Source: Levilactobacillus angrenensis | GTDB lineage: Bacteria; Bacillota; Bacilli; Lactobacillales; Lactobacillaceae | Direction: 5' to 3' | NCBI RefSeq assembly: GCF_003946085.1 | Contig: NZ_RHOB01000003.1 | Coordinates: 1 to 64,000 of the forward strand | DNA: 64,000 nt | Part shown: in pieces, positions 1 to 64,000 of the stretch | Numbering within the stretch: the stretch's first letter is position 1 | Layout of the letters: each line of letters begins with the position of its first letter | The notes under the pieces: model-generated | Told to the model about the DNA's origin: nothing | Seen by the model: only the letters and a program-made list of their open reading frames with translations | Database searches by the model: none | Program-made: the position numbers and the translations under genes

Positions 1-27
1 ATTTCTTGTAAACTGTTCTTGGGACAT
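1..27 (-). CDS. Possible 5' end of a gene running off the left edge
   Basis: On the minus strand an ATG at 27-25 opens a frame of nine codons (MSQEQFTRN) that leaves the window. A TATAAT hexamer at 98-93 lies about 65 bases upstream and could be its -10 box. The ribosome binding site is weak (an AGTGAG-like stretch), so the call rests mainly on promoter spacing and codon content. No function can be assigned from nine residues. Confidence 0.35.
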
Positions 28-247
28 ATTGTCATTCTCACTTTCAATTGGTTTTAGTCGACTATTTTGCTGTGGGGCAGTGTGTCCCTTTTATTATACA
101 AAAAATGATGTCGACAGATTTCTCTATCAACACCAAATATCATAGAACCCATTTTTTAATCGCTTCACATTCAGCTGCCTTCATCGCAGATAGCCGCCGT
201 TATGGTTGACCATCATCGAAAACACACCTTGGCAGGGGCAACACGAA

Positions 248-277
248 ACTGTTAGCTTTACGGCTAGCAGTTTTTTT
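248..277 (+). terminator. Rho-independent terminator
   Basis: CTGTTAGC at 249-256 pairs with GCTAGCAG at 263-270 (one G-T pair) around a 6-base loop and is followed by seven T. No convincing gene was found immediately upstream on the plus strand, so it may end a small RNA or a transcript entering from the left. Confidence 0.7.
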
Positions 278-341
278 AAAACTGAACGATTATGCCTAAC
301 ATCCCCTATTTTAGGCATATATGATAATTGGTATATGACAG

Positions 342-369
342 TTGTCATATATCGCACTTGTGATATACT
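342..369 (+). promoter_or_regulatory. Promoter of the putative antitoxin RNA
   Basis: A -35 box TTGTCA (342-347) and a -10 box TATACT (364-369) are separated by 16 bases. Transcription would start near 376 and run 60-70 bases into the strong terminator at 410-442, as expected for the short RNA II of an Fst/par-type locus. Confidence 0.65.
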
Positions 370-375
370 AAGAGT

Positions 376-442
376 ACAAAAAAAGTTTGTAACATTGGAT
401 TCACCAAAGCCTCCGACTATTGCGCTAGTCGGAGGTTTTTTT
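376..442 (+). ncRNA. Putative RNA II antitoxin of a type I toxin-antitoxin locus
   Basis: This short transcript would run convergently towards the toxin gene at 487-573. Its 5' part (378-404) repeats, in the same DNA orientation, the plus-strand sequence covering the toxin start codon and ribosome binding site (555-584), with only a small internal difference. Because the two are transcribed in opposite directions, the RNAs are complementary exactly over the toxin initiation region. It ends at the shared stem-loop at 410-442. This is the architecture of the Enterococcus faecalis par locus (convergent RNAs, direct repeats, common terminator). Existence as an RNA is inferred. Confidence 0.65.
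410..442 (+). terminator. Terminator shared by antitoxin and toxin RNAs
   Basis: A perfect 10-bp stem (CCTCCGACTA 410-419 with TAGTCGGAGG 426-435), 6-base loop and seven T on the plus strand. It lies between the convergent antitoxin and toxin transcripts. The minus-strand side lacks a good T-tract, so termination of the toxin RNA here would be weaker. Confidence 0.85.
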
Positions 443-486
443 ATACGTTCAATTCAACAAACGGGTGGGTCAGAAGTCGCCTAAAA

Positions 487-573
487 CTACCTATGCCGCC
501 TACGTTCCAGCCAGTCCGTAAAGATGGCAACTAGGAGCCCAACAACCAGTGGCGCAAAAAAGGTTTGTAACAT
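487..573 (-). CDS. Fst/Ldr-like type I toxin peptide, 28 residues
   Basis: An ATG at 573 opens a 28-codon frame ending in TAG at 489-487, preceded by a perfect GGAGGTG (587-581) at 7-base spacing. The peptide has a short N-terminus, one hydrophobic helix with the FAPLVVGLLVAIFTDWL pattern, and a basic Arg-rich tail. This is the layout of the Fst/Ldr toxin family of Gram-positive type I systems, whose peptides insert in the membrane when unbalanced. The family's central Pro (residue 8) and the VVG...D-W-L features are visible. A GTGGG/CCCAC hairpin just upstream of the ribosome binding site (588-606) could sequester translation, as in fst mRNA. Promoter at 621-649; antisense RNA at 376-442. 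The gene is too short for standard gene callers. Confidence 0.8.
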   Translation of the reverse strand: MLQTFFAPLVVGLLVAIFTDWLERRRHR

Positions 574-620
574 AAGGATTCACCTCCCCACTGTTGCTAG
601 TGTGGGTAGGCAACCTCTTA

Positions 621-649
621 ATTATCGGGTATAGCTGTTACAATTGCAA
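621..649 (-). promoter_or_regulatory. Promoter of the toxin mRNA
   Basis: On the minus strand a -35 box TTGCAA (649-644) and a -10 box GATAAT (626-621) are separated by exactly 17 bases. Transcription would start near 614, giving a short leader with a stem-loop before the toxin ribosome binding site. Confidence 0.65.
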
Positions 650-950
650 CGTTTTGTGAGATTTTTATGGCAAATTTTTCGCTATCCTGACAAGTATCGT
701 AACCATGAACGCCCACCTTTGTCTTAGAGCGGCGATTTAGCGAATCATCCTAATTTTAGACACATCCCCCAGCCTGACGATGGTCTTTCGCGCCAGCGCT
801 TGGTAGGCTATAGGCATCATCCCACGGTCGGGGCCACTGGTCTCGGCCTTTTTGGCTTGACCTCGGCGGAGAGTTTCATCGTTAATTGTCTACCTTAATT
901 ATCTGCCCCAGTCACCATCTTTTTTCGTTTCATTTTCCCACTAAACCCGC
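650..950. other. Intergenic stretch with a possible decayed coding remnant
   Basis: No credible gene with a ribosome binding site is seen. On the minus strand a frame stays open from about 865 to a TAA at 739-737 and reads like coding sequence (ends LARKTIVRLGDVSKIRMIR), but its first ATG (820) has no ribosome binding site. It may be the tail of a lost gene or of a repeated element. Confidence 0.25.
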
Positions 951-956
951 TATAAT
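951..956 (+). promoter_or_regulatory. -10 box of the pot operon
   Basis: A perfect TATAAT lies 58 bases before the potA start codon. The -35 region (about 928-933) is poor, which suggests an activator or a weak basal promoter. Confidence 0.5.
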
Positions 957-1013
957 CAAAAAGGTTGCCCGGTTCCGGCCGCAACCAAACTTAACTCTAG
1001 AGGAGGTTGCCTG

Positions 1014-2123
1014 ATGCCCCAACCTATTATTGAACTGCGTCACGTCATCAAGCGTTACGATGACCATACGATTTTGAAAAACATTAACCTGACGCTGGAG
1101 CCCGGGAAGTTTTATACCCTTCTCGGCCCGTCAGGCTGCGGTAAGACCACGATTCTCCGCACCATCGCTGGCTTTACTGACGTGACTGAAGGTGACGTAC
1201 TATTTGCCGGCAAACGGATCAATGCCGTGCCCGCCAACAAACGCAACGTCAACACTGTCTTCCAAGACTACGCCCTGTTCCCCCACATGACCGTGGCGGA
1301 AAACGTGGCCTTTGGCTTAACTCTGAAAAAAACACCGAAATCTGAGATTAAAAAGCGCGTCGCCCAAGCGCTAAATCTGGTCCAACTCGCCGACTACGGC
1401 GACCGTGAAATCAGCGCCCTGTCCGGTGGTCAGCAACAACGAATCGCCATTGCCCGGGCCATCGTCATGGAACCGCAAGTTCTCTTGTTAGACGAACCCC
1501 TGTCAGCACTAGATGCCAAATTGCGGCGCCAAATGCAATACGAATTGCGTGACCTGCAGCAACGACTGGGCATTACTTTTCTGTTTGTGACCCATGATCA
1601 GGAAGAAGCTTTGGCCATGAGTGACGAAATCTTTGTCATGAACCAAGGCGAGGTCCTGCAGAGCGGCTCACCAGTCGACATTTACGACGAACCCATCAAC
1701 CATTTCGTCGCCGACTTTATCGGTGAAAGCAACATCTTGCCCGGTAAAATGATTGCTGACTTCCAGGTCGCGTTTGGCGGTCACCAATTTGAATGTGCCG
1801 ACGCCGGCATTCCCGTCAACGAGCCGGTAGAAATCGTGATTCGCCCCGAGGACCTGACGCTGACCGACCCGGCCCACGCCAAGTTGACGGTGACCATCGA
1901 CACCCAGCTATTTCGCGGCGACTACTATGAAATCGCCGCGACCGATAGCCTGGGCAACGACTGGCTGATTCACTCGGTCAATCCCGCCGAAGATGGCACA
2001 GCCGTGGGCCTTACCTTCCGCCCACAAGACCTGCACGTCATGCGCTTCGGTGAGAAGGAGGCCGAATTCGACGCACGCCTAGAGACCTACGAAACGGAGG
2101 ATGAGACCCGTGACGAGACGTAA
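1014..2123 (+). CDS. potA: Spermidine/putrescine ABC transporter, ATP-binding protein PotA
   Basis: The 369-residue protein energises polyamine import by hydrolysing ATP at the cytoplasmic face of the PotBC channel. Visible are the Walker A motif GPSGCGKTT (residues 38-46), the ABC signature LSGGQQQR, the Walker B LLLDEP, the H-loop THD and a C-terminal TOBE-like domain of about 120 residues, all typical of PotA/MalK-type ATPases. The start is fixed by AGAGGAGG nine bases upstream. It is the first gene of potABCD, and the 3' end overlaps potB. The acidic C-terminal tail (last 25 residues rich in E, D, T) is unusual in composition but lies in an expected variable region. Confidence 0.95.
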
Positions 2124-2925
2124 AACATGGTTGTACTTCATCCCCTATGGCCTGTGGCTGGCCCTGTTCGTCATCGCGCCGGTCGCCTTGATCATTTACC
2201 AATCCTTCTTTGACCTGGGCCACCATTTCACAATCAGTAACTACAGCACTTATTTTCAATCCGCGACCTATCTCAAGATGACGCTCAACTCCGTGTGGTA
2301 CGCCTTCTTGATCACGCTATTCACCGGACTGATCAGCTACCCCACGGCTTATTTTCTCCATCAGCTGAAACACCGTCAGTTCTGGCTATTGCTAGTGATT
2401 TTGCCGACTTGGATCAACATCCTGTTGAAGGCCTACGCGTTCATTGGCATCTTCAGCCAGGCGGGATTGGCCAATCAATTTCTCACGTTCATCGGTATCG
2501 GGCCGCAACAAATTCTTTTCACCAACGCCAGTTTCATTTTCGTAGCCACCTACATCCAGATTCCATTTATGATTTTGCCGATATTTAACGCCCTCGACGA
2601 CCTGAACCCAGCCTTCGTCAATGCCAGCCGCGACCTCGGAGCCAGCAACTGGCAAACCTTCCGACGGGTCATTTTTCCATTGACCTTACCTGGCGTTAAG
2701 GCCGGTGTCCAAGCCGTCTTCATCCCTTCGCTATCCCTCTTCATGTTGACGCGCCTGATTGGTGGTAACAAGGTCATCACCTTAGGGACCGCGATTGAAG
2801 AGCATTTCCTGACCACCATGAACTGGGGCATGGGCTCCACGATTGGCGTGGTCCTAATCATCGCCATGATTATCGTCATGACCCTGACCGGCGATCAACG
2901 ACCGAAGGGAGGGACGCCACGATGA
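2110..2925 (+). CDS. potB: Spermidine/putrescine ABC transporter permease PotB
   Basis: A 271-residue inner-membrane permease that forms half of the polyamine channel. It has about six hydrophobic segments and the binding-protein-dependent transport EAA-like loop ([19 protein letters not shown], near residue 180). A GTG at 2110 is preferred because GGAGG (2096-2100) sits nine bases upstream; the alternative ATG at 2101 directly abuts the GGAGG. With this start it overlaps potA by 14 bases, indicating translational coupling. Confidence 0.92.
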
Positions 2926-3725
2926 AACAAAAATTGGCGAAAGTCTACCTGATTCTGGTCTTCATTATTCTGTACGCGCCGATTATTTTTCTGATCGTCT
3001 ACTCCTTCAGTCAAGGCGAGACCATGACCAATTATCACGGCTTCACCTGGCGGCATTACCAAACGCTGTTCAGCGACTCGCGGATGCTGGCTATCGTTGC
3101 TAACACGCTGTTAGTCGCGCTGCTATCCTCATTGATTGCCACTTTGATTGGCACGCTGGGGGCCCTGAGCATCAACCGCACCACTAAGCGGGTCACCCGC
3201 GAATCACTATTGACGCTGAACAACGTCTTGATGGTGTCGCCCGACGTCATCATCGGGGCCAGCTTCCTGATCTTTTTCACGATGCTCAAGATTCCCCTGG
3301 GTTTTGGCTCCGTCTTGATGAGCCATATTGCCTTTGAGATTCCCATCGTCGTTTTGATGGTCCTCCCCCGGTTGCGGGAAATGTCATCTTCCATGCTAGA
3401 CGCCGCGCAAGACCTGGGCGCAACGACGCGCCAACTGTTGTCGCAGGTCATCATCCCCTTCATTTCGCCCGGTATCTTCGCTGGTTTCTTCATGGCGTTG
3501 ACGTATTCGCTGGATGATTTTGCCGTGACCTTCTTCGTGACCGGCAACGGCTTCTCCACCCTGTCCGTGGAAATCTACTCACGGGCCCGGCAAGGCATCA
3601 ACCTGGAAATCAACGCGCTGTCCGGCGTCATGTTTTTATTCTCACTCTTGCTGGTGGGCGGCTATTACTGGATTCAGCAAGCCAGCCGCAAGCGCAAGCA
3701 TCGTAAGCGGGAGGTGGCCTCATGA
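2922..3725 (+). CDS. potC: Spermidine/putrescine ABC transporter permease PotC
   Basis: A 267-residue membrane protein, partner of PotB in the polyamine channel. It has six predicted hydrophobic helices and the conserved cytoplasmic loop AAQDLGATTRQLLSQVIIP that contacts PotA. The start overlaps the potB stop by four bases (ATGA) and has GGGAGGG upstream. The C-terminus is a short run of Lys/Arg, fitting the positive-inside rule. Confidence 0.93.
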   Translation: MKQKLAKVYLILVFIILYAPIIFLIVYSFSQGETMTNYHGFTWRHYQTLFSDSRMLAIVANTLLVALLSSLIATLIGTLGALSINRTTKRVTRESLLTLNNVLMVSPDVIIGASFLIFFTMLKIPLGFGSVLMSHIAFEIPIVVLMVLPRLREMSSSMLDAAQDLGATTRQLLSQVIIPFISPGIFAGFFMALTYSLDDFAVTFFVTGNGFSTLSVEIYSRARQGINLEINALSGVMFLFSLLLVGGYYWIQQASRKRKHRKREVAS

Positions 3726-4792
3726 AACGTTTAGTGAGTTTGATCATCGGCTTACTCGCCATCTGTGGCCTGCTCGCCTACAGCAGTTCACAACTGGAGC
3801 GCTCCAGCGGCAGTACCGGCGACAAGGTCTTGAACCTGTATAACTGGGGCGACTACATCGACCCCAACCTCCTGACGAAGTTTCAAAAGGAAACCGGCTA
3901 CCACGTGAACGTCGAAACCTTTGACAGCAACGAGGCCATGTACACCAAGATCAATCAGGGTGGGACGCACTACGACCTGGCGGTTCCCAGCGAGTACATG
4001 GTCGCGAAAATGAAACGCGCTCACCTGCTCCAGCCGCTTGATAAAAGCCGGTTGACCGGGTGGCACAACTTCGACCCACAATTCTTAAACCAGTCCTTTG
4101 ACCGCGGCAATCGGTATTCCATGCCGTATTTCTGGGGGACGTTGGGTATCATTTACAATGATAAATTCGTCAAGGCCAGTCAGGTCCAGCATTGGCAAGA
4201 TCTCTGGTCACCAAAATTTCGGGACCAAATCATGCTGATTGACTCGGCCCGCGATATCATGGGCATGGCCCTAGTCACGCAACACCAGTCGATGAATACC
4301 ACCGACCCACAAAAGTTGCTGGCCGCCGAAAAGAAACTCAATCGCTTAGCACCCAACGTGAAAGCCATCGTGGCCGATGAAATCAAGATGTACATGGCCC
4401 AAGATGAGGCCGCCATCGCGGTGGACTGGTCCGGTGAAGCGGCGGAAATGCTGGCCAACAACCACCACCTCCACTACGTCGTGCCCAGTGAAGGCAGTAA
4501 CTTGTGGTTTGACAACTTGGTCATCCCCAAGACGGCCCAGCACTACAACGCCATTTACGCCTTCCTGAATTTCATGAGTAAACCCGCCAATGCGGCTCAA
4601 AACGCCGCCTACATTGGCTACGCCACGCCTAACGCGAAGGCTAAGGCCCTGTTGCCTAAGTCAGTGCGTGACGACCGACAATTCTACCCGACACAAGCCA
4701 CGATTGACCACCTGCAGGTCTACCGCGACTTGTCGCCGGCCAAGGTCGAGCTGTACAATGACCGTTACTTGGAATTTAAGATGCACCATTAA
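3722..4792 (+). CDS. potD: Spermidine/putrescine-binding protein PotD
   Basis: The 356-residue extracellular solute-binding protein delivers polyamines to PotBC. An N-terminal hydrophobic segment (residues 4-20) acts as signal or membrane anchor; there is no lipobox cysteine, so it is probably held by an uncleaved signal or released. The typical opening of the mature domain (LNLYNWGDYIDPNLL) and the YWGTLGIIYN, W-x-DLW and DWSGEA motifs match the PotD/PotF fold. The start overlaps potC by four bases with GGGAGGTGG upstream; the operon ends in a terminator directly after the stop. Confidence 0.93.
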   Translation: MKRLVSLIIGLLAICGLLAYSSSQLERSSGSTGDKVLNLYNWGDYIDPNLLTKFQKETGYHVNVETFDSNEAMYTKINQGGTHYDLAVPSEYMVAKMKRAHLLQPLDKSRLTGWHNFDPQFLNQSFDRGNRYSMPYFWGTLGIIYNDKFVKASQVQHWQDLWSPKFRDQIMLIDSARDIMGMALVTQHQSMNTTDPQKLLAAEKKLNRLAPNVKAIVADEIKMYMAQDEAAIAVDWSGEAAEMLANNHHLHYVVPSEGSNLWFDNLVIPKTAQHYNAIYAFLNFMSKPANAAQNAAYIGYATPNAKAKALLPKSVRDDRQFYPTQATIDHLQVYRDLSPAKVELYNDRYLEFKMHH

Positions 4793-4833
4793 AAAACGAG
4801 TTTGGGCAGATTTGTCCCAAACTCGTTTTTTTG
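4791..4833. terminator. Bidirectional terminator between potD and a secreted protein gene
   Basis: ACGAGTTTGGG (4796-4806) pairs with CCCAAACTCGT (4816-4826); A-tracts and T-tracts flank both sides, so it can serve the convergent genes on both strands. Confidence 0.9.
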
Positions 4834-4841
4834 CATCCGCC

Positions 4842-5672
4842 CTAAGCCGGGTAGACCGTGGACTCGCTCATGAAGTACTGCTGCTTGCCGACCTGGTAGC
4901 CAGCCGCAATTTCAATCGAGTTCAACACGTTTTTCGTCTTAGCTTGATAGAACGTTGTCGCATAATACTTGTTCAGCCGCTTAATCGTCACTTTATACCG
5001 GTATTTGCCGCTTTTATTGACCTTGGTCCCAATGGCCTTGGGCACGGCACTCTTGGTATACAACGTTGTCTGCCCGCTTTTACCGGGACGCACGGCCTTG
5101 GTGATTTTGACCGAAGTCGTGGGTTTGCCATCAATTTGCTTATTGATAAAGGCGCTACGCTGATAGTACTCCAGGTAACCATCCGGCGTGATGTGCACCC
5201 GGGCTAATTTGGCCTTGGTGTCATTCTTGGGGTACTTGGTGCCCTTGAACAGATTGCCATCCCCCTTGTAGTTGCGCAGAGCGCCGTCAGGATACGTCTT
5301 TTGCGTGGCGTAAAACGCTAAGTACTTGGGAACCGAGACGTGTTTAAAATTCTTCGTGGTCGCCGCAATCGACCGAGTCATGAGGCCCTTTTGGTGGTCC
5401 GTCTTGCGAATATGATAGCGCAACTGATTAATATTCAAGCCCACCGCCGTCTTACCATTGCTGGCGCTGATGGCTTGAATCTGCACAACGGTCCCCTTGG
5501 GGATAGTGATAGTCGCGTTCTTCGCGGTGTTTTTCGTCACAATCTTACGTTTGGTCTGTAAAAATTTATGCGTCGTGACCCCGAGATACTGCGTACTGGC
5601 CGCTGCCGGTACTGTTCCGCCGACCAGGGCGCCGATGAAAACCAGCCCCGCCGCAAACATTTTCCTGTTCAT
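4842..5672 (-). CDS. Putative secreted protein with signal peptide
   Basis: A 276-residue protein of unknown function. It begins with a classical signal peptide (MNRK, hydrophobic core, cleavage after PAAAS, about residue 24), followed by a Lys/Thr-rich, beta-strand-like sequence with an aromatic C-terminal third, as in many lactobacillus surface or SLAP-like proteins. The ATG at 5672 is chosen over an earlier in-frame codon (5705) because GGGAGG precedes it at suitable spacing and the signal peptide then starts properly. No catalytic motif, LPxTG sorting signal or lipobox is seen. Export is well supported; the function is not. Confidence 0.75.
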   Translation of the reverse strand: MNRKMFAAGLVFIGALVGGTVPAAASTQYLGVTTHKFLQTKRKIVTKNTAKNATITIPKGTVVQIQAISASNGKTAVGLNINQLRYHIRKTDHQKGLMTRSIAATTKNFKHVSVPKYLAFYATQKTYPDGALRNYKGDGNLFKGTKYPKNDTKAKLARVHITPDGYLEYYQRSAFINKQIDGKPTTSVKITKAVRPGKSGQTTLYTKSAVPKAIGTKVNKSGKYRYKVTIKRLNKYYATTFYQAKTKNVLNSIEIAAGYQVGKQQYFMSESTVYPA

Positions 5673-5734
5673 CGTCGATTCCTCCCAAAACCTTGATAGG
5701 TTCATTATACGACAAGCACGGTCTTGGCGGCATC

Positions 5735-5777
5735 AAAAAAAGCTCGTGAGCCAGTGTCTCGCACTGACCCACGAACT
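5735..5777 (-). terminator. Terminator of the pst operon
   Basis: On the minus strand, just after the pstB stop, a long imperfect stem (GTTCGTG-GGTCAGTG with CACTGGC-TCACGAGC) is followed by seven T. It ends the operon directly after pstB, so no phoU follows here. Confidence 0.85.
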
Positions 5778-5780
5778 CCA

Positions 5781-6584
5781 TTAACCAAAACTTCCGGCAA
5801 TATAATCTTGCGTGACCGGAATCTGGGGATTACTGAACATATTCCCCGTCGACGTGTATTCCATGACGTGCCCTAAGTGGAAAAAGGCACATTGACTGCT
5901 GACCCGCGCAGCTTGTTGCATGTTGTGGGTCACGATGATAATCGTGTACTTCTTCTGGAGCTCCAACAGGGTCTCTTCCACTTTGACCGTGGAGATGGGA
6001 TCCAGTGCGCTACAAGGTTCGTCAAGTAACAGCACATCGGGTTCCATAGCAATCGACCGCGCAATGCACAGCCGTTGTTGTTGGCCCCCAGATAGTGACA
6101 AGGCACTCTTATCCAAAGAATCTTTGACCTCGTCCCACAGTGCCGCCCCACGTAAACTCTTTTCCACGCGTTCTTCCAATTCTGCTTTGTCCTTCAGGCC
6201 ATTGGCCCGCAATGCATAGACGATGTTTTCTCGAATCGACTTGGCAAACGGATTCGGGCGTTGGAAAACCATCCCGATATGCCGGCGAATCTCATAGATG
6301 TTCACCGTCGGCTCGTTGATGTCGACTTGGTGATACCAAATCTTTCCCGTCACCGTTGCGATGCCGTCATTCATCCGGTTCAGTGACCGCAAGTACGTAG
6401 ATTTCCCGGACCCAGACGCCCCGATCAAAGCGGTGATCTGGTTCTTGGGAAAGGCCAAATTGGCATCATGCATGGCATGGTTGGCACCGTAAAAGACTTG
6501 AAGATTCTCAGTCTTCATGGCCAACGACGTACTGTCATCGAAGGTCTGCACCGCAGTTTCGTCAAATGAATATTGTTTTAACAT
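5781..6584 (-). CDS. pstB: Phosphate ABC transporter ATP-binding protein PstB
   Basis: The 267-residue ATPase drives high-affinity phosphate uptake through PstCA. Motifs: Walker [10 protein letters not shown] (near residue 55), the PstB-typical LNRMND, the Q-loop VFQRPNPF, signature LSGGQQQR and Walker [25 protein letters not shown] precedes the ATG. It is the last gene of pstSCAB. Many lactobacilli carry a second pstB and phoU after this point; here a terminator follows instead. Confidence 0.95.
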
Positions 6585-6596
6585 GGCAGCTCCTCC

Positions 6597-7484
6597 TTAC
6601 TTGCTGGCCGTGACACGCCGGTAGAGGAAGTTCCCCAGTAACCGCGCGCCCAAGTTGAATAACAGCACGGCAATGATCAACACGGCTGATGCCGCCGCGG
6701 ACAGTTGCGCCGCATTGGTGGCCAAGCCTTCCGTGTTCACTTTCCAAATGTGGACCGCCAACGTTTCCGCTGGTCGGAATGGGTTCAGTGGACTAGCCGC
6801 GTCCATTGGGTTCCAATCTGCGAAGTTGGTCACAGGCGCACTTTGCCCAGCCGTGTAGATCAAGGCAGCGGCTTCCCCGAAGACCCGACCGGCACTCAAG
6901 ACGATCCCGGTCACGATACCTGGCAATGCCACCGGCAAGATGATGCCGATTTCCGTCTTCCATTTGGACAAGCCCAGTGACAGACCCGCTTCCCGTTGAC
7001 TGCGGGAAACGGCACTGAGCGACTCTTCAATATTCCGCGTTAACAGCGGCAGGTTGAAGAAGGTCAGCGCAATGGCGCCGGAAATAACGGAGAAGCCAAT
7101 CTTAAACTTCACCACGAACAGTAAGAACCCGAACAGGCCCACGACCACGGATGGCAGTGAACTCAGCACTTCGATGGCTGAACGAATCAAGCTGGTCCGC
7201 CAGTTGTCCTTGGCGTATTCTGCCAAATAAATCCCGGCCCCCAACGAAATAGGGATGGAGATCAACATGGTCAAGACTAACAGATAAAACGAGTTGAACA
7301 ACTGCACACCGATTCCACCAGCACCACTAAAGGCATCAGTCGTCCCGGTCAGAAAAGTCCAGCTCACGTGTGGCAAGCCCGAAATCAGAATGTAAGCCAG
7401 CAGAAATACCAGAATTCCCACCACGGCAGCGACAATTAAGTTAATGATGACCGTCGCCAAAAAATCCGTCCGTTTAGCGTTCAT
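6597..7484 (-). CDS. pstA: Phosphate ABC transporter permease PstA
   Basis: A 295-residue membrane permease, half of the phosphate channel. Six hydrophobic segments and the BPD loop (SRSQREAGLSLGLSKWKTE) are visible, together with the PstA-type segment LSSLPSVVVGLFGFLLFV. The ATG lies inside the pstC 3' end (overlap of 11 bases) with AGAGGGGGC upstream, and pstB starts 12 bases after the stop, consistent with co-translation. Confidence 0.94.
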   Translation of the reverse strand: MNAKRTDFLATVIINLIVAAVVGILVFLLAYILISGLPHVSWTFLTGTTDAFSGAGGIGVQLFNSFYLLVLTMLISIPISLGAGIYLAEYAKDNWRTSLIRSAIEVLSSLPSVVVGLFGFLLFVVKFKIGFSVISGAIALTFFNLPLLTRNIEESLSAVSRSQREAGLSLGLSKWKTEIGIILPVALPGIVTGIVLSAGRVFGEAAALIYTAGQSAPVTNFADWNPMDAASPLNPFRPAETLAVHIWKVNTEGLATNAAQLSAAASAVLIIAVLLFNLGARLLGNFLYRRVTASK

Positions 7485-8427
7485 GTTTGAGTTGCCCCCT
7501 CTTCGCGATGACCCGCACGAGTGCGTTAAAGAATAATGACATCAGTAATAAGATCAAAGCCAGTGACCACAGTGCGTTGTTGGGCAGCGTGCCATCAATG
7601 GTGTCCCCAATCCCCGTCGTCAACTGACTGGTCAACGTGGAGGCTGGTGAGATCAAGTTCTTCGGCATGATGGCGGCATTCCCAATCACCATTTGAACGG
7701 CTAAGGCTTCCCCGAAAGCCCGGGCCATCCCAAAGATAACGGCGGTCAGGATTCCTGGTGTTGCTGAACGTAAGATAACGCGAGAAACGGTTTGCCACCG
7801 CGTTGCCCCTAAGGCCAATGAGGCTTCTTTGAAATGCCGCGGTACGGCGCGTAAACTATCGACGGTCATGGACGTGATCGTTGGCAAGACCATGACGAAC
7901 AGGACGAACGTCGCGGAGATGATGCCGAAACCAGACCCACCCACGACACTTCGCATGAATGGCACGACAACTGCTAAGCCAATGAACCCGTAAACAACGG
8001 AAGGAATCCCCACCAGCAATTCGATGACGGGTTGTAGCAATTTCCGTCCCTTGTTCGGAGAGATTTCCGTCATAAAGATGGCCGTTCCAACGGCAAATGG
8101 CGTCGCGACGATTGCGGCAGCAAAGGTAACCGCAAATGACCCAACGATCATGGGTAACGCCCCAATTTTGCCTTGGTCAGGTGCCCAATCAGTCCCGGTC
8201 AAGAACTTACCGAGGCTCACGTGATTTTGCGTGAAGGTGGCGATGCCTTTAGACGTGATGAACCACAGCATGGATGCCACCACTAAGATGATGACGCCGA
8301 TGCACAGGTAACTGATGCCCTTACCTAGCCAGTCTTCGCGCGTGGCCCGGGTCGCGTGATGCAACCGGGCAGACCAGTCATTAGACTGTGTCTTTTGTTG
8401 TTTAAGTTGAAAATTTGTTTGCTCCAT
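7474..8427 (-). CDS. pstC: Phosphate ABC transporter permease PstC
   Basis: A 317-residue membrane permease pairing with PstA. It has a longer cytoplasmic N-terminus (about 45 residues), six membrane segments, the conserved ELLVGIPSVVYGFIGL segment and the EASLALGATRWQT loop for PstB contact. AAAGGGGGAG precedes the ATG. It is separated from pstS by a terminator-like hairpin (8445-8478), which would lower expression of the permease genes relative to the binding protein. Confidence 0.94.
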   Translation of the reverse strand: MEQTNFQLKQQKTQSNDWSARLHHATRATREDWLGKGISYLCIGVIILVVASMLWFITSKGIATFTQNHVSLGKFLTGTDWAPDQGKIGALPMIVGSFAVTFAAAIVATPFAVGTAIFMTEISPNKGRKLLQPVIELLVGIPSVVYGFIGLAVVVPFMRSVVGGSGFGIISATFVLFVMVLPTITSMTVDSLRAVPRHFKEASLALGATRWQTVSRVILRSATPGILTAVIFGMARAFGEALAVQMVIGNAAIMPKNLISPASTLTSQLTTGIGDTIDGTLPNNALWSLALILLLMSLFFNALVRVIAKRGQLKHER

Positions 8428-8444
8428 GAATTGACTCCCCCTTT

Positions 8445-8478
8445 AAAAAAAGTGAAGGTGCTCCGTTCGCACCTCCAC
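8445..8478 (-). terminator. Intercistronic attenuating terminator between pstS and pstC
   Basis: On the minus strand GTGGAGGTGC (8478-8469) pairs perfectly with GCACCTTCAC, apart from one wobble, and is followed by seven T. Placed inside the operon, it probably allows only partial read-through, so PstS is made in excess over PstCAB. Confidence 0.85.
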
Positions 8479-8509
8479 CCCTGTGACTACGACCATCAAT
8501 TAAGAACGC

Positions 8510-9403
8510 TTAGTTTTGGGTAACAGTTCCCTTGGCGTCCTTGGTAACTTTCATATCATGGATACTGATGTAACCCATGTCTTTAACCAAACTGTTTTGC
8601 ACAGCCTTGGAATCCATGTACTTCAGGAAGGCCGTGGTTGCCTTGTCAGGCGTGCCCTTGGTGTACATGTGTTCGTAAGACCAGATCTTCCACTTGTTGT
8701 TTTCAACGTTGTTGTCCGTTGGCGTTACGTTGTCAATGGACACGGCTTGTAACTTGTTCGTGAAGTAAGAGAAGGCCAGGTAACTGATGGCACCAGGTGT
8801 CGTTGCCACGATCTTTTGAACCGCACCGTTAGAATCTTGTTCTTGAGACTTCACAGCGGAAGCACCCTTCAAGACAGCATTTTCAAACGTTGCTCGCGTC
8901 CCACTGCCTTGAGCCCGGTTAATGATGACGATCTTTTGGTCTTTCCCACCAACTTCTTTCCAGTTGGTAATCTTACCCGTGAAGATTTGCTTAACTTGAG
9001 CCATCTTCAGGTTCTTGATACCGGCATCCTTGTTAACAACGGGTGCCATCCCCACAACAGCTACCTTGTGGTCAGTCAACTTGTCAGCTTTGATGCCCGC
9101 TTTTTCTTCGGCGAAGATATCAGAGTTCCCGATTGAGACGGCACCGGCTTGGACTTGGCTTAACCCAGTCCCGGACCCGCCACCTTGAACAGTCAGGTTA
9201 ACTTTGCTGTTCTTTGCTTGGAAGTTGGCACCGGCCTTAGCTGCTAAAGGTTGTAAGGCCGTGGAACCCACTGCCGTCACCTTACCAGATAAGGCTTCAC
9301 TACTACTGCTCTTGCTGCTAGTTGAACTCGTTGCCTTGCCACAACCAACTAATAATAAACTAATTGCCGCAATCCCCATTGCTAACTTTGATCCCTTATT
9401 CAT
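8510..9403 (-). CDS. pstS: Phosphate-binding lipoprotein PstS
   Basis: The 297-residue lipoprotein captures inorganic phosphate outside the cell. The signal peptide ends in a lipobox LLVGC (Cys21), followed by a Ser/Thr linker. Phosphate-pocket motifs include AVGSTALQPLA, GGGSGTGLSQVQ, IGNSDIF and the strongly conserved INRAQGSGTRATFE. ATG 9403 is selected over an earlier in-frame start (9463) because GGAGTGACAG precedes it and the signal peptide then has standard length. First gene of the operon; a candidate PHO box lies at 9539-9566. Confidence 0.95.
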   Translation of the reverse strand: MNKGSKLAMGIAAISLLLVGCGKATSSTSSKSSSSEALSGKVTAVGSTALQPLAAKAGANFQAKNSKVNLTVQGGGSGTGLSQVQAGAVSIGNSDIFAEEKAGIKADKLTDHKVAVVGMAPVVNKDAGIKNLKMAQVKQIFTGKITNWKEVGGKDQKIVIINRAQGSGTRATFENAVLKGASAVKSQEQDSNGAVQKIVATTPGAISYLAFSYFTNKLQAVSIDNVTPTDNNVENNKWKIWSYEHMYTKGTPDKATTAFLKYMDSKAVQNSLVKDMGYISIHDMKVTKDAKGTVTQN

Positions 9404-9514
9404 CTCTGTCACTCCATGTCTTTTTAAGATAGTAGAACCACCACAACGTAAGCTAAGATCCATAAAACTTTCGTGGTGCTCCCCCTTAACTTACAACCTT
9501 GATTCTACGTGGTG

Positions 9515-9566
9515 AATATATATTTTCCGTCGCATTCATGTAAATTTTCGGTAAATTTTGCCAAAA
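9515..9566 (-). promoter_or_regulatory. Candidate PHO-box promoter of pstSCAB
   Basis: On the minus strand the hexamers TTTTGG (9566-9561), TTTACC (9555-9550) and TTTACA (9544-9539) repeat with an exact 11-base period, the geometry of Bacillus PhoP boxes (TTWACA-like repeats with 5-base gaps). A TATATT -10 box lies at 9520-9515 downstream. Control by a PhoPR-type two-component system is inferred; no such regulator lies in the window. Confidence 0.6.
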
Positions 9567-9630
9567 TCCTAAAATTCTGGAAATTCGGGCGATAGTTAAG
9601 GGCCAAACACGATTAATTTATTAATAACGT

Positions 9631-9658
9631 TTGATTAATTGCGTAATATTCCGATAAT
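9631..9658 (+). promoter_or_regulatory. Promoter of the gene at 9690
   Basis: TTGATT (9631-9636) and GATAAT (9653-9658) with a 16-base spacer, 32 bases before the GTG start codon. Confidence 0.55.
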
Positions 9659-9689
9659 GGCTAGAATTAAGGGTAAGAGGTGACCAGAA

Positions 9690-10040
9690 GTGGCAAATAA
9701 AAAAGAAAGAGTCGCACGGCACGCCATCATCGTTGATATGAATGACTTTTTGATGGATTATGCCGCCATTAAATTAGGGAAACAACCCAATTTAGCTGAA
9801 AAGGTCGCAGCCGCGGCCAAATCGGATCTGACCGGACTGGATCAATTGTTCAAGGACGATGGTGCTGGCCGGCGGACCAAGTATTTGGACCTCGCCGAAG
9901 GATTTTTACATGACGAAGCTGATGCTGACGAAGCCAACGCGCCCCACGACTTTACCGCTGCTAGCAACACCTTAGCCCGTGAAGCCATGAGCTATCTTAG
10001 TAGCCACCCCAACGAATTTGACCGTTGGGAAGAAGAATAA
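9690..10040 (+). CDS. Hypothetical cytoplasmic protein, 116 residues
   Basis: It starts with GTG at 9690, supported by AAGAGGTG nine bases upstream. The protein is soluble, with a basic N-terminus and a strongly acidic C-terminal half (repeated E/D, ending FDRWEEE); predicted mostly helical. No family was recognised. It has its own promoter (9631-9658) and terminator (10052-10097), so it is a monocistronic unit lying divergently to pstS. The short shared intergenic region with the pst promoter is a hint, not proof, of a phosphate link. Confidence 0.7.
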   Translation: MANKKERVARHAIIVDMNDFLMDYAAIKLGKQPNLAEKVAAAAKSDLTGLDQLFKDDGAGRRTKYLDLAEGFLHDEADADEANAPHDFTAASNTLAREAMSYLSSHPNEFDRWEEE

Positions 10041-10051
10041 AAAATGTCTAT

Positions 10052-10097
10052 AAAATTAGCGTCGCCAACTCGTAAAGAGTCGCGGCGCTAATTTTTT
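10052..10097. terminator. Bidirectional terminator
   Basis: AAATTAGCG/CGCTAATTT arms enclose a second stem (GCC..GGC, ACTCgtaaaGAGT); T-rich and A-rich flanks suit both converging genes. Confidence 0.85.
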
Positions 10098-10101
10098 CGG
10101 T

Positions 10102-10305
10102 TTATTGCCATCGCCATAGATCAGCCTTCATATTCGTTGCGATAATTTTAGATAAGAGGTCAACAAATTGATCGGGCATATAGCTTGCCGTATCGAACGT
10201 CGTGGGTTGATCGTTAATTTTGGTAATTATCAAACCCTGGTGCTCCAGCGTCAGCCCGTACTTCGGCGCAATCTGGCAGAGCCGTTCAACTTGTGCTTCG
10301 TCCAT
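10102..10305 (-). CDS. Small hypothetical protein, 67 residues
   Basis: An ATG at 10305 is preceded by GAGGGGGAATT. The 67-residue product is soluble, has an alternating hydrophobic pattern (LEHQGLIITKINDQ), and ends in the aromatic tail LWRWQ. It shares a bidirectional terminator with the preceding convergent gene. Family not recognised. Confidence 0.6.
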   Translation of the reverse strand: MDEAQVERLCQIAPKYGLTLEHQGLIITKINDQPTTFDTASYMPDQFVDLLSKIIATNMKADLWRWQ

Positions 10306-10354
10306 CCTAATTCCCCCTCAACTGTCTGCTTTGAGCTTAGCGAATCTCCTCGCT

Positions 10355-10392
10355 GCCGTCAAGCGCTGGTCATCTGCCGAATGCTTGACGGC
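10355..10392. repeat. Perfect 10-bp inverted repeat
   Basis: GCCGTCAAGC (10355-10364) and GCTTGACGGC (10383-10392) can form a hairpin with an 18-base loop. No T-tract follows on either strand, so it is not a classical terminator; it lies upstream of the small minus-strand gene ending at 10102. Confidence 0.6.
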
Positions 10393-10415
10393 GAAAAATG
10401 ACTTTCAGCCTGAGG

Positions 10416-10716
10416 GTTACTAGCACACACTCTAGTAGCCGGGAGTTCGCCAAACATGGGTTCAGCCGTAGGAGTTGCCTTAGCGGCGCGGTTCATGCCT
10501 CTTAGACAACCGGCGTCTTTGAGACTCGGGCTTTCGGCTCAAAGCGAGGCCGAGACCGGTTCCCAGGCTCGGTCCGGTCCACCCACCGCGTTCCGACCCA
10601 TAGTTGGCGGACGGTAGGCGGCCAGTTCGAACTACGAAGCTGTAAAAAATTAATTTTAACGTGGGAAGTTGCGTGATGACAATGTTTCTAGCTGATTTTC
10701 ATCTTTCAATCTTTAG
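10416..10716 (-). repeat. Interspersed repeat, copy A (5' half only, inverted)
   Basis: Read on the minus strand it begins CTAAAGATTGAAAGATG, the best-preserved left terminus of the family, then follows the other copies through the CGCGAC box, the CCGTCCGCC arm and the GCCGCTAAGGCAACT arm, and stops after GCTAGTAAC; the 3' half is missing. It is the only clearly inverted long copy in the window. It fills most of the 520-bp gap between 10306 and 10826. Confidence 0.85.
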
Positions 10717-10725
10717 TTTAAGCCT

Positions 10726-10756
10726 AAAAAGCGAGGCCGCCTATAGCGACCCCGCA
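10726..10756 (-). terminator. Probable terminator of the HPr-like gene
   Basis: On the minus strand GCGGGG pairs with CCTCGC across a 13-base loop, followed by TTTTT (10730-10726). Moderate stability. Confidence 0.5.
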
Positions 10757-10826
10757 ATTAAAAATCTAGTTATCCGCAATGTAATCGCACCGACTACCAG
10801 TCCGACCAACCTGCGCTAAATCTTCT

Positions 10827-11096
10827 TTAATAACAATACTTATCCTTGGCCAGCTGCTGATGAATGGCGGCTGCCAACTTAGCCTCGTCCGGGCCGTCCG
10901 CGACGACCTGAACAAAATCGCCCCCATACTGGGAAAGTTGCGCCACTTCCTGGGCCAGCTGCGGATTCAGCTCAACGTTTTGATTGACCCGAATCATTGC
11001 TGTCCCGGTATAGCGCTGGCAAATACGTTGCAGCGCTACTCCTTCGTCTTGGATCGTGGGCGTTTCTTGGTATAATGGGAATCCGATTGTCTTCAT
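10827..11096 (-). CDS. HPr-like small protein without the phosphorylatable histidine
   Basis: An 89-residue protein. Its C-terminal half (QYGGDFVQVVADGPDEAKLAAAIHQQL) resembles the second half of PTS phosphocarrier HPr (GDEV.I.ADG.DE..A...L), but no His sits in the position of the HPr active site, and the segment before it (RVNQNVELNPQLAQEVAQL) replaces the usual loop. ATG 11096 is chosen over an upstream GTG (11105) because AGAGGTG lies eight bases before it. It stands alone. A regulatory or moonlighting role is possible; the assignment to the HPr fold is by pattern only. Confidence 0.6.
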   Translation of the reverse strand: MKTIGFPLYQETPTIQDEGVALQRICQRYTGTAMIRVNQNVELNPQLAQEVAQLSQYGGDFVQVVADGPDEAKLAAAIHQQLAKDKYCY

Positions 11097-11248
11097 CTTA
11101 ATCACCTCTGCATCCTATTGTAAGCGATTACATACAGTTTGCCAATCCTTTTAGAAAATTTTCACAAGATAAACAACTTCCGCGAACACGCGTTCAAACT
11201 CGGCGGAAAGTGTGGTATGATATTGCCAGAAATGGAGGCGATGGCCGG

Positions 11249-13612
11249 ATGACAATTAAATTAGGAGTACGGGAGCTGGTGGAGTTCACCCTCCGCACTG
11301 GCGACCTCAGCGCCACCTCAGGCAGCCAGAACACCGCGCTACTCGGCGCGCAGATCCACCGTCGCCTACAAAAACAGCGCGGCGAGCACTACCAAAAGGA
11401 ATACTACTTAGATAAGGAACTGAACTTAAACGGCAATGACTATTTGATCCACGGCCGAGCCGATGGCGTGACTTTAACAGAAAAAACCGCCAGCATTGAA
11501 GAAATCAAGACGTCTGAGACCATCTTCGACCAGCTCAGTGACAACACGCTGACGCTCTACTGGGCGCAAGTCAAGATCTACGCCTACCTCCTCATGACCA
11601 AGGAAACTGACCTCGACCAAGTCACGTTGACACTGACCTATTTTCAGACCAACACGGAGACGACCACCCAAACAGACCAGGTCATCACGCGTGACGAAGC
11701 CACCACCTTCTTTGACCAGGTGATTGCGGAGTACGTGACTTGGCTGAAATTCCGCTCGGACTTACGCGACCGCCGGGACCCCACCATCCAACAACTCAGC
11801 TTTCCTTTCGGCGCGTACCGGCCGGGACAACGAGAACTGGCCGTTGCCGTGTACAAGACGATTCTGACCAGCAAACGCCTCTTTGCCGAAGCCCCCACCG
11901 GAACGGGTAAAACGATTTCGACCCTTTTCCCCAGCATCAAAGCGATTGGTGAGGGTGTGATCCAACGCATTTTTTATTTAACGGCTAAACAAAGCACGCG
12001 GCGGGTGGCCGAAGAAGCCGTCAGCCTGATGGCAAGTCAGGGCTTGCGACTCAAGAGCATCACCTTGACGGCCAAAGACAAGATTATGTTTCCCGAAGAA
12101 GCCGACCTGACGCCCGAGGAAAATCCCTACATGCTGGGCTATTACGACCGGTTGAAGCCGGCATTATTAGACTTGATTCAACACAACGACCAGCTGACCC
12201 GCCCCGTCATCGAGGCGTATGCGCGCAAACACACCCTGGATCCGTTTGAATTTCAGTTGGATGCCAGCTTATTTTGTGACGTCATCATTGGCGACTACAA
12301 CTATCTGTTCGACCCGCAAGTCCACCTCCAACGGTTCTTTGCGACGGAGGACCCCGACAACTTTTTCCTGATTGACGAGGCCCACAACTTGGTCAGCCGC
12401 TCGCGAGATATGTATTCGGCCGCCATTACCAGCCGGCCGCTGGACCATTTGATCGACGAAAGCCGCGACCTGGCTGCCGCCACTCCTAAGCTCCGTCGAC
12501 GCCTGCAGGACTTGCGCGCAACGTTTAGCGACGTGGCCCAACCGATGCTCGCGGACGGTGAGACGGACAAGACCTTTTTGTTGCCACCAGAAAATTTCGA
12601 CCACGACCTTGGCCGCTTGGTCGAAGCCATTCACGAATGGTTGGTCGACCAGCCGCAGACGCCCTTTACCCAAGCCATTTTGGATTACTACTTCACGGCC
12701 ATCAGCTACCAGCGCATCGGCGAATACTTTGACGACACCTACCGCATGCGCCTTGAAGTCGCGGACGGCAACATCACGCTCAAGGAATTATGCTTGGACC
12801 CCAGCGCCTTTCTCGCCGATAGCTTGGCGTTGGGCCATGGCGCCGTGCTCTTCTCCGCGACTTTGTCGCCCATGTCCTACTACCAAACGGTGCTCGGCGG
12901 CGACCAGGACAGTCTGGCTTACCAGCTAGATTCGCCCTTTGAGCCCGAACACCAGGCCATCTTGGTGACCAACTATATTCAAACGACCTACAAACAACGT
13001 GACGCCAATCTGGCCAAAATTCTGCTGGCCATCAAGACGTTGGTCGACGGCAAGACCGGCAACTACCTGATTTTCTTGCCCTCCTACAGCTACCTCTTGA
13101 CTGTCAGCCAGGCCTTTCACCTGGCCTACCCCCACATTAAAACCGTCTGCCAAGAAGCCAAAATGGCCGAGGCCGACCGCACCGCCTTTCTTGCCAGCTT
13201 TGCCGCTGATCCTAGCGAAACATTGGTGGGCTTCGCCATTCTCGGCGGCATCTTTTCCGAGGGCATCGACCTCAAAGCCGACCGCTTGATTGGCGTGGGC
13301 ATCGTGAGTGTTGGCTTGCCCGGCATCAATCCGGAAACGGACCTGCTGCGCGACTACTTTGATGAGCAATCCCACCGGGGGTTTGCCTTTGCCTACCAGA
13401 TTCCCGGCTTAAACAACGTCTTTCAGGCGGCCGGGCGGTTGATTCGTGGCTCTAAGGACGTCGGCATCATTTTACTGATGGATCAGCGGTTCGCCAGTCC
13501 GCGCTACACCGACCTGTATCCCCGACACTGGCAACATTTCCGCCGACTCTACCGACCGGAACAATTGACCACGGCCGTGCAAAATTTCTGGCATCAGGAG
13601 GTTCCCCAATGA
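11249..13612 (+). CDS. Rad3/DinG-type helicase with N-terminal PD-(D/E)XK nuclease, Fe-S cysteines lost
   Basis: A 787-residue fusion. Residues 1-170 carry a RecB/Cas4-like nuclease pattern (H37, E51, D72, E85-I-K87). Residues 190-787 form a superfamily 2 helicase of the XPD/DinG group: Walker A EAPTGTGKT (about 214-222), DEAH box (376-379), motif V/VI region FSEGIDLKAD and QAAGRLIRGSKDVG. Homologues bind a 4Fe-4S cluster through four Cys between Walker A and DEAH; here that stretch has one Cys (C343). Positions typically Cys read as ENPY and LDPFEF. ATG 11249 follows GGAGG at 10 bases; an earlier in-frame codon (11210) lacks a site. It overlaps the next gene by four bases. Likely role: DNA unwinding and cleavage in repair or defence (inference). 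Confidence 0.85.
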   Translation: MTIKLGVRELVEFTLRTGDLSATSGSQNTALLGAQIHRRLQKQRGEHYQKEYYLDKELNLNGNDYLIHGRADGVTLTEKTASIEEIKTSETIFDQLSDNTLTLYWAQVKIYAYLLMTKETDLDQVTLTLTYFQTNTETTTQTDQVITRDEATTFFDQVIAEYVTWLKFRSDLRDRRDPTIQQLSFPFGAYRPGQRELAVAVYKTILTSKRLFAEAPTGTGKTISTLFPSIKAIGEGVIQRIFYLTAKQSTRRVAEEAVSLMASQGLRLKSITLTAKDKIMFPEEADLTPEENPYMLGYYDRLKPALLDLIQHNDQLTRPVIEAYARKHTLDPFEFQLDASLFCDVIIGDYNYLFDPQVHLQRFFATEDPDNFFLIDEAHNLVSRSRDMYSAAITSRPLDHLIDESRDLAAATPKLRRRLQDLRATFSDVAQPMLADGETDKTFLLPPENFDHDLGRLVEAIHEWLVDQPQTPFTQAILDYYFTAISYQRIGEYFDDTYRMRLEVADGNITLKELCLDPSAFLADSLALGHGAVLFSATLSPMSYYQTVLGGDQDSLAYQLDSPFEPEHQAILVTNYIQTTYKQRDANLAKILLAIKTLVDGKTGNYLIFLPSYSYLLTVSQAFHLAYPHIKTVCQEAKMAEADRTAFLASFAADPSETLVGFAILGGIFSEGIDLKADRLIGVGIVSVGLPGINPETDLLRDYFDEQSHRGFAFAYQIPGLNNVFQAAGRLIRGSKDVGIILLMDQRFASPRYTDLYPRHWQHFRRLYRPEQLTTAVQNFWHQEVPQ

Positions 13613-14301
13613 AAACCAAATTAACGTTAGCCCTCGAGGCCACGCTTTACGCTTACTGTCGCGAGGCCGGGGCCTTTGCCGTCGAGGAAGTGACCATGCC
13701 AGACGACCAGGGCATCGTCGACACGCTCAGCTACCAGGAGTTGCCGGACAAGTCCATCGAATGGCGTTGCTACGAGTTGAAGGTCACCAAGAGTGATTTT
13801 CACTCCAAGGCCAAATTAAGCTTCATCGGCCACTACAACTACTTCGTCTTGCCCCTCAAGCTTTATCAGGAAGTTGCGGATGAAATTCCGGCTAAAATCG
13901 GCGTGCTGATTTACCGGCCGTTTGACCCCGCCCTGCTGGCCACCGCTACCGAAGCACCTAGTACGCCTGGTTATTTGACCGTAGCTCGCCCACCGCGGCG
14001 TCAGGACTTGCAGGTTCCCGAATCAGAATTGACGACGCGCTTCATCGCCTCGCAAGCCCGGGAAGTCGGCAAGGCCAAGCAGATGGCCACCGGCTTGAAA
14101 CAATACAGCACCGAGCGACTCTACCAGGAATTGAAGAAGCGCCATCAACACTATGATATCTACGACCCAGACGCCAATTTTTATGACCAGTTCATCGACG
14201 ATACCCAGTCCACGGCAGTCACGGCCCTGCAGAGCGAAATCGACGCCCTGAACCTCGAGCGTCACCAGCTCCAGCAACAGCTGAAGGAGTCGCAATCATG
14301 A
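13609..14301 (+). CDS. PD-(D/E)XK nuclease-like protein (MmcB/phage-type)
   Basis: A 230-residue protein. The first 100 residues show a restriction-enzyme-like arrangement: E10, D38 (IVDTLSY) and E56-L-K58 inside YELKVTKSDFHSK, then HYNYFVLP and IPAKIGVLIY. This pattern is shared with MmcB-like putative DNA repair endonucleases and with small phage proteins. The C-terminal 60 residues are helical, ending in a short coiled coil. It starts at an ATGA overlap with the helicase gene, with CAGGAGG upstream, and its own stop overlaps the next gene by four bases, so the three are one translation-coupled unit. Function is inferred from motifs only. Confidence 0.7.
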   Translation: MKTKLTLALEATLYAYCREAGAFAVEEVTMPDDQGIVDTLSYQELPDKSIEWRCYELKVTKSDFHSKAKLSFIGHYNYFVLPLKLYQEVADEIPAKIGVLIYRPFDPALLATATEAPSTPGYLTVARPPRRQDLQVPESELTTRFIASQAREVGKAKQMATGLKQYSTERLYQELKKRHQHYDIYDPDANFYDQFIDDTQSTAVTALQSEIDALNLERHQLQQQLKESQS

Positions 14302-15215
14302 TGTATTTTCCCTATTTTCGCGGACGCCAGTATGACCTATTAGCCTTAAAAAACATTGCCCAGCAACAGGTTTTGCCTGCCAACATTATTCCCATCATTG
14401 AACCGGTTCGCGACATTCGGGCGCTCCCACAAACCGTTGCGGCGTTCGTCGAGCACGGCCAACCGCTTGTGGTCATCGCCAATCCCACCGTCAGTGACTA
14501 CGCCTTGACCCAGCAAAAGCTTTACGACTGGCGGCCCTACGCGACTAATCCGCAACTCATCGTTGGCCACGTGCTGACGCCAACCACGATTGCTGACAGT
14601 TTGGTTCCTACGCCGGCGCACCGGACGTTGCTGGTCGCGCGGCAGTACGACGAACTGGTGGCCGTCCAGCAAGCCGGTTGGCTCGACACCCCGACCTATT
14701 TACTGGTGCCACCTGAGGCTCGGATTCGCCAACTGGTAGACCGGCCTAGCGTGAGTCTCTTTGATCACGCCTGGGTCCCTGAGCACGACCGGAGCTACGC
14801 CGATATCGTTGACGGCTTTTTCAGCGATGACTGGGAATTGGCGCCCCTCGACGGCTATCAGGGCGTCAGCGACTACACCATTGGCGGCGCCCATTACAGC
14901 GAGCACGGCTATCCGGCCCGTGCCGTCACCCTGCACCTGACCTACTTTGCCGGCGACCAGCTACGGATTCACCGCTTCGTTTCCGATGACCGCGACGATT
15001 TTCGCCACCCCAAGGAAAAGTTCTTCCAGGCCGTCGCCAAATTAGCGCAGTGGTTGCCCGAGCAAGCCGCTGCCGTCCAAACACCGGCGGCCCAGGCCTT
15101 AGCAGCATACCATGACCAGCACCATTTTCCTGGACTGGGTGTGGTCAAACGGCTGAGTCTGGAGCACCATTTGCAGACCATGGCCGCTTACTTTAAAAAG
15201 CATTACCCAGTCTGA
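14298..15215 (+). CDS. sce7725-family protein
   Basis: A 305-residue protein starting MMYFPYFRGRQYDLLALKN and continuing with IIPIIEPVRD, which is the hallmark opening of the sce7725 family (uncharacterised, beta-barrel-like phage/defence-associated proteins often next to a nuclease-like sce7726 partner). No catalytic motif is evident. The first ATG (14298) overlaps the previous stop; the next codon is also ATG. It is the last gene of the three-gene unit and is followed by a strong terminator. Family recognition is from memory of the N-terminal signature, so moderately sure. Confidence 0.7.
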   Translation: MMYFPYFRGRQYDLLALKNIAQQQVLPANIIPIIEPVRDIRALPQTVAAFVEHGQPLVVIANPTVSDYALTQQKLYDWRPYATNPQLIVGHVLTPTTIADSLVPTPAHRTLLVARQYDELVAVQQAGWLDTPTYLLVPPEARIRQLVDRPSVSLFDHAWVPEHDRSYADIVDGFFSDDWELAPLDGYQGVSDYTIGGAHYSEHGYPARAVTLHLTYFAGDQLRIHRFVSDDRDDFRHPKEKFFQAVAKLAQWLPEQAAAVQTPAAQALAAYHDQHHFPGLGVVKRLSLEHHLQTMAAYFKKHYPV

Positions 15216-15293
15216 TCAACTACCACCAAACGCTTGCCAACCCTGGACTTTCGGGTAACGCCAAGCGGCCAGTGCAGTCTATCCCAGACAAAA

Positions 15294-15332
15294 AATACCG
15301 CAGTCAGCAAGTTTACCGACTGCGGTATTTCA
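15294..15332. terminator. Bidirectional terminator
   Basis: A perfect 12-bp stem AATACCGCAGTC (15294-15305) with GACTGCGGTATT (15318-15329), A-rich before and T-rich after, between convergent genes. Confidence 0.92.
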
Positions 15333-15349
15333 TTTTGGTCTCATATTTG

Positions 15350-16390
15350 TTAAGCGGGTAAGACGCTGACACCTTCTGGGACCATGAAGTCCTTTTGAAC
15401 CAGCGTTAACTTGCCGCTATCTGCGTCGCGTTTGAACAATGAGGCGTTGTCTGAGTTTTGGTTGACGACCACGACCAGGCTTTGATCGGCAGTCCAGTTG
15501 AAGTCCCGTGGGAAGTCACCTTCCGTCGAGATACGTTGGACCAACGTCAATTTGCCCGCATCATCACTGGCAAAGACGGCCAGCGAATTGTTGCCCCGGT
15601 TGGACACGTAAACGAAGCGGCCATCACTACTCAAGCGAATAGCAGCGGCACCGTTGTGAGCCGTCCAGTCGGCCGGAATCGTCGAGGTGATTTCCTTAAC
15701 GGCAAACTTGCCAGCAGCTGGATCGTAGCTCAAGGTGGCTACGTTGCTACTCAATTCACCGACCAGGTAAGCCACACCCTTTTGGTCATCAAAGACAATG
15801 TGCCGTGGGCCATAACCGGCGGGCATTTCCAATTGGCTGACTGGGGACAGTTTACCAGCATCAGACACGTCATAAACGTAGACGCGGTCTGAACCTAAGT
15901 CGCAGACGACTAACCGGTGGTCCGGCGTCAAGTCAGCGAAATGTGGGTGGGGACCGTCAGCTTGTTCAGGTGCCGGTCCGACTGGATCAGAATCCACGAC
16001 CTTATCCGTTTGGGTCAGCGTCCCGTCTTCGGCAATGGCGTAAACCGTCACTGCGGCCGTGTGGTAGTTGGCCGTGTAGACCAATTGCCGGTCTTCGTCT
16101 ACCGCCACGTAGGCTGGTGACGAACCTGGGTCCAAGACCTGTTGGATGGCCCGTGGCTTTTCTTCTGACACGTCATAGATGATCAACCCACCGTGAGTCT
16201 CGCCATCCGTTTCCTTCTTGTTGATGACGTATAAACGCTTGGCTGCGGCCTTGGCAATGTAGGTTGGGCTTCCAGCTGAAGCTAACCATTCACAATCCAT
16301 GAGCTTAGGTGCTGCGGTGTCCACGCTGATCCGGTAGATCCCGCGACTAATGCGCTTGGTATAAGTTCCAATGTAAAAATCTTCCGTCAT
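15350..16390 (-). CDS. pgl: Lactonase of the 6-phosphogluconolactonase (YbhE/Pgl) beta-propeller family
   Basis: A 346-residue cytosolic protein. It hydrolyses 6-phosphogluconolactone to 6-phosphogluconate in the oxidative pentose phosphate/phosphoketolase route, if the family assignment holds for substrate. The family signature is visible: IGTYTKRISRGIYRISVD at the N-terminus, repeated blades such as GPHPHFADLTPDHRLVVCDLGSDRVYVYDV, GPRHIVFDD and FVYVSNRGNNSLAVF. ATG 16390 follows AAAGGGG at nine bases; a TTG at 16408 in frame overlaps that site and is rejected. Monocistronic, converging on a strong terminator. Confidence 0.88.
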   Translation of the reverse strand: MTEDFYIGTYTKRISRGIYRISVDTAAPKLMDCEWLASAGSPTYIAKAAAKRLYVINKKETDGETHGGLIIYDVSEEKPRAIQQVLDPGSSPAYVAVDEDRQLVYTANYHTAAVTVYAIAEDGTLTQTDKVVDSDPVGPAPEQADGPHPHFADLTPDHRLVVCDLGSDRVYVYDVSDAGKLSPVSQLEMPAGYGPRHIVFDDQKGVAYLVGELSSNVATLSYDPAAGKFAVKEITSTIPADWTAHNGAAAIRLSSDGRFVYVSNRGNNSLAVFASDDAGKLTLVQRISTEGDFPRDFNWTADQSLVVVVNQNSDNASLFKRDADSGKLTLVQKDFMVPEGVSVLPA

Positions 16391-16529
16391 GTGTGCTGCC
16401 CCTTTCAACTAGTTACTATCACTTTTAAGTATAGCACAGCTAGCAGAGAAACACCGAGGAAGTCACTGGTAGAAATCCGTAAAGACCGGTACAATGGAGA
16501 CAAATCACTTTTGAAAGGACCTACTACCC

Positions 16530-16973
16530 ATGTCTAGTTTTGAAGGGTATCATCCCCTACTGACCCCCCTCTTTCGCTTCGATTGGCTGACACAGTTCAA
16601 CTTGAAAAATGTTGCTGACCTGACTGGCAGCGACCTTGGCGCCACCGCCGACTGGGTCAACACCACCATGCACGACACCATGAATCGAACCGCGTTGACC
16701 TGGGGAATTGAACGTCGCCGGGTCCACAAGCTGGTCGCCTGGGGCGGCTTTCGCGAACTGGACCTGACTGGTCATACTGGTCAAATTGGCTTTCACGGCA
16801 AACGCCTCCCCGCCAGTGAGCAGCAAGAAATCGTTGACCGCCTCGTTCATTTTGGTCACGAAGAACTTCAGCTCACCGAATTGACGCTCACCAACGCTGA
16901 TAAATTAGACAGCGCCGTCCTGGCCGCCGCTGGTTTCCAGCAGCACGCCGATTCCTGGCAGTGGCGGGCTTAG
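16530..16973 (+). CDS. GNAT-like acetyltransferase
   Basis: A 147-residue protein resembling a divergent Gcn5-related N-acetyltransferase. It keeps the beta-strand/turn pattern LVAWGGFRELDLTG...IGFHGKRLP, then a helix, and a C-terminal ELTLTNADKLDSAVLAAAGF segment typical of the RimJ/L-type GNAT end (N..S...A...GF). The acetyl-CoA P-loop is not clearly preserved, so enzymatic activity is uncertain. A GAAAGGACC site precedes the ATG. The downstream gap holds a repeat fragment and a terminator. Confidence 0.6.
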   Translation: MSSFEGYHPLLTPLFRFDWLTQFNLKNVADLTGSDLGATADWVNTTMHDTMNRTALTWGIERRRVHKLVAWGGFRELDLTGHTGQIGFHGKRLPASEQQEIVDRLVHFGHEELQLTELTLTNADKLDSAVLAAAGFQQHADSWQWRA

Positions 16974-16983
16974 GCACATTATC

Positions 16984-17148
16984 GACAGCTGTGTCGGTAG
17001 TGTTGGCTGAGGTTTTTTCTCAGGCTGGAGGTGTTCCCCCGAGCAGGCGGAATCTCTGGCTGACGCAGGCCCCTGGTTTCCCTAATTTCAATGGACAGAA
17101 TGCTGTTGTTTCGGGAATTACCGCGTCAATGTTACTTTCAATTTTTAG
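16984..17148 (+). repeat. Interspersed repeat, copy G (3' part only)
   Basis: It matches the last 165 bases of the family: CAGCTGTGTCGG, GTGTTGGCTGAGGTTTT, GGAGGTGTTCC, GCAGGCGGAATC, GGCTGACGCAGGC and the terminal TTTCAATTTTTAG. A deletion of the central part joins TTTTCTCAG directly to GCTGGAGG. Confidence 0.85.
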
Positions 17149-17175
17149 TCGCTCAAAACAAAATGACTAACCCCC

Positions 17176-17205
17176 GGATGCTTGTCAATCACAAGCATCC
17201 TTTTT
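17176..17205 (+). terminator. Rho-independent terminator
   Basis: GGATGCTTGT (17176-17185) pairs perfectly with ACAAGCATCC (17191-17200), 5-base loop, then five T. It may end the transcript of the GNAT gene after reading through the repeat fragment. Confidence 0.88.
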
Positions 17206-17247
17206 CGTCTAGCTAACTGTTTGCTTACCTAACTAAATTCACGCCAA

Positions 17248-17272
17248 GAAAAAAAGCCGTCTCATAGACGAC
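17248..17272 (-). terminator. Terminator of the APC permease gene
   Basis: On the minus strand GTCGTC/GACGGC with a 5-base loop is followed by seven T (17255-17249). Confidence 0.75.
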
Positions 17273-17289
17273 CTTGGCGAACGCCGGAC

Positions 17290-18879
17290 CTAGTCCTCGC
17301 TCACCCGTTCATTTAATTCTTCTGCGATCCCAAAGGACTCACTGTAATAAGCATCGCGCACGCCCAGGTAGTAGCAGGCCAGACTGCCGACCGCAACGAA
17401 CACGAAGTCCAGCGGATATGGTAGCCAGCCCGTACCACCGAATTCGTGGCTACCGGCCAAGGACATGACCGTTAGCCAAACCATTTCGACCAGCAACCAA
17501 CGACTCCCCTTCAGACTGGCGCGCAAAGCTTGCCATCCCGCGGGCCGACGCACTTCGTAGTACACGTAAAAGACCAGTCCTAAGGCAATCACACCGAAGA
17601 CTTCAATCGTCGTCGGCCACTTGGCCCAGTAGATAGCGAGACTCGCCAAGACATAGGCCAGTGGCGCCCAACCACGCAAGCCGTGCAGGCGAAACGGCCG
17701 GACGAACTGCGGCGCTTGCCGCCGAAGAGCCGTAACTGTCACCGGTCCGGTCAGATACGCAATCAGCGTTGACGTGGAAATCACGTTAGACAACGCGCTC
17801 CAATTCCGGAAACCCGCTACCAGGACGACCCCCAAGATCATGTTGACGATCATGGCTCGCCGTGGCGTTTGGTACTTCCGGTTAACTTCACCTAGCCGCG
17901 TTGGCATGTGTTTGGTCCCCGTCATGGCGGCTAAGGCCCGACTGGTGGTGGCAACGAAGGAGACCCCGGTCCCAAATGGGGACACGAAGGCATCCAAGTA
18001 CAGCAACGTTGACAGCCAGCCTAAATTCAAGAGGATGGCCAGGTCCGCAAATGGCGACTGGAAGTTGATGCCTTGCCAGCCCTGTAGCAATTTGCCCTGC
18101 GGAACGGCCCCAATGAAGGCCACCTGCAGCAACGTGTAGATGACCGTACTAATCCCAAAGGCAATCACGATGCCCCAGAGAATGTTACGCTCGGGGTGGT
18201 CGATCTCGTTACCCATGTTGATGGTTGTCTGAAAAGCGTTGTAAGAAAAGATAATCCCAGCCGCCGTAGTGGCAGAGAAAATCGAGGCGGTCCCACCTGG
18301 CATGAAACCAGCGGCCTGACTGAAGTTGTGCACGTCAAAGCCGGTCCAGATCAAGACGATGATTGTCAGCGTGGGAATCAAGAGCTTAAAGACCGAAATA
18401 AAACTGGTAAAGCGTGTCAGTAATTTTACCGACCAAAAATTAAGCAGTGTGAAGGCCAGGATAAACAGGAACACCACGACCAAACCTTCATTGGTAATGT
18501 TGCCCTGACGAATAAAACCACGCGTCCAGTTTGCCCAGGCCCAAGGCCACGACGCCATGTACTGCACGGCGGCAACGGCCTCAATCGGGATAATCGTGAG
18601 CAACGACAGCCAGTTGGCCCACCCGGCCACGAACCCTAGTAATGGTCCGTGGGAGAAGGCCGCATACTGACTCATCCCGCCACTCGTGGGAAACATCGTC
18701 CCCAATTCAATGTAATTCAAAGCAATCAGGCCAATGACAACGGCCCCTAAAATCCATGATAAAACTGCGGCTGGGCCAGCGATTTGGGCAGCCATTCCGG
18801 CCCCAAACAACCATCCCGAGCCAATGATGGCACTCAGCGTTAGCATGACTAGAGAGAATAAACTCATCTTGCGCTTCAA
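17290..18879 (-). CDS. APC-superfamily amino acid permease
   Basis: A 529-residue protein with about 12-14 hydrophobic segments. The APC opening LTLSAIIGSGWLFGAG and the conserved FSYNAFQTTINMGNEIDHPERN in segment 6 mark an amino acid or amine permease; the substrate cannot be read from the sequence. A TTG start at 18879 is chosen: GAGG lies eight bases upstream and the protein then begins MKRKMSLFSLVML, as expected for this family; a far upstream codon (18993) would add 38 polar residues without a ribosome site. A sigma-A promoter at 19024-19051 leaves a leader of about 140 bases. Confidence 0.85.
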   Translation of the reverse strand: MKRKMSLFSLVMLTLSAIIGSGWLFGAGMAAQIAGPAAVLSWILGAVVIGLIALNYIELGTMFPTSGGMSQYAAFSHGPLLGFVAGWANWLSLLTIIPIEAVAAVQYMASWPWAWANWTRGFIRQGNITNEGLVVVFLFILAFTLLNFWSVKLLTRFTSFISVFKLLIPTLTIIVLIWTGFDVHNFSQAAGFMPGGTASIFSATTAAGIIFSYNAFQTTINMGNEIDHPERNILWGIVIAFGISTVIYTLLQVAFIGAVPQGKLLQGWQGINFQSPFADLAILLNLGWLSTLLYLDAFVSPFGTGVSFVATTSRALAAMTGTKHMPTRLGEVNRKYQTPRRAMIVNMILGVVLVAGFRNWSALSNVISTSTLIAYLTGPVTVTALRRQAPQFVRPFRLHGLRGWAPLAYVLASLAIYWAKWPTTIEVFGVIALGLVFYVYYEVRRPAGWQALRASLKGSRWLLVEMVWLTVMSLAGSHEFGGTGWLPYPLDFVFVAVGSLACYYLGVRDAYYSESFGIAEELNERVSED

Positions 18880-19023
18880 GCCAAATTCCTCACTTTCAAA
18901 AAATAATCCGCCAAATGAGACCGGGTCTCGAGGCCCCCGGTTGTCGGTGTTTCCGAATAACAGCGCTGTGGCAATGGCCAGCAACGCACACACAGTGGTT
19001 CACCCATTTGACGTGTTCGATAC

Positions 19024-19051
19024 ATTGTACACTTGCTATCTGGCAATGCAA
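19024..19051 (-). promoter_or_regulatory. Promoter of the APC permease gene
   Basis: On the minus strand TTGCAT (19051-19046) and TACAAT (19029-19024) are separated by 16 bases. Confidence 0.6.
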
Positions 19052-19073
19052 TAAGAAAGTGGGAATAATCTGC

Positions 19074-19781
19074 TTAGAAGAATTGGCCGACGTAGTAGTG
19101 AATAAACATGGTAATAATGCCGACAATCAGGTTGCGGACAATGGCCGTCTTGACCAGACCGTGGCCTAATTTAGCACTCAAAAACCCAGTCAATGTGACC
19201 GACAGCAGGACCGCCACGATGGTTGCGGGCCACTGCGTTGCGGCTGGAAATAGGGTCATGGCAGCCAGTGGGAAGATGCCCCCTAGCGATGCCGCAAACA
19301 AAGATGAAAACGCCGCGTCCCAGGGGTTCATGTAGTGGCCGAGTTGGATATCGTCCTTCACATTGACCACTGTACCCAAGGCGTCCTTGGCCATTAAATC
19401 CTTGGCGATGGCTAGTGACGTCGCTGCGGTCACTCCACGATCCTCATAGAACCGTTGGACAGCCGCTTGCTGGTCGGCATAATTGCTCTTCAATAATTTG
19501 GCTTCCTTAGCCACCGCGGCTTTTTCCGTATCCTTTTGCGTGCTGACGGAGGCGTATTCCCCCGAAGCCATGGAAAAGGCACAAGCCAACAGGTCGGACA
19601 AGCCGGCGATGAAGATCGTAAACTGATTGGTCGTCGCCGCCGCGACACTGAAGAGGACCCCGACGACGGTCAGAATCCCGTCATTGGAACCGAGGACCCC
19701 GGCTCGCAGCGTATTGAGCTTCTCATCCATCGTTTGGTGTTGCTTAACTTTTTTCGTACGTAATTCTTGATTTGCTACCAT
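19074..19781 (-). CDS. VIT1/CCC1-family metal transporter (second of a pair)
   Basis: A 235-residue membrane protein of the vacuolar iron transporter family, which moves Fe2+ or Mn2+ out of the cytosol in bacteria. Seen: the N-terminal TLRAGVLGSNDGILTVVGV segment, ACAFSMASGEYASVSTQKD (family signature with metal-binding Glu/Met), a cytoplasmic helical metal-binding domain, and three C-terminal membrane helices. GGGGAGGG precedes the ATG. It follows its paralogue by 14 bases, so both form an operon. Confidence 0.88.
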   Translation of the reverse strand: MVANQELRTKKVKQHQTMDEKLNTLRAGVLGSNDGILTVVGVLFSVAAATTNQFTIFIAGLSDLLACAFSMASGEYASVSTQKDTEKAAVAKEAKLLKSNYADQQAAVQRFYEDRGVTAATSLAIAKDLMAKDALGTVVNVKDDIQLGHYMNPWDAAFSSLFAASLGGIFPLAAMTLFPAATQWPATIVAVLLSVTLTGFLSAKLGHGLVKTAIVRNLIVGIITMFIHYYVGQFF

Positions 19782-19795
19782 TTATAAGCCCTCCC

Positions 19796-20482
19796 CTAGG
19801 CAAATAGTCGACCGATGCCGTAAGTGACCAGCATGGTTAAAATTCCTGCAATCACGTTGCGCGCCGTTCCGTTGCGCCGGTTAGCGTTACCTAAAATCGC
19901 CGCCACGTAACCGGTGATCGACAAGGCGATCACCACGGCCAAGAACGTGCCAAGAATGCGCCAGCTCTTCGGTAAGAGACTGATGGAGACCAGCGGCAAG
20001 ATGGACCCGGTCGGAAATGAAATCATCGACGCAATCGCCGCAGAAAACGGATTGGTATACTCCCCCACGTTGAAGCCGAAGCGCTCGCGCACCGTGGTCT
20101 TCAACGGATCTTTGGTCATCATTTCGTGCGTCGCTTGCTCAGCCAGTTCCGGCTTAATACCACTAGCCAAGTATTTGTCGCGGACAAAGCCATATTCCGT
20201 TTCATAGTCGCTGTCCAGTGCATTGGTCTGTGTCTGAATTGCCTTACGTTGCGCATCCTTTTGCGTATTGACCGACACGTATTCCCCCATGGCCATCGAC
20301 ACCGTTCCGGCAATCATCCCGGCAATCCCAGAAATAAAAATGGCATAGCTACTCGTCGCCGCACCAGCAACCCCAATAACAATCCCGGCTACTGATAAAA
20401 TCCCATCGTTGGCCCCCATCACACTGGCCCGCAACACATTGATACGTTGGGCCAAGGTGGCTGGCTTCTTCGTTCTCTCCAT
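19796..20482 (-). CDS. VIT1/CCC1-family metal transporter (first of a pair)
   Basis: A 228-residue paralogue of the next gene, sharing VLRASVMGANDGILSVAGIV, GTVSMAMGEYVSVNTQKDAQ and a C-terminal helix pair. The two tandem copies probably arose by duplication and could form hetero-oligomers or differ in metal preference. GGGGGCGG precedes the ATG. A PerR/Fur-like box at 20575-20589 lies about 95 bases upstream, and a Fur-family regulator is encoded divergently at 20891; metal- or peroxide-responsive control is a reasonable inference. Confidence 0.88.
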   Translation of the reverse strand: MERTKKPATLAQRINVLRASVMGANDGILSVAGIVIGVAGAATSSYAIFISGIAGMIAGTVSMAMGEYVSVNTQKDAQRKAIQTQTNALDSDYETEYGFVRDKYLASGIKPELAEQATHEMMTKDPLKTTVRERFGFNVGEYTNPFSAAIASMISFPTGSILPLVSISLLPKSWRILGTFLAVVIALSITGYVAAILGNANRRNGTARNVIAGILTMLVTYGIGRLFA

Positions 20483-20574
20483 ACTATCCGCCCCCAGATA
20501 AGTTTTATGACATCCTGTTTTATTCTAACACTGTTCGAAATAAAAGTTTGGGTTAACTAATAATTCTAGCTACT

Positions 20575-20589
20575 TTAGAATCATTATTA
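20575..20589. promoter_or_regulatory. PerR/Fur-like operator between the VIT operon and the Fur-family gene
   Basis: TTAGAATCATTATTA matches the PerR box TTATAATNATTATAA at 12 of 14 fixed positions. It also forms an inverted repeat with ATTCTA eight bases upstream. The site lies in the 408-bp divergent intergenic region and could control either side. A half-site resembling TTAGAAT is seen again near 20668-20675. Confidence 0.5.
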
Positions 20590-20751
20590 TCTGTCACTAG
20601 ACCCATTGTAATCATCCACCCGTGAAATGTAAACTCTAAATCCCCATATTTTTAAATTAATTGCGATTCATTCTAAATAAGTCGTTTTACTGGAAGTCTC
20701 GGCTGGATGTGGTTTAATAGAGTCAGACTAGAGTGATTCTCAAAAAGCGCT

Positions 20752-20779
20752 TTGCGTTTGCGTTCGAGATGGTTATAAT
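20752..20779 (+). promoter_or_regulatory. Promoter of the Fur-family regulator gene
   Basis: TTGCGT (20752-20757) and TATAAT (20774-20779) with a 16-base spacer; start about 20786, giving a leader of about 105 bases. Confidence 0.65.
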
Positions 20780-20890
20780 AGTCAAGTTGCCTTTTTCTAG
20801 TGGTAACGCCCGTAGCTGAGGGGTCACCCCCAGTTGTGAACCATTCAATCTTACTGACAATAACACTTTCGACCCAAGGAGGGATTAATC

Positions 20891-21388
20891 TTGGCTGGTC
20901 AGCAGCAGCTTCTTACTCACGCTTTACAAACCTTAAAGGACCACCACGTTCGGGTAACACCCCAGCGGCAGACCATTCTGACCTACCTGGTGACGCACCA
21001 CAACCACCCGTCCGTGGATACGATTTTCAACGCTCTAGCCGTTGAGGCGCCCAATCTGAGCATGGCCACGGTCTACAACACCTTGAACCTGTTCGTCGAC
21101 CTGGGCATCGTGATTGAACTTCCCAACGACAACGGCGGAATTCGCTACGACTTTTACGGTCGGCCCCATTACCACGTTATCTGTGAAAACTGTGGAAAAA
21201 TCACGGACGTCTTCACGCCCGAATTTTCTAAGATTGAAAACGAACTGAATCAACAGGCCAGCGCACAAACTGGCTACCTGGTAACCAGTAATCACGTTGA
21301 AGTCTACGGCCTGTGTCCGGAGTGCCAGCAAAAGCTGCACATTGACCCGGACCGCCAAAAATGGGCTCAGGAGGCCAACCACCTTTAA
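20891..21388 (+). CDS. Fur-family regulator (PerR/Fur type)
   Basis: A 165-residue metalloregulator: winged-helix DNA-binding domain (VRVTPQRQTILTYL, PNLSMATVYNTLNLF) followed by a dimerisation domain with the HYHVICENCGKI metal-binding segment and two CxxC motifs (CENC, CPEC) for structural zinc. In the PerR group an N-terminal His and Asp sense peroxide through Fe; Fur, PerR and Zur cannot be separated with certainty here. Translation starts at TTG 20891, eight bases after AAGGAGGG. It is divergent from the VIT transporter operon. Confidence 0.88.
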   Translation: MAGQQQLLTHALQTLKDHHVRVTPQRQTILTYLVTHHNHPSVDTIFNALAVEAPNLSMATVYNTLNLFVDLGIVIELPNDNGGIRYDFYGRPHYHVICENCGKITDVFTPEFSKIENELNQQASAQTGYLVTSNHVEVYGLCPECQQKLHIDPDRQKWAQEANHL

Positions 21389-21791
21389 GTCCGTCTGCCA
21401 ATCAAATAAGCAAGCAACTAGGTGGCCAGGGCACTTGTCTTGACCCCTTTTTTCGTGCGGTAGCCACCGGAGAAATTTTACTGAACCGTTACCAAACCAG
21501 TACCCGGTTCCTTTCACAAGTATTTTCATGAAAGAGCCGCTCAGCCCCGCCATGACAATGTTACAGCCACATTACAGGTGTCGTTAAGTTTTAATCTATT
21601 TGAAAACACCCCGAACAAAGGCCGCGGCTATCGTTATTACCATCGTAATATTGGCCTTAAAGCCTAGTGTGGCGCTTGTCGTAGCCGCTGATAATGTATA
21701 TAGTTGATATCGGATATTAATCGAAGACGACTGAGCAACCGGTTTTCCGGTTGTCGTAAAAATGACTAGAAAGATATGAGGGATGATCAGG
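21389..21791. other. Intergenic region upstream of the amidase gene
   Basis: No gene is seen in these 400 bases. The notable feature is a perfect hairpin CAACCGG-TTTT-CCGGTTG at 21736-21753 in the probable leader of the amidase gene, about 40 bases before its start. It lacks a following T-tract. Confidence 0.5.
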
Positions 21792-22880
21792 GTGAAAATG
21801 CACAAATTAGTTTTAACTGCACTGGCCACGTTAGGTACTGCTGGAATCTTAGGTTTATCAATGACGACGGCTTCTGCTGCTACTTCTAAGGTCAATAGCT
21901 ATATTGATAGCCAAAACATCAAGCCAGCCAAGGTGACCAAGTCAATCTGGAGTGGCTTTCCTAAGAACAAATACCGTCATGGTAAGGCCAAGCCAGAAGG
22001 TGTCGTCGTTCACGAAACGGCTAACCCTTCTTCCACGATTTACAACGAAATTGCCTACATGAAGCGTAACTACAACAATGCTTTCGTACACAGTTTCGTT
22101 GATGGCTCACGGATCATTAACATTGCCAACACCGACTACCTGGCTTGGGGGGTCGGCTTCCCGGGGAACGCGCGCTTCGTTCAATTTGAACAAGTCGAAG
22201 TTCACAGTAAGTCTGCCTTTGCCCACGAAATTGCCAACGCTTCTTGGTACACCGCTTACCTGCTGAAGGAATACAACCTGAAGCCTAACGATGCGGCTTA
22301 CGATGGCAAGGGGACGGTTTGGTCTCACGGTTCCGTCGCTAAACACCTGGGTGGCTCCACGCATACCGATCCGGTCGGCTACTACGCCAGTGCCGGTAGC
22401 AAGTACTTCGGCCAAAAGTACACGATGTCCATGTTCTACAAGATGGTCAAGAAGTACTACAACGCGATGACCGTCAAGCACACTAAGTTGGTTTCAGCCA
22501 AGTACACTTCCGTAAACAAGCAAGCAACGTTGAGCAAGAAGTACAAGAAGTACTACCTGTACAACCACTTGAAGGGTGCCAACAAGAACGCCAAGCGCCA
22601 AAGTTGGTCTAAGATTTCCCCTAAGGTTGGGAAAACGTACGACATCGACATGGTCGGTAAGAAGAGCACGGGCCAAACATGGTACCGCATCAAGCCTTCT
22701 AAGAACACCACCAGCAAGACGCGTTACTGGGTCTACTCCAAGAACCTGTCTGGTGTAAAGAACGTGCCAACCACGACTAACGAAAGTTCCAGTTCCGCTA
22801 GCTCAAGCAGTGTCGCTACCGCAGCGGCCTCCAGTGCCAGTGGCAGCACCACTGAAACTAGCAGTGCTAGCAGCAACTAA
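21792..22880 (+). CDS. Secreted N-acetylmuramoyl-L-alanine amidase with SH3-like and Ser-rich domains
   Basis: A 362-residue autolysin-like enzyme that cleaves the amide bond between muramic acid and the peptide stem. Order: signal peptide (cleaved after TASAA, about residue 30), Amidase_2 domain with GVVVHETANPSS (zinc His) and GSTHTDPVGYY, then a region with GW/SH3_8-like repeats (YNHLKGANKNAKRQSWSKI), and a C-terminal tail of about 45 residues that is almost only S, A and T. The ORF is open from ATG 21783; GTG 21792 is preferred since GAGGG sits nine bases before it, with ATG 21798 as an alternative. A strong terminator follows. Confidence 0.85.
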   Translation: MKMHKLVLTALATLGTAGILGLSMTTASAATSKVNSYIDSQNIKPAKVTKSIWSGFPKNKYRHGKAKPEGVVVHETANPSSTIYNEIAYMKRNYNNAFVHSFVDGSRIINIANTDYLAWGVGFPGNARFVQFEQVEVHSKSAFAHEIANASWYTAYLLKEYNLKPNDAAYDGKGTVWSHGSVAKHLGGSTHTDPVGYYASAGSKYFGQKYTMSMFYKMVKKYYNAMTVKHTKLVSAKYTSVNKQATLSKKYKKYYLYNHLKGANKNAKRQSWSKISPKVGKTYDIDMVGKKSTGQTWYRIKPSKNTTSKTRYWVYSKNLSGVKNVPTTTNESSSSASSSSVATAAASSASGSTTETSSASSN

Positions 22881-22895
22881 TTCAATGATTAAGTA

Positions 22896-22935
22896 AAACG
22901 ACCGTCCCGGTTTCGCTGGGATGGTCGTTTTTTTT
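22896..22935 (+). terminator. Terminator of the amidase gene
   Basis: ACGACCGTCCC pairs with GGGATGGTCGT (one wobble) and is followed by eight T. Confidence 0.9.
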
Positions 22936-22938
22936 GCT

Positions 22939-23400
22939 GTACACGGTTGAAAGATGAAAATCAGCTAGAAACATTGCCACCGCGCGACTCATGGCGTAAA
23001 GATTAGTCGTTTACAGCTTCGTAGTGTGTACTGGCCGCCTACCGTCCGCCAACTATGGGTTGGAACGCGGTGGGCGGACTCCCGGCTACAAAAGTGCGTA
23101 CCAGTAACAAGCGGCTTAGCCCCAAGTAGCGACTGTTTTGGCAACTAGTCTTTGACTAACACAGTATTGCTGACGATTGTCACTCTTTGCCGGAGGCAGC
23201 CAGGGTGAAGCCAGCTGTGGCGACGGTGTTGGCTGAGGTTTTGTCTCAGCCTACAGCGTGAGACGACTTGAGAGACTGGTGACTTTTGCCAGTCTTTCAA
23301 GCGAACCGGAAGACCGCTTCTCAGGCTGGCGGTGTTCCCCAGAGCAGGCGGAATCCTGGCTGCCGCAGGCCCTGCCCCATAGTTGACGAACGACAAGCGG
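22939..23400 (+). repeat. Interspersed repeat, copy B (internal deletion, 3' end lost)
   Basis: Starts near the family terminus (GGTTGAAAGATGAAAATCAG) and runs to GGCTGCCGCAGGCCCTG. The segment between the two GGCGGAC sequences is absent: GGGCGGAC at about 23070 is joined straight to TCCCGGCTAC, as expected for recombination between short direct repeats. The right terminus is replaced by unrelated sequence ahead of the yibE/F genes. Confidence 0.85.
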
Positions 23401-23410
23401 ACAAGCACTG

Positions 23411-24196
23411 CTATTTGTCAGCCGAAGACTGTTTAGCCGTGCGCTTGCGTTGGCCGGCGACGGCACGCGTCATGACCCAGGTCGTGATGGGCACGGTCAG
23501 AATCACGCTGACCATGGCGAAGAGAATCATGAGGATTTCTGATACAAATATTTTGTCATTTAAGATTTCACCCACTGAGTAATGGACCCCAGTGAACCAG
23601 ATGAACAGCGCGAGAAAGCCGCCAAAGAAACCGAAGAACAAGGTATTGAAGGTCGTCCCGATAATTTGTTTCCCCACGGCGATGCCATCCCCCAGCAAGC
23701 TCTTTAAAGTGACCTGAGGGTGTTGCTCAAGGATTTCACTCAGTCCCGCAGCAATTGCCATGGCTGCCTCGGCAATCGCCCCTAGCGTGCTTAAAATGGC
23801 CGTAGCGGTAGTCACCTGGACGAAGTTGACCCCGACCAGCACCGACAAGCCTTCCAAGTCCTCGCTGTCTTCCGGACCGAAGCCTTGGACCAGCGCCCAG
23901 TGCTCGACCGGCACGATCAGGAGAACCAAGACCACCAACACCACTGCGGAGGCAATGAAGGCCACCGTACTGGAGAGGTCATCGCCACTGCTCATGAAGA
24001 TGGTCAACGCCAGGACTAACAGTCCCACGACCAGCGTCACAATCAGCGGGGGAAATTGAAAAGCCACCAAAACGATGGCTAAGAATAGCAGGCCGAAGTT
24101 CAGGAGCAAGGCCAGAAACGACTGCGCGCCGGCCTTGCCACCCACCAGAATCATCAAGACTAATAAGACCAGTCCCAACACATTAATCGTACTCAT
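23411..24196 (-). CDS. YibE/F-family membrane protein (second of a pair)
   Basis: A 261-residue polytopic membrane protein (about seven hydrophobic helices) of the YibE/F family, frequent in lactic acid bacteria as a two-gene unit. Family features include the acidic loop GPEDSEDLEGLSVLVGVNFVQV and the conserved LGAIAEAAMAIAAGL segment. Its ATG overlaps the previous gene's stop by four bases. The biochemical role of the family is not established; transport has been guessed. Confidence 0.82.
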   Translation of the reverse strand: MSTINVLGLVLLVLMILVGGKAGAQSFLALLLNFGLLFLAIVLVAFQFPPLIVTLVVGLLVLALTIFMSSGDDLSSTVAFIASAVVLVVLVLLIVPVEHWALVQGFGPEDSEDLEGLSVLVGVNFVQVTTATAILSTLGAIAEAAMAIAAGLSEILEQHPQVTLKSLLGDGIAVGKQIIGTTFNTLFFGFFGGFLALFIWFTGVHYSVGEILNDKIFVSEILMILFAMVSVILTVPITTWVMTRAVAGQRKRTAKQSSADK

Positions 24197-25308
24197 GCGC
24201 GCACCTTCTTTTCCATAAACCGACTCGCCAAGAAACTAGCGAGCGGCACCGCTAGCACGATGCCAATCCCACTGATCAAGCTTTGGACGACCCCCATCGA
24301 CATGTTCATCGAGAAGGTGTAGCCCCAACTGTTACCATTCTTCAGGTACAGCATGGCCATCGGAAAGGTGTCGGCGACGAAGATGAAGAACAGCACGTTG
24401 ATCAGCGGCCCCATGATGGTGCTACCAATCTGGCGGCCGGACTTGAACACCTGCATCGCGGAGAGTTCCGGTCGCTCCCGTTTTAGCGCGAAGAGTGAGG
24501 AAATGATATCGGTCGACTCGTCCATGACGGCCCCCAGTGACCCCAGTAAGGTCTCGGCTAAGAAAAGCGGCCGGGGCAATTGGGTGACGTACTGCATGGA
24601 TTCGTAGAACATCCCCTTTTCATGGGTGAAATGAAAGACGATGAGCGCCACTAAAATGGCAATAGTCGTGCCCCCTAGCGTCGTCGCCAAGGTAATCAGC
24701 ATTTGCCGATTGGCGCCCAGCACCAGCCACAGCGTTAGCGCCGCAAAGACCACGGCCAGGCTACCAAAAATCCAGAGAACCTGGGCGCCTTGCGTTGAGC
24801 CATTTAGCAAAATCGCCAGCAAAAAGAGCACACCGTTGGCCGCCACGCTCAGAAAGGCCATGAAGCCGCTGAACTGCATGATCAGTAGTAAGAGCCCCAC
24901 GACCAGCCAAATCATGAAAATCAGTGGCGTATCGCGCTTTAGGTCCTTGGCCGTCGCGGTCAGGTGATTGCCTTGATGATTGTGGACCACCACGAAGAGT
25001 TGGCTGCCCACTCGGTAGCGCTGATCCATGGCGCCCGAGCGTGAGTAAGTATTGGTCACAGTCAGGGATTGCCCCCGATACTGCCCGTTTAAAATCTTGC
25101 CGTGCAGCGTCTGTTTGGTCTGGGTATCTGCATTGTGGAAATCATCCGTTTCCTTACTGCTGGGCCCGGTGGTGACTTGGGTCACGTGCATGATGGGGTC
25201 GCGATACAGCGCCGCGTCATGCTGCGTCCCGAAGACCAGCAGGCCCCCAATCAGTAGCGTTACTAACCAGGCCAGCGCCCGTCCCCGGTTTGTCTTTAAA
25301 AATTGCAT
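24193..25308 (-). CDS. YibE/F-family membrane protein (first of a pair)
   Basis: A 371-residue protein: one N-terminal membrane segment, an extracytoplasmic domain of about 110 residues with an OB-like pattern (GQSLTVTNTYSRSGAMDQRYRVGSQLFVVV would be its core, residues about 75-105), then seven or eight membrane helices with LGSLGAVMDESTDIISSL, matching the family's conserved acidic loop. The ATG at 25308 is preceded by GAAAGGGACGGGG. Function unknown; it forms an operon with the following paralogous gene. Confidence 0.82.
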   Translation of the reverse strand: MQFLKTNRGRALAWLVTLLIGGLLVFGTQHDAALYRDPIMHVTQVTTGPSSKETDDFHNADTQTKQTLHGKILNGQYRGQSLTVTNTYSRSGAMDQRYRVGSQLFVVVHNHQGNHLTATAKDLKRDTPLIFMIWLVVGLLLLIMQFSGFMAFLSVAANGVLFLLAILLNGSTQGAQVLWIFGSLAVVFAALTLWLVLGANRQMLITLATTLGGTTIAILVALIVFHFTHEKGMFYESMQYVTQLPRPLFLAETLLGSLGAVMDESTDIISSLFALKRERPELSAMQVFKSGRQIGSTIMGPLINVLFFIFVADTFPMAMLYLKNGNSWGYTFSMNMSMGVVQSLISGIGIVLAVPLASFLASRFMEKKVRA

Positions 25309-25465
25309 GTCCCCGTCCCTTTCTTCTAAATTTACGACAACGAATTCAATATACCACTTTCTGACAGGTTGATTTCCCCTTGCTCAAAATTTTAACAAAA
25401 TCACATGAACCCGCGGGCTGTCAACCCTTCTACCCCTAAAAAATTGCTAAAGTCCCGTGAAAGCC

Positions 25466-25494
25466 TTGCATTTTGGGTTAAAAACCAGTACACT
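25466..25494 (+). promoter_or_regulatory. Promoter of the 38-residue protein gene
   Basis: TTGCAT (25466-25471) and TACACT (25489-25494), spacer exactly 17 bases; about 40 bases before the start codon. Confidence 0.65.
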
Positions 25495-25534
25495 TACAGT
25501 CGATTGTTATTTTAATTAAGCGAGGGTTTTTACA

Positions 25535-25651
25535 ATGAGAAAAGCACATCCAAATGGCGTACAAGGCCGCCGGAAGGTTAACCGTAAAAAGGACCGGAAG
25601 CGCCGCGACGAAATTTCAGACTTACAACGTTGGTTAAAGAACAAGAAGTAA
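25535..25651 (+). CDS. Very basic small protein, 38 residues
   Basis: ATG 25535 has GAGGG nine bases upstream, a good promoter (25466-25494) and its own terminator (25670-25704), so it is a complete small transcription unit. The product contains 16 Lys/Arg in 38 residues, begins MRKAHPNGVQGRRKVNRKK and ends DLQRWLKNKK; the C-terminal half could form an amphipathic helix. The composition suggests RNA or ribosome binding, but no family was recognised. It is too short for usual gene-calling cut-offs. Confidence 0.75.
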   Translation: MRKAHPNGVQGRRKVNRKKDRKRRDEISDLQRWLKNKK

Positions 25652-25669
25652 GCTGAACGCCAATACCAT

Positions 25670-25704
25670 AAAACGCACTGACATTTGTCGGTGCGTTTTA
25701 TTTT
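25670..25704 (+). terminator. Terminator of the small basic protein gene
   Basis: AAAACGCAC (25670-25678) pairs with GTGCGTTTT (25691-25699), followed by ATTTT. Confidence 0.85.
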
Positions 25705-25723
25705 GCCCTCAATTCAGTGTACC

Positions 25724-25755
25724 AAAAAGGGACTGCGACGTGGTGCCACAGTCCC
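25724..25755 (-). terminator. Terminator of the universal stress protein gene
   Basis: On the minus strand GGGACTG (25755-25749) pairs with CAGTCCC (25735-25729), followed by five T. A second, T-less hairpin CTGAGTAGC/GCTACTCAG lies at 25805-25829 between it and the gene. Confidence 0.75.
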
Positions 25756-25877
25756 GGATAATAGCTATTTAATTAAGATACCCTGGTTAACTACCGGCGG
25801 GTCGCTGAGTAGCACAATTGGCTACTCAGGCACCCCTACGACACCAGTGACTCGGGCGTTAAGGCGCTGACCTATTC

Positions 25878-26303
25878 TCAGTCTACGACCAAGACACTGG
25901 TCTCAGAGTTGTGAACGACGTAACTGGTGGTAGACCCCATGATGGCGCGGCCTAAGCCATGCACCCCGGAGCGGCCAATCACCGTCAGTGACGTGTGCAG
26001 TTCAGCGGGCAACGTCTTGGCAATCGTTGGCTTGGGTAACCCCACTTGGAATTTGGTTTCCACGGGAACGCCTTGCGCTTCGACCTCTTTGACCGCACTC
26101 TCCAAGAATTTGCTAGCGGCATCCTTGAAGTGCGTCACGATTTCGCTACCGAATTCCGCGCCGTAGTGGGCATAGGTCTGATCACTGGCGACGGAAACGA
26201 TGAACAATTTAGACCCCAGCTCCTTGGCTAACTTAATGGCCTCAAGCAGTGCTGCGTGCGCGTTTTTACTACCATCCATTGGTACTAAGATCCGTTCATA
26301 CAT
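25878..26303 (-). CDS. UspA-family universal stress protein
   Basis: A 141-residue single-domain Usp protein. It starts YERILVPMDGSKNAHAALLEA and carries the C-terminal ATP-binding signature GRSGVHGLGRAIMGSTTSYVV (G-x2-G-x9-G-S/T pattern), indicating the nucleotide-binding subtype. Such proteins form cytosolic dimers and accumulate in stress or stationary phase. GGAAGGACGG precedes the ATG. Monocistronic. Confidence 0.92.
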   Translation of the reverse strand: MYERILVPMDGSKNAHAALLEAIKLAKELGSKLFIVSVASDQTYAHYGAEFGSEIVTHFKDAASKFLESAVKEVEAQGVPVETKFQVGLPKPTIAKTLPAELHTSLTVIGRSGVHGLGRAIMGSTTSYVVHNSETSVLVVD

Positions 26304-26554
26304 AATATCCCGTCCTTCCTATAGTAAACCATCCATGTGGTATCGTTTTCCACAACTTCATCATAACAATTCTAGTCAGTGCCGAAAAGCCTTTTGCCTG
26401 ATTTATCACGAGATTTTTAGGCTTCCCGGCGAAATGTTAGCCAATTCTCATAGTCCCCGTAACGAATATAGGGCTTAGATTTTGTCCCTACAAAATGACT
26501 TGGATTGTGGTAAGATGTATCAAGTAAATTAATCACTGAGGGATGGATAATAAT

Positions 26555-27439
26555 ATGAAAAAAATTCTGTTGGGCGCCCTGGGTCTGCTAGCTTTGACCC
26601 TTGCCGGCTGCTCGAATAACGCTCTGACGACGAACAAGACCAGCTACCACCCAACGGCAATGACCGCGGTGATTAAGGGCAGTGCCAAGGCCAAAACGGT
26701 CGACTACCAAATCAATGGTGGCGCTAAACACCACGTCAAGGCCAATGGTGGCACGTACTTCTTCCAGGTACCGGCTTCGACCAAGAACCAAACGGTCAAA
26801 TTAACCGCTGGCAACGCCACCAAGACGGTCACGGTCAAGAAGGTCACCGCCTTAGCGACTTACCAGACCTTCGCCGCCAAGTACAACCAGATGGTGATTG
26901 CCAGCCATTTGCCAACTAAGGTTCAAAAACAATTGCAACAGGCACAAAAGACGCAAGCAGCCACGAAGAAAAAGCTGACGGCTTTAGCCAAGACGGACCC
27001 GGCCGCTGCCGCCACTGCTGCTCAGCAACAACAGGCCGCCGCTAAGCAACTCCAAGCCAAAATGGTCACGGCCAAGCGGCAAGCCAAGAACGAGCTATTC
27101 CCGACCACGACCAAGGATGGCTTGAAAAACTTGGTCGATACCTCAGACGTCACGGTGCGGGGCAACGTGCAACACGGTCAGCTGATGGGCTTAACCTTGA
27201 TTGTGCCAACCAAGCAAATGAAGACCAAGGCTGGTCAAAAAGCCTTCGGTACGACCTTTGCCTTACTCGGGACCACGCTAAAAGCCAAGCCCAAGGTCGT
27301 CATCAACAAGTTTGAAAAGGTCTTGAAGGACGCCAAGAAGAACAGCTCCTCGACCAAGACCAAGACGATTCGGTCTAACGGCATTCGCTTCAACACCGGC
27401 TTTTCTACTGACCATTTATACATTTACATCACTAAATAG
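26555..27439 (+). CDS. Putative lipoprotein, 294 residues
   Basis: A signal peptide with lipobox LTLAGC (Cys19) directs it to the outer face of the membrane. The mature part begins with an immunoglobulin-like beta region (about 30-95), then an Ala/Gln-rich helical stretch with long coiled-coil potential (KVQKQLQQAQKTQAATKKK and AATAAQQQQAAAKQLQAK), and a C-terminal mixed domain. The ORF is open from 26543, but that ATG abuts GAGGG; ATG 26555 gives a normal lipoprotein signal. No family recognised. A terminator follows at 27452. Confidence 0.75.
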   Translation: MKKILLGALGLLALTLAGCSNNALTTNKTSYHPTAMTAVIKGSAKAKTVDYQINGGAKHHVKANGGTYFFQVPASTKNQTVKLTAGNATKTVTVKKVTALATYQTFAAKYNQMVIASHLPTKVQKQLQQAQKTQAATKKKLTALAKTDPAAAATAAQQQQAAAKQLQAKMVTAKRQAKNELFPTTTKDGLKNLVDTSDVTVRGNVQHGQLMGLTLIVPTKQMKTKAGQKAFGTTFALLGTTLKAKPKVVINKFEKVLKDAKKNSSSTKTKTIRSNGIRFNTGFSTDHLYIYITK

Positions 27440-27451
27440 GATTCACGTTCA

Positions 27452-27485
27452 AACGAGACGCGGCGCTGGCCGGTCTCGTTTTTTG
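27452..27485 (+). terminator. Terminator of the lipoprotein gene
   Basis: ACGAGAC pairs with GTCTCGT across a GC-rich loop, then TTTTT. Confidence 0.8.
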
Positions 27486-27736
27486 TTTGGCCACAACTAT
27501 CGGCGCTTGACACTATCGTTGCCGGTTTAACAACTTTCAGTGCCAACTATTCACTTACCTTTTTTCATCTGAATACAAACTGACTTATCTTATCCACTGT
27601 CTCCAAGCGCAATTATTTTTATCTCCACTCGTCAGGCCGCATAATAACGGTATGCTGAGGTAGTGAAGATGAGCTGTCATTGACCTGCCCAACTTTACGA
27701 ACTCCGGCTACATTCGTTTTTCTAGGGGGAGTTTTT

Positions 27737-28240
27737 ATGCAAAACGAAGAAAGAGTATTTGAGACGTTTCTTCGGCAGTACCGCGAAATCTTTCGCGTAC
27801 TGATTAATGCGGCCGAACAAATTACCAGTCAGTATTCGGTTAGTTTCGAACAATATTTGTTGTTAAAACAAATTCACGAACAACGTAACATTACGTTGAG
27901 CGAACTGGCTGATTCAACGCGGACGACCCGTTCCGCTGCTGCCCGTAAATTGCGGGCGCTATTGCTTGATGGATTCGTGGAACAAGAGGCAAAGATGGAC
28001 GACCGTCGTGTCAAGTACTTGCGGTTAACCACCAAGGGGGCCAACGTGGAACACGATATCCGACAAGCCTTTCTGCAAAGCGCCACGACCTGGGAGGAAA
28101 TCCCTTCCAAGTTAAGCGGCGCTGACATCAATGAATTCTTTACGCAGTACCAACACAATATCGCGATTTGGAATCGGACCCGGCCACAGTTTCGGCGTCC
28201 GGTACTGCGAGCCAAGAAGAAGACCGCGGGGAATGATTAA
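27737..28240 (+). CDS. MarR-family transcriptional regulator
   Basis: A 167-residue winged-helix regulator. The MarR core is seen: ISQYSVSFEQYLLLKQIHE-type helix 2, NITLSELADSTRTTRSAAARK recognition helices, the wing DDRRVKYLRLTTKGANV (DxR motif). ATG 27737 follows GGGGGAG; an earlier frame start at 27680 would prepend 19 residues without a ribosome site. It likely represses its own or a neighbouring gene; the following peptidase gene is in the same direction but has a terminator in between. Confidence 0.85.
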   Translation: MQNEERVFETFLRQYREIFRVLINAAEQITSQYSVSFEQYLLLKQIHEQRNITLSELADSTRTTRSAAARKLRALLLDGFVEQEAKMDDRRVKYLRLTTKGANVEHDIRQAFLQSATTWEEIPSKLSGADINEFFTQYQHNIAIWNRTRPQFRRPVLRAKKKTAGND

Positions 28241-28268
28241 CTTGCTTGGCCGCAACGACACCACTATT

Positions 28269-28298
28269 GGGATCGGGGCAATACCCGGTCCCTTTGTG
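28269..28298 (+). terminator. Probable terminator of the marR-type gene
   Basis: GGGATCGGG (28269-28277) pairs with CCCGGTCCC (28284-28292, one wobble), 6-base loop, followed by TTTGTGTT. Confidence 0.6.
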
Positions 28299-28532
28299 TT
28301 GCCCTGGGTTAAACGACACTAAATCCAGCCCAGCCAGCTCTCACATTTCCCTATCACCATAGGCTTCGACCAGTCAACGAAAAGTGCACTCCCCCGCCCA
28401 TCGCCGTCATTGACTAACCTAACGATCATGGCGACAGTCACCCTTTATTAAAATTTCGTGATAAAACAGTTTTCTTTTGTCCGTGAAAGGGTTAACCTGT
28501 TGTTAACAAATAGTTTTTAAGGAGGATTCTGT

Positions 28533-30491
28533 ATGCGACTTGATAATTATTCGTCCAACCAAACCCTGCCTACCATGGCGAGCGGGTTCCCGGTGGACAC
28601 CGACCGTCTGACTGATGATCTCTATGAGGCCGTTAACGGCAAATGGGCTGAACAAGCCACCATCCCGGGTGACCACTCCTCGACCGGGGGCTTCATGGAT
28701 CTGGTCGACAACATCGAACACACTTTGATGCACGACTTCGACGACCTGCTGGCAGGCAAACTCACGCCGGCCAATGATGAAATGACTGAGTTCAAGAAGC
28801 TCTACACGCTCGCCTTGAACTTTGACAAACGTGAGTCTGACGGCGTGGCCCCCTTGAAGCCTTACCTGGACAAGATTGAAAGCTTGACCGACCTGGCCGA
28901 CCTGAGCAAGCACCTGACCGAATGGTATTTGACTGGGCTGCCAACCCCCGTGACCCTGGGAGTGGAACCAGATATGAAGGACACCGACCACTACGCCCTG
29001 TATTTGGACGCACCAAGCTTGATTTTGCCGGACAAGACCTACTATGCCAAGGATAACCCGGCTGCCAAGCAACTGTTGCCAATCTTCACGTCAACGGCCG
29101 AGAAACTCTTACAACTTTGCGGCTACAGCGAGGACCGCGCCAAGACCATCGTGGCCCAAGCCAAGGCCTTCGATGCCCAAATCGCCCCGCACGTGAAGTC
29201 TGCCGAAGAATCCGCCGACTACGTGAAAATGTACAACCCCTTCCCACTGGCCGACGTCGATGCCAAGACCAGTCAATTAGACCTGACCGGCGCCATCAAA
29301 GGCTTGATCAACGACACGCCAGCACAAGTCATCTTGCCACAACCAACCTACTTCGACGCGCTGGATGACTTACTGACTCCCGCTAATTTTGAAAACTTAA
29401 AGAGCTGGATGTTGGTCGACACCGTCTTTGACGGAACTGGTGCCTTGACCGAAGAATTCCGCCAAGTTGGGGGAACCTACCGGCGCGCGCTGTCCGGTCA
29501 AAAGGAAGCGCGTTCGCAAAAGAAAGCCGCTTATTACCTGGCAACAGGAACCTTTGGCCAAGTCGTCGGTGACTACTACGGTCGCAAATACTTTGGTGAA
29601 AAGGCCAAGGCCGACGTCCGTGACATGGTCCTGAAAATGACCGCCGTTTACCAACGGCGGTTAAAGACCAATGACTGGCTGAGTGCGGCCACTCGGGAAA
29701 AGGCCATCGTTAAGCTACAGAAGCTGACCATCAAGGTGGGCTACCCTGACGAAATCGACCCACTCTACCAGCAATTCAAGATTGATGAACACGCCTCATT
29801 ATTTGAAAATCTCCAACAGATTTCTGAAATTGCCATCAAGCACCACTTCGGCCACTGGGGCCAACCAGTCGACCGGAAGCGCTGGGACATGAGCGCCAAC
29901 ACGGTCAACGCCTACTACTCCCCAGACAACAACGAAATCGTCTTCCCGGCTGCCATCCTGCAAAAGCCATTTTACAGTTTGGACCAATCCAGTAGCGCTA
30001 ACTACGGGGGCATCGGGGCCGTCATTGCCCACGAAATCTCCCACGCCTTTGACAACAACGGGTCGCAATTCGATGAGTTCGGGAACATCAATAACTGGTG
30101 GACCGACTCTGATTTGGCTCATTTCAAGGACCTCGCCCAGGCCATGATCGACGAGTTCGACGGCATCGACTTTGCCGGGCAAAAGGTCAATGGCAAGCTG
30201 ACCGTTTCCGAAAACATCGCCGACGCCGGTGGATTGAGCTGTGCCTTAGAGGCCGCTAAATCAGCTTCCGAAATCGACCTGAAGTCCTTCTTCATCAACT
30301 GGGCTAACGTTTGGCGGATGAAGGCTACCACGGAATACATGCAACTGTTACTGTCGATCGACGTTCACGCCCCTGCCAAGCTGCGGGCTAACGTGCAAGT
30401 CAAGAACCTCGACGACTTCTTTAAGACCTTTGACGTCAAGCCAACGGACAAGATGTACCTGGCTCCTGACAAACGGGTTAAAATCTGGTAA
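28533..30491 (+). CDS. pepO: M13-family zinc endopeptidase (PepO-like)
   Basis: A 652-residue cytosolic metallopeptidase related to neprilysin; in lactic acid bacteria PepO cleaves oligopeptides from casein breakdown. Motifs: NxxY-type NTVNAYYSPDNNEIVFPAAI, zinc site VIAHEISHAFDNNG (HExxH), and the downstream ENIADAGGL (ExxA/GD) with the third zinc ligand. No signal peptide. AAGGAGG precedes the ATG. The C-terminus ends in PDKRVKIW, the typical M13 end. Monocistronic with a bidirectional terminator. Confidence 0.93.
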   Translation: MRLDNYSSNQTLPTMASGFPVDTDRLTDDLYEAVNGKWAEQATIPGDHSSTGGFMDLVDNIEHTLMHDFDDLLAGKLTPANDEMTEFKKLYTLALNFDKRESDGVAPLKPYLDKIESLTDLADLSKHLTEWYLTGLPTPVTLGVEPDMKDTDHYALYLDAPSLILPDKTYYAKDNPAAKQLLPIFTSTAEKLLQLCGYSEDRAKTIVAQAKAFDAQIAPHVKSAEESADYVKMYNPFPLADVDAKTSQLDLTGAIKGLINDTPAQVILPQPTYFDALDDLLTPANFENLKSWMLVDTVFDGTGALTEEFRQVGGTYRRALSGQKEARSQKKAAYYLATGTFGQVVGDYYGRKYFGEKAKADVRDMVLKMTAVYQRRLKTNDWLSAATREKAIVKLQKLTIKVGYPDEIDPLYQQFKIDEHASLFENLQQISEIAIKHHFGHWGQPVDRKRWDMSANTVNAYYSPDNNEIVFPAAILQKPFYSLDQSSSANYGGIGAVIAHEISHAFDNNGSQFDEFGNINNWWTDSDLAHFKDLAQAMIDEFDGIDFAGQKVNGKLTVSENIADAGGLSCALEAAKSASEIDLKSFFINWANVWRMKATTEYMQLLLSIDVHAPAKLRANVQVKNLDDFFKTFDVKPTDKMYLAPDKRVKIW

Positions 30492-30513
30492 TCTGTTGTG
30501 ATTGCTGAAAAAG

Positions 30514-30553
30514 AAAGGGTAGCTGTGAGAAAATCTCACAGCTACCCTTTTGC
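30514..30553. terminator. Bidirectional terminator between pepO and pduO
   Basis: AAAGGGTAGCTGTGAG pairs perfectly with CTCACAGCTACCCTTT around AAAAT; suits both converging genes. Confidence 0.92.
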
Positions 30554-30592
30554 GTCAACTTTAAATGGCCGAAACGGGCGCCAAAACCAACC

Positions 30593-31189
30593 TTATGCCT
30601 TACCCCGCTTCGCCGCTCTCGCCGCACGCTTCGCCGCGCGGGCCGCCTTTTGCTCGGCCTTTTCCTTGTTGCTAGGTACTTCTTGATAGCCGTCCAAATG
30701 GTTGACGTACCGCGCCATCGCGAATAGGTAATCGGATAAGCGGTTCAGGTACTTTAAGATAGCCGGTTCCAGCGGCTGTTCTAAGTTCAAGGCCACCGCT
30801 GAGCGTTCCGCACGCCGAGCCACTGTCCGGGCGTACTGAAGTTGCGCGCCCGCCGTGGAGCCGCCCGGCAAGATGAACTCAGTCAATTCCGGGGTGTTGG
30901 CCATGAAATAGTCCACCCGTTCTTCCAAATGCGTGGTGTCGGCCAGAGTGATTTCCTGGTGACGTTTGACACTGATATCGGCTTCCAACATGTAGAGCTT
31001 CCGCTGCACCTCACTCAGCTCATCGACCAAGTCGGGGTGCGCGCTCAAGCTAGCGACGACCACGCCTAAATAGGACTGGAATTCGTCGATATCGCCGAGC
31101 GTGACGATTTGCGCGTCGGTCTTGGAGACCATCTTACCGCTCACTTGCTTGGTCATGCCTTGATCGCCGACGCGTGTATAAATTTTCAT
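30593..31189 (-). CDS. PduO-type ATP:cob(I)alamin adenosyltransferase
   Basis: A 198-residue enzyme that transfers the adenosyl group of ATP to cob(I)alamin, making coenzyme B12. The PduO-type signatures are the N-terminal Y-T-R-x-GD-x-G-x-T (MKIYTRVGDQGMTKQ), LGDIDEFQSYLG and the active-site TVARRAERSAVAL and LNRLSDYLFAMARY. The last 35 residues are an Ala/Lys/Arg-rich extension (KAARAAKRAARAAKRGKA) beyond the catalytic core, possibly a nucleic-acid or membrane contact. It lies directly downstream of the B12-dependent ribonucleotide reductase, its likely client. Confidence 0.92.
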   Translation of the reverse strand: MKIYTRVGDQGMTKQVSGKMVSKTDAQIVTLGDIDEFQSYLGVVVASLSAHPDLVDELSEVQRKLYMLEADISVKRHQEITLADTTHLEERVDYFMANTPELTEFILPGGSTAGAQLQYARTVARRAERSAVALNLEQPLEPAILKYLNRLSDYLFAMARYVNHLDGYQEVPSNKEKAEQKAARAAKRAARAAKRGKA

Positions 31190-31232
31190 AGTTTGGGGAC
31201 CACCTTTGTTAAATGTTTTCGCTTACATCTCT

Positions 31233-31272
31233 GATAATACAAGAAGCATTGACCAGGTACAATCAATGCTTC
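31233..31272 (-). terminator. Terminator after the ribonucleotide reductase gene
   Basis: On the minus strand GAAGCATTGA pairs with TCAATGCTTC (perfect 10 bp), then TTGTATTAT. The weak T-tract may let some transcription continue into the adenosyltransferase gene. Confidence 0.65.
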
Positions 31273-31292
31273 CAAAAATTTCAAATTAATTT

Positions 31293-33545
31293 TTACCGAA
31301 TTGGGCAAGCGCCACCGGCACAGTCGGATTGGTCGACCAGTTCGATGTCCTTTTGGTCGTGGTTCCCCGTCATGGCCGCAAACGTTTCGGCAACGTCAGC
31401 CGTGATTTCTGACCGCTTAGCTGCGTAAGTATCAGCGGTGATGGGTTCCTTCGGGGCTTGCTTGAAGTCGGCGCCGCTGTATGGCAACAGGGACGTAGAC
31501 TTGATGGTGTTGCGGTATTGGAGCAACAGGTCGCCGATTTGGTCCCCCTCTTCCGGTTGGAAGGTCACGGTACAGCTGACCGCGTTGTCGGACCAGTACG
31601 TCTGCAGGAAGGCCTGGGTCGCAAATTGTTCGGCAATCGACACTTCACCAGCGGACGCAAAAGCAGCGTTGTCGGCGTGAGCGGCCTTCACTGGGAATTC
31701 CACGCACATCGTGTTTTGACTGTAGACGTCGGGTTCGACCTTGTAGCCACTAGCCTTTAAGGCTGGCAGTAAGGGGTCACTGTCCTGGAAACGAATCCGT
31801 TGAATCAGGTAACGGGCATAGTGGAAGTGCATCCCCTCGGAAACGCCCGCCAGCTTGGCCACCGTCCCGGACGGCTTAACGGTCGTGTGCTTGATTGATG
31901 GTTGGCACCCCAATGTGTCGGAGTAATCCTTGTCCGCTTGGACGACGGCATCATAAAGCGCACTGAACCGCTTAACGGCTGCTGGGTTGTAGATTGGTGC
32001 CATGAACGTCTTACCCGTTTGGGCATCACGCTTGGCTTCAAAGCCCGTGACCACGCGTTGCTTGAAGGTCTTTAAGATCCAGTCTTGAATCCCGGACATG
32101 GACACCCCAATGCGGCGGTTCTTTTGAATGGCGTTACGTGATACTTCCCAATCGTAGTGGCTAAAGGTGACCCGCTTGGTGTACCGAGCGCCCAGACCAA
32201 AGGCGTCTTCGAGTTGCCAGCCCTGTTCTTCGGCCACACTCGGGAAGATTTCAAAGAGGTTGCAAGGTTCCCCGTTACTCAAGGAAATTTCCCCACACGG
32301 GTTGGTGCCTTCAACGGCCTCGTCAATGCCTTCTTGACGGCCATCGATCAAGCGGCCATAGTCGCGGGACAGGCCCAGGTTGACGATGCCGGGTTCTCCG
32401 TTGTGTTGGATGGAATCAGCGATGGGTTGATAGTCAGTGAACGCGCTGTCCACGGCCACACTGTTGTTAGACGCCCACCGGTGATGGTAGAGCTTGTCTT
32501 TGTCTTGTTTCATCGTAATAAAGTCATCGTCTTCGGCACCACCCAGCGCCAATTCAGCGGAACGACGCACGTTGCCGGCCACGACAGTCTTCCCGATCAT
32601 GTTGCCCATGTCCGTGCAGTCAACGGCGGTCAATTTGCGGCCGATTGCGTCATTCAAGATAGTGTTGATGTCAAAGAGCATTTCAACTAATGGCATCGGA
32701 CCAGACGCGGTTCCGCCAAACCCATGAATCGGCGCATCCTTAGGCCGGATGTCACTGATATCCAAGACGACCTTGGTCTTGCCATCAGGATTGGTGCTGT
32801 CAAAGTGGGCATCGATCATGTTGGCATTGGCCAAGACCCAGCCTTCGCGGGTGTCTGGCAAGCGGTAGTAACGGGCGTCGGCCAGTGAGTGGCTGTGCAT
32901 CCATTCGGAGCGGTCCACGGCACCTAATTTAACGGACGCATCGTAGGAGTCGCTTTCAGAATCGATGACCACCGTCAAGTCCACGGCGTTGTCGACCTTG
33001 GGCATTTGGCTGACGTTATCTGGCGTCACGGAGAAGCCGACACCGCCACCCTTCATTAATTGGTCGAACATAAAGGAAAATGGCATGGACGCCGCGGCCT
33101 GTTGGGGCTTGAGGTAGCTGGGAACAATGTGGCTATCCCCATAAGGTTGCGGCCGTACCGCGATGAACCAGCAATTGTTCAAGGCATCGCCATTGCGGTG
33201 TTGGTAGTCGGTCCCCGAGATCCACAGGTTCCGGCCAGAAGGCGTGGCGGCCAGGCCGTAGATCAGCCGAAATAAGCGCTGAGCCTCTTGCGTCAAATCA
33301 GCGATGACTTGGGGGTCAACGTCCTTGGCTTGGAGCCGGGGGTCAAGATTGATATTCCCCTCGACCACGCGTTGAACGGTCTCTGGCCATTCCTCATTAC
33401 GTTGTTGATCAGGGAGCCACCGGGCGTAGGTCCGCTTATAGGTCACCCAGCCGAGTTCACCCCAATGTGGTGTTACCTCATTTTCAGTTTTGGCGATAAA
33501 TTCGGGCGTCAGGCGTACTGGCGCAGCGGTTTCTACGTTCATCAT
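31293..33545 (-). CDS. nrdJ: Adenosylcobalamin-dependent ribonucleoside-triphosphate reductase (class II, monomeric)
   Basis: A 750-residue enzyme reducing NTPs to dNTPs with a thiyl radical generated from AdoCbl, close to the Lactobacillus leichmannii RTPR. Key cysteines are visible: C125 (NNCWF) and C428 (GEPCNLF) as the redox pair, C417 (NPCGE) as the radical site, and the C-terminal relay C742/C747 in DCAGGACPIR. The ATG at 33545 follows AGGAGAG; a second ATG is adjacent. Two NrdR-like boxes lie upstream (33573-33620), and the PduO adenosyltransferase follows. Confidence 0.96.
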   Translation of the reverse strand: MMNVETAAPVRLTPEFIAKTENEVTPHWGELGWVTYKRTYARWLPDQQRNEEWPETVQRVVEGNINLDPRLQAKDVDPQVIADLTQEAQRLFRLIYGLAATPSGRNLWISGTDYQHRNGDALNNCWFIAVRPQPYGDSHIVPSYLKPQQAAASMPFSFMFDQLMKGGGVGFSVTPDNVSQMPKVDNAVDLTVVIDSESDSYDASVKLGAVDRSEWMHSHSLADARYYRLPDTREGWVLANANMIDAHFDSTNPDGKTKVVLDISDIRPKDAPIHGFGGTASGPMPLVEMLFDINTILNDAIGRKLTAVDCTDMGNMIGKTVVAGNVRRSAELALGGAEDDDFITMKQDKDKLYHHRWASNNSVAVDSAFTDYQPIADSIQHNGEPGIVNLGLSRDYGRLIDGRQEGIDEAVEGTNPCGEISLSNGEPCNLFEIFPSVAEEQGWQLEDAFGLGARYTKRVTFSHYDWEVSRNAIQKNRRIGVSMSGIQDWILKTFKQRVVTGFEAKRDAQTGKTFMAPIYNPAAVKRFSALYDAVVQADKDYSDTLGCQPSIKHTTVKPSGTVAKLAGVSEGMHFHYARYLIQRIRFQDSDPLLPALKASGYKVEPDVYSQNTMCVEFPVKAAHADNAAFASAGEVSIAEQFATQAFLQTYWSDNAVSCTVTFQPEEGDQIGDLLLQYRNTIKSTSLLPYSGADFKQAPKEPITADTYAAKRSEITADVAETFAAMTGNHDQKDIELVDQSDCAGGACPIR

Positions 33546-33572
33546 ATCAATCTCTCCTGTTCTTGAAGTCTA

Positions 33573-33620
33573 TACCAGATATAGTAGCGCATTCGCTGGG
33601 AAAATACAATATATGGTTAA
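33573..33620 (-). promoter_or_regulatory. Tandem NrdR-like operators upstream of the ribonucleotide reductase
   Basis: On the minus strand two 16-base sites resemble the NrdR box ACACWATATATWGTGT: TAACCATATATTGTAT (33620-33605, 12 of 16) and CTACTATATCTGGTAT (33588-33573, about 11 of 16). Their starts are 32 bases apart, about three helical turns, the spacing typical of cooperative NrdR pairs. Confidence 0.6.
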
Positions 33621-33951
33621 ATTGAATTGTCCCTAGACATTTTCAAACTAGCCGCTAATAACAAATCTGAGGTAAAATGCAACTTTTTTCGTCCGCCCAA
33701 TTAATTGTAATTGGACAATGAACCTGCTTCCTACAAGAACGCCGCAACTGGCGTAGACAAACGACCGACACTCGGCGGTAGTAAACTACCAGCAGGCCTG
33801 GCCAATCAAGTTGGTAAACCAGCCGCGGGCGAAATTAAAAAATTTTTCGTCCGGTTGGTCAGCGACCTAACTGCCCGAAAAAAAGCCAGTCACCCCCATA
33901 TCTAGGGGTCATCAACTAATGAAGACTAAATCTAGTGGGTACGGGCTGTTG

Positions 33952-34080
33952 ACTGTCAGCCAAATCACCACATCAGGGCGGCTGGGGCGGCGTGAGTCAC
34001 GCTGTTGCCCCGAATACGGGTCCTTGCTAGTAAATCCGAAAAGATGGCTGACAGTGCCTCTGAGGCTGTTTGAGCTGACC
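33952..34080. other. Structured intergenic element
   Basis: The region 33621-34108 has no gene. Within it ACTGTCAGCCA (33952-33962) and TGGCTGACAGT (34045-34055) are a perfect 11-bp inverted repeat enclosing further nested arms (GGGGC...GCCCC and GCGTGA...TCACGC around 33984-34012), followed by a small GCCTC-T-GAGGC hairpin. The nesting suggests a structured RNA or another decayed element; nothing similar was recognised. Confidence 0.4.
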
Positions 34081-34100
34081 TCTGTTGAATATAATTTTAT

Positions 34101-34108
34101 TTATATAA
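34101..34108. repeat. Left 8-bp flanking duplication of repeat copy C
   Basis: TTATATAA sits directly against the left terminus of repeat copy C and recurs directly after its right terminus at 34749-34756. This is the form of a target-site duplication. The site is AT-rich and palindromic, so chance identity is somewhat more likely than for random sequence. Confidence 0.65.
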
Positions 34109-34748
34109 CTGAAGACTGAAAGATGAAAATCAGCTAAAAACATTGTCACCACGCGACTTCTCACGTTAAAACTAGTCGTTTAAAGCATCCTAGCGAGAAC
34201 TGGTCGCCTACCGTCCGCCAACTATGGGTTGGAACGCGGTGGGCGGACCGGACCGAGCCTGAGAAGCGGTCTCGGCCTCGCTTTGAGCCGATGGCCCACG
34301 TCTCAAAGACGCCAGTTGCCTAAGCGGCATGAACCGCGCCGCTAAGGCAACTCCCACGGCTGAACCCATAGTTGGCGGACTCCCGGCTACAGGAGTGCTT
34401 GATAGTAACAGTTGGCCTAGCCCCAGGTAGCGGCTGATTTGACAACTAGTCTTTGACTAACACAGTATTGCTGATGATCGTCACTCTTCGCCGGAGGCAG
34501 CCAGGGTGGAGCCAGCTGTGGCGACGGTGTTGGCTGAGGTCCTTTCTCAGCCTACAGCGTGGGACGACTTGGGAGACTGGCGAGCTTTGCCAGGCTTCAA
34601 AGCGAACCGGAAGACCGCTCCTCAGGCTGGAGGTGTTCCCCATAGCAGGCGGAACCCTGGCTGACGCAGGCCCTGGTTTCACTAGTTTTAGTGAACAAAA
34701 CGCTATCACTCTGGGAGTCAAGATATTAATTCAGTTTTCAACCTTTAG
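34109..34748 (+). repeat. Interspersed MITE-like repeat, copy C (full length, 640 bp)
   Basis: The reference copy. Termini CTGAAGACTGAA (left) and TTCAACCTTTAG (right) are imperfect inverted repeats (9 of 12), and an 8-bp duplication flanks it. Inside, GTCCGCCAACTATGGGTT (34213-34230) and AACCCATAGTTGGCGGAC (34363-34380) form a perfect 18-bp inverted repeat that encloses a second near-perfect 15-bp one (34314-34328 with 34338-34352). The 3' half contains the GTGTTGGCTGAGG and GGAGGTGTTCCCC boxes seen in other copies. No transposase is encoded. Confidence 0.88.
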
Positions 34749-34756
34749 TTATATAA
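34749..34756. repeat. Right 8-bp flanking duplication of repeat copy C
   Basis: Second TTATATAA, directly after CTTTAG at the right terminus. Confidence 0.65.
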
Positions 34757-34825
34757 TTAACACCGTTATCCTTCTGGGCTGGATATGAGAAAGTAGCTGT
34801 ACCCCTCAGAAATGGGGAGCAACGC

Positions 34826-34853
34826 AAAAAAGCCTGGACCATCCAGCCCAGAC
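34826..34853 (-). terminator. Terminator of the LacI-type regulator gene
   Basis: On the minus strand GTCTGG/CCAGGC arms around a 10-base loop are followed by TTTTTT. Confidence 0.75.
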
Positions 34854-34891
34854 TCTTGCACGTGACTTCTTCCATTAACTAGCGACGCTGA

Positions 34892-36013
<1,122 letters not shown>

Positions 36014-36023
36014 TTAATTCACG

Positions 36024-37487
36024 TTAGATTTGGGCAATGAACTTGTCCAAGGCCGCTTGGCCCGTTGCGTCACGTTTGAAGACGCCGGCATCAGCCAGAA
36101 CTCGGGCAAAGACGTTACCAATTTCTTGATGCAAGACCTCAGTGACGTTCTCTGGCGTCAACTGGTGGTTTTGCTTGATTTCATCGGCCCAAGCCTTATG
36201 CATGTCCGCAATCTCGTTAGGTTGGTCCAGCAGGTACTTGGTGACCTCGGCCATTTCCGCCTTCAGCCGTGCTGGCAAAATCGCGCGACCCATGACTTCA
36301 ATCAAGCCAATATTTTCCTTCTTGATGTGTTGCACATCCTGATGCGGATGGAAAATGCCATCGGGGTACTGCTTCGACGTCTGGTTGTCTCTCAGGACTA
36401 GGTCCAAGACGTAATCGTCGCCGTCACGATAAGCGATTGGCGTAATCGTGTGGTGACGCGTATCACCCGTGTAGGCTCGCACATCAACGGATTCATCTGA
36501 ATAACCGATCCAGCTGTTCAATACCTTAGTAGCGGCATTAATCAGGGGTTCCGGTTGACTCCCGGTCAGCCGGATATCAGTCATTGGCCAAGCCACGACT
36601 CCCGCAGTGACGCCGGCAACACCGAGGTCAATCTTCCGGTCGATCGGTGCCTTCATCATTGGGAAGGTGTGCTTGCCACCTTGGTAGTGGTCATGCGTCA
36701 ACATCGAGCCACCCACGATTGGCAAATCAGCGTTACTGCCGACGAAGTACGTTGGCAACGTCCGCACGATTTCCAACAGGTTGGTAAACGTATGCTGGTT
36801 GATGATCATTGGCCGGTGTTCCTTAGCCAAGAAGATGGCATGTTCAGAGAAGTAAGCGTATGGCGAGTATTGGAAGCCCCAGGTCTCGCCACCCAGCGTC
36901 ATCCGGATGATCCGATGATTGCTCCGGGCAGGATACCCCAAGCGACCTTCATACCCTTCGTTGGTCATACATAACTGATCCAACGGGTAGCTGGTACTCT
37001 TACTCTTCAAAGCAGCGGCAATTGCCTTGGGGTCCTTTTCTGGCTTGGACAGGTTGATGGTGATTTCTAATTCACCAGCTGGTGTCTTGGCTGGAAAGAC
37101 CACGTTTTTGGCAATGTTACGCGTCTTAATGTAGTTGTTAGCTTGGCTTAATTGATAGAACCAATCCGTCGCCTTGCTGGGACTGGATTGATACCGATCC
37201 CAAAAACCGCGGTTCACTGCGGATGGCAGTGGCGTCATGAAGTTCATCAAGTCGGCTTCCAAGATTTCCTTGGGACTTGGGGAGTCTTCAATCTTGCCGT
37301 TGGCAACCGCCGTTTCGATCATGGCGTTGACCAGATCGATGGGTTCATCGGACGCCGCCGCCCGAGCCACGCCATCGCCAATCAAGGCAAAGATGCGGTT
37401 CGTGACGTACTGCCGGTCCAACTCCGTGTAAGGGGCTGGGGAGGCAACAACATGATCAATGAAAGTTTGAATTGTGTCTTTAGCCAT
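36024..37487 (-). CDS. galT: UDP-glucose--hexose-1-phosphate uridylyltransferase, class 2
   Basis: The 487-residue enzyme exchanges UMP between UDP-glucose and galactose-1-phosphate in the Leloir pathway. It belongs to the class 2 GalT typical of Firmicutes, with conserved segments GFWDRY, NYIKTRNIAKNVVFPA, EGRLGYPARSNHR, GGSMLTHDHYQGGKHTFPM and NPLIEVMGRAILP-like (GLIEVMGRAILPARL) near the C-terminus. The ATG overlaps no gene; the galE stop is two bases upstream, so it is translated with galE. Confidence 0.95.
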   Translation of the reverse strand: MAKDTIQTFIDHVVASPAPYTELDRQYVTNRIFALIGDGVARAAASDEPIDLVNAMIETAVANGKIEDSPSPKEILEADLMNFMTPLPSAVNRGFWDRYQSSPSKATDWFYQLSQANNYIKTRNIAKNVVFPAKTPAGELEITINLSKPEKDPKAIAAALKSKSTSYPLDQLCMTNEGYEGRLGYPARSNHRIIRMTLGGETWGFQYSPYAYFSEHAIFLAKEHRPMIINQHTFTNLLEIVRTLPTYFVGSNADLPIVGGSMLTHDHYQGGKHTFPMMKAPIDRKIDLGVAGVTAGVVAWPMTDIRLTGSQPEPLINAATKVLNSWIGYSDESVDVRAYTGDTRHHTITPIAYRDGDDYVLDLVLRDNQTSKQYPDGIFHPHQDVQHIKKENIGLIEVMGRAILPARLKAEMAEVTKYLLDQPNEIADMHKAWADEIKQNHQLTPENVTEVLHQEIGNVFARVLADAGVFKRDATGQAALDKFIAQI

Positions 37488-37489
37488 TT

Positions 37490-38491
37490 TTACTTCGTCT
37501 CCCGATCATTGTAACCTTGTGGATGCGTTTGCTTCCAGTTCCAGGCCGTACGAATAATGTCTTCCACGTTGTCAAATTGTGGTTGCCAGTTCAAGACTTC
37601 ACGGGCCTTGTCACTAGCGGCAATCAACGTGCTAGGGTCGCCGGCACGCCGAGGGGCCATTTTGGCAGGGATTTCCTTGCCCGTGACCTTCCGTGCGGCT
37701 TCCAGCATTTCCTTGTTAGAGAACCCAGTTGAAGACCCGAGGTTGAAGGCATTGCTGTCATGACCGGCCTTCAGGTATTCCAAGGCTAAAATGTGGGCAT
37801 CGGCTAAGTCAACGACGTGTACGTAGTCACGGACGTTGGTACCGTCTTTAGTTGGGTAATCGTCACCGAAGATCGACAATTCCTTGCGTTCGCCAGCAGC
37901 GACTTGCAAGATGATTGGGACCAAGTGGGTTTCAGGATGGTGGTCTTCACCAATGCTCCCGTCTTCCTTCGCACCGGCAACGTTGAAGTAGCGTAAGGCC
38001 ACAAACTTGATGCCGTAAGCTTGGTCGGACCAGTGCATGATCTTTTCCATCATTAACTTGCTTTCACCATATGGGTTGGTTGGAATTTGGGGATCCGTTT
38101 CCTTAATTGGAATCTGTTTAGGTTCGCCATAAGTAGCGGCCGTCGATGAGAAGACAATGCGCTTAACATTGTGCTTGTTCATGACTTCCAGCAATGAAAC
38201 CATGCCGGCCGTGTTGTTGTCAAAGTACTTCAATGGCTTTTCCATGGATTCTGGGACCACGGAGAAGGCTGCGAAGTGAATAACCCCTTCAATATCTTCC
38301 TTATCAAAGACGTCGTTCAAGAACTTTTGATCCCGGACGTCACCTTCGTAGAAACGCGCCTGCTTGTTCACTGCGGCCCGATGTCCCGTGACCAAGTTGT
38401 CGACAACGGCAACATCGTAACCCTTTTGTACCAAACGATCTACGGCGTGAGAACCGATATAACCGGCACCACCTAAGACTAAAACTGTCAT
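37490..38491 (-). CDS. galE: UDP-glucose 4-epimerase
   Basis: A 333-residue NAD-dependent extended SDR enzyme interconverting UDP-galactose and UDP-glucose. Motifs: GGAGYIGSH (residues 7-15) for NAD, the SSTAATYG segment with the catalytic Ser/Thr, and YGESK (Y-x3-K). Ends with the usual [30 protein letters not shown] precedes the ATG. It lies between galK and galT; a gap of 150 bases after galK has no obvious terminator. Confidence 0.96.
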
Positions 38492-38641
38492 TGATCAATT
38501 CCTCCTCAATTATGTAACATTGCGGACCGCTTACGCACGGTGCCGCAATGTAAGTTTAAACTTGTTGATTATTTGTGTTAAGCCCTGGTGATTAGTTTAG
38601 CGACGTTAATGCGTGCTACCTAACCGCCCTGCGTACCACGC

Positions 38642-39811
38642 TTATTTCGTTAATTCCTTCGGGCCGTCCGCAATTTCAGCGACGTAGAATTCTGCCTTGT
38701 GGCCGATGGTCTCTTCGTAGACCTTGCCGACCTTTTCTTCAAAGTCCTTAACGTTTTCCTTCTTAACGATGGCAATCGCACAGCCACCGAAGCCGGCACC
38801 AGTCATCCGGGCACCTAAGACGCCAGGTTGTTGCCAAGCGGTCTCAACCAAGGTATCCAGTTCCTTACCCGTAACGGCGAAGTCGTAGTTCAAGGAAATG
38901 TGGGAAGCGTTGACCAAGTGGCCAAAGCTTTCCAGGTCATTGTTTTGCAGTGCCTTGAAGGCCTTCAACGTCCGTTGGTTTTCGAAGACGGCGTGACGCG
39001 CACGCTTGATCAAGGTTTCGTCATTGATCAGGTAAGCGTTTTGGTCGAATTGGTCTTCGTTCAAGTCACCCAAGGTCTTGATGTCCAATTTCGTTTGCAA
39101 GCGACGTAAGGCTTCTTCACATTGGGCCCGCCGTTCGTTGTACTTGGAGTCGGTCAGTTCCCGACGCTTCTTGGTGTTCATGATAACGACCACGTTGTCG
39201 CCTAATTCTAGCGGTGCGTATTCGTAATCCATGGTGTTGGTGTCCAGCAAGATGGCCTGGTCTTTCTTACCCATGCCAATCGCAAATTGGTCCATGATTC
39301 CGGTGTTCAAACCGAAGTAATCATTTTCAACTTGTTGGCCGACCTTAACCATTTCAACTTCATCCAACTTCATGCCATAAGCGGCGTGAAGAATTTCGCC
39401 CATCAACATTTCCATAGAAGCGGATGAGGATAAGCCGGAAGCATCTGGCAGGTTCCCATGAACGAAGAGGTCAAAGCCATGGTCGATGGTTAAGTTTTGT
39501 TTAGCCAGCTCGAACAACATCCCCTTGAGATAGTTGGCCCAGTTGTCAGCCTTGTCAAATTCCAAATGGTCCAGTGAGAACGTCAACATCCCGGCGTCCG
39601 GCACGTTAGCCGAGTAAACGCGGAATTGTTTGTCATCACGCGCTGAGTAAGCGGCGTAAGTTCCCATGCTGATGGCAGCTGGGAAGACGTGACCACCGTT
39701 GAAGTCGGTATATTCACCGATCAAGTTGATCCGACCGGGGGAGAAGAACACCCGTTGTGGTGCGACATCAAATTTTTCTTGGTATTCAGTTGCTAAGCTG
39801 GCGAAATCCAT
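38642..39811 (-). CDS. galK: Galactokinase
   Basis: A 389-residue GHMP kinase forming galactose-1-phosphate from galactose and ATP. The galactokinase signature GRINLIGEYTDFNGGHVFP (residues 26-44), the ATP loop LPDASGLSSSASME and the C-terminal GARMTGAGFGGCAIAIV are all visible. AAGGAG precedes the ATG. A palindromic operator (39838-39851) and a catabolite-type site (39894-39908) lie upstream, so this is the first gene of the galKETR unit. Confidence 0.97.
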   Translation of the reverse strand: MDFASLATEYQEKFDVAPQRVFFSPGRINLIGEYTDFNGGHVFPAAISMGTYAAYSARDDKQFRVYSANVPDAGMLTFSLDHLEFDKADNWANYLKGMLFELAKQNLTIDHGFDLFVHGNLPDASGLSSSASMEMLMGEILHAAYGMKLDEVEMVKVGQQVENDYFGLNTGIMDQFAIGMGKKDQAILLDTNTMDYEYAPLELGDNVVVIMNTKKRRELTDSKYNERRAQCEEALRRLQTKLDIKTLGDLNEDQFDQNAYLINDETLIKRARHAVFENQRTLKAFKALQNNDLESFGHLVNASHISLNYDFAVTGKELDTLVETAWQQPGVLGARMTGAGFGGCAIAIVKKENVKDFEEKVGKVYEETIGHKAEFYVAEIADGPKELTK

Positions 39812-39837
39812 GGCGATTAACTCCTTAATAAATTTTT

Positions 39838-39851
39838 AGTAAAACTTTACT
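39838..39851. promoter_or_regulatory. Candidate GalR operator upstream of galK
   Basis: AGTAAA-AC-TTTACT is a perfect inverted repeat 27 bases before the galK start, extended by T-rich flanks. A LacI-family repressor is encoded at the end of this operon. Confidence 0.55.
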
Positions 39852-39893
39852 GTAATTATCATAGTCGCTTTACGCGGCATTGTCAACGATTTT

Positions 39894-39908
39894 GTGAAGC
39901 GCTTTCTT
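39894..39908. promoter_or_regulatory. Possible CcpA (cre-like) site upstream of galK
   Basis: GTGAAGCGCTTTCTT contains the GAAGCGCTTTC core of a cre site but is one base short of the usual consensus arm. Catabolite repression of galactose genes is expected. Confidence 0.4.
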
Positions 39909-39983
39909 ACTGGTTCTGCCTGGCATCTAAGCACCCCACCCTACACAAAAGCCCCAGGCATTTATCCTGAGGCTCAATTTTAA

Positions 39984-41423
39984 CTAGTTGGTAGAATCAG
40001 CCTTTTCTTCAGCTTCTTCTTCAACCTTTTCTGTTTCCAACTTGCTTTCCAACTTCTTAACGATTTCCGCGTGACGCTTTTCAGACAAGGTAACCTTGAA
40101 TTGGTAAATCAAAGCAGCCACAACCAACAGAATCATTGGCATGTAGAAAATGAAGGAGTGGAAGATAAACATTCCGTGGGCGGTAATATCACTAGGCTTA
40201 GCGTTACCCGTCATCCCCGCGTGAACGGCGGCGATAACAACGATCCCAGTGGAGAAGGCCCCGGCTAACTTATCGATCAATGGCCGAACTGACAGCGTAA
40301 CGGATTCGTTCCGCGTGCCGTTCTTCCATTGCCCGTATTCCACACTGTCGGTGATGGTCATCAAGGCAGCCAAGAAAATCATTGGGTATGGGAAGAAGAA
40401 GATGGCATCGGCAATGTACATCATGATAGTGCTGTCACCAGCAAAGTTGAACAGGATGTAACCAACTAACATCATGCAAATCCCACCGACGTAAACGCCA
40501 CGCCGCGTAATCTTGGAAACGATGATTGGGAACAGTGGGACGGAAACAATCCCCAGAATGGCGGTAACCACCCCAATGACACTGTAAGCAGCCGCGTTAC
40601 CAATGACGTAACGGAAGTAGTAGATCAACAGTGAGTTCGTAACAACATAACTCAAGGCAAACAGTAAGTAAGACAAGCCTAACCACATCAATTGGTCATT
40701 TTCACCAATGACCTTGAAGACATCGCGGAACCGCGTCCGTTCGGTGTTTTCCCGAATCAGACTCTTTTGTTCCTTGGTCCCAAAGAAGGTGGCCAAAGCC
40801 CCTAACAGAGAAACCAGCCCGATAACCGTCGCAAAGCCTAACCAACCGGCACGGGTCTGGGTACTACCATGAGTCCCAGAGAATTGTTGTGAGAAGTAGA
40901 TAACCAATGGGGTAACCACAATGATGACCCCTTGAGAACCTAAGGTAGAACCGAAACGACCAACCGTCCCGAACTTGTTACGAACCTTAGTATCAACACT
41001 CAAGGCTGGTAACATGGACCAGAACGAAATATCTTTGAATGAATAGAAGATATCCATGATGACGAAGACGATTCCGAAGACCAGGAAGTAAATCGAGGTG
41101 TTGGAGTCCGCTAAGCCAAACAGGCTAGAGAACATCAGAATCAAACCGACGGAACTCACAATGGCCCCAGCCAGCAACCACGGTTTGAACTTCCCCATCT
41201 TGGTGTCGGTGTTATCGACCATCCCACCAATCATCGGGTCAAACGCGATTTCAATCAACCGAATAACCACAACCATCGTGGTAACGATTCCGGCTTCAGC
41301 CGCTGAACCTTTACCCACGAACAAGGCACTGGTAACAAAAATAGCAAAATAAGTATTAAGTGTTGCGTAGAAGGCATCGTGTCCGAATGCCCCTAAAGCA
41401 TATGAGAGATATTGCTTAATCAT
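39984..41423 (-). CDS. GPH-family sugar:cation symporter, probable galactose permease
   Basis: A 479-residue carrier with 12 hydrophobic segments of the glycoside-pentoside-hexuronide family (opening YLSYALGAFGHDAFYATLNTYFAIF; DPMIGGMVDNTDTKMGKFKPW loop). Unlike LacS it lacks a C-terminal IIA domain; the tail is a short acidic coiled stretch. ATG 41423 follows GGAAG; an in-frame GTG at 41438 is rejected for lack of spacing. Placement inside the gal cluster suggests galactose as substrate (inference). Confidence 0.88.
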   Translation of the reverse strand: MIKQYLSYALGAFGHDAFYATLNTYFAIFVTSALFVGKGSAAEAGIVTTMVVVIRLIEIAFDPMIGGMVDNTDTKMGKFKPWLLAGAIVSSVGLILMFSSLFGLADSNTSIYFLVFGIVFVIMDIFYSFKDISFWSMLPALSVDTKVRNKFGTVGRFGSTLGSQGVIIVVTPLVIYFSQQFSGTHGSTQTRAGWLGFATVIGLVSLLGALATFFGTKEQKSLIRENTERTRFRDVFKVIGENDQLMWLGLSYLLFALSYVVTNSLLIYYFRYVIGNAAAYSVIGVVTAILGIVSVPLFPIIVSKITRRGVYVGGICMMLVGYILFNFAGDSTIMMYIADAIFFFPYPMIFLAALMTITDSVEYGQWKNGTRNESVTLSVRPLIDKLAGAFSTGIVVIAAVHAGMTGNAKPSDITAHGMFIFHSFIFYMPMILLVVAALIYQFKVTLSEKRHAEIVKKLESKLETEKVEEEAEEKADSTN

Positions 41424-41484
41424 TGTGTTCTTCCACACCTTTCAACGGGAAACTAAGCTAACAATTAACGGTCACCAGTAAAGA

Positions 41485-41727
41485 CTAGTGGTACCGGCGT
41501 TCAATGATCTTGGAGAGAACGTCTTCCCGTTGTTGGGCCTTAGCCATATCAAACTGGGATTCTTCCAGCTTGTTGAAGTCTTGCGCTAATAACGTGGCTT
41601 CCAAATAGAGGGTCAGTTGCCGCTTAATGTACAACTTGTTTTCCTCATCGGGATATTGCGCGTTACCACCCAAAACAGCCGCAGCGAACTTCGCGGGGTC
41701 TAACGTAATCTTGTCATTCTTAGCCAT
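41485..41727 (-). CDS. Small protein co-transcribed with the galactose permease, 80 residues
   Basis: ATG 41727 is preceded by AGAGGTG. The 80-residue soluble product (MAKNDKITLDPAKFAAAVLGG..., ending IIERRYH) is highly charged and helical. It sits 61 bases before the permease start in the same direction, with both operator sites upstream of it, so it is the first gene of the permease unit. No family recognised; a regulatory or accessory role for the carrier is only a guess from position. Confidence 0.7.
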   Translation of the reverse strand: MAKNDKITLDPAKFAAAVLGGNAQYPDEENKLYIKRQLTLYLEATLLAQDFNKLEESQFDMAKAQQREDVLSKIIERRYH

Positions 41728-41799
41728 TTTGAAACACCTCTGATTTCTAAAATAGAATAATAACAAATTCGGTAAAATCGCACTTAACTTTAACTAAAA

Positions 41800-41814
41800 T
41801 GTAAGCGCTTTACA
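41800..41814. promoter_or_regulatory. Candidate cre-like site upstream of the permease unit
   Basis: TGTAAGCGCTTTACA has the AAGCGCTT core of a CcpA-binding cre site, with one base more than the 14-base consensus; about 75 bases before the small ORF start. Confidence 0.5.
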
Positions 41815-41907
41815 ATCATTATTCTAAGGACTCGTCCGGATAAATGCAACCTTTTTCATTGTGAAAAGAGTTCTAAATATCGCGAAATCATGCAACTGTA
41901 AGTGATT

Positions 41908-41947
41908 GCAACCGGTTGTCTTTTTTCTAATAAAAAATTTAGTAAAG
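41908..41947. promoter_or_regulatory. Possible LacI-family operator cluster
   Basis: GCAACCGGTTGT (41908-41919) is a CG-centred palindrome of LacI-family type, and TTTAGTAAAGG (41938-41948) repeats the half-site found before galK. Both are about 180-220 bases upstream of the permease unit. Confidence 0.4.
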
Positions 41948-42016
41948 GTCGCGTTAAATCACGAAGGTTCCCGGGTTTTGCGGTTGTCGTGTGTTCTGCT
42001 AATTTTGAAAACACTT

Positions 42017-42285
42017 GTGAAAATCAGCTAGAAACATTGTCACCACGCGACTGATGGCGTAAAAATTAGTCGTTTACAGCATCCTAGTGAAGACTGACCG
42101 CCTACCGTCCGCCAACTATGGGTTGGAACGCGGTGGGCGGACCGGAAGACCGCTTCTCAGGCTGAAGGTGTTCCCCATAGCAGGCGGAATCTCTGGCTGA
42201 CGCAGGCCCCTGGTTTCACTAGTTTTAGTGAACAGAACACTGTTGTTCCGGGAACTACCGGGTTAATGCTATTTTCAGACTCTAG
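42017..42285 (+). repeat. Interspersed repeat, copy D (internal deletion)
   Basis: Carries the left part (GAAAATCAGCTAGAAAC to GGGCGGACCGGA) joined directly to the right part (AGACCGCTTCTCAGGCTG to the terminal CTCTAG). The junction falls at CCGGA, a five-base sequence present at both ends of the missing segment in the full copy. Confidence 0.85.
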
Positions 42286-42293
42286 TTGTAAAC

Positions 42294-42328
42294 AAAAAGC
42301 AGCCAGTAGGAATGGTCCCACTGACTGC
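42294..42328 (-). terminator. Terminator of pgm
   Basis: On the minus strand GCAGTCAGT...ACTGGCTGC arms with a short loop are followed by TTTTTG. Confidence 0.8.
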
Positions 42329-42348
42329 CCTCAACTCATTCGATTTAG

Positions 42349-44082
42349 TTATTTAACGGAATCCACGTACTGCTTCAAAGCCGTTTCGTAGCCGGCTAAG
42401 CGCTTTTGAGCTGCAGCATCCGTTTGGTCACTGGTCCCGATGTAGAACTTGACCTTGGGTTCGGTCCCGGATGGGCGAATGCAAATCCAGGTGCCGTCGC
42501 TTAACCAGTACTTCAAGACGTTGGACTGCGGCAGATCAATGGTGCTGGTCGTGCCATCGGCTTCAGTCTTAGTGCTGGTCGAGAAGTCTTCGACCGTTTC
42601 AATCTTGCTGTCGGCAAAGGACTTCGGCGCATTTTCCCGGAATTCGCTCATCAAGTGGGCCATCTGGTCGGCCCCATCGACGCCTGGGAATTCCTCAAAC
42701 GTGGTCTTTTCGGCAAAGTAGCCGTAGGTCGCGTAGAGTTCTTCGATCCCGTCATAAAGGGTCATCCCACGTTGCTTGTAATCGGCAGCGACTTCGGCCA
42801 ACAACACCGTGGATTGAATGGCATCCTTGTCGCGGACAAATGGCTTGATCAGATAGCCGTAGCTTTCCTCAAAGCCAAACAGGAAGGTGTGGTCGCCGGA
42901 CGTTTCGTATTCGTGAATCTGTTCAGCAATAAACTTGAAGCCGGTCAAGACGTTCTTCATTTCCACGCCATAGGCCGCGGCAATCTTGGTTGCCAGTTCG
43001 GTCGACACGATGGACTTGACCACGCGGCCGTTAGCCGGCAATTGGCCAGCTTGCTTGCGAGCCTTTAAGATGTAGGCCAACAAAATCGAGGCAATCTGGT
43101 TCCCCGTCAACAGTTGGTACTCGCCATCGGGTTGTCGGACAGCGGCGCCCAACCGGTCGGCATCGGGATCGGTGGCGACTAACAGGTCAGCACCCTCCTT
43201 TTTCCCAAGGGCAATCGCCATGTCAAAGGCCTGAGCGAACTCTGGGTTCGGGAATGGCACCGTTGGAAATTCAGGGTCGGCAATCGCTTGCTCCGGCACC
43301 ATGGTAAAGTTCTGGAAACCGGCTCCCCGCAAGGCGCGTTCACCGATGACTTTCCCAGTCCCGTGCAGTGGCGTGTAGATCAATTTCATGGTCTTCCCCA
43401 CGGATTGGACCAGGTCATGGTTGATGGTGACGCTCTCAACATTTTGCAAATAAGGTTGGTCCACGTTTTCACCAATGATCTGTAGCGTCTTGTTCGCGCG
43501 CAAGGCTTGTTCATCCGCCACGGCAATGGCGAAGACGTCCTTAGCTGACCGCACGAAATCCGTGATCATGTCTGAGGCCTTCGGTGGCATTTGCCCGCCA
43601 TCGGGACCGTAGATCTTGAAACCGTTGTATTGCTTCGGGTTGTGGCTGGCCGTGATCATGATGCCCATGGCCGTGTGCAGGTGCCGCACAGCAAAGGACA
43701 GTTCAGGCGTTGGCCGCATGTCGTCGAAGACAAAGCTAGGGATGTGGTGTGCGCCCAAGACGTGGGCTGCTTCATGGGCAAATTCGCGAGAGTGGTACCG
43801 GGAGTCAAAACTAATGGCTACCCCTTGTTGCTTAGTGGCGTCGTCCAAGGTGTCCAAATACCGGGCAACCCCTTCAGTCGCTTGCCGCACGGTGTAGACG
43901 TTCATTTGCCCAATTCCAGGGCCCATGACGCCGCGCATCCCCGCAGTTCCGAAGCTCATTGGCGCACTAAAAGCCGCCTTCTTGGCGCTGTCGTCATTAG
44001 CGATGGCGTCCAAGTCATGCTTGATGTAAGGAATCATCGTTGGTTGTTGTTGCCAAACTTGATAATTATCTTGCCAACTCAT
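42349..44082 (-). CDS. pgm: Phosphoglucomutase (alpha-D-phosphohexomutase family)
   Basis: A 577-residue enzyme interconverting glucose-1-phosphate and glucose-6-phosphate, the exit of the Leloir pathway into central metabolism. The phosphoserine loop TASHNPKQYNGFKIYG, the metal loop DPDADRLG and the sugar loop FGFEESYGYL are visible, as is the phosphate-binding RPSGTEPKVKFY at the C-terminus. AAGGAGAG precedes the ATG. Located between the permease and galM, in line with a role in galactose use. Confidence 0.95.
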   Translation of the reverse strand: MSWQDNYQVWQQQPTMIPYIKHDLDAIANDDSAKKAAFSAPMSFGTAGMRGVMGPGIGQMNVYTVRQATEGVARYLDTLDDATKQQGVAISFDSRYHSREFAHEAAHVLGAHHIPSFVFDDMRPTPELSFAVRHLHTAMGIMITASHNPKQYNGFKIYGPDGGQMPPKASDMITDFVRSAKDVFAIAVADEQALRANKTLQIIGENVDQPYLQNVESVTINHDLVQSVGKTMKLIYTPLHGTGKVIGERALRGAGFQNFTMVPEQAIADPEFPTVPFPNPEFAQAFDMAIALGKKEGADLLVATDPDADRLGAAVRQPDGEYQLLTGNQIASILLAYILKARKQAGQLPANGRVVKSIVSTELATKIAAAYGVEMKNVLTGFKFIAEQIHEYETSGDHTFLFGFEESYGYLIKPFVRDKDAIQSTVLLAEVAADYKQRGMTLYDGIEELYATYGYFAEKTTFEEFPGVDGADQMAHLMSEFRENAPKSFADSKIETVEDFSTSTKTEADGTTSTIDLPQSNVLKYWLSDGTWICIRPSGTEPKVKFYIGTSDQTDAAAQKRLAGYETALKQYVDSVK

Positions 44083-44225
44083 TGTTCAATCTCTCCTTGT
44101 TTTTAATGTTCATTAATTTAATTCTAAATGGTGAAACCAGTTGCCGGCGACAGCCACACCCCATCATAGCATGCTCTCAGTCAATCCCAAATCAGGAGCG
44201 ACCGTCACCAGCCAAATCGTTAACT

Positions 44226-44380
44226 CGCTTAGCCACCGGTGGTGTTCCCCATAGCAAGCGGAACCCTGGCTGACGCAGGCGCCTGGTTTCACTAGTGAGG
44301 CTTTAAGCGCCTCCAGAGACCGCTCTTTGGCTCTGGGGGTTGCCCCACAGGGTGGAGCTACCTGGCTGCTGAAGCGATCA
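44226..44380 (+). repeat. Interspersed repeat, copy H (two divergent 3' modules in tandem)
   Basis: 44226-44295 matches the GGTGTTCCCCATAGCA...GGCTGACGCAGG...TTTCACTAGT part of the family. 44308-44380 (AGACCGCTCTTTGGCTC, GTTGCCCCACAGGGTGGAGC, CTGGCTGCTGAAG) looks like a second, more diverged version of the same module. Both lie in the 312-bp gap between pgm and galM. Confidence 0.6.
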
Positions 44381-44394
44381 GTCGCGGATGACGT

Positions 44395-45417
44395 TTATTT
44401 CCGCACGTATTGGTAACTGATGAAATGCGTGACCGGTTGGTTGGCGGGTAAGATGACGTCGCCGAAGTCGGCATGGTGAATCGCATCCGGCAAGGTCTGG
44501 GCTTCCATGGCCAGCGCGTTGTAATCCCGTGCATCGGCCCGCTTGGCATCCGTTGGGTTGGCCGTGAAGACCACTAACCCATTGCGGTCAGAGAAGACTT
44601 GCACTTCGCGGTGGCCAGCTTCATCACCGACCGTGGCGATTGGCGTGTCCTTGCTAGGTTCCACCACAAAGGCGTCATCGTATTCGACCTGTCCCGTTTG
44701 ATGCAACTGGTCCAAGCCATCCTTGATGGTCCGCGGCTGACTGAAGTCGTAGCCGGTGCCGGCCGTCTTAGCCATTTCGCCCGTAGGAATCTTTTCGCCG
44801 TTCAAGACCAAGCGCTTGTCACCAGACAGCTTCAACCATTGATCATCCAGGCTGTGTTGGCCATCAGTGACGTTGAAGTAGGTGTGAATCGTCGGGTTGA
44901 ACAACGTCGCGGCGTCACTCTTGGCGTCAAAGGTGATGTCCAAGCGGTTTTCTTCCGTCAAGGTATACGTAATGGTCGTGTCCATGGTGCCAGGATACTT
45001 GTCGTCGGCTTCCGTGGATGTATGGGTCAGAACCACGCTGGCCGTATCAGCCGTCTGGGTCGTCGTGGCGTCCCAGTTAGCAAAGGTAAAACCGTGGGGG
45101 CCCCCGTGACTGGCGTTAGGCTTTTCATTTTGGTCGAGGTGCACGGTCTTACCGTCCAGGTCAAATTGCGCACCGGCGATCCGGCCAGCGACCCGGCCCA
45201 AGGCTTGGCATAAGTAGTACGGGTTGTGATCGTAGCCCTTTAAGTCCGGCAGGTTCACGATCAATTGATGGGTCTGACCATCTTCAACCACGCTAAATTC
45301 TTGCAAAGTCGCCCCCCAAGTCAGGATGGCCACGCGGGTCCCCTGCTGGTTGGTCATTAAGTATTTCGTGACTTCTTGCTGGTTCAACGTCCCAGCGACA
45401 CTCTTCGTAATTTCCAT
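44395..45417 (-). CDS. galM: Aldose 1-epimerase (mutarotase)
   Basis: A 340-residue enzyme converting beta- to alpha-galactose for GalK. Motifs: NPYYLCQALGRVAGRI, NASHGGPHGF (substrate His), NPTIHTYFNV (catalytic His) and AMEAQTLPDAIHH with the catalytic Glu. ATG 45417 is chosen (GGAGGTG at nine bases) rather than the in-frame 45483, which would add 22 residues. Divergent from the acyl-CoA dehydrogenase operon. Confidence 0.94.
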   Translation of the reverse strand: MEITKSVAGTLNQQEVTKYLMTNQQGTRVAILTWGATLQEFSVVEDGQTHQLIVNLPDLKGYDHNPYYLCQALGRVAGRIAGAQFDLDGKTVHLDQNEKPNASHGGPHGFTFANWDATTTQTADTASVVLTHTSTEADDKYPGTMDTTITYTLTEENRLDITFDAKSDAATLFNPTIHTYFNVTDGQHSLDDQWLKLSGDKRLVLNGEKIPTGEMAKTAGTGYDFSQPRTIKDGLDQLHQTGQVEYDDAFVVEPSKDTPIATVGDEAGHREVQVFSDRNGLVVFTANPTDAKRADARDYNALAMEAQTLPDAIHHADFGDVILPANQPVTHFISYQYVRK

Positions 45418-45482
45418 AAATGTTGCACCTCCATAATAGAATCCGCTTTCATTGTAACCTAACTGCGGCGCGAGCACCAACA

Positions 45483-45497
45483 TTTTTACTAAATTTT
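45483..45497. promoter_or_regulatory. Possible GalR half-site upstream of galM
   Basis: TTTTTACTAAATTTT contains the TTTACT-type arm (AGTAAA on the minus strand) shared with the galK operator, 66 bases before galM. Confidence 0.35.
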
Positions 45498-45668
45498 TCT
45501 AGAACTTTTACCAATAGTCATGCCTGGCAAGAATCCATTTTATTCCCATCAGGAATGATGAATATTCAACAATGATAAACTTTCACTGGACTTATCAATT
45601 GATTATTCGCTATACTGGCCTCAATCGTGCAGAACTACACAATTCGTGTTCATAAGGAGGAAATATTT

Positions 45669-46790
45669 ATGCCATCTACAACTGCTGCCGCCGAGAAGCT
45701 TTTGCTTCAAATGGTTGACGACTATACGCATCGGGAAATCAGTCCCCAAGATATGGCAATGGACGCCGCTGGTGACTTCCCTGAAGGATTTCTCGCCAAG
45801 CTGACCGAGACCGGATTTCTCGGCATCATGTTACCCCAAGAATTCGGTGGTGCTGGCTTTGGCCCCGAAGTTACGGCGACGGTCTTGAACCACATCGCTC
45901 GGGGTAACGCTAGTACAGCAGTCACCCTGGAAGGTCATTTCAAGACGATCGATCAAATCTTAAAGTACGGGACGCCCGCCCTGCAGCAACAATTACTGCC
46001 CAGCGCGACGGAACGCATCTTTGCCTTTTCCATGACCGAAGCTTCCGGGGGCTCCAACCCGATGGGCATCAGTTCCACCGCAACTCGTGAAGGAAATCAC
46101 TGGGTCTTGAACGGTGATAAGATCATGATCACCAATGGTGGATTGGCTCAGGTCTACTGTGTCCTAGTCAAGACCGCACCACAAGAATTATCCGTCTTCG
46201 TGGTCGACCAAGACATGCCTGGTTTTTCCTTTGGGAAGCGTGAAGACTTCATTGGCTTACGCGGAACGCCGGTCGGTGAAATCGTGATGGACCATATCAT
46301 TGTCGATGACGACCATTTGTTGGGGAAAGTCGGCGACGGTGGACTCATCGGGGATTCTGCCCACGACGACGCGCGCATCCTCATGGGGGCCGTTTTGACT
46401 GGCATCATGGAACACGAATTAAAAATCGCCACTGACTATGCGAAGGAACGCAAGGCCGGCAACACGCCATTGACCGACCTGCAAGTCACCCACCGCAAAG
46501 TGGCCGACATTGCCTTACGCAAGGAAACGACCAAATTGTTATACCAACGCGCCGCACAACTCAAGGCCGCTGGGCAACCGTACAGTGAAGAAGCCGCAAT
46601 GGCCAAGGCCCACGGCTCCCGCGCGGCTGTTAGCGCCGGTGACGACGCCCTCCAAATTTTGGCCGGTTATGGCTACAGCCGTGAATACCCGGTTGAACAC
46701 CTGATCCGCGACGCCCGCGCCATGGAGATTGCCGAAGGAACCGTCGAAAAGATGCGTTCCGCCATTGCCACCGCTGAATTTAACAAATAG
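45669..46790 (+). CDS. Acyl-CoA dehydrogenase
   Basis: A 373-residue flavoprotein of the ACAD family that desaturates an acyl-CoA (or reduces an enoyl-CoA in reverse) with ETF as electron partner. Visible: the FAD/acyl-binding FAFSMTEASGGSNPMGISSTA, the ETF-side segment NGDKIMITNGG and the catalytic base Glu in AMEIAEGTVEKMR (YEGT-type motif). ATG 45669 follows AAGGAGG; the frame is open from 45627 but without a site there. First gene of a three-gene operon with etfB and etfA. No thiolase, hydratase or acyl-CoA ligase lies nearby, so the substrate is unknown. Confidence 0.93.
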   Translation: MPSTTAAAEKLLLQMVDDYTHREISPQDMAMDAAGDFPEGFLAKLTETGFLGIMLPQEFGGAGFGPEVTATVLNHIARGNASTAVTLEGHFKTIDQILKYGTPALQQQLLPSATERIFAFSMTEASGGSNPMGISSTATREGNHWVLNGDKIMITNGGLAQVYCVLVKTAPQELSVFVVDQDMPGFSFGKREDFIGLRGTPVGEIVMDHIIVDDDHLLGKVGDGGLIGDSAHDDARILMGAVLTGIMEHELKIATDYAKERKAGNTPLTDLQVTHRKVADIALRKETTKLLYQRAAQLKAAGQPYSEEAAMAKAHGSRAAVSAGDDALQILAGYGYSREYPVEHLIRDARAMEIAEGTVEKMRSAIATAEFNK

Positions 46791-46800
46791 GAGGTTCCCC

Positions 46801-47592
46801 ATGAAAATTGTGGTTTGTATCAAACAAGTTCCTGAAACCAACGACGTCACGATCGACCCGGTCACCCACAACTTGGACCGGCGCGGTCTGGCGGGCGTGA
46901 TGAATCCTTTTGACAAAAACGCCATTGAACTGGCCCTAACCTTAAAGGACAGCCGCGACGACGTGCAAGTTGCCCTGCTGACCATGGGGCCCGACGATTA
47001 CGCCGAATCCCTGCGTGAAGGCATGGCCATGGGTGCCGACGAGGGCTACCTGTTATCCGACCGGGCCTTTGCCGGAGCCGACACCTTGGCTACGGGCTAC
47101 GTGATTGCCCAAGCCTTAAAGAAAATTGGCGATGCCGACCTGATTTTATTTGGCCGGCAAGCCGTCGATGCCGATACCGGTCAAGTCGGCCCAATCGTCG
47201 CTGAATTCCTTCACCAACCGCAGATTACTTACGCGGCCAGTCTTCGGCTCAGTGGTGCCAACGAGGTCACGGCCGAACGCTTACTGGAAGACACGAAACA
47301 GACGTTGGTAGCCCAACTACCCGCCGTCGTCAGTGTCCGTAGCGAGCTCAACACACCGCGCTACCCCACACCGCGTAACATTCAATTGAGCTTTGCCAAA
47401 CCACTGACCGTTTGGCACCATGACGACCTTGACCTTGACGATTCGCGCTTGGGCCAAGCTGGCTCACCAACCATCGTCACTAAGGTCTACGCGCCAGAAC
47501 CCGTCAAACGCAAACTGACCCCACTGACCGGGACGCCAAGCGAAGCGGCCAGTCAACTGATCACGGCTCTGAAGAACCGGCAATTAATCTAA
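46801..47592 (+). CDS. etfB: Electron transfer flavoprotein, beta subunit
   Basis: A 263-residue subunit that binds AMP or, in bifurcating ETFs, a second FAD. Family marks: MKIVVCIKQVPET start, NPFDKNAIELAL, ALKKIGDADLILFGRQAVD and DADTGQVGPIVAEFL. The GRQAxDxDTxQVGP form is closer to clostridial ETFs than to mitochondrial ones (which read GKQAIDDDCNQTGQ), hinting at NADH-linked ETF. AGGAGG precedes the ATG, ten bases after the dehydrogenase stop. Confidence 0.94.
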   Translation: MKIVVCIKQVPETNDVTIDPVTHNLDRRGLAGVMNPFDKNAIELALTLKDSRDDVQVALLTMGPDDYAESLREGMAMGADEGYLLSDRAFAGADTLATGYVIAQALKKIGDADLILFGRQAVDADTGQVGPIVAEFLHQPQITYAASLRLSGANEVTAERLLEDTKQTLVAQLPAVVSVRSELNTPRYPTPRNIQLSFAKPLTVWHHDDLDLDDSRLGQAGSPTIVTKVYAPEPVKRKLTPLTGTPSEAASQLITALKNRQLI

Positions 47593-47605
47593 GGAGGAAG
47601 CTGCT

Positions 47606-48571
47606 ATGTCAAAACCAGAATTATGGGTCATTGCGGAACGCCGCTTAGATCACGTGGAATCCACGACCCAACAATTGATTACGAAGGCTAAAAGCTTAGC
47701 CGGCGACCATTTCAACGTCGTGACTATCCTGTTGGAGGCCACCACCGACCATTTGGAAGATGAACTCAGCGCTTACGGCCCCGATGAGATTCGCATTGCC
47801 CGCGACGACCGCTTCCCAACCGCCACGGACGCCGAACTCGCCGACGCCATCAAGCAGTTGGTCGACCAATACCAGCCTAACTCGATTCTCTTCGGCGCCA
47901 CCATCACCGGTCGTTCAATCGCTCCCCGGCTTCAAGCCAAGCTCCAGACCGGTTTAACGGCCGACTGTTTGGACCTGCGTTTCGATGACGAGACCTTGGT
48001 CGCCACCAAGCCTTCTTACGGGGACAATATCATGTGCGAAATCATTTGCCCAGACCACTTACCGCAAATGGCGACGGTCCGGCCCAACACCTTCGTGGCA
48101 ACGCCGGCAGCTGGGGCGGCTACGGTGACGGACAGTCCCGTGACCTTCCACCCCGTTGACCGGCTCCAAGTCACGGCGGCCACCCCCGTGGTCAACACGG
48201 CCACGACGGTCGGCGATGCCACTCGCGTTGTCGCTTTAGGCCGCGGTGCCGCCAGTGCTGCCACCATCGACAGCGCCACAAAATTAGCTGAAAAGCTTGG
48301 CGGTCGCATCGGGGTCTCCCGGCCATTAACGGACCAACCCCGGTTCACTCACGACGACCAAATCGGCCAGAGTGGTAACACCATTCATCCTGAACTGATC
48401 GTCAACTTCGGAATCAGTGGCGCCGTGCAATACTTGGTCGGCATGCAAGATTCCCAGACCATCGTTGCGGTCAACGCCGATGAAAATGCCCCTATTTTTG
48501 ACGTCGCAGATTATGGCTACGTCGGGGATGCCCAAGCGTTCATGACGGCTCTGCTGGCCCAATTCAACTAA
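47606..48571 (+). CDS. etfA: Electron transfer flavoprotein, alpha subunit
   Basis: A 321-residue FAD-carrying subunit. The C-terminal FAD domain shows GRGAASAATIDSATKLAEKLGG, GVSRPLTD, IGQSGNTIHPEL, NFGISGAVQYLVGM and the end motif NADENAPIFDVADYGYVGD. AAGGAGG lies before the ATG, 13 bases after etfB. No extra ferredoxin domain is present. Last gene of the unit; repeat copy E begins about ten bases after the stop. Confidence 0.94.
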   Translation: MSKPELWVIAERRLDHVESTTQQLITKAKSLAGDHFNVVTILLEATTDHLEDELSAYGPDEIRIARDDRFPTATDAELADAIKQLVDQYQPNSILFGATITGRSIAPRLQAKLQTGLTADCLDLRFDDETLVATKPSYGDNIMCEIICPDHLPQMATVRPNTFVATPAAGAATVTDSPVTFHPVDRLQVTAATPVVNTATTVGDATRVVALGRGAASAATIDSATKLAEKLGGRIGVSRPLTDQPRFTHDDQIGQSGNTIHPELIVNFGISGAVQYLVGMQDSQTIVAVNADENAPIFDVADYGYVGDAQAFMTALLAQFN

Positions 48572-48581
48572 GTTTAGATAA

Positions 48582-49076
48582 ATCACCACGCGACTGGTGA
48601 CGTAGAAATCAGTCGTTTGTAGCATCGTAGTGTGTACTGGTCGCCTACCGTCCGCCAACGATGGGTTGGGACGCGGTGGGCGGACCGGACCGAGCCTGAA
48701 AAGCGGTCTCGGCCTCGCTTTGAGCCGGCAACCCGCGTCTCAAAGACGCCAGTTGCCTAAGCGGCATGAACCGCGCCGCTAAGGCAACTCCCACGGCTGA
48801 ACCCATAGTTGGCGGACTCTCGGCTACTAGCGTGCTTGCCAGTAAAAGTCGGCTTAGCCCCAGGTGGCAGCTGATTTGGCAATGTTTTTTCAACTGACAA
48901 ACGCTGCTGATAATCGCTAACCCGCCGGAGGCAGTCACTAGAAGACTACTCTTTGGCTGAAGGTGTCCCCCATAGCAGGCGGAACCTCTGGCTGATGCAG
49001 GCTCCTGGGTCCACTAATTTTAGTGAACAAAACACCGCCATTCTGGGAAGTACCACGTCAATGCTACTTTCTTTAG
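48582..49076 (+). repeat. Interspersed repeat, copy E (partly deleted)
   Basis: Contains the CACCACGCGAC box, the CCGTCCGCCAACGATGGGTTGG arm and its partner AACCCATAGTTGGCGGAC with the inner GCCGCTAAGGCAACT hairpin, then jumps from CGCCGGAGGCAGTCAC to AGACTACTCTTTGGCTG and ends at CTTTAG. It fills the gap after etfA. Confidence 0.85.
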
Positions 49077-49086
49077 ATGACAATTA

Positions 49087-49134
49087 AAAACGGTAGACGA
49101 ACAAGCTCAGCGCTTAGCCGTCTACCGTTTTTTT
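49087..49134. terminator. Bidirectional terminator
   Basis: AAACGGTAGACG pairs with CGTCTACCGTTT; A-tract before and seven T after. It would stop both the etfA-side transcript and the converging minus-strand gene at 49179. Confidence 0.88.
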
Positions 49135-49178
49135 GCGTTTCCAAGAGATTTCTGTTCGTGCTGAAGCCGCCTCAGTTG

Positions 49179-49520
49179 TCAACCCACCAGTGGCACCAAC
49201 AGATTACCAACTACAATCAGGGGAGCGGCCAAAAACGCCAGTGCCCCCGTCACAACACCCCTGGCTGTTCGGGTGCCTCTGGGGACCTGCGGCGACTGCA
49301 CTTCCCGTTGCCACCGCCGGACTTGGCTAATGGCCCACGGAAAGGTCAGGTAGCAGCAGACCCAGTACCAGGCCACCTCATTCCAAGCAAACAGCGCCGG
49401 ACTCAGTGCCAGACGCCCCGTCAACCACAACACCCCGACCAATAAGGGCAAGGCCTCGGCGTATCCCACCAGGTCGTGGTGAAGCGCTGGGCTTAACTGT
49501 CTTGACGTTCGCAACGCCAT
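49179..49520 (-). CDS. Small integral membrane protein, 113 residues
   Basis: After a 20-residue N-terminus it has three hydrophobic stretches (ALPLLVGVLWLTG, WYWVCCYLTFPWAI, GALAFLAAPLIVVGNLLVPL) with an Arg/Gln-rich loop between the last two. ATG 49520 has AAGG very close upstream; the adjacent GTG 49523, better spaced from GGGGGG, is an alternative start. No family recognised. Confidence 0.6.
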   Translation of the reverse strand: MALRTSRQLSPALHHDLVGYAEALPLLVGVLWLTGRLALSPALFAWNEVAWYWVCCYLTFPWAISQVRRWQREVQSPQVPRGTRTARGVVTGALAFLAAPLIVVGNLLVPLVG

Positions 49521-49605
49521 CACCTTCTTTGATACCCCCCAGCATAGTCCCGCTTGCCTGAATTGCCAGCGTTGTGAAACGGCGAGTGACGGTTCGTTTA
49601 GTGAA

Positions 49606-49634
49606 CAAAAAAGCCCAGGCACTAGGCCCGGACT
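49606..49634 (-). terminator. Terminator of the PEPCK-like gene
   Basis: On the minus strand AGTCCGGGC pairs with GCCTGGGCT (wobbles included) around CTAGT, followed by TTTTTT. Confidence 0.8.
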
Positions 49635-49645
49635 CAGCGTAAAAC

Positions 49646-51364
49646 TTACATTTTCAACAAGACTTGCAACAGTTCTCGGGCCGATTCGTTCAGCTTGTCT
49701 TGGGACTTGTCATTGCCCAAGTGGGTATAGATTTCACCCACGTAGACATCGTCGTGGAACAGCTGGTCAAAGACGGCGTCAATCACCGGCTTAGTGGCTG
49801 CTTGTTCTTGGACGGGACCAAATGGGTTGGCGAAGAACGTCGTGCTCATCCCCACTTCATCCGTAGTGCCCAACGCCTTTCGTTTGCCAGCCACGAAGGT
49901 CGCCTTAGCGGATTCTTGGTCGGTAAACCGGTGAATGCCAATGGCGTCGTCGTAGTTGTTGGCGTAGACCCACATGTCAATTTCGTGATGTGCCACGATG
50001 CGTGACCAGGTGTTGGCCGGGATGATGACCCGCGCGTTCTTTTGTTCAGGGTTCATGTATACCCCACGGTCCATGTTGTTGAAGGCCACTTCGCTACTCA
50101 AGTCATCCAAGCGGACGAAGGCGCCCGTTTCCGTGCCTTGCGCGTAGAGCTTGCCGTCAGCCAGCGTGAAGCTACCCATGTCGTCGAAGATGGTTTCGAT
50201 ATTGACGATTTCTTCATCGGCCACATTTTGCAGCGCCTCAATGGATTCGGACTTCCCGGCCCCGGAATCGCCGAAGAAGACCACCGTCTTGGTTTTCCCG
50301 TTGGCGAAGGTAATCTTGACCATTGAGCCGTGGATTGGCAGCTTCTTTTCCGCAATCATGTGGAGGTTGTGCAACGTCAAGCACATCTTCTTCATGTAGC
50401 CGAAGTAAGTCGTTTGGTCGTTGTACGGCACTTGGCCGACGTAGATGCCGTTGGCGGCGTCGTAGAAATAGTGCCCGTTTTCCGGTTGGTCATCACTAGC
50501 CACGCCAGGCGTCCCAAATAACAGGACCAAGTCGGGCTTTTGCCCAGCGATTTCCTTGCTGTCAGCTAACTGGAACAAGTTGGCCAGTGCAATCCCGGAC
50601 GCCAAATAATCCCGGTGGAAGTAAATGTACGCCAGGCTTTCACCAATCTTAGCGGGATAACAGAACCAATCGTCCTCGGTCCCCTGGAAGTTGGCCAGCG
50701 GGTTGACTTTGGTCGCCGTGAACAGGCCCTTACGCTTGTTACTCTTGGTGTGCACCATCATTGGCGGCCGTAACATCAAGCGGCTGATGAAGCGAATATT
50801 CTTGAGCTTTTCGTAGCCGGCAGGTTCTGGCCACTTGACCTGTTCTAACAGGACGCACGCACTGGACCCAGCGCTGATTTGCCGGTAAACGTGGTTGGCA
50901 TGCCCTTGCAGTTTCTCTTCGATGGTCCGGTACAGCCGAATCACTAAGTCATTAAAATGTTGGTCGATCGTCATAAATTCGCTGCTGACCACATCGTTTT
51001 GCCGGACCGTCATCGTGGCGACCCGCAAATACGTCCGGTAGTACGAATACAGGTCTTCGATGCTAGCCAAAATTTCGGTCGCCGGAAACTGACTGTAAGC
51101 GTCCGGATGATCAGTCAAAATCGCCTTGACTGTGTTCAAATACGTTTCCGGTGAGACCAGGTTGAACGTGGCGGCCGGATCCGCGTCGGCGGGCACCTTA
51201 TCGCGTTGTTCATCCAAGAACAGCCGCACGAAGCTGGCGAGCTCCTGGCTATTGACCAAATCAAAAATACTGGTAATGAAGCGGGCGTTATAGTTGAGCA
51301 CCGCCACACTCCGGTCCGGGTTCGCGTAAAACGCGGCTAAATCAATCGGTTTCGGTGTTTGCAT
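49646..51364 (-). CDS. PEPCK/HprK-superfamily protein (pckA-like)
   Basis: A 572-residue cytosolic protein of the kind annotated as phosphoenolpyruvate carboxykinase in lactobacilli. The only clear motif is a P-loop VVFFGDSGAGKSES (about residues 360-370), followed by a DDMGSF acidic pair. The GDSGxGKSE form is that of HPr kinase rather than of ATP-PEPCK (GLSGTGKTT), and the first half (residues 1-230) is unlike classical PckA. It could be a carboxykinase variant or a protein kinase-like regulator. Monocistronic; it lies downstream of the LysR gene in the same direction. Confidence 0.7.
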   Translation of the reverse strand: MQTPKPIDLAAFYANPDRSVAVLNYNARFITSIFDLVNSQELASFVRLFLDEQRDKVPADADPAATFNLVSPETYLNTVKAILTDHPDAYSQFPATEILASIEDLYSYYRTYLRVATMTVRQNDVVSSEFMTIDQHFNDLVIRLYRTIEEKLQGHANHVYRQISAGSSACVLLEQVKWPEPAGYEKLKNIRFISRLMLRPPMMVHTKSNKRKGLFTATKVNPLANFQGTEDDWFCYPAKIGESLAYIYFHRDYLASGIALANLFQLADSKEIAGQKPDLVLLFGTPGVASDDQPENGHYFYDAANGIYVGQVPYNDQTTYFGYMKKMCLTLHNLHMIAEKKLPIHGSMVKITFANGKTKTVVFFGDSGAGKSESIEALQNVADEEIVNIETIFDDMGSFTLADGKLYAQGTETGAFVRLDDLSSEVAFNNMDRGVYMNPEQKNARVIIPANTWSRIVAHHEIDMWVYANNYDDAIGIHRFTDQESAKATFVAGKRKALGTTDEVGMSTTFFANPFGPVQEQAATKPVIDAVFDQLFHDDVYVGEIYTHLGNDKSQDKLNESARELLQVLLKM

Positions 51365-51568
51365 GCAAAAACCCCTTTCAAATTATGTACATCTATCAGT
51401 GCTGACCAGCTGGCAACCCAGCGGTCGTGAAATCTGCCAAGACTAACCGGCGATGACCTTAATACATCATTCTAGCCTAAATCCGTCTCGGTGGGAAGCA
51501 ACTTCGTAAGAATCGGCTAGCCTTAAAATGTACTGGCCGGTCAAGACCGCTCTGTGGCTCATCTTGAC

Positions 51569-51620
51569 GCCCGCCGCGTTCCAGCTCATCTCTTGTGAAC
51601 GGCAAGGCCGCCCACCATAC
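51569..51620 (-). repeat. Decayed remnant of the interspersed repeat
   Basis: CGCCCGCCGCGTTCCAGCTCAT followed by CGGCAAGGCCGCCCA corresponds, with many substitutions, to the minus-strand reading of the CCGCCTACCGTCCGCC...GGAACGCGGTGGGCGG part of the family. Low identity; kept as a probable fossil. Confidence 0.4.
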
Positions 51621-51632
51621 CGCCGTCATCGT

Positions 51633-52520
51633 CTACTTTTGCCCCGCTGATTGAAAGACCCGGAACAGCTCACGCAAGGTCTCATGTTGCGGATTGTCCG
51701 CACGGTACATGGCGTAAATGACCCGCAAATCCTCGGGGACGTTGACCGGAATCTTGACGACATCGAAGGCCTCTAAGTACAGCGTGTCCGCAACCAACCC
51801 GACAGCCGATCCCGCTTGGACCATCCCGGCGATTGAGATTTCATCGGGATAAGCCGCGTCGACCTGTAGCCGGTCGGCCACGCCCTGCCGGTGCAAGGTG
51901 CGCTGAACCTTTTGCCCAATCAATAGGTCTGGCGTATAGGTCAACACCGGATACGCTGCCAGGTCCGTCAAGTCCAGCCGTGGCTTAGTGGCGAGCGGAT
52001 GGTCGGGCGCCACGATGACGATGAAGGCCTGCTTGAGTAACGGCTGATACAACACCCCGGCCGCCCGACTGTCCGTGGCAGCGATGCCCAGGTCGTATTG
52101 CTTAGCGGCCAACCCCGTCTGGATCTTTTCGGTCGTCACACTGTGGAGTTCAAAACGGACCTGTTGGGTGTGGGCCTGTTCGAATTGATGTAAGACCCGC
52201 GGTAAATAGGTCCCAATCACCGTGGGGATGCAACCGACTCGCAACGTCACCGGCTGCGTGGCATGGGCCGCCTGCAACCGAGCCACCCCGTCGTCCAATG
52301 TCTGTAAGCTTTGTTGGACCACTTGCAGGAGTTGCCCACCTGTGGACGTTAGCACAATGTGGCGCCCCTGTTTGACAAATAACGGCAAATCTAACTCGTC
52401 TTCTAATTTATGAATCGCGGTCGTCAGACTCGGTTGACTGACCCGCAACTCTTGGGCCGCCTGGGTATAGTTCTCCAACCGCCCGACACATTCAAAGTAA
52501 CGTAATTGATTTAGGTTCAT
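51633..52520 (-). CDS. LysR-family transcriptional regulator
   Basis: A 295-residue LTTR: N-terminal helix-turn-helix (NLNQLRYFECVGRLENYTQAA, LRVSQPSLTTAIHKLEDEL, LPLFVKQGRHIVLTSTG) and a C-terminal co-inducer domain. It is divergent from the transporter-AroE-SDR genes and a palindromic LTTR-type box lies between them, so it probably activates that operon in response to its substrate. It resembles CynR/CysB-like regulators generally; no finer assignment is possible. Confidence 0.9.
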   Translation of the reverse strand: MNLNQLRYFECVGRLENYTQAAQELRVSQPSLTTAIHKLEDELDLPLFVKQGRHIVLTSTGGQLLQVVQQSLQTLDDGVARLQAAHATQPVTLRVGCIPTVIGTYLPRVLHQFEQAHTQQVRFELHSVTTEKIQTGLAAKQYDLGIAATDSRAAGVLYQPLLKQAFIVIVAPDHPLATKPRLDLTDLAAYPVLTYTPDLLIGQKVQRTLHRQGVADRLQVDAAYPDEISIAGMVQAGSAVGLVADTLYLEAFDVVKIPVNVPEDLRVIYAMYRADNPQHETLRELFRVFQSAGQK

Positions 52521-52551
52521 GTTCGCCCCTCTGTTCTATCTTTCACAATCT

Positions 52552-52566
52552 ATAGACATAGACTAT
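52552..52566. promoter_or_regulatory. LysR-type binding site in the divergent promoter region
   Basis: ATAG-N7-CTAT (52552-52566) is the symmetrical T-N11-A pattern of LysR-type boxes, 32 bases before the lysR start and 120 before the transporter gene. Confidence 0.55.
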
Positions 52567-52685
52567 GAATCGTTGACCAATCGGTAGTGGTATTTTTCCC
52601 TCTTCCACTCTAACATAAAGGGCGTAGAAAACGTTTTCTAATTCGAACTTATTCATCCATATTCTATTCAAGGCGGTGTTTTATC

Positions 52686-53918
52686 ATGGAAGCAACTCAC
52701 ACAACTCCAGTCTCTGGCCACCGACGGCTTATCTTTACCGCGGCCTTTATCATCATCTTCTGCTGTTCTGCATCCGCAGCGTTTTCTGTCTTCGCCGACA
52801 CCCTGGTGAAAGCCACCAGTGCCACGGCCTCACAGGTTGCTTTGACCCTGACCATCTACCAATTCTTCATGGCAGCCTTCGGAATTCTGTCCGGTCGCAT
52901 CATTGACCACTCCTCCCCCAAACGACTGATGTATGTCGGCGGCTTTATCTTCGGCCTCGGCTGGTTTCTCGGGGCCTTTGCCCACAATATTTGGTTCCTG
53001 TACTTCTCTATCGGAATCTTGGCCGGCAGTGGCAACGGCCTACTCTACAACCCTTCACTACTGACAACCTTGAAATGGTTCCCCGAAAAGCGCGGGACGA
53101 TTTCCGGCCTGTTGTTGGGCGCTGCTTCACTCGGGCCGCTGGTCTTAGCGAAGGCTGGTGCTTGGCTCTGTGATTCCATGGGCGCCAATGGCCTAATGCC
53201 GATTGGGATTGCCTACCTAGCCTTGATTTGGTTGGTCGGCTGGTTAATGGCTTCTCCCGAAACACCGACCCAAGACACGGATCAACCCGCACCGGCCACG
53301 ACCGGCAAGTCCCCTAAGCAAATGATGGGGTCATTAAACTTCTGGCTGTTACTCTTACTGTTTGCGATTGCCTGCACGGCCGGCATCATGTTGATCGGGT
53401 CGTTGTCCTCCATCGCGCAGATTCAGCTCCAACTGACCCCTATCGTGGCGGCAAACTTCGTGGTCGTCAACACCCTGGCAAACTTCTTCGGTCGAATGAT
53501 CACGGGGCGGGCCGTGGATAAATTAGGTGAGACTCGCACGTTACTGGTCATCTTATGCCTGACTATCATCGGCCTGGCTGGTCTGCGTTTGGCCACCAAC
53601 ATTGCGGTCTTCACTATCTTCTTGATTATCCTGGGGGCCTCCTTCGGGGGTGTGCTGGTCGTCTTCCCAACCTTGACTGGTAAGACGTTTGGGCAAAAAT
53701 TCTCTGGCACTAACTATGGCATCATGTTCTTCGGCTACGCGATTGGGGCGCTGATTGGCCCGCAAATCGCGACACTCTCCATGAATGCCAGCGCTGGGAC
53801 TCACGCCTACTACGGCTCTTACTTAGTTGCCATTGGCGTAGCCGTTATTGGGATTCTGATCGACCTGTACCTGATTCACCAAGGCATCGGCAAACATACA
53901 CAACCCGCAACGGATTAA
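52686..53918 (+). CDS. MFS transporter of the oxalate/formate antiporter (OFA) group
   Basis: A 410-residue, 12-helix transporter. OFA-type marks are GILAGSGNGLLYNPSLLTTLKWFPEKRGTIS split over helices 4-5 (the YNP..TL.KWFP..RG segment) and FGYAIGALIGP near helix 11. OFA carriers move small carboxylates. It is the first gene of a set with a shikimate/quinate dehydrogenase-like protein and an SDR, so an aromatic-precursor or cyclic acid is a plausible cargo. AAGGCGGTG precedes the ATG. Confidence 0.85.
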   Translation: MEATHTTPVSGHRRLIFTAAFIIIFCCSASAAFSVFADTLVKATSATASQVALTLTIYQFFMAAFGILSGRIIDHSSPKRLMYVGGFIFGLGWFLGAFAHNIWFLYFSIGILAGSGNGLLYNPSLLTTLKWFPEKRGTISGLLLGAASLGPLVLAKAGAWLCDSMGANGLMPIGIAYLALIWLVGWLMASPETPTQDTDQPAPATTGKSPKQMMGSLNFWLLLLLFAIACTAGIMLIGSLSSIAQIQLQLTPIVAANFVVVNTLANFFGRMITGRAVDKLGETRTLLVILCLTIIGLAGLRLATNIAVFTIFLIILGASFGGVLVVFPTLTGKTFGQKFSGTNYGIMFFGYAIGALIGPQIATLSMNASAGTHAYYGSYLVAIGVAVIGILIDLYLIHQGIGKHTQPATD

Positions 53919-53972
53919 GCGTGAGTTGGCGGAGAAGTTAAGTTGAAAATAATCACAAAAGGAAGTAATCTC

Positions 53973-54821
53973 ATGGAAATTGATGGACATACCAAATTAG
54001 TGGGCCTGATCGCCCATCCAGCAGGACATTCTAAGTCTCCTGCCATGCACAATGCGGCCTTTGACCTGGACAATATCAACGCGCGCTTTCTGGCATTTGA
54101 CGTTGAACCAGACCAACTCCCCGCTGCCGTCAACGCCCTGCGCGCCTTTAAAATGCTGGGCGCCAGCGTCTCCATGCCGTTCAAGCAAGCTATCATTCCG
54201 CTTCTGGACCACCTCGACAAAACCGCAGAACTGGTCGGTGCCGTCAACACCGTGGTCAATCACGATGGCGAGTTGACCGGCTATACCACCGATGGTATCG
54301 GCTTCGTGGAGGCATTGAAAGACGACGGCGTACACTTGACCGGCCAGACTATGACACTGGCTGGCGTCGGTGGCGCTGGGACGCCAATTGCGATTCAAGC
54401 GGCCCTCTCCGGCTTAACGACGCTCAACGTCTTTAACATCAACGACCCGTCCGTGGCCAACGCCAAGAAAATCGTGCAGATCATCAATGATCAGACCGAT
54501 TGCCACGCGACCTTCTATCCACTGGAGGACCGGGACCAATTTAAACAAAAGCTCAGCGAGAGTGACGTCTACACCGACGCGACTGGCCTGGGGATGGGCA
54601 AATTGGTCGACCAAACCTTGGTGGACGACCCCAGTTGGTTCCACCGCGACATGACGGTCTTTGACACCGTCTATGCGCCGAGCGTAACCAAGCTGATGGG
54701 CGTGGCTAACCAAGCTCACGTGGCCCACGTCATCAATGGGCAAGGTATGCTCTTAAACCAAGGGGCCGCGGCCTTCAAGTTGTGGACCGGGCAAACGATG
54801 CCGTTAAAAGATATGGTACTT
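53973..54821 (+). CDS. Shikimate/quinate 5-dehydrogenase family protein
   Basis: A 282-residue NAD(P)-dependent dehydrogenase of the AroE/YdiB family. Substrate motif LIAHPAGHSKSPAMHN (SxS...N), MPFKQAIIPLLD with the catalytic Lys, GAVNTVV, TTDGIGF and the nucleotide loop AGVGGAGTPI. It is not part of an aro biosynthetic cluster but sits with an MFS carrier and an SDR, which favours quinate/shikimate catabolism or reduction over aromatic amino acid synthesis. ATG 53973 follows AAAGGAAG; the in-frame TTG at 53943 is rejected. The stop lies 12-15 bases before the SDR start. Confidence 0.88.
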
Positions 54822-54838
54822 TAGAGGAGGAAAAACAC

Positions 54839-55657
54839 ATGGCAGATTGGCTAGGATTAGCAGAAAAAGTTTGTGTCGTCACCGGCGCGGTCGGTGGTAT
54901 GGGCACTAAAATTTGTGAGGCGCTGGCAGGCCAGCACGCCACCGTCGTCGCCCTGGATATGGATCAAGACAAAACGGCGGAACTGGTGACCACCCTGATT
55001 AATGATTATCACATTGCCGGACTGGCCGTTACCTGTGACGTGACTAAGGAAGCCAGCGTCCAGCGCGCCGTCGATCAAGTTAAAGATACCTTTGGTCACG
55101 TCGACGTGGTCATCAACACCGCGGGCATTCTCAAGTTCGACCCACTGGAAGACCTGGACTACGCCACTTGGAAACAAGTGCTGGACGTTAACCTAAACGG
55201 CTACTACCTGATTACCCATGAATTCGGTAAGCTCATGATTGCCCAAAAGCACGGCACCTTCGTCCACATCTCGACGGTGGCCAGCGACATCCCCGAAACC
55301 TACAGTGGCGCCTACAGCACCAGTAAGGCTGGCGTCAACATGCTCTCCAAGCAGGTGGCGGCTGAATGGGGAATGTTCGGCATTCGCAGTAACGTTCTCG
55401 AACCGTGCCTGGTCAAGACCCCGATGTCAGCGGCCTTCTACGCGGATCCAGAAGTAGAAAATGGCCGCAAGTCCCTGACCGCCAGCAAGCGGATTGGGAC
55501 CACCGATGACATCGCGAACGCCATCTTATTCTTGGCCAGCGACCGCTCCAGCTACATCAACGCAACCGGCCTCGCCATTGACGGTGGCTTCAGTGTGATG
55601 ATGCAAAACCAAATTCCTAAGCCCGGCGGCCGCCGTGGCTTTGCGGAAACCCATTAA
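54839..55657 (+). CDS. Short-chain dehydrogenase/reductase
   Basis: A 272-residue classical SDR. Cofactor motif TGAVGGMG (residues 15-22), NTAG, catalytic Ser in HISTVAS, and YSTSK (Y-x3-K). An Asp after the second strand (VVALDMD) points to NAD(H). AGAGGAGG precedes the ATG at 54839; the longer frame from 54782 overlaps aroE-like sequence. Third gene of the LysR-controlled set, probably oxidising or reducing a ring hydroxyl of the same substrate (inference). A terminator follows. Confidence 0.9.
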   Translation: MADWLGLAEKVCVVTGAVGGMGTKICEALAGQHATVVALDMDQDKTAELVTTLINDYHIAGLAVTCDVTKEASVQRAVDQVKDTFGHVDVVINTAGILKFDPLEDLDYATWKQVLDVNLNGYYLITHEFGKLMIAQKHGTFVHISTVASDIPETYSGAYSTSKAGVNMLSKQVAAEWGMFGIRSNVLEPCLVKTPMSAAFYADPEVENGRKSLTASKRIGTTDDIANAILFLASDRSSYINATGLAIDGGFSVMMQNQIPKPGGRRGFAETH

Positions 55658-55670
55658 TCAAATAGCAGTC

Positions 55671-55720
55671 GAAATCCCGTTGATGTTGGTAGCGATGCCA
55701 GCATTAGCGGGATTTTTGTT
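55671..55720 (+). terminator. Terminator after the SDR gene
   Basis: AAATCCCG (55672-55679) pairs with CGGGATTT, with a further inner stem (GATGTTGG...CCAGCATT), then TTTTTG. Confidence 0.8.
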
Positions 55721-55833
55721 TGTACCCAAAATTAAGAAAAGAAGGTTAATAATCATGTCACAACATATTTAATATTGGACCTCCCCCTCCCAGTGGCGTA
55801 TAGTATTCTCAATACATACGAGGAGGCTCTCTC

Positions 55834-56274
55834 ATGGACGTAGAAATTTTTTGGCAACAGTTTAAAAACGCTCACCCAGAAGTCACGACTAATCATCACG
55901 ACACCTATGCGTTGGGCAGCGACAGTGACGCTGACGCCTTGGCTCACCTGGTCAAAATCGGTCGCAAGACAGCTACCACCTCGGCCCTCGAGCTGTACGA
56001 AGCTGACGAGCCACTACCCTACGTGGGAGAATACAACGTCATCTTAGATGGTCACGACCAGCCGGTGTGCATCACCCAAACCAAGGTAACCGAGGTCGTC
56101 TCGTTTGATCAGGTCACCCAAGAACATGCCTATCATGAAGGTGAAGGCGACCGGACTTTGACCAGCTGGCGGCAAGGCCACCGTAGCTTTTTCACCGCAG
56201 AATATCAAGCTGTGGGCCGGACGTTTAACGAACAGATTCCCTGTTTTTGCGAGGTCTTTGAACGCGTGGATTAG
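55834..56274 (+). CDS. ASCH-domain protein
   Basis: A 146-residue single ASCH domain (PUA-like fold). Typical elements: FWQQFKNAHPEV, a GRKTATTSAL segment (the GxKxxT RNA-binding turn), DGHDQPVCITQTKVTEVVSFDQV and EGDRTLTSWRQGH..F. ASCH proteins are thought to bind RNA; one bacterial member hydrolyses N4-acetylcytidine. Substrate here unknown. GAGGAGG precedes the ATG; monocistronic. Confidence 0.85.
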   Translation: MDVEIFWQQFKNAHPEVTTNHHDTYALGSDSDADALAHLVKIGRKTATTSALELYEADEPLPYVGEYNVILDGHDQPVCITQTKVTEVVSFDQVTQEHAYHEGEGDRTLTSWRQGHRSFFTAEYQAVGRTFNEQIPCFCEVFERVD

Positions 56275-56283
56275 GGTAAGTAA

Positions 56284-56323
56284 AAAGGAGCGGATCTCGT
56301 TTGGAGGTTCGTTCCTTCTTTTG
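56284..56323. terminator. Possible bidirectional terminator
   Basis: AAGGA..TCCTT arms with a weak interior stem, T-rich on both strands, between the convergent ASCH and DHA2 genes. Confidence 0.5.
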
Positions 56324-56343
56324 ATTGGTACCTTTTTCAAACT

Positions 56344-57756
56344 TTACGCTTGTTGCTTTCGCCCATCACGCAACATGGCCGCGAAGATCCAGCCGACCAC
56401 GGCGACGGCCAAGAAAGTGACGAAGACGGCGTGATAGCCAGCCAAATTAGCGGCGGTGTGGCCCGTGACCTTGAGGTGATCAGCCGTGACCATCGCGAGA
56501 ATCAACGTAGCGACGGCGACCCCGGTCGACCCTAAGATCTGCCGAACGGTCGTGATGACCGCCGTCCCGTGAGAGATCAGTTGGTCAGGCAATGAATTGG
56601 CCCCCAACGTGACCGCTGGCATCATGACGAAGGCGTTGCCGCCCTCAATCAAAGCGGCTGTGAGAATCATCGCTACCAAGGACTGTTGACTAGTGACCAA
56701 GGTCAGCCACAACCAGCCCAAGACGATCATGGTCATCCCCGTCAACATGGTGGCCTTAAAGCCAATCTTGTCGGCTAATTTTCCAGTCAACGGATTCAAC
56801 AGACTCAAGACGACCGCGCCGGGAACCAGCGCCATCCCGGAAGCAAATGGCGAAATGCCTAAGACTTCCTGATAGTACAACGGGAAGATGATGGTGACGA
56901 CGATCAAGGCGATGTATGACGCCCCCGTCAACAGGACAGCCAAATCGAAGTTAAACGTCTTCAAGACCCGCAGATCCAGTAACGGCGTCGCCACATGAAA
57001 TTGCCGGTAAACGAAGTAAGCCACGGCCAAGAGACTGATGACCAGCAAGCCGCTCATGGCCCCCCAGTTCACGGCTGTCTTGCCAATTTGGTTGACCACG
57101 TAGAGAATGCCGATGAAGCCGACGCTACTGAGGACGGACCAGTAATCCAAGTGTGCCTTGTGTTGCGGCATCACGTCTTTGACGGTCTTTAGCGCAATCA
57201 CGAAGACCACGGTGATGATGACCATGAAGACCACGAACAGCCCTTGCCAAGTCGTGTAACGCAAGACGATCCCAGAGATGATGGGACCGACCGCTAACGC
57301 CGACCCCATGACCAGGCCGGCGAAACCCATGACGCCGCCTCGCTGCGCTTCCGGCGTGATCCGCAACATGACCGTTTGGTAGGACGGAAACATGATGCCG
57401 ACCGCCATGGCCTCCATCACCCGTCCCAGCATCATCAACGGAAAGCTGGTCGCCAGGTAAATGATGAACGTCCCCACATCGAACAATGCCAGGACACTCA
57501 CGAACAAGACCGGAAAGCGGATATTATTTAATAACCAGGGACTGACTGGCATCATGACCACCATCACCAGCATGAAACCGGTGGTCAGCCATTGCACCGT
57601 CGACGCCGGCACGTTAAAGTACTTCATTAACGTCGGGTACGCGGTCGATAGCGACGATTGACTGATGGACATGGTGAACGTCCCCGCTAGTAACGTCCAG
57701 ATAAAGGCCAGGTGGCTGTAGGGCCGCCCCTGTAAATCGATTGGCTGTTCTGCCAT
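56344..57756 (-). CDS. MFS drug/solute exporter, DHA2 (14-helix) family
   Basis: A 470-residue transporter with 14 hydrophobic segments. EmrB/QacA-type features are visible: TAYPTLMKYFNVPASTVQWL, LGRVMEAMAVGIMFPSYQT (motif A/B region), RGGVMGFAGLVMGSALAVGPIISG (motif C) read in two pieces. ATG 57756 follows AGGAG at eight bases; the frame opens at a GTG 9 bases earlier. Substrate unknown. Monocistronic. Confidence 0.88.
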   Translation of the reverse strand: MAEQPIDLQGRPYSHLAFIWTLLAGTFTMSISQSSLSTAYPTLMKYFNVPASTVQWLTTGFMLVMVVMMPVSPWLLNNIRFPVLFVSVLALFDVGTFIIYLATSFPLMMLGRVMEAMAVGIMFPSYQTVMLRITPEAQRGGVMGFAGLVMGSALAVGPIISGIVLRYTTWQGLFVVFMVIITVVFVIALKTVKDVMPQHKAHLDYWSVLSSVGFIGILYVVNQIGKTAVNWGAMSGLLVISLLAVAYFVYRQFHVATPLLDLRVLKTFNFDLAVLLTGASYIALIVVTIIFPLYYQEVLGISPFASGMALVPGAVVLSLLNPLTGKLADKIGFKATMLTGMTMIVLGWLWLTLVTSQQSLVAMILTAALIEGGNAFVMMPAVTLGANSLPDQLISHGTAVITTVRQILGSTGVAVATLILAMVTADHLKVTGHTAANLAGYHAVFVTFLAVAVVGWIFAAMLRDGRKQQA

Positions 57757-57946
57757 GTAACTCACTCCTCATTCCCACTTTAGAAACATTATTAACTGAC
57801 TTCTATCCTAGTCCTTTTCCGCGTCGCTGTAAACCAAACGCACGCCGCCTGTTGAACGAAGTTACTTATTGGGCAATCTTTGTTACAATAGGGTTAATCA
57901 CCGCAGCGACTCGTTGCGAACTACGGAAAGAATTGAGGGCAAAACC

Positions 57947-58120
57947 ATGGACTTAGTAGCATATTTAACCGATGAAATCGAGTTTCTCACGGAACAAATG
58001 GACCGGGCCAAGCAGGAAAAAGACAACGCCATGAATTTCTTGTGCGATGCCCGGATCACAGAAGCCAAACGTATCCTAGACCAGGTCAACGCAGGTAAGA
58101 TTACCAGCTTAAAGGCCTAG
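57947..58120 (+). CDS. Small coiled-coil protein, 57 residues
   Basis: ATG 57947 follows GAGGG. The product is a nearly continuous amphipathic helix (EIEFLTEQMDRAKQEKDNAMNF...RILDQVNAG), one Cys, no membrane segment. It precedes the methionine aminopeptidase gene by 143 bases with a probable terminator between. No family recognised. Confidence 0.65.
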   Translation: MDLVAYLTDEIEFLTEQMDRAKQEKDNAMNFLCDARITEAKRILDQVNAGKITSLKA

Positions 58121-58131
58121 TTTTTCCGAGT

Positions 58132-58160
58132 CGAGCGCCAAGGTGTGCTGGGCTTTTTTG
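58132..58160 (+). terminator. Probable terminator
   Basis: AGCGCC/GGGCT imperfect stem followed by TTTTTT after the small coiled-coil gene. Confidence 0.45.
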
Positions 58161-58263
58161 GCTTGGGGACATCCCCGTGACGAAAAGTTTTGCCTCAGTC
58201 ATTCGCCGAACGGGGAAAATAGGTGTACATTAGAAGTAGTTAAAAATTTTAGGAGGTCACACA

Positions 58264-59058
58264 TTGATTACAATTAAATCAGACCGTGAAATTAAAAAAA
58301 TGGCGGAGTCCGGTGCCGTTTTAGCTGGTGTCCACAAGGGCTTACGGGACATCATCAAACCTGGTATCTCCAGTTGGGAGATCGAACGTTTCGCCAACAA
58401 ATACATTGAAGAACACGGCGCTACGCCTTCCGAAAAAGGCTTCGAAGGCTACAAGTACGCCACTTGCGTCAGCGTGAACGATGAAGTCGCCCACGCCATT
58501 CCCCGCAAGGAACTGTTGTTAAAGGAAGGCGACATTGTGGCCGTAGACATGACGGTCAACCTGGACGGCTTTGAAAGTGACTCTTGCTGGACCTACGCGG
58601 TAGGCAAGATCAGTCCGGAAGCCCAACACCTGATGGACGTCACCAAGAAGTCCTTGTACCTGGGGATCGACCAAGCCGTTGTCGGCAACCGTATCGGTGA
58701 CATCGGCCACGCCATCCAAGCCTACACCGAAGGCCAAGAACACATGGGTGACGTTCGCGAACTGATTGGTCACGGTATTCAACCAACCATGCACGAACAA
58801 CCTAACGTGCCGAACTACGGGGAAGCTGGTAAGGGTCTGCGGTTACGTGCCGGCATGACCATCACCATCGAACCCATGATCAACCTGGGAACTTGGGAAA
58901 TTGCCTCCCGGGAAACGGCCGACAAATCCTGGGAATACTACGTCACGGCCGATGGCTCACTGTCTGCTCAATACGAACACACGCTGGTCATCACGGATGA
59001 TGGTCCCAAGATTTTGACCTCCCAAGGCGACGAAATCGATAAGAAGTACTTGCTGTAA
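58264..59058 (+). CDS. map: Methionine aminopeptidase, type I
   Basis: A 264-residue metalloprotease removing N-terminal Met from nascent proteins. Metal ligands are in VDMTVNLDGFESDSCWTY (Asp pair), GHGIQPTMHE (His), IEPMIN (Glu) and YEHTLVIT (Glu). Translation starts at TTG 58264, seven bases after AGGAGG; no ATG fits the ribosome site. Essential housekeeping gene; a terminator follows. Confidence 0.96.
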   Translation: MITIKSDREIKKMAESGAVLAGVHKGLRDIIKPGISSWEIERFANKYIEEHGATPSEKGFEGYKYATCVSVNDEVAHAIPRKELLLKEGDIVAVDMTVNLDGFESDSCWTYAVGKISPEAQHLMDVTKKSLYLGIDQAVVGNRIGDIGHAIQAYTEGQEHMGDVRELIGHGIQPTMHEQPNVPNYGEAGKGLRLRAGMTITIEPMINLGTWEIASRETADKSWEYYVTADGSLSAQYEHTLVITDDGPKILTSQGDEIDKKYLL

Positions 59059-59070
59059 AACTTTACCATT

Positions 59071-59108
59071 AGCGTCAGGATTGGGTTCATTTCCTGGCGC
59101 TTTTGTTT
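59071..59108 (+). terminator. Terminator of map
   Basis: AGCGTCAGGA pairs with TCCTGGCGCT (one bulge), then TTTTGTTTT. Confidence 0.8.
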
Positions 59109-59142
59109 TACACTGAAAGTAATTTATTTAGGGGGCATCACC

Positions 59143-59859
59143 ATGACTTTGACCAATCACACACCAGAAGACACGGTGCAAGATATTTTTAACCGCATCG
59201 CACCACAATACGACCAAATGAATAGCGTCATCAGCTTGGGAACGCACCGACTGTGGCGCCAACAAGTCATGCGCGCCATGACGCTGCACACCGGCGACTT
59301 TGCCTTGGACTTGTGCTGTGGCACCGGCGACTGGACCCTGGCCTTGGCTAAAGCGGTCGGTCCCCGCGGCCACGTGGTCGGCTTGGACTTTAGCAGCGTC
59401 ATGTTGCACGAGGCCGATCGCAAAGTCCGCACCGCCAACCTGGCCAACCGAATCACCCTGCGCCAGGGAGACGCCATGCACCTGCCCTACCCGGACAATT
59501 CCTTCAACGTAGTCACGATTGGCTTTGGCCTGCGCAACGTGCCTGACGCCAACCAGGTCTTACGAGAAATGGCCCGAGTGGTCAAGCCCGGCGGCCAGGT
59601 CGTGTGCCTAGAAACGTCGCAACCGACCAATCCTGTGATTCATGCCGGCTGGCAAGTGTACTTCGGCCATGTGGTCCCCCTGATGGGTCGGTTGGCCCAC
59701 CATTATCAAGCCTACAATTACCTGCAACAGTCTACTCACCGCTTCGTGTCCGTGAGTGAACTAGCGGACATGTTCACGGCGGCGGGACTGACCCAGGTCC
59801 ACTACCAACAGTTCAACCTGGGCGCTGCGGCCGTGCACTTCGGGATTAAACCGTTCTGA
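59143..59859 (+). CDS. menG: Demethylmenaquinone/ubiquinone methyltransferase (MenG/UbiE family)
   Basis: A 238-residue SAM-dependent methyltransferase. UbiE/MenG signature YDQMNSVISLGTHRLWRQ at the N-terminus, SAM motif LDLCCGTGDW, later NVVTIGFGLRNVPD and the C-terminal FVSVSELADMF and GAAAVHFGIKPF. It carries out the last methylation in menaquinone synthesis; the rest of the men pathway is not in the window, so it may act on imported precursors. TTAGGGGGC precedes the ATG. Confidence 0.93.
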   Translation: MTLTNHTPEDTVQDIFNRIAPQYDQMNSVISLGTHRLWRQQVMRAMTLHTGDFALDLCCGTGDWTLALAKAVGPRGHVVGLDFSSVMLHEADRKVRTANLANRITLRQGDAMHLPYPDNSFNVVTIGFGLRNVPDANQVLREMARVVKPGGQVVCLETSQPTNPVIHAGWQVYFGHVVPLMGRLAHHYQAYNYLQQSTHRFVSVSELADMFTAAGLTQVHYQQFNLGAAAVHFGIKPF

Positions 59860-59975
59860 CCACTACGCGGTGGGCGGGCCCATTGACGTCACTCGCAGTC
59901 CCCATACTCTTACTAACGAAATGAAACCGATTTTTGTGACCCCTACAATCCGGATCTTAACTTTTTCTTTAGGAA

Positions 59976-60608
59976 CTGAAGGTGGAAGGATGAAAATCAG
60001 CCAGAAAAATTGTCACCACGCGACTCATGGCTTAAGAATTAGTCGTTTACAGCTCTGTAGTTTGCGCTGGCCGCCTACCGTCCGCCAACTATGGGTTGGA
60101 ACGCGGTGAGCGGACCGGACCGAGCCTGAGGGACGGTCTCGCTTTGAGCCGAAAGCCCGCGTCTCAAAGACGCCAGTTGCCTAAGCGGCATGAACCGTGC
60201 CGCTAAGACAACTCCCACGGCTGAACCCATATTTAGCGAACTCTCGGCTACTAGAGTGTGTGCTAGTAATGGTTGGTTCGGCCCCAGTTAGCGGTTAATT
60301 TAGCAACTAGTCTTTGACTAACACAGTGTCGTTGGTAAGCACCAACCCGCCGGAGGCAGCCAGAGATGTAGCCAGCTGTGTCGACGGTGTTGGCTGAGGT
60401 TTTTTCTCAGCCTACAGCGTGGGGCGACTTTAGAGACTCGCGGACTTGGCCAGGCTTTCAAGCGAACCGGAAGACCGCTTCTCAGGCTGGAGGTGTTCCC
60501 CAGAGCAGGCGGAACCCTGGCTGACGCAGGCCCTGTTTTTACTAGTTTTAGTGGACAAAGCTCTGTCGTTCCGGGAGTTAACGTGTTAATTCATCATTCA
60601 ATCTTTAG
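59976..60608 (+). repeat. Interspersed MITE-like repeat, copy F (near full length, 633 bp)
   Basis: From CTGAAGGTGGAAGGATG to TTCAATCTTTAG it follows copy C over its whole length. The inner arms have drifted (right arm AACCCATATTTAGCGAAC) and no flanking duplication is left, so it is older. A short extra fragment with CGCGGTGGGCGG at 59867-59880 lies just before it. Confidence 0.87.
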
Positions 60609-60616
60609 AAGTCAAT

Positions 60617-60658
60617 TAAAAAAACTCAGAGCCGGCACCTGCCAGAACTGAGTTTTTT
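60617..60658 (-). terminator. Terminator of the XRE-TPR regulator gene
   Basis: On the minus strand ACTCAG...CTGAGT with an inner CTGGC/GCCGG stem is followed by seven T; it overlaps the stop codon of the gene. Confidence 0.85.
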
Positions 60659-61508
60659 AGTCTTGCGGAAACGCCGCAATCTGTTTTAACAATTTTTCAT
60701 TGCTGTTCAATCGCGCAAAGGCCGCGGCATCCTGCAAGTCTTGCTTGATTTTTGCCGGATCCCCCGCCTGCTGTTGGGCATTGCAAGCCCGTTGATACAG
60801 GATTTTTGCCAAGTAGTAAGTCACGTGGTAGCGCGCACACACGTCCACACCGTAGTTCAACAGCTTGTCGCTGGCCTGTAGGTCCCCCGTTTGCCCGTAG
60901 AATTGGCCGGTATAGTAAATGATGTTCAAGGACCGCCAAATACTGTGGTTGTTTTTGAACGTCAGATTGTGGATTTCGCCAGCTACCTTGTTGAAATAAA
61001 ATTCCGCTCGGATGTGGTCACCGTCCTGGTTGTATGCCACGCCCATCCCCGTGTAAGCCAGCAGGGAATACATGGAGTGATGGCCCTCATCAAAGCGGTT
61101 CAGAATCTGGGAAAAGTCGTAGAGGGCGTCCGCAATCGCGCCGCCATTTAGCGCCGTGACATAGCCGCGAATGAAGTAGTAGCGCATCTGAAAGTTGAGC
61201 GTGCCGTTGGCGGGATCACCCAACTTGTCGAGACTGGCCTGGGCAGCGTCATACTCCCCCACTAGCAACTGGAATTCCGCCTGCTCCAGGGCCTGGGAGC
61301 GCACCGAATCCTCATCATGGTTTAGGGGGAAGAGGTCGTTTAACGTCAATTCAAGCCGGTCACACAGTTGTAAGAGAATCTTGAGTGACGGCACCTTCCC
61401 GTTTCGTTCAAATTTACTCAACGTCGCTTGGGTACAAATCCCTTGCGCCAATTGGTCTTGGGACAGATGAAGTCGTTTTCGCGTTTCAATAAAGATATCA
61501 ATGTTCAT
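60657..61508 (-). CDS. XRE-family regulator with TPR-like domain (Rgg/PlcR type)
   Basis: A 283-residue regulator: helix-turn-helix ETRKRLHLSQDQLAQGICTQ-ATLSKFERNG-KVPSLKILLQLCDRL in the first 60 residues, then a long helical TPR-like region. This is the domain layout of peptide-responsive RRNPP regulators, but no adjacent small secreted pheromone gene was found. ATG 61508 is preferred because AAGGG lies 12 bases upstream; ATG 61520 directly abuts it. Confidence 0.82.
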   Translation of the reverse strand: MNIDIFIETRKRLHLSQDQLAQGICTQATLSKFERNGKVPSLKILLQLCDRLELTLNDLFPLNHDEDSVRSQALEQAEFQLLVGEYDAAQASLDKLGDPANGTLNFQMRYYFIRGYVTALNGGAIADALYDFSQILNRFDEGHHSMYSLLAYTGMGVAYNQDGDHIRAEFYFNKVAGEIHNLTFKNNHSIWRSLNIIYYTGQFYGQTGDLQASDKLLNYGVDVCARYHVTYYLAKILYQRACNAQQQAGDPAKIKQDLQDAAAFARLNSNEKLLKQIAAFPQD

Positions 61509-61661
61509 GAATTGTGCCATCCCTTAAAATATTCTAGGTCAATTATAGCAATTAATGCTGCGCAAGCCTAGCTGATTTCTGCCGAACGGAAATCTTATAC
61601 CAAAAACAGACGAGGAACGACCGGATGGTTCGTTTGACGTCTGCTCTTAAAAAACTTTGAT

Positions 61662-61790
61662 TTAAGTTTCTTCAGCAAAAATACCTTGCACCCTGGTTAA
61701 AATCAACTTAAACTGTCGACGATCATGAATATGACCAATTACTTGACCATGTCTCGCTAGAAAATCATATGCAAGTAATTGTAAAAGCAA
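61662..61790 (-). pseudogene. Possible toxin-side remnant downstream of an AbrB/MazE-like antitoxin
   Basis: After the antitoxin gene a different frame reads like protein (…LLAYDFLARHGQVIGHIHDRRQ…) and ends at TAA 61664-61662. The frame stays open to about 61838, but no ATG or ribosome site begins it; a TTG at 61790 is the only start-like codon. The 40-55 residues could be the tail of a decayed toxin or another small gene. Local base composition is more AT-rich than the surroundings. Confidence 0.3.
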
Positions 61791-61806
61791 TCCGTCACCA
61801 TTGATT

Positions 61807-62073
61807 TTACTTTCCCACCGGTGGTACTTCCCGCGGATTATAACCTAGGTCCTGAAACTCCTGGCTAAGTATTTCAGGATAGTCGTAATCATCCAACTTG
61901 GGGTCTGACCACAAATCATCTGTCGCCTTTTTCAGAGGCCGGTAAACAATGGTACCGTCAGCATCTTGATGGACACGAAATTCTGTATCGTCTGGTATGT
62001 CACTATTTTTAGGGACAGTCAAAATTACAGTGTCACCTGCATGCCGTGACTTAACTATCTTTTCGCTCATCAT
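61807..62073 (-). CDS. AbrB/MazE-like antitoxin, apparently orphan
   Basis: An 88-residue protein with a SpoVT/AbrB-like N-terminus (KSRHAGDTVILTVPKNSDIPDDTEFRV, split over two strands), and an acidic C-terminal tail rich in D, E and P (DDLWSDPKLDDYDYPEIL) as in MazE-type antitoxins, which wrap their toxin with the tail. GGAGGCGC precedes the ATG. No intact toxin gene follows in the same direction; only a frame remnant does. Confidence 0.65.
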   Translation of the reverse strand: MMSEKIVKSRHAGDTVILTVPKNSDIPDDTEFRVHQDADGTIVYRPLKKATDDLWSDPKLDDYDYPEILSQEFQDLGYNPREVPPVGK

Positions 62074-62163
62074 CAGCGCCTCCTTACTTTAACGACAGTA
62101 TACGCTGTAGTCTGATGGGTGACAAGAAATTTACCAGCTAGTCCAGGCCCGCAACTACCCTCG

Positions 62164-62793
62164 CTATTCCCGCCAACCATGGTGTTCCCGGTCCCAATCG
62201 CGCTTGCGACTACCGGAGACAAACGGATTGCCGGCCACGATGTAACGTAGGGGCCGTTCCTGCCAACTACCGGCGCTGACGCCGACCCGCGACGTGGCCG
62301 CAATCTCTTGGGGCTGGCGCGTCACCTGTTCCGTAATCGTCAGGTTGTTGGCACCCAGCATGGTGCGGTTCAAATCCTTAGATTGCAGGCCCAATGCCGC
62401 CGTTAATTTGCCCGGCCCATTGGTGATATCCGGTACCGGCTTAGCGCGATGCTGCTGCATGAGGTCCAATCCTTGATGAGGTTCGATGCCCCGAATCAGG
62501 ATTCCTTGCGGCGTACCAGCCGCCTGGGTCGCCACATCTAACATGTAGTACCCCCGCAGGATGTAAATGTAAATGGTCCCCGGCGCATCATACAAAGCCG
62601 CATTGGCCGCGGTATAGCGACCGTTGAAGGCGTGGGCCGCCGTATCCTGCTCACCCAAATACGCCTCGGCCTCAACAATCCAGCCACTCATGGTCCCCGC
62701 AGACGTCTGGTAGATCAGTTCGTGGCCCAACAAGTCCTGGGCAATCTGGGCCGTCGGGCGGCCAGTAAAGAATTCAGCTAATGCGGTAGTCAT
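62164..62793 (-). CDS. 3-methyladenine DNA glycosylase (AAG/MPG family)
   Basis: A 209-residue base-excision repair enzyme that removes alkylated purines. Family motifs: IAQDLLGHELI, IVEAEAYLG-x-DTAAHAFNG (catalytic Glu and His), YIYILRGYYMLDV, GPGKLTAALG and PLRYIVAGNPFVS. GGGAAGCG precedes the ATG. Its 5' end overlaps by two bases, on the opposite strand, an in-frame extension of the DUF488 gene; divergent promoters must lie in the 55 bases between real starts. Confidence 0.93.
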   Translation of the reverse strand: MTTALAEFFTGRPTAQIAQDLLGHELIYQTSAGTMSGWIVEAEAYLGEQDTAAHAFNGRYTAANAALYDAPGTIYIYILRGYYMLDVATQAAGTPQGILIRGIEPHQGLDLMQQHRAKPVPDITNGPGKLTAALGLQSKDLNRTMLGANNLTITEQVTRQPQEIAATSRVGVSAGSWQERPLRYIVAGNPFVSGSRKRDWDREHHGWRE

Positions 62794-62848
62794 GTTTTTT
62801 TCGCTTCCCTTTCACTATGGTAGAATTGACTCATGGAGATGGTCAAAT

Positions 62849-63241
62849 ATGGCAATTAAACTCGAACGTATTTATACAAAGCCCGCTGATTTAGACGGTT
62901 ACCGCGTGTTGGTCGACCGCTTGTGGCCCCGCGGCATTTCCAAGGTCAATGCCCAACTGGCGTCCTGGGAAAAGGAAATGGGCCCGTCGACTGAGCTGCG
63001 AAAATGGTTCAATCACGAACCCGAAAAATTCCCCGCCTTTCAAGAAAAATACTTAGCAGAACTAGCCGCCAATCCGGCCCTACCAGACTTCTTAACTCTG
63101 GTGGCGACCCAACTGGCTAAACAAGACGTTATTTTCCTTTATGGCGCTAAGGATGAGACCCACAATCAGGCTGTCATCTTAAAGGACCTGGTGCTCAAGC
63201 GTCTGGCTGACCGAGTGCCCGCAGCACGGCTGGCAGACTAA
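62849..63241 (+). CDS. DUF488-family protein
   Basis: A 130-residue protein of the DUF488 (YeaO-like) family: IKLERIYTKP, DGYRVLVDRLWPRGISK, LASWEKEMGPSTELRKWFNHEPEKF, and VIFLYGAKDETHNQAVIL. These proteins are small, cytosolic and of unknown function. ATG 62849 follows GGAGATGG; the longer frame (62792) is not supported. The 3' end overlaps the convergent HAD gene by 47 bases. Confidence 0.85.
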   Translation: MAIKLERIYTKPADLDGYRVLVDRLWPRGISKVNAQLASWEKEMGPSTELRKWFNHEPEKFPAFQEKYLAELAANPALPDFLTLVATQLAKQDVIFLYGAKDETHNQAVILKDLVLKRLADRVPAARLAD

Positions 63242-63872
63242 GGTCTTGCGTACTGGACAACTGCGCGTCGGCACCCGGTAACGGGTCAACATTGATGGCC
63301 ACAGTCAAGCACCCGGCCGTTTTTGCGGATTGCACGCCGGTCACGGTGTCTTCCAACGCCACGCAATGCGTCGGGGCCAAATGTAACAGTTGCGCAGCCG
63401 CCAAATACACGTCCGGCGCCGGTTTACTGGCCTTTAGGCTACCGGCCGCCACGATGTGGGTAAAGTAGTCGGTCAGCTGGAGACGGGCGATTTCGGCGGG
63501 CGCATTGGTCGAGGCCGACGCCAAGGCCATGGGATAGCCCGCAGCCACCAGTTCGTCCAAAAAAGCGGTGACGCCCGGCAACCGATTAGCCGGCGTCATG
63601 GCGGCAACGTACTGGCGATACAGGTCATTTTCGTGGTCGGTGATGGCTTGCATCTGCGCCGCATCGAACTCACCCTGGCGATTGGCTGAGGCCAGAATCG
63701 TTTGCAACGACCCCAACCGACTCATCCCCGGCAGCACCTCCGCCAAGGCCGTGGTCCACGGAATGTTCAACTCCGCAGCAATAGCTTGCCAGGAGGCCAA
63801 ATGATACTGCCAGGAATCGGCAATGACCCCGTGCAGGTCGAACAAAAATCCTTGAATTTTAGACGTGGGCAT
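63195..63872 (-). CDS. HAD-family hydrolase, beta-phosphoglucomutase-like, altered active site
   Basis: A 225-residue HAD with alpha-helical cap: FLFDLHGVIADS at the N-terminus, SAST in motif II, KPAPDVYL (motif III Lys) and ALEDTVTGVQSAK (motif IV acids). The nucleophile D12 is present, but the second Asp of the DxD motif, the general acid in phosphatases and beta-PGM, is His14 (codon CAC). The protein may have changed chemistry or be inactive. GGGGGAAAC precedes the ATG. It ends inside the DUF488 gene. Confidence 0.83.
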   Translation of the reverse strand: MPTSKIQGFLFDLHGVIADSWQYHLASWQAIAAELNIPWTTALAEVLPGMSRLGSLQTILASANRQGEFDAAQMQAITDHENDLYRQYVAAMTPANRLPGVTAFLDELVAAGYPMALASASTNAPAEIARLQLTDYFTHIVAAGSLKASKPAPDVYLAAAQLLHLAPTHCVALEDTVTGVQSAKTAGCLTVAINVDPLPGADAQLSSTQDLSLPAVLRALGQPDA

Positions 63873-63910
63873 GCGCGTTTCCCCCTCTAATGACTAAATG
63901 TAATGCCTCA

Positions 63911-63931
63911 ATTATACCACGCGTAACGTGG
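63911..63931 (-). promoter_or_regulatory. -10 box and small palindrome upstream of the HAD gene
   Basis: TATAAT (63916-63911, minus strand) is 39 bases before the HAD start. CCACG-CGTAA-CGTGG (63917-63931) is a small inverted repeat directly upstream of the -10 box, in the place of an operator. Confidence 0.45.
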
Positions 63932-63944
63932 TGACTAGCGCCTG

Positions 63945-63970
63945 GGCGTAAACTGTCCGGACGCCTTTTT
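63945..63970 (+). terminator. Possible short terminator near the window edge
   Basis: GGCGT (63945-63949) pairs with ACGCC (63961-63965), followed by TTTTT. The stem is short and no upstream plus-strand gene is obvious. Confidence 0.4.
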
Positions 63971-64000
63971 ATTGCGTCTAAGTTAACGGTAACTGAAGGT

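Follow-up and report, generated by a model that had tools for sequence, protein, structure and literature searches.

Members of the ISPepr1 subgroup are insertion sequences (IS) of 1500-1600 bp that have ends of the form YT-AA-YTT---A and produce 7-8 bp direct repeats in AT-rich targets (PMC2266710). The element analysed here, from a 64,000-nucleotide stretch (the window) of a Levilactobacillus genome (G000, a 2.80-Mb draft in 62 contigs), resembles that subgroup in the 14-bp ends, the duplications of 7-8 bp and the AT-rich targets, but has no transposase (PMC2266710). BOX, from Streptococcus pneumoniae, is likewise modular, structured and present in high copy number, measures 67-637 bp and was judged parasitic by its authors; according to its description it is set apart by its boxA-boxB(n)-boxC composition, in contrast to the two homologous divergent modules enclosed by IS4-type ends of our element (PMC3049150). 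The bcr1 repeat of the Bacillus cereus group is similar in its restriction to one bacterial group, its 11-130 copies, its mobile-like character and its conserved fold, but it is 147-167 bp long, contains a TTTAT motif and has been proposed to spread by a recombination-like mechanism; the accessible text of its descriptions includes neither a divergent module pair nor IS4-type ends, and sets it apart to that extent (PMC6542083, PMC2267715). QMITE2 and other bacterial miniature inverted-repeat transposable elements (MITEs), as far as they are portrayed in the available part of the source, share with the element terminal inverted repeats (TIRs), duplications of 7-9 bp and a foldable transcript, and differ from it in that its modules are GC-rich (61-63%), mutually homologous and marked by base-pair covariation across species (PMC10969869).

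Among the features by which a bacterial MITE is recognised, those present were TIRs, a target duplication, no transposase, empty sites and ends shared with an autonomous IS. A literature search, made largely in openly accessible papers, returned no description of this repeat, which is weak evidence of novelty, and within the same scope no paper contained both 'Levilactobacillus' and 'miniature inverted-repeat'. The paired covarying modules inside a MITE are the part of the observation that we regard as new.

The focal copy occupies positions 34109..34748 of the window (plus strand; 640 bp, non-coding) and its ends directly abut two identical target duplications, TTATATAA, at 34101..34108 and 34749..34756, in agreement with a first-pass annotation made from the sequence alone. 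The same annotation had described imperfect inverted repeats at the termini, and the ends of this copy indeed read CTGAAGACTGAA and TTCAACCTTTAG; the left TIR (34109..34122, plus strand) is 14 bp long, with the consensus CTRAAGGTTGAAAG and the focal variant CTGAAGACTGAAAG, and the right TIR (34735..34748, minus strand) is the inverted partner of the CTRAAGGTTGAAAG-type left end. Two copies of a structured module, M, face outwards inside the element: module A (34205..34386, minus strand) and module B (34490..34672, plus strand), the latter identified by covariation and by a covariance model, with a variable middle spacer between them (34387..34489; element positions 279-381). A covariance model built from B alone found module A on the opposite strand in the focal copy (61.8 bits, E 3.5e-13, full length) as well as in other copies, from which the end-to-end layout follows: end, spacer, M reversed, middle, M, spacer, end. 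Modules A and B together account for over half of the element's length, and their G+C content of 61-63% compares with 40-42% in the outer parts, so that the AT-richness that is usual in MITEs, without defining them, was not found here.

Only one open reading frame of at least 110 aa overlaps the focal copy, a 111-aa TTG frame running out of the element, and the element thus appears to carry no transposase gene. Neither the focal copy, middle spacer included, nor its surroundings contained a promoter-like site in a consensus scan, which detected two terminator-like sites (0.9 expected), one of them inside the element. The focal element had no match in the plasmid and phage collections. Rfam 15 gave no match in the window, and the four hits obtained around the element at E up to 10 were all far below gathering scores (best E 0.15); a known conserved RNA, which the first-pass annotation had named as the identification that would speak against mobility, was thus not encountered.

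BLAST with the focal copy as query detected two full-length copies in the window, the second one at 59976..60608 (plus strand), where both modules were present by BLAST and by the covariance model. The others were an incomplete copy at 48544..49048 (plus; module A at 48642-48823, weak B), internally deleted copies at 22938..23374 (plus; module B at 23189-23371) and 42001..42298 (plus; BLAST and covariance model), a reversed incomplete copy at 10416..10716 (minus; part of module A at 10439-10620), a fragment with module B remains at 16963..17161 (plus; BLAST and covariance model) and a 59-bp fragment of module B at 44238..44296 (plus; BLAST). Four of the incomplete copies were matched by BLAST itself over 48583-49048, 22948-23374, 42018-42241 and 16986-17104. 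The seven or more additional copies counted earlier can be maintained if fragments are included, since one is full-length, five are incomplete or fragmentary and one is the 59-bp piece.

A search of the whole G000 genome produced 272 candidates, and all of the scored ones matched (n = 40/40). In 20 sampled stretches of 20 kb (400 kb), 40 pieces accounted for 2.1% of the sequence, which extrapolates to ~280 copies or fragments per genome; no copy was present in six of these stretches (L243, L248, L249, L250, L252 and L261), so the chromosomal distribution may be uneven. The exact 14-mer end CTRAAGRTTGAAAG occurred 95 times in G000 (45 + 50), and its reversed control did not occur at all. Many copies are internal-deletion derivatives, down to ~277-281 bp, that kept both ends. 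Forty G000 copies were aligned together with their flanks, and their nearest-neighbour identity, counted with 25-bp flanks, had a maximum of 0.936 and a median of 0.852, giving no sign of a very recent burst.

Exact target duplications were found in 19 of 39 end-bounded pairs from G000 (a set in which the focal element is counted twice and two end-like pairs have no similarity to the element), seven of them of 8 bp and twelve of 7 bp, against 0.2% in a control of 1482 mismatched flank pairs (0.07% and 0.13% exact). Six of the remaining pairs had one mismatch and 14 lacked a duplication, L302, scored among these misses, having an exact 9-bp repeat. The bases from the exact cases were 82% A+T. 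The 8-bp duplication proposed in the first-pass annotation is therefore correct for the focal copy and not as a rule for the family, in which 7 or 8 bp are duplicated (12 versus 7 exact cases), and the duplications it suggested seeking at other copies do exist.

Empty sites in relatives, also suggested there as a check, were precise at the focal position: in L193 (G033) and L194 (G003) the flanks run through a single TTATATAA with no element, and the window flanks, joined computationally, align around these sites without a break. The genomes concerned belong to sister species, G003 matching CP032931.1 (L. brevis CD0817) and G033 matching NZ_RKLX01000013.1 (L. suantsaiihabitans); 32 of 35 genomes of the genus have the gene that neighbours the focal copy. 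Clean empty sites were present in both sister species for a second copy, L021 (duplication ACAAATAA), and at the L042 and L034 sites the element was absent from both, with junctions too diverged to read. The element was thus absent at all four tested sites in both sister species, and the junction was readable at two of them. Other element pieces were seen elsewhere in some of the compared L042/L034 loci, and near the CD0817 empty site (L194 2500-4026) the flank contains a repeated stretch that takes in a similar TTATATAA region, with module-like fragments adjoining it.

An exact element-type end on G000 contig C30 (L295 2067-2441) adjoins the 3' end of a truncated IS4-type transposase frame and has no similarity to the element interior; by eye, a second transposase-like frame is visible upstream of this remnant. 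A search of 35 genus genomes with the C30 piece matched 10 and led to an intact IS4-family IS of 1559 bp, L306, both ends of which, CTAAAGGTTGAAAG, are exact element-type TIRs, matching ends of the kind that the first-pass annotation had proposed looking for. L306 is flanked on both sides by the 8-bp duplication CTGATTAA and contains an open frame of 489 codons from stop to stop (first ATG at codon 40), whose product scored 469.9 bits with NCBIfam NF049925 (transpos_IS4_4, 'IS4 family transposase'; cutoff 250) and carries the Y-(2)-R-(3)-E-(6)-K signature, YARRWQIEGYFKVAK. Its host, G019, matches L. koreensis JCM 16448, another species of the same genus, and L306 and the element are clearly alike only in their terminal 14-15 bases. 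In the published portrayal of the ISPepr1 subgroup, L306 finds its size class, its Y-R-E-K motif, its CT ends and its 8-bp duplication, and the ends CTAAAGGTTGAAAG agree with YT-AA-YTT---A except at position 7, G in L306 and Y in the subgroup (PMC2266710); as judged from its sequence, it fits nearly all published ISPepr1 features, all but end position 7. Related 1562-bp IS with a 489-codon frame were observed at L310 1156-2717 and L313 382-1943 (G010 and G020), with ends CTGAAACTTGAAAG or nearly so, and relatives with shorter frames in G032 and G013. The CTGAAACTTGAAAG ends of L310 agree fully with the ISPepr1 consensus YT-AA-YTT---A as printed in the source (PMC2266710). No flanking duplication was seen at the three other full-length relatives examined, L305, L310 and L313.

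Exact end pairs 1-3 kb apart, as expected for an autonomous copy, included none that was transposon-like in G000, G003, G015 and G029. An inward end pair 2.2 kb apart on G000 contig C56 consisted of two neighbouring element copies without a helper-like frame, the lone ends L170 and L181, considered as leads to a helper, look like decayed element ends, and solved structures yielded no transposase relative below E 0.4. An intact helper IS was not found in G000, where the truncated C30 remnant was the sole relative seen; for this reason, and because identity among copies does not exceed 0.936, the family does not look freshly active in this genome. An L306-type IS is nevertheless the probable helper that moves the element, given the shared ends and the size of the duplication.

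The mobility of the element is well supported at the sequence level by its ends, its duplications, the empty sites, the number of copies and the same-ended intact IS. The first-pass picture of a non-autonomous mobile element without a transposase, backed by the ends, duplications and empty sites, consequently holds as regards mobility, and what went unseen in it was the covarying, structure-constrained pair of modules. The best explanation of the data as a whole, which we consider likely, is that an element with IS4-type ends is moved by an L306-type transposase and carries an outward pair of M under selection for pairing. The shared 14-bp ends (CTRAAGGTTGAAAG) would serve this IS4-type transposase as recognition sites, and its activity would give rise to the 7-8 bp AT-rich duplications.

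Pairwise identity in the aligned copies was 0.92 in block A (92-275) and 0.90 in block B (379-562), compared with 0.76 in the internal spacer and 0.69 in the outer parts, the latter value partly lowered by truncated copies. B modules were collected across many species (n = 130), and 85 of them were aligned together with those of the window. RNAalifold predicted 53 pairs in arm B, 38 of them with compensatory changes; 97.9% of the cells could pair, against 33.3-43.5% when the partners were slid by 1-3 columns, and none of 500 shuffles reached the observed value in any of five measures, although these counts are not independent events, since many rows share a species and the shuffles take no account of relatedness. 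In arm A, read on the minus strand in 72 modules, 33 of 39 predicted pairs had compensatory changes. Compared by plain BLAST, arms A and B showed weak similarity (best 16, shuffled maximum 16), and their homology is accordingly based on the covariance model. Among adjacent modules within 500 bp (65 of 105 named loci, 163 matches kept of 204), 48 were divergent, none convergent and 13 in tandem, and 47 modules had no neighbour. At L115 2791-3340 (L. cerevisiae), the module is present three times in tandem, a departure from the divergent arrangement that is usual.

Each arm is an inverted relative of the other, and good folding is usual for MITE transcripts according to the available part of one account (PMC10969869); the element could therefore be an ordinary MITE that folds strongly only as a consequence of inverted duplication, with no selection on structure. 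The compensatory changes at 38 of the 53 pairs, however, lie inside a single arm, and neither the slid nor the shuffled alignments reached the observed values, so that covariation refutes this explanation unless the alignment is grossly wrong; we regard it as very improbable. The comparative analysis instead shows two homologous modules of ~180 nt in divergent orientation whose predicted fold is maintained by strong selection on base pairing. What lies between the ends of a bacterial MITE is commonly taken for filler; here it is under clear selection for a complex fold, kept twice in mirror orientation in many species and in a second genus, in an element with a nameable probable helper and clean empty sites. 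Why a transposon without genes keeps an RNA-like fold becomes a question that harmless food bacteria make directly testable.

Wobble pairs on the outward strand were mostly G-U, both in the B structure (G-U 337 versus A-C 47) and in A, read on the minus strand (G-U 93 versus A-C 26), indicating that the fold is kept in the outward sense; structures predicted on the wrong strands showed the same direction of asymmetry. This outward G-U excess favours RNA as the form in which M would act. Single-stranded DNA, too, is disturbed less by G-T wobble than by A-C, so the asymmetry is no proof of RNA. The main rival explanation is that M acts as single-stranded DNA or as a cruciform that a protein recognises while DNA is moved or replicated, in line with the divergent symmetry, by which each DNA strand has an M in its 3' half, with the position of M within ~20-30 nt of the element borders in G198, a genome of another genus, and with the lack of both a sense preference of solo modules and a promoter-like site. 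Recognition of single-stranded DNA, though, usually involves simple hairpins, unlike the 53-pair multi-branched fold with conserved unpaired positions found here; IS4-type cut-and-paste is not known to pass through a long single-stranded step, and the G-U tolerance fits RNA well, for which we hold this rival to be unlikely. We find it fairly probable that the working form of M is RNA, produced by transcription running outwards across the element.

The level at which the fold is selected was approached through the variants of the 40 aligned G000 copies. Per letter, singletons occurred at 0.0069 in the stems of module B and at 0.0087 in the spacer, about equally often (Fisher p 0.38), whereas shared variants were 3.5 times rarer in stems (0.046 versus 0.160); unpaired B positions were in between (singletons 0.0089, shared variants 0.082). 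Pairing was kept by 159 of 187 shared stem variants and by 12 of 28 singletons, against a random expectation of 27%, in a comparison of small numbers in which shared variants are not independent. Because shared variants mostly keep pairing and singletons more often break it, the constraint on spreading lineages seems to exceed that on each resident copy, which suggests that the fold serves spreading lineages; the 12 of 28 singletons, relative to the 27% at random, may reflect some constraint on resident copies. The survival of solo A-type modules in unrelated flanks counts against a constraint acting on spreading lineages. Three of these (L247 8851-9032, L253 7599-7777 and L244 12007-12185) have sharp borders, unrelated flanks and no recognisable terminal repeats, and a weaker fourth also survives in unrelated flanks.

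With a simple ORF caller, 42 of 43 copies could be classed by gene context, and 24 were between convergent genes, 18 between codirectional genes and none between divergent genes, the background junctions being 35 convergent, 256 codirectional and 40 divergent; the classed copies thus sit at gene 3' ends. This position, with 0/42 copies between divergent genes, and the solo modules that survive with sharp borders in unrelated flanks would agree with a host-useful 3'-UTR or regulatory RNA, spread by the MITE and kept by the host site by site. Solo modules, however, of which 41 of 54 were classed, were in the sense of both neighbours in 15 cases and antisense to both in 18 (7 lay between convergent genes and 1 between divergent genes), and this absence of a sense preference weakens a role in host mRNAs, which orientation did not support for solo modules (15 same/same versus 18 opposite/opposite). 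Stem singletons, moreover, are not significantly rarer than spacer ones and often break pairs, and neither sister species has the element at any of the four insertion sites tested; a benefit to the host at each site therefore appears quite improbable. As the constraint is strong in shared variants and weak or absent in singletons, we lean towards the reading that M helps the element to persist or spread rather than serving the host site by site. One speculative guess, which we put forward as possible but rather doubtful, is that M neutralises read-through beside the gene 3' ends where copies sit, by folding in any transcript about to leave the element, whichever side it entered from; with a sense M just before either exit and copies at gene 3' ends, such a role would explain the symmetry.

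By DNA similarity, 27 of 58 genomes matched, all of them Levilactobacillus (1 of 18 genera), and IS4-type ends recur in several species within this genus. The covariance model, run on 198 genomes of the order, matched three: G000, G198, from another genus of the same family (13 of 13 scored matches, best E ~1e-15), and one genome of a third genus with a single, weak match. Within the genus of G198, seven of eight genomes matched, with 134, 51, 39, 38, 21, 2 and 1 matches. Divergent module pairs were present in 8 of 9 loci of G198, where the elements end ~20-30 nt beyond M, and the single loci from other genomes of this genus mostly showed one module and once a tandem pair. No clear shared ends or duplications emerged from eight G198 loci, and CTRAAGG ends in 39 second-genus loci (79.7 kb) amounted to one two-mismatch likeness far from M, so M is not tied to IS4-type ends or to this helper.

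These data bear on a further explanation, that M is an older mobile or parasitic RNA or DNA unit with its own propagation, of which the IS4-type ends are one later packaging. Its occurrence in seven of eight second-genus genomes with up to 134 matches, the near absence of CTRAAGG ends there with borders close to M, and the sharply bordered solo modules of G000 point in that direction, as does conservation outside M, which drops within ~30 nt in four of five species groups (no gaps) and stays moderate for most of 100 nt in the fifth (HBUAS51381). The second genus nonetheless offers no clear duplications or common terminal repeats, and IS4-type ends recur across Levilactobacillus species, so we consider an independently propagating unit unlikely, and retain an element with IS4-type ends and an L306-type helper as the preferred reading for Levilactobacillus. 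We propose only tentatively, as something that may well prove otherwise, that M is an undescribed structured RNA family of at least two genera, reaching hundreds of copies in some genomes; that selfish elements rely on it and mostly carry it as two units facing outwards; and that it has been packaged into different mobile elements (in Levilactobacillus, an IS4-type MITE). Were this correct, an RNA fold would be maintained in the interest of a transposon that has no genes, which would be an uncommon situation. For annotators, the covariance model describes part of a repeat that covers 2.1% of the 400 kb sampled and is unrecognised by Rfam.

The second-genus genomes with M are G198, G232, G233, G234, G235, G236 and G237 (loci among L223-L240 and L314-L343). 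A plasmid search made for the second-genus question gave one 69-bp match in a Lactiplantibacillus plasmid, and in G232 and G236 M was observed in a shortened 142-nt form within a longer repeat.
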